A stretch of DNA of 64,000 bases from Icerya purchasi. Its lineage: Eukaryota > Arthropoda > Insecta > Hemiptera > Monophlebidae. Shown piece after piece: positions 1 to 64,000 of this stretch. Every line of letters begins with the position of its first letter. Position 1 is the first letter of the stretch. The notes below the pieces were generated by a model. That model was not told the DNA's origin and made no database searches. It saw only the letters and a program-made list of their open reading frames with translations. Made by a program: the position numbers and the translations under genes. Location: the NCBI GenBank assembly GCA_039619475.1, contig CM077115.1:310200734-310264733 (forward strand), in the 5' to 3' direction.

Positions 1-3000
1 ATTACGTTCGCTATTTATTCCTGAAGCGAAGAATCCCTAATAGGAGAGCACATGTAACGACGAGATTGTGTTAGGTCATATAAAAATATTATAATTCGGC
101 TCTATCTATTTTTAACGACAACGTTTGAAAACTCTAACGAGATAATAAACGTTCACAGTTACTCCACACACACCATCTAGGTACTCCTACGGCAGACGTA
201 ATTTTGGGCTCGCGCACGAAAATTAAACGTACCACGTGACACATTGCGCGGGAATATTTCCGTCAAAAAATTTGTGGCCTATTTCCAAGAAAATGTTAAG
301 GGACTCTCCATTTTACTCTAGTTGCGTTAATTCGGCGGGGCACGCGGAAGTTGTAAAATGCACAGATGAAACACATTTTTAATTCCTTTATCGGCACGAT
401 GCGATTTTTCGTCTGCTCCGTGTCTTCGTGTAAAAATATTGTACGCGGAGCGGTCAAATGAAAAATCGCAACTAATAGAGCACAGAGTACCCTTTTAAAG
501 GAACAGCGAAATAAGAAAGAACTATTTATACAATACTCGCGTTAAAGTCACAGCGAAAAGCCGGCGGAGGGAGAAAAAAAACAACAACTGCCTAGTATTT
601 TTAACAAAAATAACGAAAAAGTATAAATGGAAAACTAATGAAAAATTACCAGTGATTAAACACATAAATGAAAAATGCTAGAAATACGTTCATTTATAGC
701 GTTTTTCATCTAATTTTAGATATCAGATTTTACTTTTACTCGCATAAATTTCAGTGCGTCTTTAATGAAAGAAAGCGCGATTATATTAAAAATTTGAAAT
801 CCATTAGTTGTGCTGATTTCCGAAATTTTTTTTCACCAAAATCATTCGGTCTTCCCACTAGTAGACGCGTGCGTCCCAAATTCAAAAAAAAAAAAATAGT
901 CACAGTAATCGTATATTAAGATTATTAATTAATTAATTAAAGAAATTAATAATGCATTCGTGTTTATGTACTTTTTCCATAAAAAAAAGACAAATGATAC
1001 CCAATGCTAAAAAATGCTAAAAAATGCCTTCCTATAGAATAAAACACTTCAACAGTTTCGGGAGAGAAAAAGGTAAAAACTGAAAAAAACGAAAAATTAA
1101 ACGGACCCTACTTTCGTTCGATTCATTTTATATATTTAGGACGGATTAGTGCGAACCCGATTGTCGACGTAGTCGACTATTACCGGATTTCTACGAAAAT
1201 TGACGCGTACAGTCATCGAGGAGGACGTTTTTCAACTGTTGCTCGGTAAATATTTAAAAATGGGTCGTCGCGCAACCGATGATAAAGTCCGGGAAGGCTT
1301 ACGTGTGTTTATCGCTCTGTGTCATATCGACCGGATTGCTTTGAATTTGCGTAAAAACCAACGCATTATCTTCTTACACTCTGATAGATAGTGCGAGATA
1401 ATGGCTGCCGACTTGAGACTTCACGATAAACAAGCTTCCAAAGATACGGCTCTGACTCGAACAACGCCACGAATGATGTTCGCTAAATTTCTGAAAACCG
1501 CTTAAAATCAACAAACTCACTACGATAAGAGGTCATAGTCGCCTAGAGGAGACACACCACTAGTACGTTACGATCCGAAATCATCTTGACGAAGGGGTGC
1601 GACACGAAAAATTTTGAAATAATCGCAAAGTCGCGAAAACCGTTTAAAAATTCTTTTTAGTGAAATTTTTTCATTTGCGACGTCGTTTACACGTTATCGC
1701 TTAAGCGCATTTGTAATGTGTTGACGGGGAATTTAAGAAATCCCAACACTGCCTTCGAGAGAATAATCGCATAATTAAAACTGCTTTTTTTCTCCCTCGA
1801 TGATACTCTTCCAGTCTCCTCGGCATCACTTTTTAGCTTCTTACAGCTGGCGAGTCGTCCAGCATACCTTTTAATAAAGTCTCGTTGTCTTTCGCGTCCC
1901 AGTTTGGATCGTGCCGAAGTGATTTGCCATGTCTTAAACATGATCGATCCAAGCTATAAGCGCGTTCTCCCCGTATCCGGTCTATTAACGTCCTCTCCCT
2001 ATTGATGATAATTCCTGATTTTTTAATTTATTCGTTCCATCACATTAAGCTTACAGTTTATCCGCGTTGCCTTTGGATTTAGAATCCAAGTTTCTCATAC
2101 CCCGTATACAATGGATACAATTACACCTTCGTTATTCTTTCGAATCACGGTGACTTTTGACTTCTTTCGAAATGCATACTTCGCTAATTTAATAGTTTCT
2201 CGACCTCGCAGTATAGTTCTGTTCTTATTTGTTCTCCTAGGTATTTGAGATGTTTCCCCCGTGTTCTATTTCTTGTCAATCGATGAATTCCTACTAGTTA
2301 TCACATTGTCTTTGTTTCATTTATCATTCCTTTGCTATCCTATTTTTAGCTGATACAACATTTTATTCAATGCCTTCGGCGATATGGGCATCTGCAAATT
2401 TTATTGCCTTTAATCTTGCACGCCTTTAACCGCAATGCCGTACTTTGTATTACTTCTATAATGCTTTATTAACTGTACATAAAAATCATTTTTTCTTCCC
2501 CTTTTTTACTAAACCCTTTATTCATAGGCAGTTTACAGTTTATTATTTTTTTATTCACACATTCGAAAATCCGAAGTATTTTTGTACTGTTTTTCCCATT
2601 GAAAAGTATCCATTATTCCGTTCGAAACATATACAGGTAACTGAAAACCGGACTGTTATGCTTCAAAAACAAGGAAATCCGGTGGTGGTGGAAGATGCAT
2701 CATACCGATATCGTTAGTACCAACAATATCTAAACAAATTAAGAAGTTTCTGCTTAGGCGTCTCAAACTACTAGTTTTATGCTTGTCAGGCCATTAATCT
2801 GATTTTCGCAATCAGCATTCAACTCTATTGAAAGATCACGAGGACCGTCGTTAATGGAAAAAAAAAATAAAATAAAATAAAAAACATTTGAAAATTCGAA
2901 ATATTGCTTGACGGTATTTCTGGATATTTAAGAGGATTTCTTTAGATTACCCGTTGATTAGATGATCCGTGTGTCTAGCCCGTGGAAATATGAATTCATC

Positions 3001-4500
3001 CTAATATAGGCGAGTGTATCGCAAGATATCGCATCCGGTTATATCATCTTCTTTAGACGACAGAGTTATACAAGCAACTGAAACGTTTGCTAATGGCATA
3101 GTTACGTTATCGGTAAGCGACTCGTAAACTGAGGCAATTTTGTACGATTACGCGGAAAACTGGGTCGAGCTCAGTGAACAAAAATATCTGTTCGCACCTC
3201 TTTCGCTATTCGCAAACGAGATCCTCATCACCAAAGTCTTTCATAAACAGACAACATGTGCTAATTTCTGACTCGGCAAAATACTTCAGGAGTGGGCTAC
3301 ATCTAGATGTGCAAAGCTGATATGAAAAACTAGCGTATTGTCTTAAAAGTTCATTAGATCGAAAAAACGCCTGAAATCGATTGACTAGTTAGGAGCAACA
3401 TTCCAAAATGAAGCTTAAAAACGACCGAGCTACCTATCAAACTACTATAAAACCTATTTTTGCACGAGTGAGATACACCAAGTCATACGTACCAAAACAT
3501 TACTCAGAAAAATTAATCGAATAGTAACCAACACACATCGATTTATCGAATGGGTTGACAAAACCATTGAAGACTTTGTTCATCATTGCCGAAAAAGGCT
3601 TTCGTCTAAATTCGAAAGCATTGGATCTCACCAATCAAGACTTTTAAGACGCCTTAAACACTTTAAACCGGACAACCTAGTCGTACACTGTAAAACATTT
3701 GTCGTACATATTAATAACAAAGGTGAGCAATAGACTACTCTTTTGCAATATAGTTAATTTTAGTTATAAATATTACTTATTTAGAAATAAGTCTGGAAGA
3801 GTATAATTCCCTTAGGGGAGAACAAATTATTGATGTTTAGTAGCGTAGGCAAAAAGAATTCTTCGGGAAGGGGTTAGATCGGTTGAAATTACTTCGAAAA
3901 GAAAGAGAAAGGAGATCCCTATGAAATTCGATTATCCACGGCGTTCGTTGGAATTAATATCGATAAAAAATAATGATAATAATTAATAATAAAATAAACG
4001 ACGTTAATGTTTGCCGTAAAAATGTTGTACTCGGCATACTGAGAAACGAAAGTTATAAGTGTAAACAATACTATAATGCATACATCTTCTCTTTTACATA
4101 TAAACGTACACAAACACATTTTTAAACACGTATATACCTACATACATATATGAACACTCACCTATAACATATACACACATACATATACAAATATTTATAC
4201 ACGTGTAACACGCATATGTAGGCTACACATTAATGTAGACGGGCGTACACGTCTACACGCAATGTATATACTCATATACATACATACATACATATATATG
4301 TATATATATATATATATATATATACATGCATGCACATACTAATAATAATCTGTGAAAATAAAAAATTTAGCAATACAATGCATTTTTACATTTGTATTAC
4401 AATATTTTGTAAATGAAATTTCTTTTAAAGAAAAAAAAAATTAATGAATTATAACAATTATTATTATTATATGTAACTAAATCGATACCTGTTTGTTAAT
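1..4500. other. No supported gene; AT-rich intergenic sequence
   Basis: Only short ORFs with no recognisable domain occur here. The stretch at about 3000-3730 has an uneven composition and a run that translates as a charged peptide near 3540-3730. I could not tie it to any family. It may be an eroded retroelement, but that is speculation. Confidence 0.5.
4273..4330. repeat. TACA/TA microsatellite
   Basis: Alternating TACA and TA dinucleotide units form an uninterrupted simple repeat just upstream of the inverted-repeat element at 4.5 kb. Confidence 0.9.
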
Positions 4501-4502
4501 GC

Positions 4503-4805
4503 TTATAAATATAAAATAAATAAATTCCTCTTATTAACAAACGAAAATAAGTTTTAATATAATTTGATTAAAATTAGAATAAACGCCTGAATTTAAAAAA
4601 AAAAATTTTCGAGCATAGCCCATCATCGGCTAACAGTGCAGAGTATAAAGTGGATGTTTTCAGTTTTATCTGAGTATACTGCATATTATTAGCCCCAAAA
4701 ACACTTCTTGAAATCGAGGTATTCATTCTAATATTATTTAAAATAAATTATACTAAAATTTATTTTCGTTTGTTATTGAGGTATTTATTTATTTAATATT
4801 TATTA
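4503..4805. mobile_element. Inverted-repeat element, copy 1 (hammerhead-like core)
   Basis: The left arm, starting near 4503, and the reverse complement of the right arm, ending near 4805, share about 90 bases. These include the stretches AAATAAATTCCTC and AACAAACGAAAATAA. A second copy with the same outer arm sequence lies at 56445-56712, so this is a dispersed family. It encodes no protein. A hammerhead-like core sits on the minus strand between the arms at 4607-4629. It could be a Penelope-type terminal repeat in inverted arrangement or a MITE; I cannot decide which. Confidence 0.65.
4607..4629 (-). other. Hammerhead-ribozyme-like core (degenerate)
   Basis: The minus strand reads CCGATGA, then a stem-loop TGGGCTATGCTC, then GAAA. 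The hammerhead consensus is CUGANGA, stem II, GAAA, so one core base differs (U to C). Stem II pairs GGGC with GCUC through one wobble. Stems I and III were not found locally. Activity is therefore doubtful for this copy. Confidence 0.35.
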
Positions 4806-6478
4806 ATTATTATTACAAATAAGATGAAAAAAAAAAAAAAATCAAACATAATAACAATAATTTTAAGAACAGAAACAACAAAACCAACGATAACACTAGT
4901 AGGAATAATAATAGTAGCATCATTATAACATTAGTGACGCAGAAGTTATCTATTTTATAGTTCACTGATGTAGAGAATAATCTTTCTTTTTCTTTTTTGA
5001 ATTTATGGTTGATTATTGACATGTTCTGCTAGTTTCGATAAATGCTTATGTCCTTTTTTTATAACTGAGTAAATATACGTTTAAGTCGCAACTGGTAAGG
5101 AATGAAATAAAACGGTAGCCCTATGAAATTTTCAAGAATGCGGGTCAGGAACAATTTCAGTATTAGCAGATTACACCGCAAGCAACTTTTATACCAAAAT
5201 CGTTCCTTGTACTTCAAAATCTATAATCTGAAAAGTGTGATAAGAGTTCTTTATTTAAACTAATATTTCACATTACTGCTCGTTGTAAGAGATTTCAATT
5301 GATCTTATATGATTTATTGCTGGCATAACCGCAAATATATAATCTTCGAATAATAAAAAATATATTTAATCTTCTTAATCTAAGTTTGCCATCCGGGGTT
5401 AAACCTAGGTATTTAATAAAGTCACACAATTGGTATACATATATATTAAAAATAAATAAGGACTCAAGGTACTATACCCTGTGAGGAGGAACCCCAGTTT
5501 ACAGTATATTTACTAAAAACATCACTGATTTCAGTTACATTGTTCCCATTAGACATGTTCTAAACAAGTTACGTATATAGCTGGTAACTAACAACTTAAT
5601 ATAAATTAGAATATGTCAAATCAAAATATAGACCACCGCGTACATTATAGAGAAAATTGAGTGTGATAGATACGTTAAGCACATAATTCATGGAAATTTC
5701 ACAGAATTCGTGACATAAGGGATTATTTTTTACGGCGATAGTTCCAAAATGTGTCTTTTATTTTGAAGGGCATCTGATGTAAGTCACATCTTCTTATGTA
5801 TAGAAGTATAGCTTTATTTTTATTCGAACATCTAGCTATCCCAGGTCCTAATACTATATTTAAATCGTCATTCTTTTTGAATACCTAATAAATTCACCGC
5901 ATACAGCCGGTGTGTATATTTAATAATACGTTACGCTCATTATTGTTCGTTTTATGCTGTATTAGTTTTCGATCGTTGCAAATTGTGTACACTGAGTTAA
6001 CATAAATTTTATTAGCTTTTCCCGATAAAAAAATATTAGTCCATATGATATTACTGACGAGTATAAAGCAACTTAAATAGCAGAATTGTTGCAGGTAATA
6101 AAAAATGAAGTTTAATTTTCTTCCAATTTTAATACTACACAAATTATGGATTTGTTCCACAGTAACGTAAAACCTAACTGTATTCTTGATTATTTAATGT
6201 CTGAAACTCTGTCTGGAAACATTATTCCAAAAATATTTAAATCAAACCAGTGGTCTTACGATAAATTTACTATATATATATATATATATATATACATATA
6301 TTGTATATATATATATTTTTTTTAATTTACTTTCAGGCAGTTAAGAGCCAATTTTGATTTTGTTTACATCGTTCTTCCGGAAGTAAATTTTTCAAATTAC
6401 ACAAATTATTAATGAAAGTAAAACCCAAAATACTTCCGGGCGCCACCTCCTCCGTGAGGTTGTTCTATTGAACTACTT
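4806..6478. other. No supported gene; AT-rich sequence
   Basis: No coding signal was seen. The minus-strand ORF at 4813-5022 translates largely from simple repeats and a poly-A run. An (AT)n tract lies at about 6271-6315. Confidence 0.6.
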
Positions 6479-6479
6479 A

Positions 6480-6955
6480 AAACATTATTTATCTTTCCAC
6501 TTTAAACAGATATGATCAAAATCGCCTGTATATACTACTCCGAGATCCACAAGCCTATAACTTTCCTGATAATATTTTATGGTCCGCAACATCAAACGCT
6601 TTACAAAAATCAAAATAGACAACGATTGCCGAACGTGGAGAGCTCTTACGTTTTTTATAATATATGAAATATGTTAGAACACACAGCGCTTTCTGCTCCT
6701 TTGCCAGGTAAAAACCCGCACCGATTATCACTGAAATAATTAAAAGTCTTTAAATAATTAAGCATCTTAGACACGTTTTTCGAATATTTCAACGGAAGCA
6801 AACAAATCGGTCTATAGTTCGAGAGTTTTCTGTGTCGTCGCCATTCTTATAAATTGGCGTGATAATCCCAAGCTTGAGAATCTCGAAATTTTTCCTTTTC
6901 AATTGAGTCGTTAAATAATTTTGTTAATGGTTTTGTGTAAAGAGTAGCACGTTTC
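6480..6955 (-). pseudogene. Non-LTR reverse transcriptase fragment (CR1/Jockey type)
   Basis: Read on the minus strand across several frames, this stretch gives a recognisable RT palm. First comes a segment ending PIYKNG-like. Then comes NYRPICLLP, the conserved YRPISLLP block. A CGFLPGKGAESAV segment follows, and then VYFDFCKAFDVADHKIL, which matches the F-D-x-x-K-A-F-D-x-V-D-H motif carrying the first catalytic aspartate. Several frameshifts and in-frame stops interrupt it. The YADD block, endonuclease and 3' end were not seen. It is a dead internal fragment of a CR1/Jockey-like LINE. The clade is a guess from the YFDFCKAFD wording. A related RT lies on the plus strand at about 41.7 kb. Confidence 0.8.
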
Positions 6956-6959
6956 TCTT

Positions 6960-7610
6960 TATTCATTTAAAATAGAAACTTAATCGAATCCGTACGATGA
7001 CCTGTGTTGGGCAAACATAATGTCGCCTCTTTCACTTCTTCTGTAAGTGAGGTGGGTAGGAATTTTTGTGCTGTGTGATGTTTTCGAATAAAAAACGTCT
7101 CATTAGAGTCATTCCTTTTTTTATGAAAAAAAAAGAAAACCAAGATTTTCGCTCTATCTGAGTGACCAATAGGAAAAGAGAAGAAGTGCAAATTTTTAAA
7201 CATGAAAAAGCGTTTAAATAATAACGATGACTTTTATTAAGCTAAAAAAACGTTTCGTTATAAAAATTTTCAGAAAATCTCGCGATGTCGTCGCCTTTTT
7301 TCTAAATCGATTTTTCCTTAAATTCAAAAAAAAAAAAAAAAAAAGAAAAAAGATAGTTTTCCAGCATTGCGTAAAATTTAGCTAATTTCAAAACTTCTTA
7401 TGATTCTTAAGACAGATTGCGTCACGGAGAATACCGAAAGTTTTTTAATAAGAACAGGAGACACGTTGCTGGCCGTTTAAATAAGTTCATTTGGAAAAAA
7501 TATGTCGAAGGCTTAGTGTAAATTCAACAACATCTAATAATTTCACTCTCGGAATAATCAATTTTTACCACGCCATCGGGATATAATAAAAGCTCTGTTA
7601 TACCCCAACA
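6960..7610. other. No supported gene
   Basis: Sequence between the RT fragment and the MITE. It contains an A-rich run at 7326-7350 and no coding or repeat structure I recognise. Confidence 0.5.
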
Positions 7611-7613
7611 GTA

Positions 7614-7981
7614 CAAGGCCGTGGCCACAAGGTGGGTTTTGGAGATTAAACCCTGCCCCATTAGATATACACAAAAATCTGAAAAAAATCAAAAATTTAA
7701 AAATAAATATTTATGATTTTTTTTTGGAGTGTTCTTACATTGAAGAAAAAAAAAATCTGCTCCATATTTTTAGGTAGTTCATTAATATTTTATGCAAAAT
7801 TTTTGTTATAATAATTAATAACATATGTAATTTTTATTAATGTTTATACGTTAATTCATTTATGAAAATTAATTATATCGAAATAATAAAAATTATTAAT
7901 AGTATAAATATTAGCAAAAAAATATTAATGCGGAAAAAAATTTAACCCCCCTACCCTTCATAATTCTGGGCACGGCACTAG
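7614..7981 (-). mobile_element. hAT-like MITE, copy 1
   Basis: A non-coding 368-bp element begins CAAGGCCGTGGCC and ends CTGGGCACGGCAC before the flank. It aligns along its whole length, in reverse orientation, with the 426-bp copy at 58035-58460. Shared internal stretches include CTGAAAAAAATCA and TTATGCAAAATTTTT. Copy 2 has an 8-bp target duplication, which suggests hAT mobilisation. This copy has no clean 8-bp duplication, so its outer ends may have eroded. Confidence 0.8.
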
Positions 7982-7984
7982 TAC

Positions 7985-8400
7985 ATTGGCATGATGTATC
8001 ACCAAATTTTGCCGAATTACGTTTTATATCACTGAAATCGCCGTTATAAATAAACGAAAAAAAGGATTCACCAATGACCGTTAAGATTTTTAATTATTTC
8101 TGAAATCAAAACTACAACACGGAAGAAAAACCGAATAGGACCTCCGGTAGAATGAATGGCCATAGTGAAAAGTGCAAAAAGGTAAAAATCGATATAAATA
8201 CCTGAAGTAAGTAGTTTTTGGCATCCATTCGGCCGTCTGTGATGCTGCCTTATCGAACAGAACACGCTAATTCCGGTAAAAACTCGACGATTCGAATTTT
8301 ATACGATCTCGTTCAGCGTAAACGGAATATCGTTAATTCGCGCATCGGAAAAATAAACTTGTGTAGCACAATAAATGAATAAACGAGAATGGATTACAAA
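7985..8400. other. No supported gene
   Basis: Short AT-rich interval between the MITE and the GC-richer patch; nothing recognised. Confidence 0.5.
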
Positions 8401-9090
8401 ATCACAACGATGATGAACACAAACGTCAGTCTTCAACACACGACGTAGCGCTCTATCTGATGTCGGGATGTGTAGCGAGCTAATGACGCGCTTTGGCCCG
8501 CTGCATGGCCGAGTGAAATCAGTTGGCCCGATCGCCGACGGGACTGCCTACCTGTATAAGAAACGGGGCCGCGTGCGGCGCATGCAGCGGATCTAGAACG
8601 TTTCAGAAGAGACCCGATGTGCAACACGAGCGGCACGCAGAGGCCGAACCGTCAACTTCATTAAAGAGAAAGTAAATTGAGAACAAAACACGCGGTAAAA
8701 GTGAGAGTTCCAACTCCCGAGCACCGGAAGAAATGGTGCTCGTTTTTTTTATCTATTCCGAAGAGCAGCCAGACGACGAGGGGAAGGTGATGAGACGCGG
8801 ACGCGTGTGTGGGTAATTAAAAACCGGAATCGAAAATGCGCGCAGACCGATTTTCGGTCTAGAACCCCGTGAGTGCCGTCGTGATAACTGAAAATAAGAT
8901 GAAAACTAGTCAGTCTCTCGGTGATATTGCGGGAGATGGCACGGAGAGAGTATCCGGTAGTCGATATCGGGGAAATCGAATGATTCATATTGCGTTCAAC
9001 AGCGCGCGGTGTCTGGATTTTACGGAAGATTTAAGAATCGGAAATATTTCCTGGAACTGGTTCTGGAAGGAAATTACAGGCAGGTAAACA
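8400..9090. promoter_or_regulatory. GC-richer patch, possible promoter or first exon
   Basis: This ~700-bp patch is visibly richer in G, C and CpG than its surroundings, for example GGGGCCGCGTGCGGCGC near 8575. A TATAAG hexamer lies at 8555-8560. A GGTAAAC splice-donor-like site lies near 9083, at the end of a plus-strand open frame (8869-9087, 72 codons). None of the three open frames here resembles a known protein. It could be the 5' end of a host gene with a long first intron, or just an older unrecognised repeat. No transcription evidence is available. Confidence 0.25.
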
Positions 9091-9099
9091 CTGCCGGCG

Positions 9100-10731
9100 G
9101 CTCGCTAATGCACATGTGTACGCAAGCGCCTAACAAGCATTTCGCCGCATAAACAAATAGAAAACAAAACCTTGACATCGGCATAGAGTAATAAGGCCAA
9201 GTAAAGTCCCGCAATATTCGCAACTTGTTAAACTTTAATTACGAGAAGAAGTGCGGGCACATCTCCCCGCATCTTCGGTTTGTTGTACTCGTTGGAAAGC
9301 ATCGAGTTACGAAATTTCCCCTCCCGTACAAGATCGCGGTAGACCGACGTATAAAAAATACGGTAAAAGGGCTATTTTACGAATGTTTTTATTCTAAAAA
9401 TTTGTCGCCACGCTCACCTGTTAAATGTGGTACACAGCGTAATTAAACATCGTCTCTCGGGAGATTGTTGGAAAAGAAACGAATAAGCGTGTCGCTAGCT
9501 GCCAATTTTATTATTGCGCGCTTCCTGCAACACCAACCAAGTCGGAAGAAAATGTGAGAAAAAAACTCGTCCAAAAATTCAAAAAATAACAAATTCCAAC
9601 AACGACGTATTTTTTGAACCTCCCTGAAGATTCCAAGTCCGTCCTACTCCAGATTCGTCGGTTTTGACAAACAAGAAAAACCGACAAAAAAAAAAAACGT
9701 AATTATTAACGCGTAAGGAAAACCTCTAAAAACCTTTAAAGTAATAAAAGCCGCGATAAAAACCATATGCACTCCCTCTACTCGATGTGTCACGCACGTA
9801 ATACAAAACGGACGAGCGTTTATGTACCTTTTAAAATGAAAGGACGGCCTTCGAGGTTACCGTCTGACATTGTACGCACAAAAAATCCCATTTTAAAAGG
9901 TGTCAATATTTTTGTCTAAACAAACGCCGTAACCACCAAATTCTTTTTTAATGTGAAACAATTTTTATATCGAAAAAAAAAAACTGATTCTAATTTTTCG
10001 GAACTTTAATAACAGTTTGTAAATCAATTTTTTTTTTTTTTTAATGTACATAATTCAACTTAAAGACTTCAAAATATTAAAGTAAAAGTTTTTTAAATCG
10101 CGCAGTGAAATTTCAAAGTACGCGATTTCTTTTCAATAGCTTCACTCAAGAAAAAAAAAATACGTACATATGTATATACGAAACTCAATCTATTGCATCT
10201 CGCTATACGAACACCGCCACACCCCCGAAAGATGGTCTTCTATAATTTTTGTAGAAGGATCAGTTTAAATTAACTACGTAGATAAATTTCTTTTTTTTTT
10301 TATACACTGTACTGGTATACTATACCATAACCAAGTACGATCCGCACATTTTGGGATGTGCCTCTGAAAAAGCAAAAAGTTTTTCGTAATCAGACAAAGT
10401 TAGTTAGGCATGATAATATGCTGAGGATTCCGTATGTAAAATTAAAGGTAGCCGGCCATTTTTACGTTTACGTAAATCTAAATTTAAAACAAAAACATGC
10501 AATTTTAAATCTGTAACATGTTATATATTTTTCATCCAGCTGTAAATGTGACCGTTTACAGCTTTGAAAGAGTTTTGTGACTTTATTGCTTTTTTCCGAA
10601 ATTTTTTAAAACCTCGGAAGCTCTTCATTAAGGAATCAAAGTATTTACAACCTCCAAATTTGATTATTTTATTTCATTATAATAAAAAAAGTATTATAAT
10701 ATGATGAGTTTGATTTAACAATAACATTAAA

Positions 10732-10806
<75 letters not shown>

Positions 10807-12390
10807 ATAGCAATGAATGCGATCACTTCATATAATCAAAACCATAGATAATAAAAAGTACATATCATCAAATAAACTAAGTTGTTACGAAGAGAAAAAA
10901 AAATATATTAGAACCAAATTCAATTCATTTATGTTACATTTTATAAATGACGAAGAGCTAATAACTTTTTAAATATGGCTGACTACATATTAAAGCAAAA
11001 AAAAAAAAAAAACATTGGATAAAAATTTGACCGATTACTATACACCGTACTGGTAACAGAACTTTTAAATGTACGTCGCAGAAGTCTGTTTATATTTCAC
11101 ACCGAAGTCGTTATTTTAAAGGAATATGAGCGATGATATAGAACAGGTCTCCATTTTATTTACAACAGCGGATTATCGTCATCTGTCTCTGTTCGTTTAC
11201 ATCAACTCTGCATTCATGCTCGCCTTTTAGCATTTGTGTTCCCCCTTAATTATTATTAGATGTATTAAACTTCCAATCATCATCTTTCTCAAATAACGTC
11301 CTTAGTAGTTCCGTATAAAACAAAAAAGAAAAAAAAGTCCTTCGCATAATGCATCTGATAAGTTTATTTGAATTTGTAATAATCATATTTCGAATTACTT
11401 AAGCTCCGGGCCGCTGTTTTATTTTGATTTTCGTTTTTATAAAGACAGAAAGAAACAAAAAACAATAATAAGACAAACTATATTTTTGTTAACCCATGCT
11501 TTATACTTTTTTTTTGTCAGTAAAAGTACATTGATAAAAAAATAGTTAAGAACAAATTTTAAAAACGAATAATGAAACATAATTTCCTTCTCATTCAGTA
11601 TATATAATTTATTTATTTAAAGTCGCTCGGCAACCAACCGGTATAATGTACAGGCTAGAAAAAATATTTTTTTCCAAAATTTGTAGCTTTTGACGCCCCG
11701 AGGGCCTAATTTTGTAGTTGGAAACCCGAATGCTTCAAATTAAAGATATCGGAGAATACGCGTATTTATAGCCTAGTTCAAAATTGTTAACTATAATACT
11801 AGCGCCGTAAAGAGAGTACGTCATTTTTGGCGCTATTTTGAACTTCTCGCCAACTTCGAAATTTTCGCCGTTAAGAAAATAAAGTACGGTTTCATTCCGA
11901 TATCTTTTTCCATCGATATATATTACACGCCCGAGAAAAAAAAATATTTTGTACAAATTTGGATCTTTCGAAGCCCTGAATCTAAATATGAATGGCCAAT
12001 TTTCAATTTTTTCTCCCCTGTAAAGCGCTCTTTTATGCTTTTATGCGCACATGTTTGAGGTATATTTCGATTTTTAAACTTTTTCACACAGACTATGGTT
12101 ACGTACGCAAAGATTCTTTTAGCATGGAATATGCTTTAGCCGTGACCTAACTGGCAGAAAACATCACACTAGAATGGAACGGAGAAAATGTCACACTAAT
12201 ATGAAACGCGAGGACGTTACGCGGGAGCTAAATAAGAATACAGCCTTTTCTTCTAGTTGTCTTAAGTCAGTCCTGTAAAATATAAAATTGTTGTTGTCGA
12301 ATGAATGAAAGAAATGTGATTACGTAGAAGGGATTGAATAATAGTAGCGTTTTGATGAAATGCACGGCAACTAAAGAAAACGAAAACTTT
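9100..12390. other. No supported gene; AT-rich sequence with a long TA repeat
   Basis: No domain or conserved frame was seen. Many poly-A and poly-T tracts occur, and a long (TA)n lies at 10735-10807. The Helitron begins somewhere before 12393, but I could not define its 5' end. Confidence 0.55.
10735..10807. repeat. (TA)n microsatellite
   Basis: About 70 bases of nearly pure TA dinucleotide, with one TACA interruption near its right end. Confidence 0.95.
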
Positions 12391-12514
12391 CGATGAACGA
12401 AATGGAGGCATTGAAATTACGCAAATCTATGGAAATGAAAGAAAGCGTGGAAATTGCGCAAATCTCTCGAAAAAAGCAATTAGCAACGAAAACGATGAGC
12501 CAAAGCAGCCTAAA

Positions 12515-13124
12515 AGTGTTGCCGAACGAAAGAAAGAAAGCCGTCAACGTCAAAAAGTAGAAAAATTAGCTCTAAAAAGATCTATGGATACAGATGAAAA
12601 TGGCGATGTACCTAAAAAATTATTGAAAACTAATTACCCCCTGGCTGACCAGGAATTTGATATTCGTTTTCGACAAAACCCACTAGGCCAAATTTGCGAT
12701 CGAATTCGGTTTGAAAGAGATTTAAGTTAAATTGATCCCACGTGTTACGATATATTACGAGCTCTGAATTCCCAAAAATGAAGATATTACGAATTTCAAG
12801 ATGTGCGGCACTTGTAAACAATCGATTTACCATTCAAGAAAAATCCCTCATTTATCACGAAGTAACGGTTTTGTTTACCCAGAAATTCCAGCAGATTTAC
12901 CGACACTCGATCGCATTACTGAATCGAGACTTCCGTTTATGCAAATCAGGCGTCTCAGATACGAACACGGCAATCACAGCATTATTGGCCAAGTTGTGAA
13001 TGTGCCTGACGATGTAAATAACACGGTTTCACAACTACCTCGGCACCTGGACTACGATTATTATTGTTTCAACGTTCACATCGAGCGCTTGTTGATCCGT
13101 GACACGAAGGTGCCATTGAAATAA
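12515..13124 (+). pseudogene. Helitron-encoded protein, N-terminal part (zinc-binding/DUF6570-like region)
   Basis: A basic N-terminal stretch (KESRQRQKVEKLALKRS) precedes FRQNPLGQICDR and RFERDL, typical of Helitron proteins. A stop at 12728-12730 and another at about 12779 break this frame. The frame that opens at ATG 12801 then carries CGTCKQS, KIPHLSRSNGFVYPEIP, RLPFMQIRRLR and IIGQVVNVPDDVNNTVSQLP. These blocks match the region found in insect Helitron helicase-like proteins upstream of the Rep domain. It ends at 13124, just before the long-inverted-repeat insertion. The product would normally act in rolling-circle transposition, but this copy is inactive because of the stops, a frameshift and two insertions. 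Confidence 0.85.
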
Positions 13125-13147
13125 TAACTAAACAACAGGATTACGTA

Positions 13148-13663
13148 GTCCGGTCAAAATAGACAAAAAAATAGTGGTAAATTTACATTAATTCACATAG
13201 AGCTGAGAATTGCTACACCGGTCTTAGGCAGACTATTAAAAATAAAATATCAAACATCCCCATCGATTCCATGTCTGTTAAAAAAATTATTTAAAGTCAA
13301 AGGTCAAAAATATTAGTTTTTTGCATTTTTCTGCTAAACGATAAGTGTTATCATAAAAATGGATCAGATAAAAATGGTAGATTATGCAATTATCTACAAA
13401 ATTTGTTCTTATACTTTTTTTTCGTACGAATCACCATTTCTGAGATATCGCGATTCTAAAATTTGAAAAAGTCGTATTCTATATAATATGCATATATTTC
13501 CGCACTACCTGTGAGATAGTGTACTTGGCGCATTTCCCCGGTAGGCAAATTCCACGATCTATTGTGATTCAGTTTTATCGAATAATATTCTATTAATTAA
13601 AAAATGATACTATTGTAAACGATTAAAGTGGCGCCCGAGTTATTGTTGATTTGGAGAAAAATT
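13148..13663. repeat. Left terminal inverted repeat of the long-inverted-repeat element
   Basis: Reverse-complement partner of 14877-15372. Shared landmarks include GGTAGGCAAATTCCAC, GTGTACTTGGCGCATTTCC and TTGTAAACGATTAAAG. Confidence 0.9.
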
Positions 13664-13834
13664 TAGTCTGACTGAGAATGTTCAAATGCAACTTCAATGG
13701 TAATGTCTCCTTCATTTTCTTCTGCTTCTTCTTCTTTTTCTTCTTTTTCTTGCTGTATATGTCTGTAAATTATTCTAATAAGGATGATTTAGTTGTCTCC
13801 TCGTTGGTATAAAAAATCCTCATCTGTTACATTT

Positions 13835-14830
13835 GATTCAACATTTGAGCCAGACTGGCCTCGACAATTACTGGTGAACAAAATAATCCGATTTTTTTAC
13901 AGGCACAGTTTGCACTACAACCCTTTTTGCAATTGCAAAAGATGGTGTTAAGAAGTTTTTACGGAGCAGGTGGGAGTAAAGTTTGGTTTAGCTCCAAAGT
14001 ATTATCTATTAGTTTCCAACTCCAGTTTTCTGGGTCCAGTTCATTGCCTAGCCCCACTTGAACTTGACAGTATATACTCGATGATATAAGTGTTGATAAG
14101 CAAATGCAGATGCAGATGTGTCGGATGAAGACAAGATAGAGTTGTACTCTTTTATTGTTCCGTGTATTTTTTACAAAACTTAAATATCTGTGTACTTGTC
14201 TATACAATTCATTTTTTTTGGAGCTCCATGTATAGCGAGGAGAAACCAAATTCGGTTTGTGATGATGTCTTGTGGAGAAAAGTCAATATTTTCAAAAACA
14301 ATAAAATCCTATTTTTCAAACAATTTGAATACTGTTGTTTTACTCCTTTTGAATAATGTAGTACCGCGGCCAGTTATTGCATGTAACAATAAGATATGAT
14401 TTTGACATTTTGGAGATAAACAGATAAACTTATTGATGAATATATTTTTGTTTGTTGTTGACCCTTGCCAGGTTTCAAAAAGTAAATAATCTTATCAATA
14501 GAAGTTTGCGCAGTCAGTAGTATTAATAAATCAATATCTTCTCCAAAAACGATAGTTGTATTTGTTGTATTGTTCTATTACTGTTTCAATTATGAGGACA
14601 TCTGCATCATTATCAGCTTGTTTCACTAAAATGTTCGCAGTTGTAAATTTTTCACATAGAAATGAAGCGGGACTTGCTGTATGTACTTGCAAGAAATCAT
14701 TGTTGGTTTGTTGGAACTGTGTCATAAATGATCAAAAACGACATCAGAAGATGAAAAGGTTTTTGTAGTTCGACGACGTTGTTCTGCAGCTTTAATACTT
14801 TTTTTTTATAATCAGTATAATCATTAAATA
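13835..14830 (-). pseudogene. XPG/FEN1-like nuclease with C-terminal CXC motif (broken)
   Basis: Several minus-strand frames give one ordered protein. An FNDYTDYK block, where FDGY would be expected, is followed by KAAEQRRR and SSDVVFDHL. Next come ILVKQADNDADVLIIET and IVFGEDIDLLILLTA, the paired acidic motifs of XPG/FEN1-type PIN nucleases. LKPGKG and LLLHAITGRGTTLFKRSK follow. A WSWKLIDNTLEL block is then followed by a cysteine cluster, CNCKKGCSANCACKKIGLFC, which resembles CXC (tesmin/TSO1-type) DNA-binding motifs. At least three frameshifts and several stops interrupt it. This architecture recurs in many insect uncharacterised proteins that I believe are transposon-derived. The nuclease role is inferred from motif spacing only. 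Confidence 0.75.
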
Positions 14831-14876
14831 GTTTCTCTATGATCAAAATGTTTACGTACATATTGAACGTATTTAT

Positions 14877-15372
14877 CATTTTCTTCAAATCAACAATAAC
14901 TAAGGCACCACTCTTTAATCGTTTACAATTTTTTAATTAATAGAATAACTATTTGATAGAACTGAATCACAATAGATAGTGGAATTTGCCTACCGGGGAA
15001 ATGCGCCAAGTACACTACCTCACAGGTGGCGCTGAAATGTGTGCATATTATATAGAGTACGACTTTTTCAAATTTTAGAATCACGTTATCTCAGATATGG
15101 TGATTCGTACGAAAAAAAGTATAAGAACAAATTTTGTAGATAATCGCATAATCTACTATTTTTATCTGATCCATTTTTATGATAACACTTACCGTTTACC
15201 AGAAAAATGGAAAAAAAAATATTTTTGACCTTTTACCCTGAATAATTTTTTTAGCACATATGGAATCGGTGGGGACTTTTGATATTTCATTTGTAATAGT
15301 GTACTAAGGATCTGTATCAATTTTCAGCTCTATGCGAATTAATGTAAATTGAAATGTCTATTTTGACCGGAC
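14877..15372. repeat. Right terminal inverted repeat of the long-inverted-repeat element
   Basis: Reverse complement of the left repeat; the outer end is CCGGAC at 15367-15372, followed by TA. Confidence 0.9.
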
Positions 15373-15403
15373 TATATGATAGTGGATCATACTTCTTGCT
15401 CAG

Positions 15404-15554
15404 CAACAAACGTTAATGTGGAGCAAAGATAGATATTGCAACTGGAGAAAATAAAATACCAAAATCAGTATCATTTTCGATGAGCATGCTGAAGAGTTGT
15501 CGTTTCCTGGAATCTACTTTGGTCACCCACGATCTTTTGAAGATGGGGTGGAAG
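15404..15554 (+). pseudogene. Helitron-encoded protein, middle part
   Basis: Across two frames this piece reads LLAQQQTLMWSKDRYC, then GENKIPKS, then DEHAEELSFPGIYFGHPRSF, a block highly typical of Helitron helicase-like proteins. It runs directly into the hAT target site: the final GGTGGAAG at 15547-15554 is the first copy of the 8-bp duplication. A frameshift lies near 15460. Confidence 0.88.
15547..15554. repeat. hAT target-site duplication, left copy
   Basis: GGTGGAAG here is repeated exactly at 20175-20182, immediately outside the hAT inverted repeats. Confidence 0.97.
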
Positions 15555-15568
15555 CAGCGGCGTAGCGT
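15555..15568. repeat. hAT left terminal inverted repeat
   Basis: CAGCGGCGTAGCGT; partner at 20161-20174. Confidence 0.95.
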
Positions 15569-15704
15569 AGGCTTTCGCCGCCTGGGGCCGACCGGAAATT
15601 TGCCGCCCCCTCTATATTAATTATTAGTCACATAAATGAGTAAAAGTCAAATAAAGCAGCTTTAAATTTTTTTATTAATTAAAAATGTATTTTGCGTGTT
15701 TTTT

Positions 15705-18234
15705 TCATAGCAAAATCTTTTTTACAATTATCAATATCAATGTCAGAATAGCTAAATTTGATAGCCTCAACGTGGACATAGTCGATCTGAGATAATTTTT
15801 GATTAACTTTAGTTTAGAGAAGCTTCTCTCGCAACTGGCATTACTGATGGCAGATGTTAAAAAAATTCTCAGCATTATGACAATGTTTGGTAAGCCATCT
15901 TCAAGTTTGGACTCGATAATATATTTTAATAAACCTAGAGAGCCGGACTTAATGGGCTCTTTTTTACAATCTGGGTCTGTTGTAGCTACGAAAGCTCGTA
16001 AACGTATGCGCTCAAGTTGAAATTGTTCTTTATTAATGTCTGGAAGAGCTTGATGTAAGTTAAGTTCGTCCACGCTCAATATCACTACAGGTCTTAAAAA
16101 ATCATATTTTTGCGCTAGATTCTGCAGCTGTTGAAGTCTTTCTCGAATTTCAGCAATTACTCCGTCTATTGAAGAAAACATTGTTCGCCTCAAGTCATCT
16201 TTGAACGATATCTCAACACCTTTACTTCCGTCGCCAAATATATGCTTCCTCCTGATTCGTCTTGAGGGTTCAAAAGAAATTTCAAGCTTTTCACATAAAC
16301 TTTTGGTAATATCTTAAAGCGTCATCCACGTATTCCTCTCGCTTTTCTTCCAATGCAGTCTGTAAAGCACTTATTTTCTGAGCACATTGATGCATATTTA
16401 GTCCCTCTGTTTGAAAATTATTTTGAGCATCATTTACTTCACACAGTACCGGTTGCCAGAAGCCTAAGTAACATAAAAACGAATATGATTGCATAGCGAC
16501 TAATAAGCTTCCTGCATCTGTCCGTGTGTTCAAGCTTTTTTTCATTTCCATCAGTTTTTCCAGTGCAGTTAAAGTTTCTTTGTAATGATGTCTAATGGAA
16601 TTTACAGAATCACCTCTAGCGCTCCAACGTGTGTCCTGAACCCTCTTCAAACTTTTTCTTGTGGCTGAAAGAAGAACTTCCCACCGATGTGTCGACGTAG
16701 AAAAAAAAAGCGTAGCAGCGTTCTTAGCGTACCAAAGAAAGTCATCGAATTTACCTCCTCTGAAGCTGCATGTAGGCAAACTAGGTTTAGTGAATGGTTT
16801 GAGCAAGGAACAAATTCGGCATTGGGATTGATATCCTTTATCCGCTGTTGCACACCTGTGTGGCATCCAGCCATCGTGGTAGCATTATTGTAAGCTTGCC
16901 CTCTACAGTTCATGATGTCGAGCCCATCAGCCTTAAGTTTGCTTACTATCGTGTCACTTATACCTTCTGCAGTTTTGGTTTTCGTTTCGATGAAATCTAT
17001 AAAAGATTCCTCTACTCTAACCTTCTGGTTTTCAATTATCACATATCGTAATACTTGGCTTGTTTGATCTTTGTGGGAAATATCCGGGGTTCTGTCAAAG
17101 ATCACGGAATAATATTTAGCCTTTTGGACACGAGCTATAATTATTTGGCGAACTTTTTTTCCGAAAATTTCTATGAACTCATTTTGAATTTGAGGTGACA
17201 TATAAGTGAGAGAAATGTTTTGGCCTATTTTTATCCTTACTAAATGCTCTCTGAGGATCGTACTTTGCTAGAAGATGCACCAATTCTAAAAAGTTTCCTC
17301 TGTTAGTACTTATGTCATCTTCCCTGTAGCCACGTAACACCAAATTTTGTTTTGCCAGAAATTGTATAATATCAAACATTCTTATCAGAATTTCATGCCA
17401 TTTTTTGATTTCCTTTGCCAATATTTCTTGTTTCTTTTTATCAATTGTTTGCTCTTTTCGAAGTCTCTTTTCCAACTCCTTCCATTTGCAAAATTTTCCG
17501 TTATGTTGAGCACTTAATTCATGATTAGCCACCTTGGGATTTAATTTCCACCAAGTATTAAATCCGTCGGTGGAGTAAAATTTCGACGCATTTGATGGAT
17601 TGGCATTTTCAAATAAACGACAACAGAAGCAAAACAATGAAGCTTTCGAAGGAGAATATGCCATCCAAGAGCGTAAAACTTTTTCGCCGTTTGGCAATAT
17701 CCAGTAAAACCAATCTCTAGTCAACCGTCTCGTCGATAATACTTTTGATGTTGTAGAGTCCATGTCTGACTGAACCGTGGGTGATACTGTTGGCTCTTCA
17801 GAGAACTCTGTATTCATGTGTTGAACAATTTCAGGACCACCTCTCTGTATCAATAGCAACCTTATGTTTGAATCTATACTTTCAGGCCATTTCCAAATGT
17901 CGCTGAAATCAATATTTTGTTTGGGTGTCGGAATTTCAGCAATCACAGCAGAACTATTTGAATCTGACAAATTCGTACTATCAATCAAAGGTTGCAAGTC
18001 GTCAGTATCGGCTATTTGTTCTATTTGAGCTACTTCTTGGATTCGAACAACACTAATCTCTGAAGAACTCACACTTGAAGGTCCTGCCGTAGACTCTAGC
18101 GAAGCTGGCGTAGATTCTGGCGTCTCCGAAAGTTTCACAAACTTCAATATAGCTCCTTCATTCTTCTTGATATTCTCCTCCTTTTCTTTCTTCTTATTCC
18201 GATAATATGCTCCACTTTCTTTTGTCCTTTTCAT
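15705..18234 (-). pseudogene. hAT-family transposase, zinc finger MYM-type protein 1-like
   Basis: The protein begins at 18234 with an acidic, serine-rich linker. A TTF-type zinc finger region follows (SWMAYSPSKASLFCFCCRLF, then HELSAQHN). The catalytic core starts in the next frame: SVIFDRTPDISHKDQTSQVL holds the first catalytic Asp. NCRGQAYNNATTMAGCH follows, where the usual second Asp (YDNA) is Asn. THRWEVLLSA and TRWSARGD come next. The C-terminal hAT dimerisation block, NASCERSFSKLKLIKNYLRS, carries the catalytic Glu. Three frameshifts separate four frames: near 17200-17230, in a T9 tract at 16701-16709 (A-run on plus), and near 16300-16315. About 800 codons in all, normal for the family. 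It is dead from both the frameshifts and the Asp-to-Asn change. Confidence 0.95.
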
Positions 18235-18251
18235 ATTTAGTTAGAGATGTG

Positions 18252-19244
18252 CTACAAAAGAAAAAAAAAAAAATTGTTTATATATATATAAAAAAAAAAC
18301 AATTTTCTGGCAAACTTTTACTGCCGATGTATTGCACGTGTATGATAATGAGCTTTTTTTACTATTTTTTTTTCGAAGGGGGCCCCTTATTCAAGATTAG
18401 TCCCGCGCCCTGTAAATCCTTAATCCGTCTGTGGTTTGAATATGTTAAATGTAACATGACTCAAAAATATCGCATAACCTTAAAAAATATTTGATTTCAG
18501 TTTATAGCAGAATGTAAAGCAATAAGAATACTATCGATTTTTACATCGTCATCGTTGGAAATGTAAACAAAATACGTAAAATATAATTCTAAGCCTTCAG
18601 AATGTGCTGCAAATTAAAAGTAGAGCAAAAAAAAATTCGTAAGCAATACTTAATCATTAAAATGACAGCATTTGTTTTCGTTTTTGTGTACAAAAATACT
18701 TTTAATTTCACTTAATAGCAATCTTATAATTCCTAGTCGCCATAGTACGTTCAAAAATAGAAAACTTTTATCACATCGTAAAGAAAAGATTAAAGCGCAA
18801 GCACCTAAAACAAATAGTTTTCACTCCTAATACATAAAAACCCACCTGTTTATGGTTTTTGCAAAAATATTCTAATTAAATCGTCTCGAAACCAGTAAAT
18901 GCAGCTTGGTAAAGCTAGACGGCTGTGGTCCAGTTCTAACGCATAAGCTTGTGCGATAGAGATGCAATTTGTATAGAATTAGGTTAATGTTTCTAAAATG
19001 GCGTCGAGTTGGGATCATCGTCACATAGAAGCCATGTTTGACAATGTTACAAATTGTTATTTATTGTTCATTTTTGTACATAAAAACTACTATACATATC
19101 GGAAAATGAATAGTTACAACTTGTATAATATTTGACCAACTATTTTTGTGCATTTGTACAGAAATATCACCTTTACAAATAAAATTTGACAAGGAAGCAC
19201 TTACTTATCGATTTAAATAAATTTAATTGAACTTAATTACTTAC
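18252..19244 (-). other. Candidate 5'-UTR intron of the hAT transposase
   Basis: On the minus strand a strong donor, AATAG|GTAAGTAATT, occurs at 19244-19239. A long pyrimidine tract ending TTTTCTTTTGTAG lies at 18252, 18 bases before the transposase ATG at 18234. Together they would define an intron of about 990 bp that leaves the coding frame untouched. This is inference from splice-site sequence only. Confidence 0.45.
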
Positions 19245-20160
19245 CTATTAGGCGAACGAAAGGAAAATGAAGAACGGTGAGAGATGAATAGTAACAATTT
19301 CTATAATATCTACACAAGAAAAACTTCGGTACTTTACACCCGTTAAATTCTATAATATTGGATGAAATAAGTATGTATGTAAAATAAAATCTCGTAATCA
19401 AACACGTGGTATCGTAAATCTAACTTCAGTTTATTACACTCGTCATCTCGTCGATTTTCTCGAAGCACTGCCGGTCTTTATAAAATCATGTCTCTCACGA
19501 CTATCTCTAACCGAATACCGACGATGTTTCTAGAAAAATCTTAATGTTATTCAGAGCGGCGATTACCCTGCCTGTCTGCACTCTACGCATCAAAATCACG
19601 AACAGTGTCATAAAAAACATTTTTTTTTTTTCTAGCAGCTCAACGATGATGATCGGTTCCTTTCAACGAAACTGTTTTTGCACACTTTCTCTCTCTCCCA
19701 TCAATATATATTCTCCGTCACTCATCTCATCATTGATTGTAAATTGTCGCCGCTTACTTAATTTACACACGCTTATGCAATTACAGAGTCTCCTGCATAT
19801 ACAGCCACAATACGTTTTTCTGAAATTCTTCACTATAATGCCGAAAACAAATCATAGATCGCGTCCCTTAAAACGCTTAGAATTTTTCGTTTCCGGAGAA
19901 ATTTAGGGATAAAGAAATTATACAAACACTCTTACATATATAGAAATGTAATGTTGTGTAAAAATTTCAAGTCAATCCATCCACTACTTTTCAGGTTTTG
20001 CGGCCATAAACATACGCCGTTTCATTTATATATATATATATATATACATATATATATGCATATATCGATTTTTTTTTGATTTTTGAATTAAAAAATCACG
20101 GTGCTCGCCGCCGCCCCTTTTCGTATGCCGCCCGGGGCCATGGCCCCTTCGGCACCCCCC

Positions 20161-20174
20161 ACGCTACGCCACTG
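20161..20174. repeat. hAT right terminal inverted repeat
   Basis: Reads ACGCTACGCCACTG on the plus strand, the reverse complement of CAGTGGCGTAGCGT. Confidence 0.95.
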
Positions 20175-20182
20175 GGTGGAAG
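20175..20182. repeat. hAT target-site duplication, right copy
   Basis: GGTGGAAG, identical to 15547-15554. Confidence 0.97.
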
Positions 20183-20640
20183 TATCTCTTTTCAATATGG
20201 CAACGAGCGAAATTCGGCGCCGAGATCGACGTCGTGTCACTCACAAATATATTTTATACATGGCGATGAAAATAACGCGTCTTCGAATAGCCCGAGGGTT
20301 TTTAAGTTAAACGTTCAAAGTTACTGGGGTGACACCGTTCAAATAATGAGAAAAATGATCGAAGACAAGCAGTTCATTAATACGTTGAGCATAATCAGCC
20401 ATTTCTCAAGTTGATACCGAATTCAGTTCATTACTGGTCTGATAAAGAGAAGGAGTTGTTCGCCGTAATTCGTCAATTAGGTAATTCTGACACTCGGTGC
20501 TTCTGAACCCCGATGGCCGAAGCATCTGAAAATTTTGTATAAACTCAAAATGGCGAGAATTTGATGGAGATCCATTGGAAACAATGAACAGTCTCCAACG
20601 TTGCACACTAGTTAATGAGGATCCGGTTACACTTGTGCGC
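20183..20640 (+). pseudogene. Helitron-encoded protein, third part
   Basis: Continuing the frame from before the hAT, this reads NMATSEIRRRDRRRVT, then ILYMAMKITRLRIARGF. It then continues through frameshifts as VHYWSDKEKELFAVIRQLG, RWPKHLKILYKLKMAR and FDGDPLETMNSLQRCTLVNE. These are ordered landmarks of Helitron proteins up to the start of the Rep domain; the HUH catalytic motif itself is not seen. In-frame stops at 20308-20310 and beyond show decay. Similarity fades near 20640-20680. Confidence 0.88.
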
Positions 20641-20689
20641 TGTATTTAAACAAGGTTCGTCAACAAAATTTATTCTAAAAATTACATAA

Positions 20690-22120
20690 GTGTTACTTCA
20701 CCTATCATAAACCCATATTTTCTGTTACTTCTAAGGATCACGTGACATACGAATAAAAACTTTTTTAAATGAAATAGTTTTGTTGTTTTCTTTTGAATTC
20801 AAGATGTTCATTATCGCATCTTCAATTTTAACATATCGCACAGAAACAGTTGAAAGTATCAGACATGATATTAACAGATCCACGTTTTTTTTTTTTTTGA
20901 ATTTTAGCCGTAGGCTTTAAACAAAGAGCATTGTCAGGGGATCTCTAATAGAAAGGCGCCCAGTGCGGTTTTTTGTTTTTTTTTTACTATTTTTCTCCCG
21001 AAAGGGAGGAATTTAAAAAAAATTTTATCGATGTTTTTTTTTTTTTTATTTTATGAAGGGTTTCCGCGTCTTGTTTCATATTTTGAATTTCACCGTTATT
21101 TGGTGCTGAGTTATGAATTTTTATATAATTTTTGGAAGTCGCTTTTAAATTCCATATTATAATATTCTTGACGGTATTTCGCAGTTCTGACGCCCGGCGT
21201 AATCAACTATCTTATTGCTATGGATTGATTTAAGGACAATTTTAATTATGTGTCATGTTCCGATTTTGAAGTTTACATGGTTAAGCCATTACTAAAAGGT
21301 ATTGAATTTTAAATTAATATTGTCATTTCTGAACCATCGGATTGGAATTCCGCGCGTTTTGTGCGTACGGAATGCCAAAAAGAACAACGAATCCGAAAAA
21401 AGGATATGTTTACTAATTTATTAAGCCGAAAGGTGACGTGGAAATGTTTAAAAAACAATTAAGGATATAACCAATTTTATTAAATGTCGATTTGCAAAGT
21501 AAATTGGAAATTAAAACAGTAGTTATTCGATAAAGCGAATATTTCTTAAAAAACCATAAAGAAAGAATTCCGCAATGTAAAGGTTGTAGAAAATAAAATA
21601 TTCGAGATTCGGAATATTGGTACAAATGATTTGTTGCGAGAGATGGTAAAAGATTAACAAATACGGTATCGATCGGCAAAGGTTAACCCCGTAATATAAG
21701 AACTTGTAGGTTCCATTAAAACCGAGGGGTCTTCTTAGGAAGTTCGGTGTACAACGGTAGGAATTCCAGAAATTCTACAGAATGAAGATTACATTAGTAA
21801 CTGCGTATCTGCAGAAAGGTTTTTTTGCGAGACCAAAAATGAAACGCTCTTTTTGAAATTTAACATAAATCAAAAAAAAAGTTCACCCTTACTTCTTTTC
21901 CGTCTATCAAATTGGAATTTGCCAATTAAAAATACAGTGGTATTTTTAATGATTTTTTTTTTTTAAATCACTAAAAATAAACACAACACATAAATGTCAT
22001 GCTACGTAAGTTTACTTTATCTCGACGAAGTTTTTTTCTACGGAAGGAATGTTAACTGGGAACCTACGCCCAGAAATAAAAAGAAATGCCGTCAGTTATA
22101 CTTCGATTTGGTTAGATATT
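20690..22120. other. No supported gene
   Basis: AT-rich DNA with poly-T and poly-A runs. No domain, inverted repeat or target duplication was recognised. Confidence 0.5.
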
Positions 22121-22124
22121 GACA

Positions 22125-22910
22125 TTATAAAGGTACCAATAATAGCTGGAATGACGAATGGTGAGGAGAAAAACAGAGTATAAAATACGCAGTAAGGAAC
22201 AGAGGAAGCTTGAATTCCAACAAATGAGTATACAGAACACAACGCTTTACAGAAACGGATGAATATCTCCCAAAAGAAAAAAAATAGTAGCAGACTACAG
22301 TGAAGTTTTGGAGAGGAAATAAGAGAAAAGCAAAACCGCCAAAAAAAGTCAGAAGAGAATGGTTAAAACGCAAGCGAGTAATAGAAATAAGGAAGCGAGG
22401 GAAGCTGAAGGAACCAGGAAACAGAAGGAAGATTAGGTTGAACAGATAGACGGGACGTCCGTTACGAAAGGAGGAAGAGTATAAACACCCGATACCAGAA
22501 TCTAGTATGGAATTTTTCATACAAAAGTACGAGTCTGGAAGGTGTAATTTTTCAAAAAAAAAAAAAATAGCGAGAGAGGAAGAAGCGACTCGAGCCAAAA
22601 AAACCAGAATGCCATTACCCTCAATGCCCATGTGGTCCGGAACACACAGCAAATCAACAAAAATGCAGTAGAAAGAAAATGGATAAGACAGCGTATATGA
22701 AGAATGATAAAATCGAACGCGAAATCAGCTCGAAGAGTTTTCACGGAATGAGAAACAATTTGGATATAATTGAAAAAGAAGTAATTAAAGGAAATAAAAA
22801 CAATAAAACGTAGGATAATCATCAATTTGTTTATTAGGATGGAACAGAAAGAATGACTAAATGACTCTGAAAAGATAAAATCCGGAAGGATAAGCTTCAA
22901 CACCATATCA
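22125..22910 (-). pseudogene. I-clade non-LTR retrotransposon fragment, RNase H region
   Basis: The minus strand gives a segment starting HSVKTLRADFAFDF, then IHFLSTAFLLICCVPDHMGIEGN. The last part matches the WVPGHxGIxGNE block near the end of the RNase H domain in I-clade LINEs. A LARVASS tail follows in another frame. The catalytic His-bearing segment is kept, but frames are broken by a T-tract at about 22552. The sequence downstream to 22125 is open but no longer recognisable. It is related in organisation to the copies at 27.4-28.6 and 29.9-30.5 kb on the same strand. Confidence 0.6.
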
Positions 22911-23485
22911 GGAGTTGCATCGAAGAAAGATAAAAGTTAAAATAAGAATTTTCATAATATAATTCAAATTCTTAGAAATAGAAAGGTAAGAATGAATAAA
23001 GAGTAGAGGACGCGAGTAACATTTAGTGCGGAAGCGATTAAATAAGATCTGCGAAGGGGCAGGGGTGGCGTATTTGTTTCAACGAGAACTACTGAAATTG
23101 GAGAGGATATACCGCGACAGGGTCAAAGAGGCACGAATATCTAATTTAGACGGATGGGATTTGGAAACGTAGTTGTGCACAAAAGAGCAGTGTTCAAATT
23201 AGGAACGGATAGTGGATACAAGAGATCAGTTCATAAAGATCATCAGCCCATTTGACGGATAGAGCTTTCATAGTGGTCTCTAGTCTTTTAATAGCAGAAG
23301 GCGAAAGATATTCAATATGTTCGGATGATGTCAGTCGACTATTACGGAAAACTTCCAAGTTAGCAGAAGAGAAGACGTATTGTAAAAAGAAGAAAACACG
23401 ATGCTCGGTCGTACAAAGAGACATCAGCAGCTAAGCCAGATGTTTTAAATTTAGAAGTCTCTTGGAAAGAAAAATGTTTTCAAAG

Positions 23486-23506
23486 GTCGTCGTCGTCGTC
23501 GTCGTC
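23486..23506. repeat. (GTC)7 microsatellite
   Basis: Seven uninterrupted GTC units. Confidence 0.95.
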
Positions 23507-24217
23507 AAGGGTTTAATGTTTTTTTGACTTCTCCATTCCGAACAAGATCGATCGAAAGCATAATGCAAGCCTTTACAACTGCGACGAAGATGGGACACTT
23601 AAAGGTTTCTGAATTCTGTGACAAAGTGTCAAGAAGCGCTGTGTGAACAAACGGAGGAATTACTATGACGACAACATCTTGCAATGCGAACACATTTGGA
23701 GCATTGGAAAACCAGGTGAAACAGAGAATCACAGTTTATAGACCGAAATAAAGTCAGGAAGGCCTTATTGTGGAACTTAAGTTGTACTGATCTAGTAGGG
23801 ATTTTAACGCCTTTGGACGAACAATAAATTCGGTGAATAGAACCTATTTTGGAATCGACCATTCAATACTCTTCAAAATGTCGTACTCTGAAAATTAAGG
23901 GTGAACTCTTGAAATTACACTCGTTCAGTATAAAGCACTATCGAGGTTATTGATATCGTGGGATAAAAAAAAAAAAAAAAAGATTAGGATAAGTAAGAAA
24001 TGCATTAGCAGACGAAGCGGAAGGAAATTTGACCAAAACTCGACTCTAGTCCCCTGGGGAAGAATGCTGGATAGAAAAGCAGAAACAGAATTTATTAACT
24101 TTGCAAGGACCAATGGATGCAAGTTACCGCGTTATTTTTATCGCGTGAGCAACTTGCAACGAAAATCGTAAGAAGTTCCCCCCCAATCGACTGAAGGGGA
24201 AAATTACGTACCATTAC

Positions 24218-24219
<2 letters not shown>

Positions 24220-24248
<29 letters not shown>

Positions 24249-24249
24249 T
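24220..24249. repeat. (TTA)n microsatellite
   Basis: About ten TTA units. Confidence 0.95.
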
Positions 24250-26896
24250 TTGCTATCAGTCGATGTGTAAATAGTTCAAATAAAGTGTACCTGTTTTAAA
24301 ACTAAAATATTTCGATTGTTTTTTTTTTTATACACACATATATATTTATATAATTTATTTTGTCTTATTTCGTATTATTTTGTACGCAATAATTTTATAG
24401 AAGCTTTTACTGTTTTTAAAAAAAAAAAGGGTACTTTTATTCTGAATGGCTCCTCTACGGGCAAATGATTTGATCTGATTATTGCTATTACTATTATAAT
24501 TGTTTTTATTATTATTTATATTAATATTGTTATTGCTGAGATTTTAGAATGATCAAAACCAACAAAAAAAGGAAAGAAAAAAAAAGAAGGATTAATAAGA
24601 AAATAAAATAAAAATTGAACATGCAAAAATAGAAAAATTGGAATTTAAAGGAAACCATCGAACGGGGAAAATGAATATAAAATTTTCAATCAATCTCATA
24701 TTGTGATATACAAAAATTAGCTGTCAACCGCGATAAGAAGACAAAAGATTATCGATATGTTATCTAGCGCTCCACGGAACCGAGAAATATATACACAAAG
24801 CGCGTGTAATGTAAACAACACCGGTGTGCTAAAGTTCATACTTGACCGTTTTTAAATATATATATATACAAAATGAAGTACGAAAATATCCGTAAAAAGA
24901 GAGAGGTGAATTATCGTTAAGTTTTCAGTACAATTTTTTATTGCGCCGTTTGAAGATAAAATAGAGTAATGTAAAAAAGAAAAAAAAACGACCTAATAAC
25001 GGAAATGTAAATACCAGTTAACTTAATGATCCGGTTAAATGTCATTTAAAAATAAACAGTTGAATACACTAATTAGGTTTCCAGTGATTAAAGCTAGTTG
25101 AATTGTCCATCGCGCACCTGAACATTCGGACAATATCCGCCTTTGAAATGGCCACCGGCTATATAAACGACAATGATGTTTCATGTGGCACATTGTTTAG
25201 GCGAAAACATCGGGTTAATTGGACGCAAGCGTTGTGTCCGTTAACGACGTAAAAATGTCTGGTAAATTTATCAAGGGACCGATTTCTACAACCGCTAGTC
25301 GGCAATTAAACTTGGTAATCTTGTCCGTATTGTAAACAGCTTTTCGAGTTCGCTCGCATTAAGATTGTGACCTTTTTCACTCTTATATAACTGCGTCATC
25401 AGGTGAAAAGGATGTTTGTACGAACACCGGTAATTGGAAATATAGAAAAAGGAAGCTAGTTGCTTGGGAAATACACTACTCATCACAAAGACACTGTAGT
25501 CTTCAAATGCGACTGCAAGAAATTGGATCCGGAAATGTGACGTAGCGATTTAAACGGAAACATCGAGAATAAAGAAATAGAAGAAAATGAAAAAAAAGAA
25601 AAAAAGCTTAATCTTCGAACAGGGAAAATAAGATGCCCCCCATAGAGCAGTGGCTTATTAAACTCTAGACGTGAAAAATTTCATTATGGCTTCAATGATG
25701 AAAATTACAAGTGGAAAACCATAGCGCTTTTCCCATATCTACGTCCTGATGATTGATCTCCTCTTCGTCCAACATTCCGATAATAATTCCCTCCGGCCAG
25801 TCATACTAAATCTAATTCACTTTGTCTCCACCCGAGTCTCCCTAGATTGCGAAAATTTAATAGTCAGACAGCTGAACCAGCATGGCTCGATGGATAAACT
25901 CACCGCTGGAAAATATTCCCAGAGCTAATTTATTTACCGGATAAATCTATACACATTTCTCTCTTCGTCTTTTGTTTATTTATGCTTTTCGTATTAATTT
26001 CCTTTTTTTGTATAGTTGCATCATACATTATTCTATTAATTACATTATCGCATTCGATTTATTTTCAACAATTTTGTTCATCGTTAAAATTTTCCTACGT
26101 CGAATTATTCTCGTGGTTTTCTAATATACCACTTTGTGTGTGTGTGTGTGTACAAGTGGTTTAATATAATACATCAATAAATTTACTCTCTTATAATCCT
26201 TTTATGAAAATATGTAAGACACACATCATTATTAATTTGTTATCTATCACGCGATAATAATAATAATTATCGTTATTATCGATGAATTTAATTGAAAATA
26301 TTTGATCATTATCGTTACTCTTTTTTAATAACTTTTACAAGGCTGCATTATTCTTCAATAAATTACCGAAAGTCGAATACGTCTGAATAATTAGCGTTTA
26401 AAAATTAACGAATGAAACGGCAGGTGTTTAAAACGGAAATATTGAGGATGATGCACACGAGTAGTTTAAAGGACAGGAAAAATTTGTCAAATAGCGATGA
26501 TTCGAAATTGGGAAATTGTCTGTTCAAATGAATTTGGTAACAGTCGGTCGTCGCCAATATAATGGCTTGTCGTCGTCGTCGTGCTGCGAGCTAATACACT
26601 AAAAAAGGCGGGAAGCGGCAATTATTTGGATCGCTTAAAATAATAATAATCATTATGTACGCTGAACTATTACCATCAGCGTTTTAAGAATAAATTTAAA
26701 CGCGTTTAAAATAATTTCGGAAAATGTCTATTTTTAGTCGATTTTAAAATAGCGGAGAACGCCGAAAAATACCTATTGTTCTCCTCGAACAGTCTCTCCT
26801 ATTAATTATTTATAAATGCGTGACAAGAGATGGTCACGTGATTTCGAAACATACGCGCACGTTAGAAGGTGTATTTAAGTCGTTAAATTTGTCAAA

Positions 26897-26901
<5 letters not shown>

Positions 26902-26949
<48 letters not shown>
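26902..26949. repeat. (CT)n microsatellite
   Basis: A near-perfect CT run of about 48 bases with one TATC interruption, ending CTCTCTAG. The end resembles a splice acceptor, but no exon could be supported. Confidence 0.95.
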
Positions 26950-27397
26950 GGAATAATTACTTCGGAGATACTAATTACTTTCAGCGTGAAACTCAATTAG
27001 GACTGTTCAATTAAAAATTCAGTTCTGCTCCCACTCGGCGCGTAAATGAAATAATTTTAGCCGATCGGGGTCGCATCTCTGTCGTGCGTTACAAGTGATA
27101 TCCCCGTTCTCAGAGGTACACTTCGGATACTTTGCTATTCTTAATAGTCGTAGAGAGTATGATGGATTTTTATTTTCTTTCGTTTTTTTTTTTTATCCGA
27201 TTATTTAAAAAAATTTTCCTTAAAATTTTAATTTGACCGAGTGCAGAAGAAATTTTTGTTATTTCTCGTTATATGTGTAAAATCTAATGAAACAACGTGA
27301 ACCGCTGATTTTTTAGTTCCGGCAAAATAAGACAAAGGCAATTTTTTAATTAAACCGCGATAAAACTAATTTAAAAAAAAAAAAAAAAAGAACATTC

Positions 27398-28560
27398 AAA
27401 AAGAATATGATCCGCATCACAAACGCAGTCGTGATCCGAGGGATGAAAAATACAATGTGCAACAATGGGAGAAACGAAAAAGAGTTGAAGAATAAGACAA
27501 CTATGATTGAAATGAAAACGTGTTATGGAGGAAAAATAATGAAACGATTAAAGCCAAGAAAATCAACAAAAACCAAGACCGTGATGAAGGAAGAAACTGT
27601 ATTAGTTTGTAAAGGGAATGAGAATCAGAAAAGGAGGTAATGCAGGGTATCCGACCATAGTTTGAGATGTGCTTGCTTAAGTGGGAAAATGATATTGTTA
27701 GCGGGAAATTTATTGGTAAATTTGCCGTTAGAGGAAGCAATCGAGTCAACTAGGTTGTTGCCCGCGATGACAATCCAAAGAAGATCGATTTGAACGAAAC
27801 GTACTAAGAAAATACTGGCAATTAAGGAATGAATAAAAAGGATAATGCATATGAAGGGTATAGAAAAGGAAAGGATATGGCCTGCAAGACGCTCATCGAA
27901 TCGAAAAAAGTACTTGTTATTATAAATGGAAATAACTGCACGGAGTATTGCGTTTCTGCGGTAAAAATAGAGCAGAAGGAAGGAAGTTTAGAAAGTTCGT
28001 AGTGTGAAAGGGAAGAAACGATGAAGGAGCCCTCTTGGAACCATCTGTAAAAAGCATAGAAGAAGAAGAAAATAAGGACCTCAAAGCCTCGCTTAAGGCG
28101 ATCGGAGGTGAGCATTTAATGGGAGAAGGAAGAAAAAATAAATTAGGAGAATGTAAAAGGTCTGAGAAGCTGAATAGATAAATGGCAAATAAGGAGAAAG
28201 AGGCCGAGAAACATAAGAAAGAATAGAAATCGTCAGGGAGAAAAACCGCCAATTAGCCGAAATGTAGGAATAAGTAGAAACTAATTTCTTAATGAGAAGA
28301 CGTTTTATGAGCAAGCGATCCCCGAGGAAGAATCTGCGAATGTGTAAAGGATGAATGTTGACTTCTGAAAGTACTGCAGCAATGGAAGAGGATTTCAGAA
28401 CACCAAGGCAAAGACGGAGACATGAATTCTAAACTCCATCGAGTTTGGAAAGAAGATGTTTCATTGCCGTAAATGAAGGAACAGTAATCAAGCTTGGAAC
28501 GAATAATAGATTTATATACAGAATAAGAAGAAGCCTTTAATAAATTAGAGTTATCTTAAG
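27398..28560 (-). pseudogene. I-clade non-LTR retrotransposon remnant: RT thumb, RNase H, zinc knuckle (copy B)
   Basis: On the minus strand the order is right for an I-clade pol. The RT thumb (VYKSIIRSKLDYCSFIYGN, then CLRLCLGVLKSS and PLHIRRFFLGDRLL) comes first. RNase H follows, with FTDGSK (first Asp, at about 28050), CSIFTAE (Glu) and DSMSVLQAI (Asp). Then come IAGNNLVDSIA, in place of the usual GNExxDxxA, and a C-terminal zinc knuckle CVCDADHILFECS near 27400-27460. Many frameshifts are present. The knuckle ends abruptly at 27398 against an A-run, so the 3' end is truncated or rearranged. The enzyme would reverse-transcribe its own RNA at a genomic nick; this copy cannot. Confidence 0.8.
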
Positions 28561-29080
28561 ACAGGAAGTATATAAATAAAGAAATATGATTGCGGAAAAT
28601 CGACTGTGTCTAGAAAAAAAGCCAAGATAGTAAACTAACCAGTGGAATAGATAAGTTGTTTAAAGAGATATTAATTAAGGAAGTGTACTATGTGGACGAA
28701 AGGAAAAAACCATACAAGCAGATTTAGAGGAAGAAATTGGACTTTAATGAAATACCTTTTCCTTCACATTTTACCCCGGGCTTCTATGTTTAAAAACACG
28801 AAACAAATTCCTATTTACACAATTTTAGTAAACTTATAAATAATTTTATAAAATAATAATTTGGTTTTATCGATTTAGTTGGGTTTTTTTTCGTTTTTAT
28901 TCTTTTCTCTTACGGCCATATAAAGAAAAAATAAAACATTTAAAACTTTTAATATCACACATTCTCGTATTTACTGTCGCGACAGTTTATATTCTTACTG
29001 ATAAAAAAATCAAAAATTTTATATATAAGGACGTCCAGCAGATCAAATATTATAATGCATAGTAATAGTTGCTTACACAA
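28561..29080. other. No supported gene
   Basis: May contain more 5' retrotransposon sequence upstream of copy B on the minus strand, but it is too eroded to identify. Confidence 0.4.
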
Positions 29081-29084
29081 CTGT

Positions 29085-29345
29085 TTGACTTCTACCTTGA
29101 ATTGTGGTTGTACTCCGCTGGAAACGACAGATGAAAAGGTTAAATACCTTGGAACTAACTTTTGACAGAACATTATCTTGGGACGAGCATATTACAAATT
29201 TATCTAACAAAATTAGGCAAACGATTCCAGCATTATATGGATTAGCTCAATCAATTATGATGGTCTTCGTGTATACTTTAACGCTATAATCTTGTCACGA
29301 ATCTTATATGGAATATCAATTTGGGGGAAGCAAAGAGTACAATAA
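29085..29345 (+). pseudogene. Non-LTR RT thumb fragment
   Basis: Plus-strand frames give TTDEKVKYLG, then LTFDRTLSWDEHITNLSNK, then YGLAQSI, then LSRILYGISIWGK. This is the KYLGLTFD-x-LSW-x-x-HI block and thumb of R1/Jockey-type RTs, with two frameshifts. It is on the opposite strand to its neighbours at 27.4-28.6 and 29.9-30.5 kb, so it is an independent insertion. Confidence 0.75.
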
Positions 29346-29923
29346 TCAATAGGATTAGTAATCAGCAAAAGAGATACTTAAAGATAATAATTCCCTAAAA
29401 AAAAAAAAAGATCAGGTTAGCAGTAACATTAGCTGGTGGAAAGAGAAAAATGAAATGTCCCCGAAGATGTTATATTATTATCACTGACTGATTGAGTATA
29501 AAACTAATAATAATACTCTATTATCTTCGACGAAAAGAGGTAGAACAACTAGAAATCATAGGGAAGTATACTCTATACCCGACCAAAAGGTATAAATAGC
29601 AAGATAGACGATGAGGCAGTATATTAATTAAATTGTTGGTACGAATTCTCCAAGATTTAATGAACACAGAGATAGCACTACTTTGAAAACTGATAATTAA
29701 GCAGTGGCTAGTTGAGAACATAAATGAGGGACAATAAGTTAGTTTTTAATTGTATATATGGGAGAAAATGGTGGAGAATCGGATCATATGTGTATAATTA
29801 AGACGGATGTTCGTCAACTGTAATCGTGTGATACGTTTTAAGTAGGTATGAAGAAGCTTTGTAATTATATTTATGAATAATCGATGATGATAGTGTTGGG
29901 CACCCACAGAGGTAGGAGCAGTA

Positions 29924-30473
29924 TTTTTTTTTTTTTTTTTTTGGGAATGCCTACCAAGGGCAATGACCCATCATCAAAGAATTACGAAAACAGGATTAAA
30001 TTTTGATATATAAAGAAATAGAGGAAATGAACTCCGCTAAGATTGGAACAACATCTGGTGAAGGGAAGGAAAGTATGTAGGAAGCACAAAAAGGAGTAGG
30101 TAGTTTTAGGTGGAGAAGCTTAGTGTAGGGGAGGGAACGCTGCTGTACAAGAAGAGAGCATTCAAAAAGGATATGATTTGCATCACAAACACAGTCATGA
30201 TCCGAGGGATGAAAATTACAGGGGCAGTATGCCTTGTGGGACCGGCAACTTATTAAAAAAAAGGGAAAAAAAAGCGGAATTTAAACGGAATTTAAACGAA
30301 ATCACATGAGATTTGCGACACAAAAAATTCAGAATGGATTGTGCCTCGCAGTTATTCGTTGTTCGACAAATTGGTGAAGGAAATTCAGTCCAAACTGTTA
30401 TTGGAAAAAGAAGAACATCTTCAGAAGTGTGCATCTCTAGTAGTACGTAATCGCAGAATTCTGAAACTCTCAA
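29924..30473 (-). mobile_element. 5'-truncated I-clade retrotransposon 3' end with poly(A) (copy A)
   Basis: The minus strand reads KSHVISFKFRLNSAFF, where the RLRxGH block is expected. After a one-base shift it reads CRSHKAYCPCNFHPSDHDC, then CVCDANHILFECSLL, a cysteine/histidine knuckle typical of I-clade C-termini. A short 3' UTR ends in A19, seen as T at 29924-29942. The knuckle is nearly identical to copy B at 27.4 kb, so the two are one family. I found no target duplication because the 5' edge is unclear. Confidence 0.8.
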
Positions 30474-30479
30474 AAGCCA

Positions 30480-32000
30480 AAAAATAAAATGTCCTTAAAA
30501 AGCACTTATTTCCGACCTGTGGTTATTCTAATCAGAACTTCATCTAAGTTGTTAAATTTTTCTCCAGAAACATTTTTCCTAAATGAAAACAACAGCCAGG
30601 CTACTTGTGTTATATTTTTTTCAGTGAAAAAGGTAAAACTTTTATACATTTATTCGGAATTTGACGAAAAAAAATTCTTGAAGGTAAAACGACTGTAATT
30701 TATTACAGATAAAAAAGAAAATATAACAAACGGAATATAAATAATATTTCGAAATGAGTTTTTCCGTAAACTGTTGAGCGTCGTGTAAACAGCTTCGGAC
30801 AACTGTAAAATGTTCCATTAGCGAATAGCAACGAGGAAGATAAATGGGGTTCCAAATTTATTTTTGTACTAAAACATATTTGGCTTTTGCGTCGTCTAAA
30901 AATAGAAAATCTTCCGTCTCATTTGTCCATAATATTTACGGTATTTGGAGCATCGCTAGATTCGGTGGATGTCTTCGGAAGTTTAGGCAATTTTCTCCGA
31001 TACGGCTTAAATTTCTTTTTAATTAACGGACATTGCGTCGTTTTCTAGAGATTCCGTACTTCAATACGAAAAACAGTTTAGGCGATCGTGTAGAAATATC
31101 TTTTCACGAATCTTCCTTTTTAATTTTCCGATCTAAAATTCACTTCTCGTCCCTCACATTGCTGTGTATAAACGAATCTTATGTAAGACCGATTTGATAG
31201 ACATCCTTCGGACGCTTTATGCCAATTATATTTATATTTATCCGCGTTCAATCTTGCCCTTTTCAATTAGTATTATTAAATCTAAAATCCGATAATTTAA
31301 AAAAATAAATAAAAATTAAATAAATAAAAAAAAGGATTTAATTAAATATTTTATATATATATATATCTGCTTTTCATAACCAATTGCACTTCAAATTAAT
31401 AAGCCTTCGATTCAAATTAGTATTTTGCTTTACTGTTTTAAATTGTTATTCTGAAATTTATTAAGATATTAAATTAAAATAATAAAATAAAAATGAAAGT
31501 TTATTTAAACAAATTTTCTTATATACTAAATAATTATGATCATCGTTAACTTACATACGAAATCGTCAGCGAATGAAACCTTATGCTTGACTGAACTTGT
31601 TTTTAATAGTAATATCTAAAAGGGCAATCTGACGTTTTCGAGTTACCGAATGACTCCACTGACAAAATTTTTATATATGCCTAATATTTTCGCCGGTATT
31701 CGTTTTTTTTTTTTTTTTATTCTTTCGCTGGTACTTAAATACCTGTCAGTTAATGAGTGACTGCGGGACCCTTATTCCAAGTTACCTACCCAGCACTAAA
31801 TTCGGAATATTTGTCAACTACCAATGCACCGGCTGCTTTAACGAGTCAGATTTAATTTTTTATCGGAAAAACCGATTTATTTCCACTAATTAGAATATGG
31901 AGGATGACTTCAAATGCATTAACGTAATAAAATCATTAATTACCATTCGCTATTTATAGTATATTTTTTTTAATGTAGGTGAATACCTGTTTGTTATAAA
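30480..32000. other. No supported gene
   Basis: AT-rich unique-looking DNA; short open frames only, without domains. Confidence 0.55.
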
Positions 32001-32091
32001 CTGTATAATAAAATGACCAACTTTAATAACAAACAAAATATAAGGCTAAATTTATAATAATAAATTAAATAAATACCTTATTTAGGGATGT

Positions 32092-32114
32092 TTTCGGATA
32101 TAACCCATCATTAG
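32092..32114 (-). other. Hammerhead-like core, left arm
   Basis: The minus strand reads CTAATGA, stem-loop TGGGTTATATCC, GAAA. One core base differs from CUGAUGA (G to A). Stem II is weaker than in the right arm. Confidence 0.35.
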
Positions 32115-32353
32115 CTAAAACTTAATCAAAACTCAAAACACACTGGAAAGAATATAGGGGGGAATACATTAAAGTTTAAGTTTAATTTTAGGTTGTTCCA
32201 TTTTATTTTATACTTTTTGTATTGAGTATTGGTAATTTCACACTATTGATTTTTATACCTTCTATGTTTGTGTTCCTCCTTTGCATTTACCATATATATA
32301 CATGTATTCCTTATATTCTTTCCAGTGTGTTTTGAGTTTTGATTAAGTTTTAG

Positions 32354-32376
32354 CTGACGATGGGTTATACCCGAAA
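32354..32376 (+). other. Hammerhead-like core, right arm
   Basis: The plus strand reads CTGACGA, then TGGGTTATACCC, then GAAA. CTGACGA fits CUGANGA exactly, and stem II pairs GGGU with ACCC around a UAU loop. This is the best-preserved core in the window. No obvious local stem III or cleavage triplet was found. Confidence 0.5.
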
Positions 32377-32472
32377 ACGTTCCTAAATAAGATATTTATT
32401 TAATTTATTGTTATAAATTTACCCTTATTTGTTACTGAAGTTGGTTTTTATTATATAATTTTTTTTTTTGTC

Positions 32473-32525
<53 letters not shown>
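32473..32525. repeat. (AT)n microsatellite
   Basis: About 50 bases of AT dinucleotide directly beside the inverted-repeat element. Confidence 0.95.
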
Positions 32526-32529
<4 letters not shown>

Positions 32530-34303
32530 CAGTCAGTAGTACTTTTATAATATTCAAAAAAATATTAAATTCCAAAACGAACGGAAGCGCAATTTTATGT
32601 TACAAAGAAATTTTTTGCAATCGAAAAATCAAAAACAAAAAAAAAATTCAAAATTTGCGAAGCAACATTTTTACTTAGTTTTTTCCCGCGCGGAAATATA
32701 CATGGGAAAAAAAAAGTACTCTAATATTCATACTACTAAAAGTTCGCATCGTTCATATATTTAAGCGGAATAACACGGGTATTCAGGCGCAGATGGGAGC
32801 GCGATCTTGTCTCCCTACCTCGATAAACCGTAGTAATTGAGAACACTTTTCTTTTAATGTTTTTGGTTTTTTTAATTTTTTTGCTTAGGCACGGATATGT
32901 CTTATGGCCGGGCATCATTCCGCAATATGTGTTCCTTACGGAAAAATACGTGCGTCACCCTGCGTTGCCTTTACTTATTTTTACACTACGATGTAAATAT
33001 TTTATTCAGTTCATGTTCGACAGTTTGAACTCATGTTTTTACTAAAATAAAACAGAGCGGTGTACGCGCCGTTCGAAAAACATGTTCATGTCACAATGTA
33101 CTTCTGCGAAAAAAGGTACGTACTGGTTTAATTTTGTTTTTTTTTCGTTGTTCTTTCTTCAATTATTACCACCGAGAAATCGACTACATTACCTAACGGC
33201 GTTTTTTCTCCAAAAACATTTTCAGAGAAATATCCGGAAATCCGAAAAAGGTTCGTTTTTATGATTTTCCAACGTTCCATGGCAACTACGACAATACATA
33301 TATCGTTGTAAAACTTGCTTGGAAACGGTGCAAAAAAAAAACAGTAAGAGTAGTAATTTTTCGAACTTTTTTAATCTTACTTAATAAAATGCAACAAGAC
33401 GACGCACGGTAATCGGTGTTCAATGAATCGTTTTTTTCCGATCTTTACAACGCTGACATTTATATGACCGGATGAAATTCATTCGAGCCCGTTAACGATA
33501 TTTATTACATCGCATTTACTTATTCTGCTGTGATTAAATAGACTAAGTGGCGCGTGTCTTTGGTTAGGATCGTGCATTAGAATGGCACTCAGTTGAAACA
33601 AATAAAAACACGAAATTGGCGGAATTTCCGATTAAAATGAACGGCTTATATTACATATTTCAACCGACACTGATTAAATCGACATTTTTATTCGCTATGG
33701 AAATGTTGATTAACTTTTTTTTTTTTTTCTATTAGCTAATTTACAAATATAGAGCAGAGTTTATTTACACGGGCAACGAATAAGTCAAAATCTGAAGAAG
33801 CATAAATAGCGGGGATCTTCGGTATTATAAAAATTTTTAGTTTTTAGTACAAATCGTCTCGCAGTAGAGTCATACATCTTTCAGTGTGTAAGCACAATTT
33901 CTCGTTCAATCGAACAAGATTAGCAAAGGCGTAAGTCACAAAACTCCGACGGTATTTTTAAGAACTTTCTTTTAATGACTTTAGTGTTGCTTTTCTCTTT
34001 TTTTTTTTTTTTTTTGTGGAGGGGGGCTAGATAACAATGCCAAATGGATATAAATATTTGTTTATATAGTATTATTTATTTCCAATCGACACGGAAATTC
34101 CTCCGCAGCGATCGATATTCTTATCTTGATATCCGAATATCTTCCTACAGCTGGTTTCGATGCATATTTTTATTAAACGTGTCTGTCCGGATTAATTCTC
34201 TAAATTCCTTTTAATTACTCGGTTGACAACATGTATAAACGATGTGACTACCATTTTTTTTTTTTTTTTTTTTGCATTCGCTAATTTAGTACAAAACAAG
34301 CAC

Positions 34304-34380
<77 letters not shown>

Positions 34381-36610
34381 GTTATTGTTATTATTGTTAT
34401 TGTTATTATTGTTATTATTATTGTTATTGTTATTATTGTTATTATTATTGTTATTGTTATTATTGTTATTATTATTTTTACAATCATGAATTTACTATAG
34501 TTCGCAAGTTATCCCTAGAGTAAAAAACACAAAAAAAGAAACATGGAGGACTAGAATTTTTTTTCCTTACTGCAATAGAACACTCGAGCCAGACGTACGA
34601 GTAAAAGAGGCTGCGGATTACCCAAAAATCTTTTATATGCCCGCGAGTTTCCGAGCAAATTCAAAATAACCCGTCATTTTATTTTGTGATACTAGCACTT
34701 AACTCTCCTGATAACGAAAGTGTTGTGCGACTCTTTGCTATCACCGGTAACATGGCTCTTTTCCTAAAAATTGACAATCTCGACATTTAATAAGTTCTTA
34801 AAAGCCATTCGTGGAACTTTTTTTTCTATAAAGTTTTAACTACTTCTTATCATCCGGTGCACTTCGATAGTTCTCCATTTCAGAAGTGTGTATGGTCCTT
34901 TCCCATGCTAAGATTAAAAAAATATCATTTTTTGTAATTACACTTTTCTCGGCTGCTACAAAATAGCGTAGTTGGGTTAGACAGCGATTTACAGTAAAAT
35001 TCGCAAATTGAAAATTTAATCACCATTCATTGGATTTCCAGTGCGACGAATGCGCCCGCAGAGAACTTTTTTTAACTCGTCATTTGATTCGATGAAAATT
35101 TAGCAATCCAACTTCTATTAAAAATAAACCTTTCTCCGGAAGGCAATGGCGAACCGGGTCGCGCATCAAGTTCGTAGGTATCGGATGTACGGACACTGGA
35201 TTATTCACTTGTGTGTACTGATTAAATAGCTTCCAACGTGTCTAACTTTGCATATAATTCGCTCTGAGTATAGAATTTTTTTTGAGAGGTCTGTACAACA
35301 AAAATGATGTACGATAAAAATAAGAAACTGTACAAGAAAATGTTCGCCAATCAGAAAGCAAATACGATATTACAGCGAAAAATGTATAGTCAAAAATAAA
35401 AAAAACGTGGGTGAACTTCAATAAGTTGCTGACCAACGCAGAACGATGATTGGCTAGACTGATTCAAAGAAGAAAGAAAGGACACAGTTTAGTCATGCAA
35501 TCAGATATACGAATTTTTAACAAAAAAGCTATCATCGAGGACAAAGCAGAGAGTAGCCAAAGGAGTGTCCCCGGTATAGGCGGAAAATATCCCGAAGCGA
35601 TAATTTACGCATTTGAAATAAAGACCATAATAATGTCATCATGTCAATGCTTATACGTATGACGCCAAAAAGTGGAAGAAACAAAATCCAGCATTTCCAC
35701 GCACCACTCCAATTAGGCGGAAGGACTCTAGAAGACCAAATGTGGATTTCATTTTAAGAGATCACCCCTCTCAGTGGTTCGTGTAGAAAACGGCAAGTCA
35801 TTAAGAAGCGAAAGACTGATGTAGGGTTTATGAAACAGCCCGAGCAGAAGAGAGTAGTGATTAGGCGAGAAACAACTTTTAATATTTGCATGACCCGAGT
35901 CGGAGTCGTCCGATTTCTTCCTTCCGGTCAGCATAGCCACGTGTAATTTTCGTTCAAAATTAAAACAGACATGGGTCAAAAGAGAGTATAGTCTCTGTTT
36001 CTTGTTTTCCGAGTCATTCTGTGCCAATGTAAATAATTATCCGTTTTTAACCGTTCAATTTCATTATGCGCGTTTAATTAATACAGTTAACCGCGCTACA
36101 GCTTTTTTTTTGTTTCGATTAAGACGAGGTTCACTGTATAAGAAAGGGCTGTCGCCAACAAACACTGCACATTATAAATTTTCACATGAAGACAATACAC
36201 ATATATATATATATAGGTAAGAAGTGTGATAGATGTAAAAATCGGTGTAAGATATTTTTATGATAATAGAAGGGGAAAAAAATGTACGATACGTGAAACA
36301 TCGCAAGGATATTACACGCATTTTTCTTTTCTTAAGAGAGAAATTATTATTCACCGGATAAATTGGAAAAAAAAAAAATTGAAGAACACATCAATAAAGC
36401 GAAAAGTATGTAAGACACAAGCTGTTTATGGGAAATAAATAATAGACGACGTTTTTATTAACTTCAACTGAAATTAAATCAAATGAAATAATTAATTAAA
36501 GGGAAAAAGCTGTGTGCGGAAATAGATTTGATATTTCTCTGGAAATCGGAGTGAGCGAAATTCGAGTACGTATCAAATAAAGGAATAACAAATAAACAAA
36601 TGGAAAGAGG
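32530..36610. other. No supported gene
   Basis: No domain-bearing frame. The one striking feature is the TTA/TTG array at 34306-34482. Long open frames across that array are poly-Leu or poly-Ile artefacts. Confidence 0.55.
34306..34482. repeat. TTA array grading into TTA/TTG higher-order pattern
   Basis: The left part, to about 34380, is pure TTA. The right part alternates TTA and TTG in short blocks. The length is about 177 bases, exactly in phase throughout, which suggests slippage expansion after a point change to TTG. Confidence 0.95.
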
Positions 36611-36614
36611 TAAC

Positions 36615-36626
36615 CGCGCTTCGGAA
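36615..36626. repeat. Target-site duplication, left copy
   Basis: CGCGCTTCGGAA matches CGCGCTTTGGAA at 37757-37768, with one transition. Confidence 0.75.
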
Positions 36627-37756
36627 ATTCATAATTTGCATTTCAGTCAACACTGCAATATGATAAGCTGCGCAGACGATATAATGTTAGTCTCAGGAAT
36701 TAATAAAAAGGAAAAAGTGTACAATATAAATGAAACAATAAAAAAATTGAGTAAAACATTCAAAACTTAGACTTACAATTCAACATAAATAAAACCCAAG
36801 CACTACTAATAAGTAGAAAACAGGACAGGGAAGAAATGATACATTGCATTGAACAGCGCTTATGCATAAATAACGACAAAATAAAAATAGTAAAAGAAAT
36901 AAAATACTTGGGAATAATCATAGACACACAAATTTAAATTTAGGAAAACACATCGAATTCATAATAGACAAGATTAAAAAAATTTATTTCAAATTAAGAT
37001 CACTATATTCAAATATGTTCGGTTTTTGAAATATAAAGATATAATGGTACTCTATAAAGCCATTTTTGGATCAATAACAGAATACTGCTCCACGGTATAT
37101 TTTCCAGTTTTACAAGAAAAAGACCAGAATAAGCTGTTAAAATTACAAAGGAAAATATTAATAGGAACAATCTCTGGTTATCGCACAATATCCACATACT
37201 TCAGTCAACATCATAGCAGGAATAATACCCCTATAGACTTAGAAACCGTAAACCAAATCAAAACATTGAAACGAGAAGAACTAAAATTTTAGACAAAAAA
37301 AAGGGTTACGAAAACAGATCAATAAAATTAATTCAAGTAGTATACGACTTTGTCAATCCAGATGTGATAAATCAAAAACTGGAAAAGTAACTCGGGAAAT
37401 AGTAGTTCCAAACATAGAAGAAAGACTACAAATGAAACATTTTTATACCGATTATAACTTCACTCAATTTTTAACCGGACATGGAAATATAATGGGGTGT
37501 CTATATGTTAAAATTACTGAATCGGACATCTGTAAAGACTGTAAAGAGGAAACAGACGATTAACATTCGATTTTCTAATGCAATAAATTTAAAAAGGAAA
37601 GAGAAAAACGGAAAATAATAAAAAAACCAATAATCGAAATACGTAAAAAAACTTAATAAATAATAACAGTAACAATCAGAAACTCTGGCTGAAAAACCGC
37701 AAGGTACAGCGGAGGTAATAAATAAATAAATATAAAAAAAATAAAAAAATAAAAAA
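36627..37756 (+). mobile_element. 5'-truncated non-LTR retrotransposon (R1/LOA/I-like)
   Basis: Frames on the plus strand carry CADDIMLVSG (RT catalytic block, at about 36670). EIKYLGIIID follows, and then a thumb (IMVLYKAIFGSITEYCSTVY, LQRKILIGTISGYRTIS). The C-terminal part reads FLTGHGNIMGCLYV, then CKDCKEETDD, stop, HSIF, stop, CNKF, a C-x2-C-H-x4-C knuckle. The 3' end has a TAAATAAATA-type tail at 37712-37756. Imperfect 12-bp direct repeats flank the insertion, as expected for target-primed reverse transcription. Stops and frameshifts make it dead. No RNase H domain was seen between thumb and knuckle. Confidence 0.85.
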
Positions 37757-37768
37757 CGCGCTTTGGAA
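37757..37768. repeat. Target-site duplication, right copy
   Basis: CGCGCTTTGGAA; partner of 36615-36626. Confidence 0.75.
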
Positions 37769-37769
37769 T

Positions 37770-38815
37770 CCCCAGATTGTATTCCATTAATCGAAAATAT
37801 AATTACGAACGAAGTGTGTGTAAAAAAATTAATCGAGAATGTTGCCTAAAAAAGGAACACACGATAGAGAAAAAAAAATAAAGATGGAAATCCGTACTTA
37901 GTTATCAATTAGTCAAAAAAAAAATTAAATGTAAATGGCGAGAAAAACAAAAAAACTGAAATTTATTTTTGTTTAACCTCTAACGTTTGCAATTATAAAA
38001 AAGATGCAAAACCTCTGTTATTGGCTAGAGGGGTTTGCTAGTGCTTTTTTTTTTTTAATAGTGGTCGGAGAATGATAGGGGAAAAAATACGAAAATGAGC
38101 TGCGATACTAGGTCGATTTTTTTATTAGCTATTAAATGGTTAGTTTGGGTCGCTACTTTTGTGTCGTTATTATTTGTTACATCTATCTTCTTAAAACTTA
38201 GTTTTCTTTAATAAATACAAAAAAATTGCTGACAAGCCCGACATAAATTAAAAAAAAAAAAACACGGAAAACTGAAATAAAAAATTTAATTGATTAAAAC
38301 ATAATATTATTATACAAGTTTTTTTTTAAAATAATTCCGCGATAAAAAATTAATAATATTCCTTTAAAATTATAATTAAATACCGAAAGTTATCGAATTG
38401 TATACTAAACAAAACAAGTCCAGTTGAAACTTATACATTTGCAATAAAAAGATAAAATCTCAAAAAAAAACACGATACCCTCCCTATTGAAACTATTGAT
38501 CGCCTTTCATAATTGAAGGTTTTTTTGAGTTTTCGATTTTAATGGCACGATAATTAAAAAAATGTCAGCGCTATAATAAATTATACATAAAAAACACGCT
38601 AACGACTGCCCGAAGAGATCGCGTCGTACAAAGGTTAAAATGGAAACACATTTGGAAAATGAGATTAACAGCCCGTTTTATAATGACTGCGTGGTCCCTT
38701 TCCGACATTCGTCCACGATAAACTAGCGATAAACGAACTATTATCTGAAAGACCTTTGACCGGCCGAAACGCGGACCAATTGTACCAACTGATCATGTTT
38801 ATCGCGATCGAACAT
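37770..38815. other. No supported gene
   Basis: AT-rich. A small perfect-looking hairpin (CCTCT ... AGAGG) lies near 38012-38035 with no known role. Confidence 0.5.
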
Positions 38816-38821
38816 CAACAC

Positions 38822-39199
38822 TCAGGGGTTTCCGGGAAAAAAACTGGTTGTCGCAACGTTAATATCTCGGATGGCTTGCGCTCTTCTCCGCTGCTGCTGA
38901 TGCCCGTCAGTTCCCAAGCCGAGTTTTTCAATCAGCACTTCTGATCGATGGCCGTTTACCATTTCGTACTCTGCGTTCCTTCTGGAGCCCTCGTGAGGAT
39001 CAAAAGGCCACGACTGTTCCTTGTGGGCTACCGGAGGACCGGCCACGTTATCACGCAGCAAAGTGGTGATAATGCGAATCGTCGCTTCCGCTGAACTAGT
39101 TGATAACCATATCAGAATGAACCATGCGGCTAAATGTTGTCGAACCGAGGAGTGATGGCGGTTCTGTAAATACACAGATAACACCATATCCATATACAC
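38822..39199 (-). CDS. Candidate secreted-protein exon, unknown family
   Basis: I do not recognise this 125-codon frame, but unlike others it has balanced base composition and protein-like residue use. Residues 22-34 (HLAAWFILIWLST) form a signal-peptide-like hydrophobic core after a basic stretch. Small residues at 35-39 (SSAEA) would suit signal peptidase. Basic pairs occur at 73-74 (RR) and 104-106 (RRR), so a prohormone-like precursor is possible. There are no cysteines. The genomic text TATCTGTGTATTTACAG precedes codon 13 in phase (exon from 39163), so the true start may be in an upstream exon. It ends at a TGA after FFPGNP. It could be a real terminal exon or a chance ORF; no homologue comes to mind. 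Confidence 0.35.
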   Translation of the reverse strand: MYMDMVLSVYLQNRHHSSVRQHLAAWFILIWLSTSSAEATIRIITTLLRDNVAGPPVAHKEQSWPFDPHEGSRRNAEYEMVNGHRSEVLIEKLGLGTDGHQQQRRRAQAIRDINVATTSFFPGNP

Positions 39200-40420
39200 G
39201 CATTCGGAATATATTCTTATCGTTAACGTTTTTTTTTTTTTTTTTTCGAAATCCGTATTAAAACTTTTTTGGCCGCTTTTACCATTTAAATGCTCCGATT
39301 TTCAGTCGGGACAAGAATAAGAGCAGCTACAAAAGTTGAACTACCTACGTAATATCACTACTTGTGTGTGCTTTTTAGAATTTTCCGTTGATGGGCGGAG
39401 TGTCTGTTTTGCGGTCAATCTGCTTCAGACTGATCTAATGATCTAATGATATACTGACCGCGGCTCCTTTAGACAATTTAACACATATCTGAACAGTAAG
39501 GATTTACCTCTGTCGAAACATACCTATTGTTTTTGGTTGTAATTTTTTATTTTTTGAATATTGTTTAAAAATACAAATTAAACCTAAAATGCGCATTGCG
39601 TCAAATAATATGAGATAATTATCTTTACTGATGGCTCCAGAAAGTATAATAGAATTTTATTTCTGTTCCCTTTTTTTCGGTCCTGACTCGAAAATCATTC
39701 ACCGTGATTATGGAACAGTGTTTTTCTGCGTATTAATATTTAAGTTTTTGAGATTAATTCCGTGCAGAATTGTGAAACATACAAATATCGGAATATGTAG
39801 AGATTGGGACAATATTTATAGTATTGAGGTATTCTGACTGATAACAACGGTAGTTTAGAGTGGAGAAATCTCCAATTATTATTAATACTATGACATTAAG
39901 CAAGTGCGGATAACTATAGTTGCGGTACTTTAATACAAAACCTATCCGTCAACATATTTCTTCTTAAGTGTAGTGGGGCCATCTTAGTCTTATATTAGTA
40001 TTTTCGAAAACAAAACGCCAAATATAGTTTACCCGGAAGTATTAACTTGAAGAAAAACTATGTAAAAACTACATTGACATTATTATTATTATTTTTTTTT
40101 ATTGAATTCAATACTGGCTATTAATTTCATTGTTATTATTATTATTATTTATGTTAGATAACTGTAAACATAACCAAAAAAAAAAAAAAAAAAAAGTACC
40201 AGCACGTGGTTAAAACAGATTTTAGGAAATAAACAAAATCCCATAAGTGGAATCAAAATAGGCTGTAGTACAAAAATGGTGAAACGAATATGAGGAAGCG
40301 TGTTATTTTGACGACTGGATTGTTATTGGAGAAAGAAAACTTTTATCGCCCTAAAAACAACCAATTATGAATCAACGATTAATTTTTTCAAATTTTTAGA
40401 TTTCACATAGAACAAAAAAC
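39200..40420. other. No supported gene
   Basis: AT-rich with short ATT runs at about 40080 and 40132 and a poly-A run at 40175-40195. Confidence 0.5.
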
Positions 40421-40423
40421 AAA

Positions 40424-40560
40424 ATGCAATATTTTCCCTCTCCAACAAATATTTTTGTTGGCTTTGACGGATTATTTATTGTATTAATAAAAGAAAATCT
40501 AATATTTTTCACTAAATCATTAATGTATCTATACAATAAAATTGGAGGAAAGAAGAAACA
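40424..40560 (+). pseudogene. RT N-terminal fragment, paralogue of the 41.3 kb copy
   Basis: GFDGLFIVLIKENLIFFTKS followed by LMYLYNKI aligns residue for residue with GSDGLSVSLVKENIIFFIKP and LAYLFDTS at about 41290-41370. Both correspond to the G-P-D-G-I-x-x-x-L-I-K block that opens LINE RT domains. The match ends after about 40 codons. Confidence 0.7.
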
Positions 40561-41039
40561 TAGAATACGGGTTGAGGGAAAACTATTTGTGCAAATTGAT
40601 ATATTAGCTAAAACAACTCAGTTGTTAAATGAAATGCCTAAAGAAATAATAAAGGAGGAAAAAATTAGGGCGAAAAAAAAGAAAATAAAGGAATGGTTGC
40701 AAAAAGAAGGAACATAGGAATAATAATAAGCATTAAATAAAAGAAAAGGATACGGAAATAAAGACAAACAAAAGTGAAAACAAAAGGGAAGGAAAAGGAA
40801 TGGAAAAAAAATAAAATAAATAATAGATTAAAGTTATAAATAGTTATAAATAAGGAAAAAAAGTTCAAGTTTGTAACAAAATATTTCCGCGGCGATAAGT
40901 ATGTATACAATATAAGTAGTATGGTGTAGAAATCATTAGATGTAAGAAAAAACTCGTCGACAAGCCTATAGCTTGAAGATAAAATGTTTAAATAGTGATA
41001 AATATATATTTTCCAAAAAAAAAACATGCAATTGAACAG

Positions 41040-41216
41040 GAAAAAGTAGATGTAGCCATGGTGGGATTTAATGGAAATGAGAAATTAATTGCTTGTAAAT
41101 TCAACTCTTACTTTGCCAGGGCAGTTTCTGACTTAACAAAAAATATGCACGCTAGCAATCAATTAGTGAATTCCTAGGGTGGTCTCATCTGATTCGTTTG
41201 AATTTGTAGATTTTAC

Positions 41217-41251
<35 letters not shown>

Positions 41252-42230
41252 ATGATGATGTTAAGACTGCAATACTATCTTTATCAAATAAGACATTTTT
41301 TTGGGTCTGATGGACTCTCGGTCTCGTTAGTAAAAGAAAATATAATTTTTTTCATAAAACCATTAGCATATTTATTCGATACATCTGTTCAAAATGGCAT
41401 ATTTCCAGAAATCTTAAAATTAGGACAAATAACTCCAGTACATAAAAACGGGGAGAGAAATCAAATTTATCTAACTACCGACCCATTTGTATTCTCCCAA
41501 CTATTTCTAAAATATTTGAAAAGTATGTTAAACAAATAATGTTTAATTACTTATTAAACAAAAATTATTTCAGCTCCAATCAATATGGATTTTTACGTAA
41601 GAGAAGCACTGATGACCCACACTCTTTGACCACATTTCATACATTTCCCAAAATTTGGAATATGAACGTTCAGTGGTAACAGTCTACTTTGACTTGCGTA
41701 AGACTTTCGATTTAGTAGACCATCACATATCTTAGTCAAAAAAAAGTTAAACCGATGTGGTTTCCGAGGCAGTGTATTAAATTAGTTTAAATCTTACTTA
41801 TCGAAATATATTACAAAAATTAATGGTATTTTAAGTGGCACAATCATACAATCTCATGGGGTACCTCGAGGCAGTATATATTGGGCCGCTATTGTTTTTA
41901 ATGTGTGTAAACGACTTGTGCGACTTAAAGGTAACAGGGAAAATGTGTTCATATGACGATGATATGATATTAGCAATGAATTCGAGAAATTCGAATATTC
42001 TACAAAAAGTTTTGCAAAATGACATAGAGAAAATGTAATAACTGGATGAAATAAAACTGCTTAGTAGTAAACCCAAAAAAAGACAAAATATCTAGTATAC
42101 AGTTTTGCTCCTCGGTATTACTGGAATAATTTCAAACTTATTTGGAATGAAAACATTTTAATAGAAAGAGCTTTTGAAATTAAATATCTCGGACTAGTGT
42201 TGGACTAAAAATTAACTTGGAATAAACATC
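41040..42230 (+). pseudogene. CR1/Jockey-like non-LTR reverse transcriptase, decayed
   Basis: ACKFNSYFARAVSDL, at about 41093, is the block before the RT. An A30 run interrupts at 41221-41248. Then come GSDGLSVSLVKENIIFF, NGIFPEILKLGQITPVHKNG, VYFDLRKTFDLVDHHI, HGVPRGSI and, after a shift, IGPLLFLMCVNDLCDL. The catalytic box reads YDDDMIL, where FADDT is expected; both catalytic Asps remain but the preceding Ala is Asp. The end reads FEIKYLGLVLD, stop, KLTWNKH. The domain order is complete for palm and fingers; endonuclease and 3' end are missing. At least four frameshifts are present. Confidence 0.85.
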
Positions 42231-42624
42231 CAACGCGGTCAGTTGACCTTTTCGTACGAATCATCAAAAAGGGGAGGGGGGAGCATAAATAAAAATTTTT
42301 CAACGCTCAAATTTATACGAATTATTTATCAATGGATCGGCTTTTGAACACACTTAAACGAATAAAAATAGCAATTTACTTCACATGACGTCTTTTAATT
42401 TGAAATAAATCCGTGGGAATTATTCTATGCCGACATTCAAAGTTCAAGGGCACTACACAAACATCTAAAATTGCAAAAGTGTCGATTCATTGCGGTTATT
42501 ACCTAAAATAAGGTTAATCATATTTCCCGTTTAAATATAATAAAAGCCGCGGATTATTTTTATCGACCACTGCTATTAATAAACTCCACAATTTTTTTCT
42601 TTTGTTTGTTTTTCAACCTGATAA

Positions 42625-43550
42625 AAAAATACGGCACATCTGAGGCAACTTCGACATGGAACGCACCAAAGAATGAATATACTGAAAATGCTCCGAAATA
42701 GGGCCTTCGGCCCTGGCCCCAAAAGGATGCTGCAGCTGTACAGGGCTCTTGTCCGATCCAAGCTTGAATATGGCAGCCTGGCATATCTGTCGGCGTCGGA
42801 GACTTGCCTCCAAATACTTGACCCAGTACATAATGCTGGGATCCGAATAAGTTTGCATGCTTTTCCGACAAGCCGAATAACTAACATGCAGCTCTTATGC
42901 GGTGAACCGCCTTTAAACACTCGGAGGAAATTAACTGCTATCCGATATAGCCTCAAAGTCGAAGCAAATCCCGATCATCCAAATTACACTGTACTCACAA
43001 ACAATGAAACCTTCCTCTCCACCTACATACGCAAAATTAAAAGTTCTGCACGTATTACAGAAGATGATACACTAGCCGACAGAAAAAACAAAATTCTCGA
43101 CCAGTAGCTGGAAAACTTACGCGTCACAGCACCAAGCACCCTGACCACGATAAAATTGAACAATAGCGACTGGACGGACAAAATATTCAAGGCAACAAAA
43201 AAGAATAAATCGCTTACATCAGCTATTATTAGGCTATACCTGGGTCATACACAGCTGACGCATAAGTTCATTCTCGAGAGGAAAGAGCCACCGATTTGTG
43301 AAACATGCCCCGGTGAAAGAATTACCATACAACATCTGGTACTATGCTGCTCCAAGTTCACCGCCAACCAACCAACTGCCACGGACCTCGACGCTTTTTT
43401 GGACATCAAAAACCTCAACAACATTATCAAATTTGTTAAACGTACAATGCTACACTTAATTTTATAAAACTGTGTACCGTACTACAAACTAGACTAAGTA
43501 GATTATAGCCTATGTAGGCAGTAAAAATCGAAATAAATAAATACATATAC
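42625..43550 (+). mobile_element. 5'-truncated I-clade-like retrotransposon lacking RNase H
   Basis: One frame runs from about 42625 to 43467 with a single in-frame TAG at 43105-43107. It encodes the RT thumb: MNILKMLRNRAFG, LYRALVRSKLEYGSLAYLSA, ILDPVHNAGIRIS and GEPPLNTRRKL. After about 30 codons comes IIRLYLGHTQLTHKFIL and a knuckle CETCPGERITIQHLVLCC. In I-clade relatives an RNase H domain of about 130 residues normally sits between these parts; here it is absent. The 3' end is AAATAAATAAATA near 43533-43545. This is the best-preserved retrotransposon frame in the window, so it is probably a fairly recent insertion. No clear target duplication was found. Confidence 0.85.
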
Positions 43551-43554
43551 TTTT

Positions 43555-44850
43555 TAAAATTAATATATGTATTTATATAAGTAAAACTCGTTAAATTTAT
43601 AAAGAAATTGGTTCTAGTGTGTACACACCCGGTGGCCGCTGCTTCAGCAAAATTTGGCGAACCGATTTTATTTATCAACAGATTTTCCGTGATTTACGCA
43701 AGCGATCCCTCTTTTTCCGCACTCGGCATATATAGGAATGTTCTTGAGCTAATTTTTTCATCTTCATTTCTTTCTAAGGAGCGGACAAAGGAGACGTTTC
43801 GACATCGTAATAATTACTACCGAAACGTGAAATGTGACGTTTAGAATATTTTTTAAAAGTTACTTATGCGCGATATAGATTTCCGAAATTAAAAGGCCAA
43901 CGAAAGTAATCATTTTTGGCGAACTTTCGGGAATAAATAATTATTTTCATTAGGAAAAGATAACGTTCATTCAAATAATATTTACGTATTTTAATAGTTT
44001 TAAATATTTAGAAACGAAAGTAATCAGAACAATTTCTGTAAAATATTTCAGCTAGTATTAATGCGGTTTAAGACGGGCGTAATATAACCTCAATCATTTA
44101 AACCTCATCAAGAGAGTTTCTCTTCCAAGACTCCCTAACATGATAGTTTTCTGTAATTGTTACAAAATAGGTTGTGTTATAACTCTGACTATATGCCATT
44201 TTTTAAACGTTATCGGATATTCGGTAGAAAAACATTTCACTAAACCATAAAAAAAAACGTTACACACATAATCAAAACAAAAATGTTACACATGGCGCTA
44301 CAGAAATTTAGCGTCACTCGTTTTAAAAGTTTTTGCAAATACTTCCAAGAGTAACCTACTAACTGAATTCAGTTTTAATTTTCTGTTTTTTTAAAAGCGT
44401 ATATAGAGAAAAAGGTAAACGAAAAAATTTCGATTTTTTAATCTGTTTTTTTTTTAATTATTTCAAAAGATTTTCGAGATTCTTTGACTCTATTTTTACT
44501 TTGATTTATTTTGAAAATTAAAAATACGGTGATTATATAAATGTTTTCTTCACTTCTCCGTACTTTCTAAAACAACGCCAGATATGAAAAAGAAGTTCAA
44601 AAAAGAAGAAATGTTTAAAAATGGAAAGAAAAAACCAGAATAATTTCCAGTAATAACGAGTATAGGTTTTAAAAAGTTCCAATTCTCTTTTTCTAGTATA
44701 ATCTGCGAATTTCAGATTAACCTCCCATTATCGATCATTTTAGTTATCATTATTTTTCTGATCTTCTAAACCGCTTATTTTGACAATTATATAGCGGGAA
44801 AAAAAATCTCAAATTCCCTCTAGACTTTTCCCTTTTAATTGAGACTATCT
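43555..44850. other. No supported gene
   Basis: No motif or repeat recognised; several A/T homopolymers. Confidence 0.5.
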
Positions 44851-45335
44851 TATTCTCCGCAAATCTCATAAGCGTGACCCAGAAGTGTTGGCCGGATCTT
44901 TCTTCTTTGTAACGGTTTTTCCGACCAAGATCATCCATTCTTTACAGTTTAACACGGTGCACTTTTATTCTGCGGACGTTGGTATTGTTTCAACTATCTC
45001 CAGATCGCTTGCTCGCATGTCCAGTGGGAATTTCGGACGTTCCCGTGATTTTTTTTTTCGTACAGAACAACGCCGTGCATCATCATTTTAGGTATTCGTT
45101 CATTTCCCATCCGAATCACATGCGTCAGCCAATTCATACACTTCTGTGCTAAATATTGTCCGATAAAGTAACAGCTAGATTTATTTAAGAATTCTGCGTT
45201 CACCACATGATCCCTCCACGTTATACAATGTATTCTGCGTAGCAGTTTCTACTAGCAGGATTCAAGTTTGTGGGTTTGTCTTTTCATTATCGGCCATGAT
45301 TGGCTCCTATACAACATAATTGGAATTATCATAGC

Positions 45336-45343
45336 CTTGTATA
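45336..45343. repeat. MITE target duplication, left copy
   Basis: CTTGTATA; the right copy CTTGTAAA at 45521-45528 differs at one base. Confidence 0.8.
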
Positions 45344-45520
45344 CACTGACGGACTGGCTAAGCGGGCAAACTGGCATTTGCCCGGTGTGCCCAACCATTT
45401 AATTTATCTTTTGCACCCTAATTTTCTCAAAATTTTTTCACCTCCTCCGCCCCTTTGCTGTAAAGCGCCCTTTTACTTCTGAATTTTCCCGGTGCGCCCT
45501 AAAAAGCCAATCCGTAAGTG
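45344..45520. mobile_element. 177-bp hAT-like MITE
   Basis: The ends read CACTGACGGACTGGC and, in reverse complement, CACTTACGGATTGGC, a 15-bp inverted repeat with two mismatches. 8-bp flanking repeats differ at one position. It is non-coding. It lies inside the LINE fragment, which dates it as younger. Terminus and duplication length fit the hAT superfamily; the end sequence differs from both the 15.5 kb hAT and the 7.6/58 kb MITE family, so it was mobilised by another transposase. Confidence 0.88.
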
Positions 45521-45582
45521 CTTGTAAACTGTGTATACTGCCAGTTTAGTTTTGGTTTTCAGGTTTCGATTACAAAATACTT

Positions 45583-45594
45583 TTATATATATAT

Positions 45595-45625
<31 letters not shown>

Positions 45626-45627
45626 TA
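45583..45627. repeat. (AT)n microsatellite with ATCT units
   Basis: Alternating AT and ATCTAT units of about 45 bases at the 5' edge of the LINE remnant. Confidence 0.9.
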
Positions 45628-45869
45628 ATTCGGCCATTTTGACCTCACTGACCTCTCTTGCATTTCTTTCTCTTTCTCTTCTAAATTATCAAAATTTACA
45701 ACGTAATTCTTGCTGGCATCAACACAAAAAAAAGTAACATAACTGCAAAAATCCTATCCTAACATTTAACTTTCATTATATAAAATTAATACATTTTTTC
45801 GTTACATTTTTCATTACATAAAATTGTGACATTTTTTAAATAACAATAACAAAAATCCTATAAAATATA

Positions 45870-45956
45870 ACAAACGTTACATAAAATTGGGACATTTTTT
45901 TGCGATACTTTTTGGGACATTTTTTCTAATAGGGGGTAGCCTAAGAGATTATGTTG
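45870..45956. mobile_element. Solo terminus of the 55 kb inverted-repeat family
   Basis: The reverse complement reads CTTAGGCTACCCCCTATTAG, then AAAAAATGTCCC, then TTTTATGTAACGTTTG. This matches the left terminus of the element at 55272. The opposite end was not found nearby. Internal repeats of GGGACATTTTTT suggest local duplication. Confidence 0.6.
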
Positions 45957-45963
45957 TAATAAT

Positions 45964-45989
45964 ATGTGTGTGTGTGTGTGTGTGTGTGT
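45964..45989. repeat. (GT)n microsatellite
   Basis: About 13 GT units followed by TATG variants. Confidence 0.95.
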
Positions 45990-46040
45990 ATGCATGTATG
46001 TATATGTGTATTTTAAATTACTGCAGCTTCAATATCTTAA

Positions 46041-46053
46041 GAGATTTGTTGAT
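46041..46053. repeat. LINE target-site duplication, left copy
   Basis: GAGATTTGTTGAT, exactly repeated at 47007-47019. Confidence 0.95.
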
Positions 46054-47006
46054 TTTTTTTTTTTTTTATTTACCTCTCAACCTTGGTTAGACTCCAGGCC
46101 GTTTATAATATCTAGACTATTACGGCCCAAGAGTCTCCGGTTACAGGAAGGCCCTTAAACCATTGTCCCTGACAAACTGGAAAACTGCGCTCTGGTTCAC
46201 ATCTGAATTCGAGAGGACATGGCTGAGATTATCAGATCCGTGTCTCGTTCTAGAGAGTTGGAATATAAGGCAATTTATGAGAATTTGATCAACCGCCGGT
46301 GGCTCTTATGCGCGACAGAAAGAAAAAGTGGTTGGACGGTGACCGCTCTCCAACAAATAGTCGTGGGATAGTCACGTGTGGCCTAGGCGTAAGTGTTCTT
46401 GGTTCCACTGTTCCATTATTTGAATTTGTATTGCATCTGATATTTGAGGGGGCTCAAGGATGTTTTGCGAACTGGGAGCTGTAATGGTTGAGTGAGCTGC
46501 TGTGTTCGCTCTTTCATTTCTTGGGATTCCAGCGTGACTTAGGACCCACAATACGATTAGATTGTAACCCTTTAACTGCAGTTCCATGATGAGTGTCAGG
46601 GCATGGTTTATTAACCCCCTCCCCGGGTTTCCACCTCCTATCATCTTAGCCGCCGCCAGTAATGCATTGTCTGTTATCAATAGTATGTCACGGATTGGCT
46701 CTGTGGACGCCAGAATCATTTCCAGACATAAGCGTATTGCGTTTAATTCGGCATCCTCATCGCTCAGACGGATGGTTGTTATTGCTCTCTTCACTTTGAA
46801 GGCGCAAGCGGTTGGTGACATCCCTTTGACGGGTGCTGCTTTTGCTCCGTCTGTATAACATTGGATAGCGTTGCCGTACTGTCTTATTGGGTTTCACACG
46901 CGTCTTGGATAAGTTGCTCCGACATGCCATAGGACTTATACTTTTTCAGAACCGATAGGTTAACTGCTACAGGGTCAAATTGCCACAGATGTAACAAACT
47001 GGTGGC
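46054..47006 (-). mobile_element. 5'-truncated I-clade retrotransposon with exact 13-bp target duplication
   Basis: The 953-bp insert ends in a poly(A) tail (poly-T from 46054) and is flanked by perfect 13-bp repeats. Its minus-strand frame encodes RNase H: CYTDGAK (first Asp, at about 46848), DEDAELNAIRL (Glu) and LLITDNALLAAAK (Asp). SHAGIPRNERANTAA follows, where the usual fourth Asp in ADxAA is Asn. After that come LRLGHT, TGA, LSHDYLLES and a knuckle region with EPPAVDQILINC. The C-terminus is VFQFVRDNGLRAFL, then TAA. Only three in-frame stops interrupt nearly 300 codons from the RNase H start on. Target-primed integration is clear; no endonuclease or RT is left. Confidence 0.95.
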
Positions 47007-47019
47007 GAGATTTGTTGAT
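47007..47019. repeat. LINE target-site duplication, right copy
   Basis: GAGATTTGTTGAT, identical to 46041-46053. Confidence 0.95.
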
Positions 47020-48440
47020 GTTTAACAGCTATTTGGATTAATTCTATAACAGAAAGATAATTTTCCAAGTTGTGTTTATACCACTATATTGTATTTATAA
47101 ATTGAAAAGAATGTTTTTTACTTGTAAAAAAGGATATTCCAAATTAGTAATTTAACATCAAGAAATGGTGGCAATAGGCAAAGTGCTTTTAAACTCTTGT
47201 TTCATTTACCAATCAAGTTAAGTTTGTTCTCATTTTCTCACGTTCAGTTTTTAAATATTTAATTAATTTAACTGATAATATTTTTTCACGACACCATCAT
47301 CGAGCCACCTATTTTTTTTTTGCTGAAAAATTGGGACTAAGAACTGTAACCTAACGAAAGAATTCATTTTTCTGTATTTTCAATGTGCGACGGCAGGTTC
47401 CAACCAAGTTCTAGCATCACTACCTGACCAACTACGTTACCGCAGATAACTCACAATCAGTCAGCAAAAGGTACCATAACTATTACCTTACTGGTAGTAG
47501 TATGTCCGACTCACCGATAAATCGAGTCATGACTGTTGAAAGATACCATTAATGAAGACACCGTAATCGCGAGTAGAGTGCTAACATAAATGAAATTCAT
47601 CCAAAACTATTTATAGGCTGATTTTATCGTCTTTGTTTGACAATAACATTCCGCTGTTGGTCTAGCATGATAAGCCGCAACATTATTATTATTATTAACG
47701 AATCATAATAATGAATACGACTGGCAAATAGTCAGATTTGAAGCGGCAGGCAAGAAGAGTGCTCAAAGCGCATTTAGCGACTCCGAAAGGTTTACGATAT
47801 AATAATCGATTTATGCGGCAAATGATAGCGACGATATCTAAGACATAAGGAAATGCTGACTGAAAAAGGGAAAAAAAGTGAGAACCGACACCACCTTAAA
47901 AATCGACAATGTGCGAACATAAACACGAACAAAATGTACTATGCTGCTTCCGCTGTCTCAGATACGGGGACATACTAAATCTCGTATTATAACAGGAACC
48001 ATTGGCTTGTGTTAAATCTGACAAGAATCATGATTTCAGACGTGAAAAAATGGCGCAAATTATAGCGAAAAACGACCATTAAAAATTACAGAAAACTTCA
48101 AAATACATCAGACAACGAGATTCGTAAAATTCTGATAATTAATTAATTAATTAATTAATTAATTATTGGCCATCATTAAAAACAAACAGTAAGTGGCGAA
48201 ATGTCGAATCTAATGTAAAACGAAAAGCAACATATTACGAATCGTTTGAAAACTCCTTCGTAAATTACAAATTACTAGCAGTCCACATCTCATATCGATA
48301 TCGTTGATGTTGTACTGCAAACATTTTTATGGAAAATGAAAATTCTATTTACGGAAATGATTCGATGAGAAAAAATTAATTTTACTAAATGAAGTTTATT
48401 GATAATGTCGGCATTAATTAAATAATAAAAATGACTTATT
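47020..48440. other. No supported gene
   Basis: No coding signal. A (TTAA)n run lies at 48141-48166. Confidence 0.55.
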
Positions 48441-48444
48441 AAAT

Positions 48445-48643
48445 GAATCAATAGAAAAAATATACACTACTTTTTTATGAAACAATAATAATAATATATT
48501 TAATTTTAAACACCGACACGTTTCGAAACTGATAGCTTTATGATCACAATATGCCATGATCATGAAGCTATCAGCTTCGAAACGCGTCAGTGTTTAAAAT
48601 TAAATATATTATTATTATTTCATGAAAAAGTTTCTATTTTCCA
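48445..48643. mobile_element. Palindromic element with GAAAC motif in both arms
   Basis: Two arms of about 95 bp face each other around a short centre near 48550. They share AATATATTTAATTTTAAACAC and a GTTTCGAAxCTGATAGCTT core. Toward each outer end each strand reads TGATCAT, a stem-loop (GAAGC-TATCA-GCTTC in the better arm), GAAAC. That is reminiscent of a hammerhead stem II and GAAA, but the CUGANGA box is replaced by AUGAUCA. Stem II shows a partly compensated change between arms (GAAGC/GCTTC versus AAAGC/GTTTC). It encodes no protein. Confidence 0.7.
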
Positions 48644-49035
48644 TTGATAGAAATAATGTGTTCAACAAATTTTAACATGAAAAAGTGACTTATTTAAAAA
48701 TAGAGTTTCGTAATGCAAATGGTTATTGAAATTTCAAAAATTCAAAAGTATTTAAATCCATATCAACATCTCCTTAGTGTTTGAAACGCATTTAACGAAT
48801 TATTCTTATAAACTATTGTGATTGTTTACCCGATGGTATATAGTTCGAGTGCTTATTAAAAATGTATTATGAAATAAATAAATAAAACATAGTGCCCGTG
48901 AAAAGTCACGCCAGCGTAGCTGTCGGCAAACATTTGCAGAAAAATTAAATAACGTTTCATCTATTTATCGTCGTTCTCCAAGGCAAATTGTATCAAAAAA
49001 GAACAGCTTATTCATAAAAAAAAATAAAAAAAAAT

Positions 49036-49037
49036 AC

Positions 49038-49104
<67 letters not shown>
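49036..49104. repeat. (AT)n microsatellite
   Basis: About 70 bases of AT with TACATA interruptions at the left. Confidence 0.95.
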
Positions 49105-49109
<5 letters not shown>

Positions 49110-50763
49110 TTTTTATTAAGCCAGCGGTGAATTTAACGCAAAAAGCATACGTTGGAACTCACGGCTGATGCTAGAGGTAAACGATTAAAAATGACTTAGA
49201 CGAAAACGGTTGCATTACATACACGTTCCATTAGAATACTAACTTATTGGTCTTCTGATACAAATAAACGTCCTGACCTTGACTTCGTAGTAAAAAGAAT
49301 GCGTGCAAATTTTATCGATATATTTATCATTTTGAAAAAGTACATTTTTATGAGGGAACCCTATTGTGTTGTCATTACACAGTCTAACGAATAAGCACGC
49401 TAAGTTTGTAATAATAAATACGTACGTTAGTGCGCTAAGTCGTGAAATTATTTTAATTACAACAACGCAAAATTTTTCACATACTACGACTCGTTAAATT
49501 TACGATACTCAAATATCGCACAAATAGTATGCGCTTATATTAATAGAGCAAGACATCGATTAAAATTAACGCTTGTAGCTACATTTATACAAAAACTGTA
49601 TTAATATGATCGCTGTAAAACAAATTGCGGACACTGCGTGTTCAGTTTTAATCTTATGAGCAAAAATAAATGTACATCGTAATATATGAAATTCTAGATT
49701 GTCTTTTATTCGAGGTCATTGCGGCCCAATCACTCAACCGATTAACCTCGTATTTTCAACATATGACAGTTATGTTACGAAGATGGTTTTTATAGGTAGG
49801 TGTTAGGTAGAACCCAAAATTTTCAATTGTTCGTGTTAGGTACCGAAATATATGCATTTTGAACTATAAAGCTTGTTCTCGACGGAGAACTTAAAATCAA
49901 AATCTTCAAATTAACTTCATTCGTTCCTGCGTTGGTGATAAAATAATACGTTCATTTACACGGTTAATTAAAAATAGACACGAATGGATAATATATTATT
50001 TATTTATTTACGATTTAGACAGATCGTCGTTATTATACGGGTGCTAATTTACAGTAATATTTATGTAAATGTAAGTTTCATATCGCGTGTATATTACTTC
50101 TTTTAATGGCATTAATTAGTTTGCAAGAATACATCTGAAAGAAAACCTCGGTCACTAGCTATATTATCGAATTAGCAATTCTGATACATACATACATATA
50201 TGTACAACTGCTTTTAAGGAAAAAATTGAATAAAAATACAACACCACCGGTCGTGCTAATTTTTAATAATACTTTTAGCTTGTGAATTTTGATTTTTCAT
50301 TTTGTTTCAGTTTATTACGCTTTTATGACTTTCACAATCGTTTCATTCGTACCCGCAAAATTGTTTATGTAATTTCTTAATCCTATTAGGGAAATGTAAA
50401 TTTCACCTGTTACAAGCGGATTATAAAAGCCAGTGCTTTTCCCATTTCATTCTGCCTCGCCTTTTTTTATGCGTTATTACAAGGAACTTTGAACTTTTGA
50501 ATATTTTTGAAGCTCATATATCAAGTACTCTACATTTAAATTGAGCAAAAAATATTTTCATATCTGCATTAAAATTTTAAATATGCGAAATTTATTAAAC
50601 TTAGTGTACAAATCCGAACGATTAAAATCATCCGAAAGTACTAGAGACTCGGCGAACAGTAGTGTTTGGAATTTTGGACAACTTCCAAATTCGTCTGCGT
50701 CTTTGTGCCTCGTGAGAGCTCTGATTAAAGATGATGAAAAGAGAATCGAAGAAATTAGGAACA

Positions 50764-50791
50764 CACAACACACACACACACACACACACAA
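50764..50791. repeat. (CA)n microsatellite
   Basis: About 14 CA units. Confidence 0.95.
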
Positions 50792-53235
50792 CTCGCGTAG
50801 CAGTAATGCGCCCGCTTTCGGTGTGTGCGTGTGTATGGTACGCGACGATGATGGTTCGTTACCGTAGATAACAAAGCAGAAAAGCACAAGGCGAACCTAC
50901 ATACACATAACCATTCCCTTTGATGTATATATCTGCATCGCTCTCCGATAGCAACGGAGGACCACGTCCGTTTCATTCTGTCGCTCTGACCTAGATCCGG
51001 CTACTATTGACTGACTGACTGGCTAACCAGCTGAATAATTATTATTATGTGACAATGTTGTAGGCCCACTGCAGGCGTCGCCACGACCGGCCGAATTACA
51101 ATGAAAGCGCATTTTATTCCGCTATCGACTTCCTTTGCTCTATTCCAGATGGGCTTTTATACGCTGGTGTGAGTTTGTCTACGTGCGCGAAACTAGACCA
51201 TACAACACAGTTAAAGGCCAATTCGCCGGACTTGGCAAAACAGTTACACAGAACGCTGACCTTTAATTTGCCGACGTCACCAGAACAGAGCCGTTTAATG
51301 GTTAACGTCACACACACATGGTAATGTTGTTACATCTCTCTCATTCTAAAGCACCTCGAAACGACGAATATTCCGAATTTCCCCAGCATATTTCATTTTT
51401 TTTTTTTTCTTTTTTGGATATGAAATAAACAAATTTACGCTTAGACCCCCAAAAAAAAAAAAAAATGCAGCAAAGGTCTGACACAAAAATAAAATAACTT
51501 CGGCAAGAAAACTATCTGAAGAGTTTCCGTTATCTCGTGTCTCTTCAGACTTAATATATATGTACATATGTATATCCTCACACTTTTATTAAATAAACTG
51601 CTCGTAACAAAAACATCATAGAGAATTACAGACAGCGTTCTATTATACCTTCTGTTTTAATGTAATTAATTTTTTTTTTCATCTTAAATTTAACAATCAT
51701 TTTATTTTCTATAATTATTACCGTTAGTTTAATAGAATTATTGCTGCAACTTTTTTTATCTACTTATTTATTTACTATTTGAAAAAAATAAAAACGGCGC
51801 TCTCGGCTACTTATTGGACCACGTGCAACATTTTTTTTTTCAACTTAAAATATACTTTTAATTTTAAAAAAAAGAAAGAGAAACATAAATACATAAGCTG
51901 CACATTGAGGATTTGCTGCCACCATCCGGCTAATTTATTAGGTATAATTTTCATTTCAGATATTAGACATGTAATTTGAGAGTAACTTTGTTAGATAAAT
52001 GGCTATGACACCTTTAGTTCGCGGTAACTAAGCACTTCAACTAAACTAGGGTCGTATAATATTAATGTATATATATATATATATAAGTTTTTTAAAAAGA
52101 TTCGGGCAAAAATTTTAAAAATTTAATACCGGAACAGATTGTATTATAAATTATCTAACTCTGACTAGCCTATCTAGCCTATCTACATTAAATTGTTTTT
52201 ACCAGAGCAGAACGAGATAAACAAAAACGGCGCCATGCTAAACTATCTAGAAATAATTGTCAAAAATGTGTAAAGTATTGCTAATTTAACAATACATCTA
52301 AAAACTTTTTCAATCATTTTTTCTAGGAGCTAGTAAATAGAGCATTTAAATGCCGATTGTTCACCGGATGAGAGAAATTACATCGGACGCGGCATGTTCA
52401 AATATCGTCGCCCGTCGTGAATGAGCCATCAAAAGAGGATACTTGAAAGAAATTATTTTTTTGATCACCTTACAACATTCAACTTCAATAACAAAACGAA
52501 TTAGTTCAATTAAAACACATCTTGAACAACCAAAACGAGTAAGAAATAGTGAATGCGGAAATATTCGTGCTGTAGTCAGGTATAAATTGTCAAATTATTC
52601 GCATTAACAGAGTACGTTCGTGAAATCTTTTAAAGCAAGAACTTTGGAGATCGAATTTAAAAAGCACGCGGACCTAGAAGAGTTACCGTATATAAAACAC
52701 AACAAAATCCAGGATAGAACGGATCATGGTGGTCTTTATTGATACAGAGGCCACCACCCTAATTAGTGCGGCAGAGAAAGTTTATGAGTTTGAACACTTT
52801 TTGAGTTTTGACTGTGTGCTTATAAAATGAAAGAACACCGACGAGAAAAACAGTGCCTGAATAACGAAATAAGTTGGCAACAGAGGGATTAGGCTATTAT
52901 TCGAAGCGAGCTTGATTAATCCCTTCATTAATCTGTCTCCGAATAATGGCCTAATTCATCTCTTACCGAATCATTGTGCTATTGAAACATTGTTTTTGTG
53001 AATAGTCAAGGTCAAGAAGACGAAGGGTAAAGAGATAACGTTAGAATATTTATTAGTGAAGATGAAAATAATATTATTAAAGAGAGCTTTGAAGTTGAAA
53101 GTTTATCGCTGCGACGTAGGCTCATAAAGAATGTCGACGATAAAGAACGGAGAAAAAATGAAAGGAAAAAAAAGTAATAAGAAGAAAAGCAAGAGGAAGA
53201 AAAACGAAAGGAAGAAAACCAAAAGAAAGAAAAGC

Positions 53236-53365
53236 AAAAGGAAGAAAAGTAAAAAGAAAAAAGCAAAAGGAAGAAAAGTAAAAAGAAAAAAGCAAAAGGA
53301 AGAAAAGTAAAAAGAAAAAAGCAAAAGGAAGAAAAGTAAAAAGAAAAAAGCAAAAGGAAGAAAAT
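53236..53365. repeat. 29-bp tandem repeat, purine-only
   Basis: Four near-identical units start at 53236, 53265, 53294 and 53323 and are followed by a partial fifth. Each unit consists of an AAAAGGAAG part, an AAAAGT part and AAAAAGAAAAAAGC. The surrounding 53160-53235 contains shorter, degenerate GAAA/GCAAAAG units from which the array probably expanded. Minus-strand open frames here are Phe/Leu/Ser-rich artefacts of the repeat. Confidence 0.92.
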
Positions 53366-53369
53366 TTTT

Positions 53370-55265
53370 ATGACAGAGAAACAGTTTCAATAAAGGTATT
53401 AAATGTTAAGCAAGGTTAAGCTAAAGCAAAAGCCCTGAGACAATCCACGAAAAGAACTTGTCCTGAAGAGAGGAAAAAAATAATATTTCTACATCTTTGA
53501 ATTCCACCTCGTAATTCCTTAATTATCACCTCACTACCAATTGCGTTAGAATATAATTATTATTTTTTTTTTTTTAGTGAGCCCTCGTCCAAAAAAAAAG
53601 AAAAGAAAAGAAAAGAAGAAAAAATGTTTATAAACGCTTTTCAGAAAGCCTCATACGAAGCCCACCTTTAAAAATTACATTTCTGTTTGCATCTAGTGGT
53701 GGAAATAGTTATGATAAAAATGACAATGGAATCGAGTTATTAGAGAATAGCTCTAGAACATTGATACTTGAAAAGATGGCTAAAAGCTCTAGCCATCTTT
53801 CACGTTTTATAGAGTAGATACTATTTCTGAAAGCGAGCATCAGACGACTTGGAGACAGTTTTCCGGTATTCCAATATATAGTAGCACCGAAAGAAACCTT
53901 AATATAGTCGTTGTATTGTTTTGTTCTTCTTCTTCATACTAGAGAACCTGTTGGTGATTAGGCGAACTTGGGTGGTAGCCGAAAGATCTGAAATAAGTAC
54001 TATTTAGTACCGGAATCACACACCAAACATGAAATCATAGAGAATTCCGTATAAAATTCAGCTTCCAAAAGCGGGTAGAGAAAGGACATCATTTACCTCA
54101 CCGTTAGGACGAGACTTATGGCGAAGAGGTTAATGTGTCTTTCAACGCAATTTTTCACATTATTCGGCCGTGTTTCATTCGATATCTCCGGCTATTCTCT
54201 CGATTATTTAATCTCCTACCACTTGTGACATACAACGTCTATCGCATATAAATTAAGGTTAAGGGTACAAGAGAAAACGTTTAACCTTACATTGGGAAAA
54301 ATAACATCGATATATATATATTACATTCTCAAAAATCTTTTAAATAATGAACATTATAAGAGCAAAAGCGCGTACAGCATAAATTACATTAAAAACCCAG
54401 GAATTAGAAGTTAAAATATCGCCGCTAATTTCCAGAAGAACTGGATCGTACCGGATAAATTAACTCGCAGTGACCCGCCAACTGTAATTTTAGATATTTT
54501 AAATTAACCAATCTAAATGAACAACGTTTTGTTGAATTACGATTAATTAAAATCGTAAATAAATGTCGTCACATTTAATGTCGATAAAAAAATTGTAATG
54601 CAAAATTATAACAAAAAAAAAAAAAAAACAAAAACCGCCTGTTAAGAAATACGTATGTATATAAAAACTAGGGGACTTTGCCTCTGTTCGCTACGTTCAC
54701 CTAACTCCAAAGGGGCTCCTCCATTGCTTGCTCTAATTGCAATCACGCAGCATTGTTACTCATTAAAAACTGCTATTCGAACAGAGTGTTCGTATTTTAC
54801 TGTAAAATCAAAAAAGAAAAAGAAAATAAGAATAAGACACCGGAGGAAACTTCCTAAAGAAGTCTATATTAAGAAATGCCACCAAAAAAATAAAGGAGAA
54901 TTAAGTGAATTGTTACTTTTAAGATGTACGGTAATAAAGAAAAAGTTTTAAAAATAGGGGAAATTTTAAGAAACTGAAACCGGTGAAATACAGGTACGTA
55001 TAAAATACAACAGAATGATACGTACGGTGCTAGAAATTAATGAATGTGAGCTGATGGAAAAAAATTATACCAGATTTTTTTTTACATATATTGTACTTAT
55101 AGAAGTAAAAAATGTAAAAGTCTTTGACATTAGATTTTGAGTTAACTATCTTCGTTTCTTCTATTTTATATTAAAATCTAACCTTTTTTCTTCATTTTTA
55201 GCATTGTCTTTAGTTTCTGGGTCATTTCTTTTGCATGAACTTCAATTTTAATATATATATATATT
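53370..55265. other. No supported gene
   Basis: The plus-strand frame 54655-54951 has a mixed composition in its first 50 codons but no recognisable domain, and it degrades into a lysine-rich tail. An A-run lies at 54612-54628. Confidence 0.5.
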
Positions 55266-55271
55266 AATTAG

Positions 55272-56044
55272 AATGTAATTCTTAGGCCGGCCCCTATTAG
55301 AAAAAATGTCCCAACTTTATGTAACGTTTGTAATATTTTAATTTTTACTAACTTCCAAACAGAAGAAGCACCACCACGTTCTTTGTGTATGTTTTTTTTT
55401 TTTTTATGTTTGTTCGCGCATAACTCATATTTGTATAGACCGATTTTACTGATTCTCTGTCCATTAAAAAGAGTACCATTCGGCATTATGTAAGTAATGA
55501 TGAAAATCGATGTACATAGATTGAGTATTCGTCAAAAAACGTGAAAAAATGTGGTCCCTTTGGATATTTTTTTTTTTTGTTTCATTATTTTTTATTCGTA
55601 TAACAGGGGTGGTTGACTTAAAGTGCTATCAAAGGCTTCAAATTTTTCTAGATCTGTTGTTTTTGAAGCAAAAGGCGCATCACGTATAAAGGTGGCAAAT
55701 TCTTCGCTGTGGTTCGTCGTCCCGTTTTCGTTTCTGCAATTCACGTTTGCGTTCGGTGGCGGTTTTTGGAAACATGATGAATACACTTCTTATTACTGTA
55801 TGCCGGTTGATGAATGAGAAGTCGGTACCATAGGGGAAGAAACATGTAAAGACTATATTGCTAATTTAATAATACCATGAAAATACAAAAAAAAACCCAT
55901 TATTTATATGTATTATAGTTAAGTTGTTTCGGCAGTTTAATAAAAATTATTGTATAAATTATTGGTTGTATTTTTTTTTATAAAATTGGGACATTTTTTT
56001 ATTATATTATAAAATCTAACGGGGGCCGGCCTAAGAATTACATT
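55272..56044. mobile_element. 773-bp inverted-repeat DNA element
   Basis: The left end reads AATGTAATTCTTAGGCCGGC, then CCC and a TTAGA...AATGTCCCAA block. The reverse complement of the right end repeats this for about 60 bp with small gaps. A solo end of the same family lies at 45870-45956. The interior includes a minus-strand open frame (55592-55786, 64 codons) with no recognised domain. Flanking bases TTA on both outer sides might be a short duplication or part of the repeat. The superfamily is undetermined. Confidence 0.7.
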
Positions 56045-56049
56045 GTAAA

Positions 56050-56440
56050 TTTTGATCATTTTACACAAAGTATAGAAGAGAAAGAGACAGAAATGTAGGC
56101 AACAGGAGGAACACCCCCTTACAAGGCCAAAATGCCCGAGCTTATATACATATGTGTGTATGAATGTATGCGCGTGAATAAATGAATTAATTTTTTATTA
56201 AAAGGGAGTGCAGATACGCGGAAAACATAGCATGCAGGCGAAGGATGGTCACTGAGTAGCTCAAATTGTATACTATTTACGGTATTGTTCGGCTGTTTGT
56301 GGCATCGGCAAGCTTGCCAATGAATACAAAAGCCCCAGGTCAAATGTTCTTTCTTAATATTCCCAAAAATACTTGGCCCCGCATGGAACGATCTATTTCA
56401 CGACCTCTCAGATAAATCTGATTCTAGGGACAGAAATTTA
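56050..56440. other. No supported gene
   Basis: Short interval between two mobile elements; nothing recognised. Confidence 0.5.
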
Positions 56441-56444
56441 TCTT

Positions 56445-56712
56445 ATAAATATACGATAAATAAATTCCTCTTATTACAAACGAAAATAAGTTTTAATACA
56501 ATTAACTTTAATTAAAATTAAGATAAATACTTACTTCAATTTAAAGAAACGTTTTTAAACAAAGCCGATCATCAGCTAAAAACATAGAGTCAACTTAAAT
56601 CTGAGTGTAGTTTGTATTGTTCGCTAATGATATAGTCCAAAAACGTTTCTTTAAATTGATTTACCTTAATTTTAATTAATGAGGGGAATTTATTTATTTT
56701 ATATTTATAAAT
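56445..56712. mobile_element. Inverted-repeat element, copy 2 of the 4.5 kb family
   Basis: The left edge (AAATAAATTCCTCTTATT, ACAAACGAAAATAAG) matches the 4.5 kb copy. Its reverse complement recurs at the right edge as AATAAATTCCCCTCATTAA. The inner arms share TTTAAAGAAACGTTTTT. The minus strand carries GCTGATGATCGGCTTTG near 56561-56577, an intact CTGATGA box. GAAA is replaced by AAAA, and stem II has eroded. Confidence 0.7.
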
Positions 56713-56714
56713 AT

Positions 56715-58025
56715 TAACAATCAGGTACGGATTTATCCAGATTTAAAAATTTATCTGTACTAATATGTTTTTTTCTCCCATTTTTTTTTCCAAATGGGAG
56801 GTATACTTTGCGAAAATGCTTTTGGCATATTTTATTTTCCACGTAATTTTACAGTGTTTGTTATTTATAATTTTCATTATTTTTATTAAATAAATTACAA
56901 GTACCTTTTCACAGATAAAAGAAGTAAGCGTATAATGTAAGTTTCACGTGTATCCCCCCTCCCCAAAGGATATTTTCCTTGTTTCATTTTTATTTTTCAC
57001 CTCTTACACCTTATTTTTCTTTATTACTCTAATAGTTAAATAACTGTTACCTTCGGAAAGTTATTTTGTTTGATCGCGTACCATATAAATAAAATTAAAA
57101 CTATGTCCGATTAGGGTCTTAAATCAAGCATTGACGCTGACGACCGAACAAAGTTTCTAACAATTTCACGGGAATTTTATCTTCTGCATAAAAATTATGC
57201 TCGACCACGTATGTCATTTAGAGCAATACGGTGGTTAGGCAAGCGGAATGGAGAAAAGAGCAGTCGTGCGAGAAAAGAAAAGCCAACGAAAATGTTAGTC
57301 GATCACTGAAAATTTACGTACTCGAAAAATCGGTACAATAATAAAATCGGTCAAGGATAGCATTAACGTAATCACAGCGGTGCGTTATAAACAAAAAAAA
57401 TAAAAAATACAGCGTAAATTTTTGTTCGAAGTTAATTGGATGAAAGGAAACACAATGACTATAAGAAATTGGATATTATTATTATTATTATTATTATTAT
57501 TAGACGGTGCGTAACGTATTACCTAATTTTAGCGCAGACACTGGAAGGGTTCGATATGCTCAAACGTTGCCCCCCCCCCGCGCCAGTGAGAATTTAAAAA
57601 AGCAAGAAATAATCAAAGCGAAAAGCTAGTATTTAACGCTAAAATATTAAGAAATAACATACATTTTTTTCCTTTTAAACTCCGTTATAAAATAGAAAAA
57701 AACCGCAGATTTCCAGACTTTAGTAATCGTTCGCAACACTAATTTCACTTGAATTACAACACCAACAATAACGTGATTTTTAATATTTTTTTTTTTTTTA
57801 TCATAAATTTCATGCGGAAATTTTTTTAAAAATGAATCATTAATTGAAAAACTATTTTCCAACGTAGTAACGAAACATTTTCTACAGCCAAAATGTTGTC
57901 TGGAATCTTATTCCCTTGAAGAATCATGCGGACACCCATAATGTACATACATAATCCCCCCCCCTACATTATATATATATATATATATATGTGTGTGATT
58001 TTATACATACGTAACTAAATAAAAC
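56715..58025. other. No supported gene
   Basis: AT-rich, with (TTA)n at 57476-57500 and a C10 run near 57570. No coding signal. Confidence 0.5.
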
Positions 58026-58026
58026 A

Positions 58027-58034
58027 TGACCACC
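58027..58034. repeat. MITE target-site duplication, left copy
   Basis: TGACCACC, identical to 58461-58468. Confidence 0.96.
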
Positions 58035-58460
58035 CAGGCCCGTGCCCAGAATTTTGGAAAGGGGAGGGTTTTGAAAATTTTCTTTGCATATTTATTTTAT
58101 AAATAACAATAAATTTTTCACTAATATTCGTACTATTAATAATTTCCATCATTTTGATTTATATATTAATAATTCACATAAATGAATTACTCCGTATATG
58201 AACATTAATAAAAATTACATACGTTATTAATTATACTCGTAATAAAAAATTTTGCATAACATATTAATGAAGTACCTCTAAAAATATGCAGCATATTTTT
58301 TCTATTTTCTTGTAAAAGTAGGTAAGAACATCCTAAAAAATCATCAATATTTATTTTAAATTTGTGATTTTTTTCAGATTTTTGTGTATTTATAATAACT
58401 ATTTCAGTTCTCATTGGGGGGGGGGTTAACCCCCAAAACCCCCCCGTGGACACGGCCTTG
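58035..58460 (+). mobile_element. hAT-like MITE, copy 2
   Basis: A 426-bp non-coding element bounded by CAGGCCCGTGCCC and, in reverse complement, CAAGGCCGTGTCC. Exact 8-bp repeats (TGACCACC) flank it, a hAT signature. It aligns throughout with the copy at 7614-7981 in the opposite orientation. G/C homopolymers near 58418-58445 mark the right sub-terminal region. Confidence 0.95.
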
Positions 58461-58468
58461 TGACCACC
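58461..58468. repeat. MITE target-site duplication, right copy
   Basis: TGACCACC; partner of 58027-58034. Confidence 0.96.
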
Positions 58469-58469
58469 C

Positions 58470-61400
58470 GAGAATCTCGTCAAGTTGTTTAGTAAATTAA
58501 TAGGATCGAAAAAATCTCACAATACACTTTTTTCACGATAGAGAAGTAATTACCTCAACCGAGTAGATTATCCTTAGCGGCGTCCATCCCCTCTCTGAGA
58601 AGACACATTTTTCACTAGAAAATATATACTACGAAAATAAACGAATCAATTAAGTAATTAAAAGTTAAAGCGTATTCTCATTAATCTTCTTTGTTTTTTT
58701 ATTTCGTGTACTCACCGTAAACAAACGCATATTTTTCTAATATATATATATATATGTATATATATATAGTAGATACGAGAAAACGGTTAATAGATATGAA
58801 TCGTAAAAATTTTTGAATTTGAAATAGCGCACACTTTATATTAGAACCCAAAAACAAAAACAAAAACAAAAATGCGATATAATTTTAGCGAAAAAACAGA
58901 ATAACGCCAGAACGAAACCTGAAAATCTCTAACACGAAAGTTTAACGTTAAGGAGGATGACGATCTTCTTTACGTAGTGACCAAATATACGCATCATTCG
59001 TACACACTGATACGGGATTTCGCAAAATAACGATGTTAAAGTTTATGCTGGGACGGCTATTAGCGAGTCGGTTTCGTCAATTGTCGGTTTTGTTTTATCC
59101 ATTTTGATTACATAACACAATAATATACATACATATATATCTATATATATAGAGAGAGAGAGAGGCAGAGAGATGTATAACTTAAAGGACAAATGTAAGA
59201 AAATTGTGCAAGTGTATACGAAAACTGGTCTTATTGGGTCAGCTAGTTGTAAAGAGTTGCCTTGTCGCTGTGTGGTGATGCATCAGGGTCGTTTAAACGG
59301 GGGACCAGTATTGAGACCGCTGGTATTCCCGCAGCACCAACTAATTTACACATTGTAACGATCCGTTGCTCCTACCGATAATTAGTCACTCGCGTTGCGT
59401 GTGTATGCGAACGCGACACTAATTCATTCCACTCGGACTGTCCGAGATCATTGACACCGAATATTGTAACATGCAGTAGGGCGAGATTGATTTCTGTGAT
59501 GATTCAATTCGGATTGATTAAACAACGTGCGCATTTGCAAACACTTATTACGTACGAATCTGAGAGTCACTTTCGATTTCGTTTGGTTAAGGTTAATGAA
59601 AATCTTCTCCGTATTTTGTTGAAAGAGAGAGGCCGGGTCCCTCTGCAGGACTTTTGTTCAATGATGCCTCGAAAAAAGAGGGAATCGCGCTAAAAACTCG
59701 GCGAAGTAGAAGGTTTAAAAATAAAACCTACGTTGCTATAAGGCACTAAAAACACAAAACAATAACAAATTAAACATTTAGAAAATTTTAATTTGTAAGA
59801 AATTGAAAATTAATCGCTTACAATTTTTAGAAAATTTTTCCATAAGAGTCTATATCCGATTTTTTTTTTTTTTCTCATTAAAAACCTAATCTATTTCAAT
59901 CCATCATCGTTCAGTATATTTTAAAATCTGTCGGACTCCCCGCTGTAATTACGCCATTATGAGATCATTAAAAGGCAATTTTGTTTTTTAGTTTGTTCTT
60001 AAAAACAACATTGGCCTCTTCCGATTGGCTCGACTATACAACTATCGTCTAATTAAGATTTGTCCCCCATCAATTTTTCATAAGCCGTTCCACTACTGAT
60101 AGTTTTTTTGTTGCTGTACTATTATTCTCTTCATAAATCTACATTGCAGCTTTTTTTGTTGTTTTTTTTCGTAATTTTTTTTCTTAATTCCGTTCGACGC
60201 AGTCACATTTTTTTTCTACTACTTTCTTTATCAGGATGGTAGGATCCAGTTCTGTTCGAATGAAAACCCGCTGCTTCGCTCAATCTCTCTTTTTTCCACA
60301 ACCGCTTTACGATCTTCATTGCGATGGCTCGGCCTGCGGACTTGGTTCAACCTTCCTCTGGTTTTTACACAAAATTATTCCGAACAGTCTAATTCATTTG
60401 CTCAATTTTCTAAGCCGAATTTATCTCGTATGACGACCGCCTTTTTTAAATTTAATTCGTTTCTGAAAACGTCTCTAATTATATGAAATTCTTTAAGTGC
60501 CTCATTTAGCCTTCCTTCCCGTGGCCGACTATGGAATTCTTCTTACAAGTTCATTTATGATCGCTTTCCTTTTCTCACTCTTTCTAATCTTATTGTTGAC
60601 ACCCATCAATTGAACGACTTAGTGTTATCTTTACTGAATAAATTCCTTAGCGTATTTGCGATATACTCTCCTTCCAAATGCATTTTTTTTCTTCTTCTTA
60701 TGTAAAAAGAAGTTGCGAATCAAAGTAACTGCCCGTCTGTGGACATCTAATTGTCGTGGTGGTTTCTTCTGAATCGGGAGATTGTGTACATCTACATATA
60801 TTTTTCGATTTCTGGCGCATCCTATGGTCTCCATCAGGTTTCTTTTTTTCCCTATGTTTAGTCGGTCGGTATATTAGTTCTTTATCAATTCCAATCTCTT
60901 CCTCCGATCGGCTTTGACTGTATTTTACCTCGGAGGGGCGAATAATCCATTTTTTCGTATTTAACATATTTTAATTTTCTTTTCTTAACATTTGTGTGAT
61001 AGTACACGTACTTCTCGTTCATGATTGTCTTTTTCGGCCTATATTATTTCACGGTCTTTATCGACTTTTATTCTCCCGTTTCCAGTCTAGTTTGTTTCAC
61101 TTATTCCTAATAAAAATATGTGTGTCTATATTTAGCTTCTTAACTTTCGTTATTTTACATTTGCAAGCTTTCCCGAATTCGATGCAAAGATCTTACATTC
61201 TAGGTGAAAATTTTAATGTATTATAATTTGTCCGACCTATCCGCCTCGTTTTAACTGTGCGAATTCTTTTGCGCCCTACTAGCTGGTTGCTCTGGCGGAG
61301 GAGAAATAGCTTAACGGAGACTCGTTGTATTATCGATGTTCGTAGATGTAATTCTAGGGCAGATAATGACGGTGGTTTTCCGTTGAGAATGGTTTTCGGT
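58470..61400. other. No supported gene; one balanced-composition patch
   Basis: A patch at about 59170-59700 holds two plus-strand frames (59173-59358 and 59451-59693). They are less AT-biased than their surroundings and lie downstream of a (TA)n/(GA)n tract at 59128-59165. I recognise no domain in either. They may be old exons or an unknown repeat. The rest of the interval shows nothing. Confidence 0.4.
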
Positions 61401-61414
61401 CAGGATTTTCTCCC

Positions 61415-62870
61415 TTAGCCGAAAGGTTTAAGGCGCGCGCCGGATACTCGCTCTACATTATTGGTATTCACCGATTCGACCGGGACACGTATGTTATGGG
61501 CAAGTCGCTGATAGTCTGTCGTTTTAATTGCGGTAGAATGCTTAACGATATTTTTCAGTAGGAACACCTTCGGCAAGTGAACCTCCGTTTTCATATCACC
61601 GATGGATTGTGAGTTATGATTTACAATCAGCACTAAGTCGGCCGACATAGAAAATTACCAGCCTACAATTTGAGCCGCCTATGGTGATTAATAAATATCT
61701 AAAAACAGAAGAACAACGGATTTTCTAAAAATACTTGTATAACAAATTACTCTAAAAATAATCGCTCAAACGATTATCAACGTAGCAGTGTTTTAATACT
61801 TTGACTACTATTGAAATATTTGTGATATAGGTTTCTCTGTAGTTACCAAAAAGTTTTTGGACGCCTATTTTATTTATTTTTTTTTCCAATCTAATTGTTC
61901 CGAGTCCTATCGGAACTGCTTATCGAAGAATTTATCGGTTAAAATCAGCGAATGTAGAATATTCTGAAATCTCGCAGGCGTCTCATCCGTTCCAGGAGCT
62001 TTATTACCGTCTAAACTTTGTATGATTTTAGTTACGTACTCGTTCGATTCAGTTGCTGCGAAGAAACAAAAATCATTTGGATACCGTTGAATTATTATTA
62101 TTCTGTAAGACTTTAAAACGGGGTGATTTGATATTGTAACCCAAGATATTATTTACTACTCTTCGAAGTACTTTTTTTTTTTTTTTGTTTAATTCTATCT
62201 TTCGTTTATCGCAACTGAGTTTAGTAGTAAAAAATTTGTTTTTACTCGTTTCATTTCACATTTAATATTTTACGTATGGAGCGGCTGTGTCTATATTTTT
62301 GGCTCGTTCAATTCCCTTTCCTATTTTCCTATATAATTACTCGGGGATATGTTCAATTGAACTGTAAGTAATCTGTTTTTTTCGTTAGTGTCTGTATTTC
62401 ATTTAATATTCCTTTTACTAAACCGCGAAGAATTTTTAATCGTGCACATTTTCCGTGTTGTTTTTATTAAGTATAGGTATTCATTCTAATTTGTTTTATT
62501 TATAAGTTAATAGAGAGAGACTCCTCGTTAAATCTAATCCTGCGCTATGTAGTTTTACGAATCGACAATTCTACAGCGCTTAGGATAATAACCTGATTTT
62601 TAGTGTGAACGATAACTGGAAGATATATCGCGATGTCTGTGTGTCTAATAAATATGTTGTCGATCAAGTTCTTACGACTTCTCTGGTTATGTGCGTCATT
62701 AATAAGTTTTAAATATTATGAAAAAACTAGACCGCGTTTAAACGCATTAATGTCACTATCGCCGCATACGATTAGTCTATTCTCTAGATTATTAATAATT
62801 TTCTCACATCTCGGTAGAAAATCTTATACAATCTCTCTCTGTACTACGCTCAGGTGAAAAGTTGCTTAGC
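61415..62870 (-). pseudogene. Non-LTR retrotransposon remnant: endonuclease plus RT start
   Basis: The minus strand at 62840-62590 reads RLIVCGDSDINAFKRG (GDFNIN-type block of the APE-like endonuclease), then RKNLIDNIFIR (IDxIF block). At about 62060-61900 it reads KIIQSLDGNKAPGTDETPARF, the SLxxNKAPGxDG block that opens the RT. At 61648 MSADLVLIVNHNSQSI may be the eroded FADDLVLI catalytic box, with the first Asp lost; this last call is weaker. The order, endonuclease then RT, is correct for CR1/Jockey/RTE-type LINEs. Stops and deletions make it inactive. Neither end is defined. Confidence 0.72.
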
Positions 62871-62879
62871 TAAAATTAT

Positions 62880-64000
62880 CCTAAATTGATATAGTCACGT
62901 AACGCGTTGTTGCGATTAAATTAATTTAAATCTCTTATCGATTTTCTATAAATGTTAACACATATATCAGCAATAAATTCTGGTATATCAGTGACTTAGT
63001 AATCTATTTATAGATTATAGAGCGAGCTGGGCTGTCTTCTATTATGTTGACTTCCGTCATTAATATTAAACTTTTTTCCGGTTAAATAAATGTAAGAAAT
63101 TCATCCCAGATTTTTTTCTTTAGGCCTCTTACGTAGGGCATTAAATGAATTACGTCTTATTATCAATAATGTACGTGAATGTTTTTTAAAATGATTTATA
63201 TTTAGTAGTAATCTAAATTTTTTATCCTGTCGTTTAAATTATTTCCGTGTGTTCGTGTTATATTGCGCGATACTAAGGTTAATAAACAACAAAACCGAAT
63301 TTTGAATTACTACCGCGCAGAAGGAAGGCGACAAATATCCTAATAACCTGAAGTTTAATATAACCGCATATGCAAAATGATTACCGCTGTGTGTATTTCT
63401 TCGATACATCTCGATATATCGACTATTTTCTTGGCTTAACGCGAGAATATCTGTAATGGAAATGACGGTGATAAGAATTCTGTTCGTGCAATATACGGGA
63501 GGAATACGTTTAAGACGAGATTTTATTAAAAACTATTTACTATTTAAAGATCCCACATTGAATAAATATTTATACAATTTACACTTTAATAGCAGAAAAT
63601 CTCTTGTTTGATAACTTAGTTACAAAAATAAATATTAATATACGATTAAGAACTACAACAATAGGTACGTTTAAATTGTAAAAATACTGTATTAAAAAAT
63701 ACATCTGTTTATATTCATCCGGTCAGCAGCATTGTATTGTAGCGGATATTTATTTATATGTTAAATATTCTTCATCTCCATCTGTAGAATTTCGAATGAT
63801 ACAACACTCGCACGTATATACAAATTGTCAAACTATCTTGTCTCTACATTGTCCTTTGCGTTCAGGACAAATAACAGAACTAACATTCTTCAAAGGTTCT
63901 TTATTGTTCATTCTGCCGCTCTTAATTTCGCTAACTTCGGCATGTTCAGCTATGCCCGTTCCAAAATAGTGGTATATTTTAATAGCACCTCCTCGTTACG
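62880..64000. other. No supported gene
   Basis: AT-rich to the end of the window. The retroelement at 61.4-62.9 kb may extend upstream here on the minus strand, but no endonuclease N-terminal motif was seen. Confidence 0.5.

What the first reader, a model, noticed from the sequence alone, without database searches (positions are those of the whole stretch)
13148..15372. Long-inverted-repeat element carrying an XPG/FEN1-like nuclease and CXC motif
About 500-bp terminal inverted repeats bracket a single minus-strand pseudogene. It combines paired acidic PIN/XPG motifs (NDADVLI, GEDIDLLILL), a GRGTT block and a CxC cysteine cluster, with no DDE transposase visible. Repeats make up almost half of its length. 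The nuclease-plus-CXC protein is common in insect genomes as an uncharacterised gene. Seeing it between inverted repeats, as a clean insertion in a Helitron, links it to mobility. It may be an AcademX relative or an undescribed group.
Basis: partly seen in the sequence, partly recalled or inferred. Interest (0 to 1): 0.85.

Follow-up and report, generated by a model that had tools for sequence, protein, structure and literature searches.

The report
Truncated nuclease-carrying cut-and-paste transposon family
This is one worn copy of a repeated jumping-DNA family whose only gene is the cut-off tail (a DNA-trimming nuclease plus a zinc-binding end) of a larger transposase-like protein, so it is most likely a passenger version of a known kind of transposon rather than a new kind.

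Summary
A 2229-bp element (13146-15374) has ~500-bp inverted arms around one decayed minus-strand gene. It is one copy of a uniform family: 16 near-complete copies, the window included, lie 4.6-6.3% from a 2264-bp consensus. Exact 3-bp target duplications flank 16 of 26 copies with both tips (shuffles: mean 2.3, maximum 9); the window copy shows none. The consensus has an open 406-codon frame without a start codon, encoding most of a FEN1/EXO1-type nuclease plus a CXC cluster. In relatives this is the C-terminal third of a ~1480-aa protein with an N-terminal Cys/His region and a conserved acidic core (probable transposase); all seven FEN-type acids are invariant in 40 of 40. The window family lacks the first; two sibling copies (L039, L059) keep more of the gene. 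So it is a non-autonomous deletion derivative, not a nuclease-only transposon. Duplication length and nuclease fit AcademX as printed; Academ-specific transposase motifs could not be tested. No autonomous copy was found: that genome search did not complete.

The parts
13146..15374 (.). whole element, 2229 bp, copy of a ~2.26-kb non-autonomous family; 5.4% substitutions from the consensus
13146..13660 (+). terminal inverted repeat, low-coordinate arm (downstream of the gene); tip 5'-TAGTCCGGTCAAAATAGACA
14879..15374 (-). terminal inverted repeat, high-coordinate arm (upstream of the gene)
13666..14877 (-). decayed gene remnant: C-terminal part of a transposase-like protein (nuclease from just before the VFDG position, tail, CXC, acidic C-terminus); several stops and frameshifts
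   Evidence: own-genome protein hit C1:310214399-310215610
14591..14608 (-). DADVLI, two of the seven FEN-type acidic positions
   Evidence: invariant D1207/D1209 in 40 of 40 relatives
14524..14544 (-). GEDIDLL, two more FEN-type acidic positions
   Evidence: invariant D1231/D1233
14357..14371 (-). GRGTT, decayed from GCDTT (seventh acidic position D1292 lost in this copy)
13850..13946 (-). CXC-type cysteine cluster (CNCKKGCSANCACKK...); limits approximate
   Evidence: nine C-terminal Cys conserved in the full-length family
12768..13124 (+). setting of the insertion: frame with DUF6570, a Helitron-associated domain (association recalled)
   Evidence: E 2.5e-8
15479..15550 (+). probable continuation of the Helitron frame (DEHAEELSFPGIYFGHPRSFEDGV); assignment of this piece is recalled, not matched by a tool

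Best explanation
The element is a dead copy of a non-autonomous DNA-transposon family made by internal deletion of an XPG/FEN-nuclease-bearing transposon, most likely of the AcademX kind. Shown: copies share ends and interior, carry 3-bp target duplications, and hold only the last ~406 codons of a gene whose full-length relatives (~1480 aa) add an N-terminal Cys/His region and a conserved acidic core. Shown: the family consensus lacks a start codon and the first catalytic Asp (the DGG motif of relatives), and its left arm is longer than in sibling copies L039 and L059. Inferred: the founder arose when the left end was replaced by an inverted copy of ~200 bp of the right end, for instance in faulty gap repair; a full transposase supplied in trans then spread it in one burst. 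Inferred: in the intact protein the acidic core is the DDE-type transposase that cuts the ends and joins them with a 3-bp stagger, and the FEN/EXO1-like domain trims 5' flaps or overhangs left by cutting or by target repair, a job that host FEN1 would otherwise do.
Against: No autonomous copy was found; the own-genome search with the N-terminal part did not complete. Fold matches of the long model cover only the nuclease, and its first N-terminal strands are low confidence, so the transposase fold is unproven. The window copy has no target duplication, and 10 of 26 copies lack an exact 3-bp one at the tip as scored. Distinct changes shared by three or more copies have N/S 0.70 of expectation (72 S, 152 N), and one copy (L029/L017, C2:15625910) keeps residues 14-406 without a stop, which leaves room for weak selection or several coding founders. 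L039 and L059 are single copies, so the direction of arm change (extension versus loss) is not certain.
Confidence: 0.82

Rival explanations
1. The 2.26-kb element is itself autonomous: the FEN-like nuclease is the transposase, and no DDE enzyme is involved.
For: The 2.26-kb type is the common type among the fetched copies (they were picked by the arm and by the nuclease, so this is biased); its consensus frame is open for 406 codons; distinct changes shared by several copies are short of non-synonymous ones (0.70-0.88 of expectation); one copy keeps 392 codons open.
Against: No start codon, an in-frame stop just upstream, and the first catalytic Asp missing in the consensus; single-copy changes are neutral (1.10); relatives and L039/L059 carry upstream parts that it lacks.
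Confidence: 0.05
2. The nuclease gene is captured cargo: a host FEN-like gene picked up by an unrelated TIR transposon.
For: The fold is that of host FEN1/EXO1. The interiors of the fetched copies were not scanned for other transposases.
Against: The nuclease is joined to the same N-terminal part in relatives from corals (Montipora, Porites), molluscs (Mytilus, Mya), a sea cucumber, a sponge, fish, a sea spider (Nymphon) and, for the end of that part only, a moth; the same fusion is present between the tips of L059. In the copies whose interior was aligned, the interior is this gene.
Confidence: 0.04
3. A transposon of this protein family but outside Academ: a separate superfamily with 3-bp duplications, whose acidic core belongs elsewhere (the weak DUF6589 match is its only named relative).
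For: DUF6589 matches 4 of 14 long proteins scanned (P0215, P0238, P0298, P0258; E 3.5e-6 to 1.6e-3, all under the curated cut-off), and the database's precomputed column lists PF20231 for P0209, P0215, P0238 and P0323; no Academ reference sequence was at hand.
Against: 3- or 4-bp duplications plus a nuclease are what is printed for AcademX (PMC10045372, passage seen); 3-bp TSD is printed for Academ in insects (PMC5199201, passage); curated bivalve Academ elements average 5565 bp (PMC10294476, passage), about what a 1480-aa gene plus arms needs, and bivalve relatives are in the hit lists.
Confidence: 0.12
4. The arms are a segmental inversion, not transposon ends.
For: None beyond the pair in the window itself and its missing duplication.
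Against: Same ends at 26 fetched loci, exact 3-bp duplications at 16.
Confidence: 0.01

Closest known systems
AcademX lineage of the Academ superfamily (Kapitonov and Jurka 2010; Kojima 2020, both seen only as citations)
   Same: 3- or 4-bp target duplications and an encoded nuclease (PMC10045372 passage); size of the full-length gene fits Academ elements (PMC10294476 passage)
   Different: The window family keeps only the nuclease and CXC end, has ~500-bp arms and no start codon; Academ-specific transposase motifs not compared
FEN1 / EXO1 / XPG (Rad2) structure-specific nucleases
   Same: Fold and, in full-length relatives, seven acidic positions (matching of the seven to FEN1's own residues is recalled beyond the stretch aligned)
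   Different: About 12% identity; fused to a CXC end and, upstream, to an acidic transposase-like core; transposon-borne
Database proteins named 'Tesmin/TSO1-like CXC domain-containing' in insects, spiders, molluscs and others
   Same: Several hits bear this name: P0006, P0009, P0036, P0066, P0116, P0220
   Different: That these entries are mostly partial transposon copies is inferred from their similarity and broken lengths, not tested one by one
Academ MITEs of insects (iMITEdb, PMC5199201, passages seen)
   Same: 3-bp duplications; short copies of about 0.8-1.2 kb with the same tips exist here (L015, L016, L019)
   Different: The usual size among fetched copies is 2.2-2.3 kb and they retain part of the gene

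Membership tests
AcademX (Academ superfamily) | 3- or 4-bp target-site duplications | tested here: met
   Exact 3-bp in 16 of 26 (shuffles mean 2.3, maximum 9); also ata/ata in L016 when its damaged tip is read by eye, and 4-bp atca/atca in L058. Definition from a passage of PMC10045372
AcademX (Academ superfamily) | element encodes a nuclease (that it is XPG-type is recalled) | tested here: met
   FEN/EXO1/XPG fold and residues in relatives; in the window family truncated and decayed
AcademX (Academ superfamily) | DDE transposase with Academ-type motifs | tested here: inconclusive
   Invariant acids and a candidate core in full-length relatives and a remnant in L059; fold not recovered; no Academ reference sequence available; PMC7165386 and PMC3093488 not held
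AcademX (Academ superfamily) | terminal inverted repeats | tested here: met
AcademX (Academ superfamily) | tips align with a Repbase Academ family over positions 1-11 (Repbase rule for non-autonomous elements, PMC4455052 passage) | not testable with these tools
   Repbase not at hand
AcademH | helicase and 9- or 10-bp duplications | tested here: not met
   Duplications are 3 bp, none of 5 or more; six long relatives show no helicase in Pfam at E 0.01
FEN1/XPG/EXO1 nuclease superfamily | fold plus conserved acidic active-site residues | tested here: met
   For the family. The window copy lacks the first, second and seventh acidic positions
Tc1/mariner | TA duplication | tested here: not met
   TA is the first two bases of the tip; exact 3-bp duplications lie outside it

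The most novel reading that the evidence does not exclude
The protein defines a transposase type in which a FEN/EXO1-like flap nuclease is fused to the transposase and does the non-transferred-strand or target-flap trimming itself, and these elements spread across insects and spiders by horizontal transfer. In this version the retained nuclease fragment would still be made from some copies and act on transposition, as helper or repressor, which would explain why the 2.2-kb type that keeps it is the common one among the copies fetched.
Probability: 0.1. Interest if true: 0.6.

Novelty: new member of a known kind. Interest (0 to 1): 0.32.

Why it matters
It gives a likely identity to a protein that sits in insect, spider, mollusc and coral gene sets as 'uncharacterised' or 'Tesmin/TSO1-like CXC': pieces of a nuclease-bearing transposase-like protein rather than host genes. 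It is also a clean case of how such an element turns into a non-autonomous family with lengthened inverted repeats, and it supplies copies for asking what a FEN-like nuclease does in cut-and-paste transposition.

Tried and rejected
Pfam on the window's pieces and on the 406-aa consensus frame gave nothing significant, so the identity rests on profile and fold comparison. Two scans of IMG/VR viral contigs confirmed no relative (44 pattern matches; 72 pattern matches; none encodes a relative). Foldseek and VIA on the 1148-aa model of P0143 matched only the nuclease at useful scores; the N-terminal core is thus not placed, and its absence from those lists is no evidence against a transposase fold. 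Rfam (gathering threshold) and tRNA scans of the window were empty. Considered and rejected: TA duplication and Tc1/mariner; segmental inversion; captured cargo; AcademH. The idea that the open consensus frame shows selection was tested and is not supported for changes seen in one copy (N/S 1.10 of expectation), but distinct changes shared by two or more, three or more, four or more and six or more copies give 0.81, 0.70, 0.86 and 0.88. L030, a 21%-diverged relative, was left in that count.

Of the 58 loci held at the time (several overlap), only L030 and L039 matched the upstream parts of six long relatives.

Literature: (XPG with Academ) listed one irrelevant paper; searches list papers that name Academ; (DUF6589) listed one irrelevant paper; (flap endonuclease with transposase) listed two papers not on a fused nuclease, judged by title and abstract start only. 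Papers were seen only as search listings and term passages (passages of PMC10045372, PMC10799480, PMC10294476, PMC9783078, PMC9587614, PMC12730594, PMC5199201, PMC9004415, PMC4455052).

Full report
What is there. The window holds a 2229-bp element at 13146-15374. Its terminal 20 bases are perfectly complementary and its arms pair over about 500 bases. A single decayed gene lies between them on the minus strand. The window lies in an unnamed 1.10-Gb genome of 41 contigs, two of them 602 and 497 Mb.

It is a family. The left arm gives 42 scored matches in the genome out of 291 first-look candidates, of which 40 were scored. I fetched 20 regions; 17 hold at least part of the same interior, while L015, L016 and L026 do not. 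Of 42 loci examined for both tips, 26 had them and 16 did not. An exact 3-bp duplication flanks 16 of these 26, against a shuffled mean of 2.3 and a maximum of 9 in 2000 shuffles; exact matches of 5 or more bases do not occur. Ten lack an exact 3-bp match as scored: the window copy (acg/tat), L016, L021, L039, L043, L044, L046, L054, L055 and L058. Of these, L016 shows ata/ata once its damaged tip is read by eye, and L058 shows a 4-bp atca/atca.

The family is even in age. Aligned over more than 2270 columns, 16 copies, the window included, lie 4.6-6.3% (substitutions) from the consensus, and the consensus arms are 97.3% identical over 525 columns. This looks like one founder with nearly identical arms and a single burst (inference). 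The more distant L030, inside L059, lies 21% away.

It is only the tail of a larger protein. Searching with a longer relative gave 699 proteins (7992 candidates scored) and, with the N-terminal part alone, 668 (7977 scored, best 120 listed), many of them 1400-1530 aa, the named long ones from Porites corals and Mytilus. Forty were aligned. Seven acids of the nuclease (D1098, D1137, D1207, D1209, D1231, D1233, D1292) are invariant in 40 of 40, as are D447, D450, D571, D603, E797, D869 and E873 in the N-terminal core. The N-terminus carries conserved Cys/His pairs and the C-terminus nine conserved Cys, counted in rows that reach those ends. The core's only named match is DUF6589, below its cut-off in 4 of 14 long proteins scanned (E 3.5e-6 to 1.6e-3), though the database's precomputed column lists it for four proteins. 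Reading the core as a DDE-type transposase is my inference; the fold searches did not place it.

The same gene is longer in two sibling copies in this genome, the only two of 58 loci then held (some overlapping) to match upstream parts. L059 (3.25 kb, TAA/TAA flanks by eye, own arms about 270-330 bp) contains the end of the N-terminal core, the region between, and the nuclease and CXC, with stops. L039 (2485 bp, 6.3% from the consensus) keeps FIIDGGYLLHRVVWDREE, the region of the first conserved nuclease Asp, in front of the nuclease; its left arm matches the consensus only to base 321. So the 2.26-kb type lacks the 5' part of the gene and has a left arm about 200 bp longer, and the extra piece is an inverted copy of the right side. 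With one copy of each sibling the direction of change is likely but not certain.

Does the fragment matter to the element? Across 39 loci, changes from the consensus give N/S 0.90 of the neutral expectation overall (609 S, 1655 N), 1.10 for changes seen once (186 S, 620 N), and 0.70 for distinct changes seen in three or more copies (72 S, 152 N). One copy keeps residues 14-406 free of stops. Recent decay looks neutral. The deficit in older changes is mild and may reflect several founders or weak constraint.

How it most likely works. A complete protein made elsewhere binds the tips, cuts and inserts with a 3-bp stagger; the nuclease domain probably trims 5' flaps. The 2.26-kb copies were moved in trans. 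Steps shown: ends, duplications, copy family, truncation, nuclease identity. Steps inferred: transposase core, trans mobilisation, flap trimming, inverted-copy origin of the long arm.

Relation to known systems. PMC10045372 (passages) states that AcademX generates 3- or 4-bp and AcademH 9- or 10-bp duplications, and links this to the nuclease and helicase they encode. The former matches here. PMC5199201 (passages) gives 3 bp for Academ in insects; PMC10294476 (passages) gives a mean of 5565 bp for curated bivalve Academ elements. That AcademX's nuclease is XPG-type is recalled. I therefore place the family as a probable non-autonomous AcademX member; the defining features not established are the Academ transposase signature and the match of the tips to a Repbase family. 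Novelty is low: a new member of a known kind, with a useful explanation of a common 'uncharacterised' protein.

Noticed in passing
window 15705-18240, minus strand: A decayed hAT-type transposon (hAT dimerisation domain E 9.5e-10; DUF4371 E 9.3e-11, and 1.5e-5 below cut-off) lies directly downstream of the Helitron piece, with the only stop-to-stop frame of 220 aa or more in the window (353 aa).
   Followed up: partly
window 12359-13124 and 15479-15550, plus strand: Helitron-type frame (DUF6570 on the left) split by the element; the frames are broken, so the Helitron is probably dead too.
   Followed up: partly
L039 bases 1050-1420 (approximately): About 370 bp of DNA of unknown origin, GC-richer by eye, sits between the left arm and the start of the gene remnant; possibly filler DNA from repair or captured sequence.
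   Followed up: no
L015, L016, L019: Short copies of about 0.8-1.2 kb with the same ends and little or no gene, that is, MITE-like derivatives of the same family (in L015 only one tip passed the scan).
   Followed up: partly
proteins P0215, P0238, P0258, P0298: Weak, sub-cut-off matches of the transposase-like core to Pfam DUF6589; that unknown family may be a related transposase core.
   Followed up: no
P0100 and P0012: Gene models in which a piece of this nuclease is joined to a Tc1/mariner-type (SETMAR, Eumeta) or integrase (PF00665, Polistes) domain; more likely annotation fusions of neighbouring transposons than real proteins (not tested).
   Followed up: no
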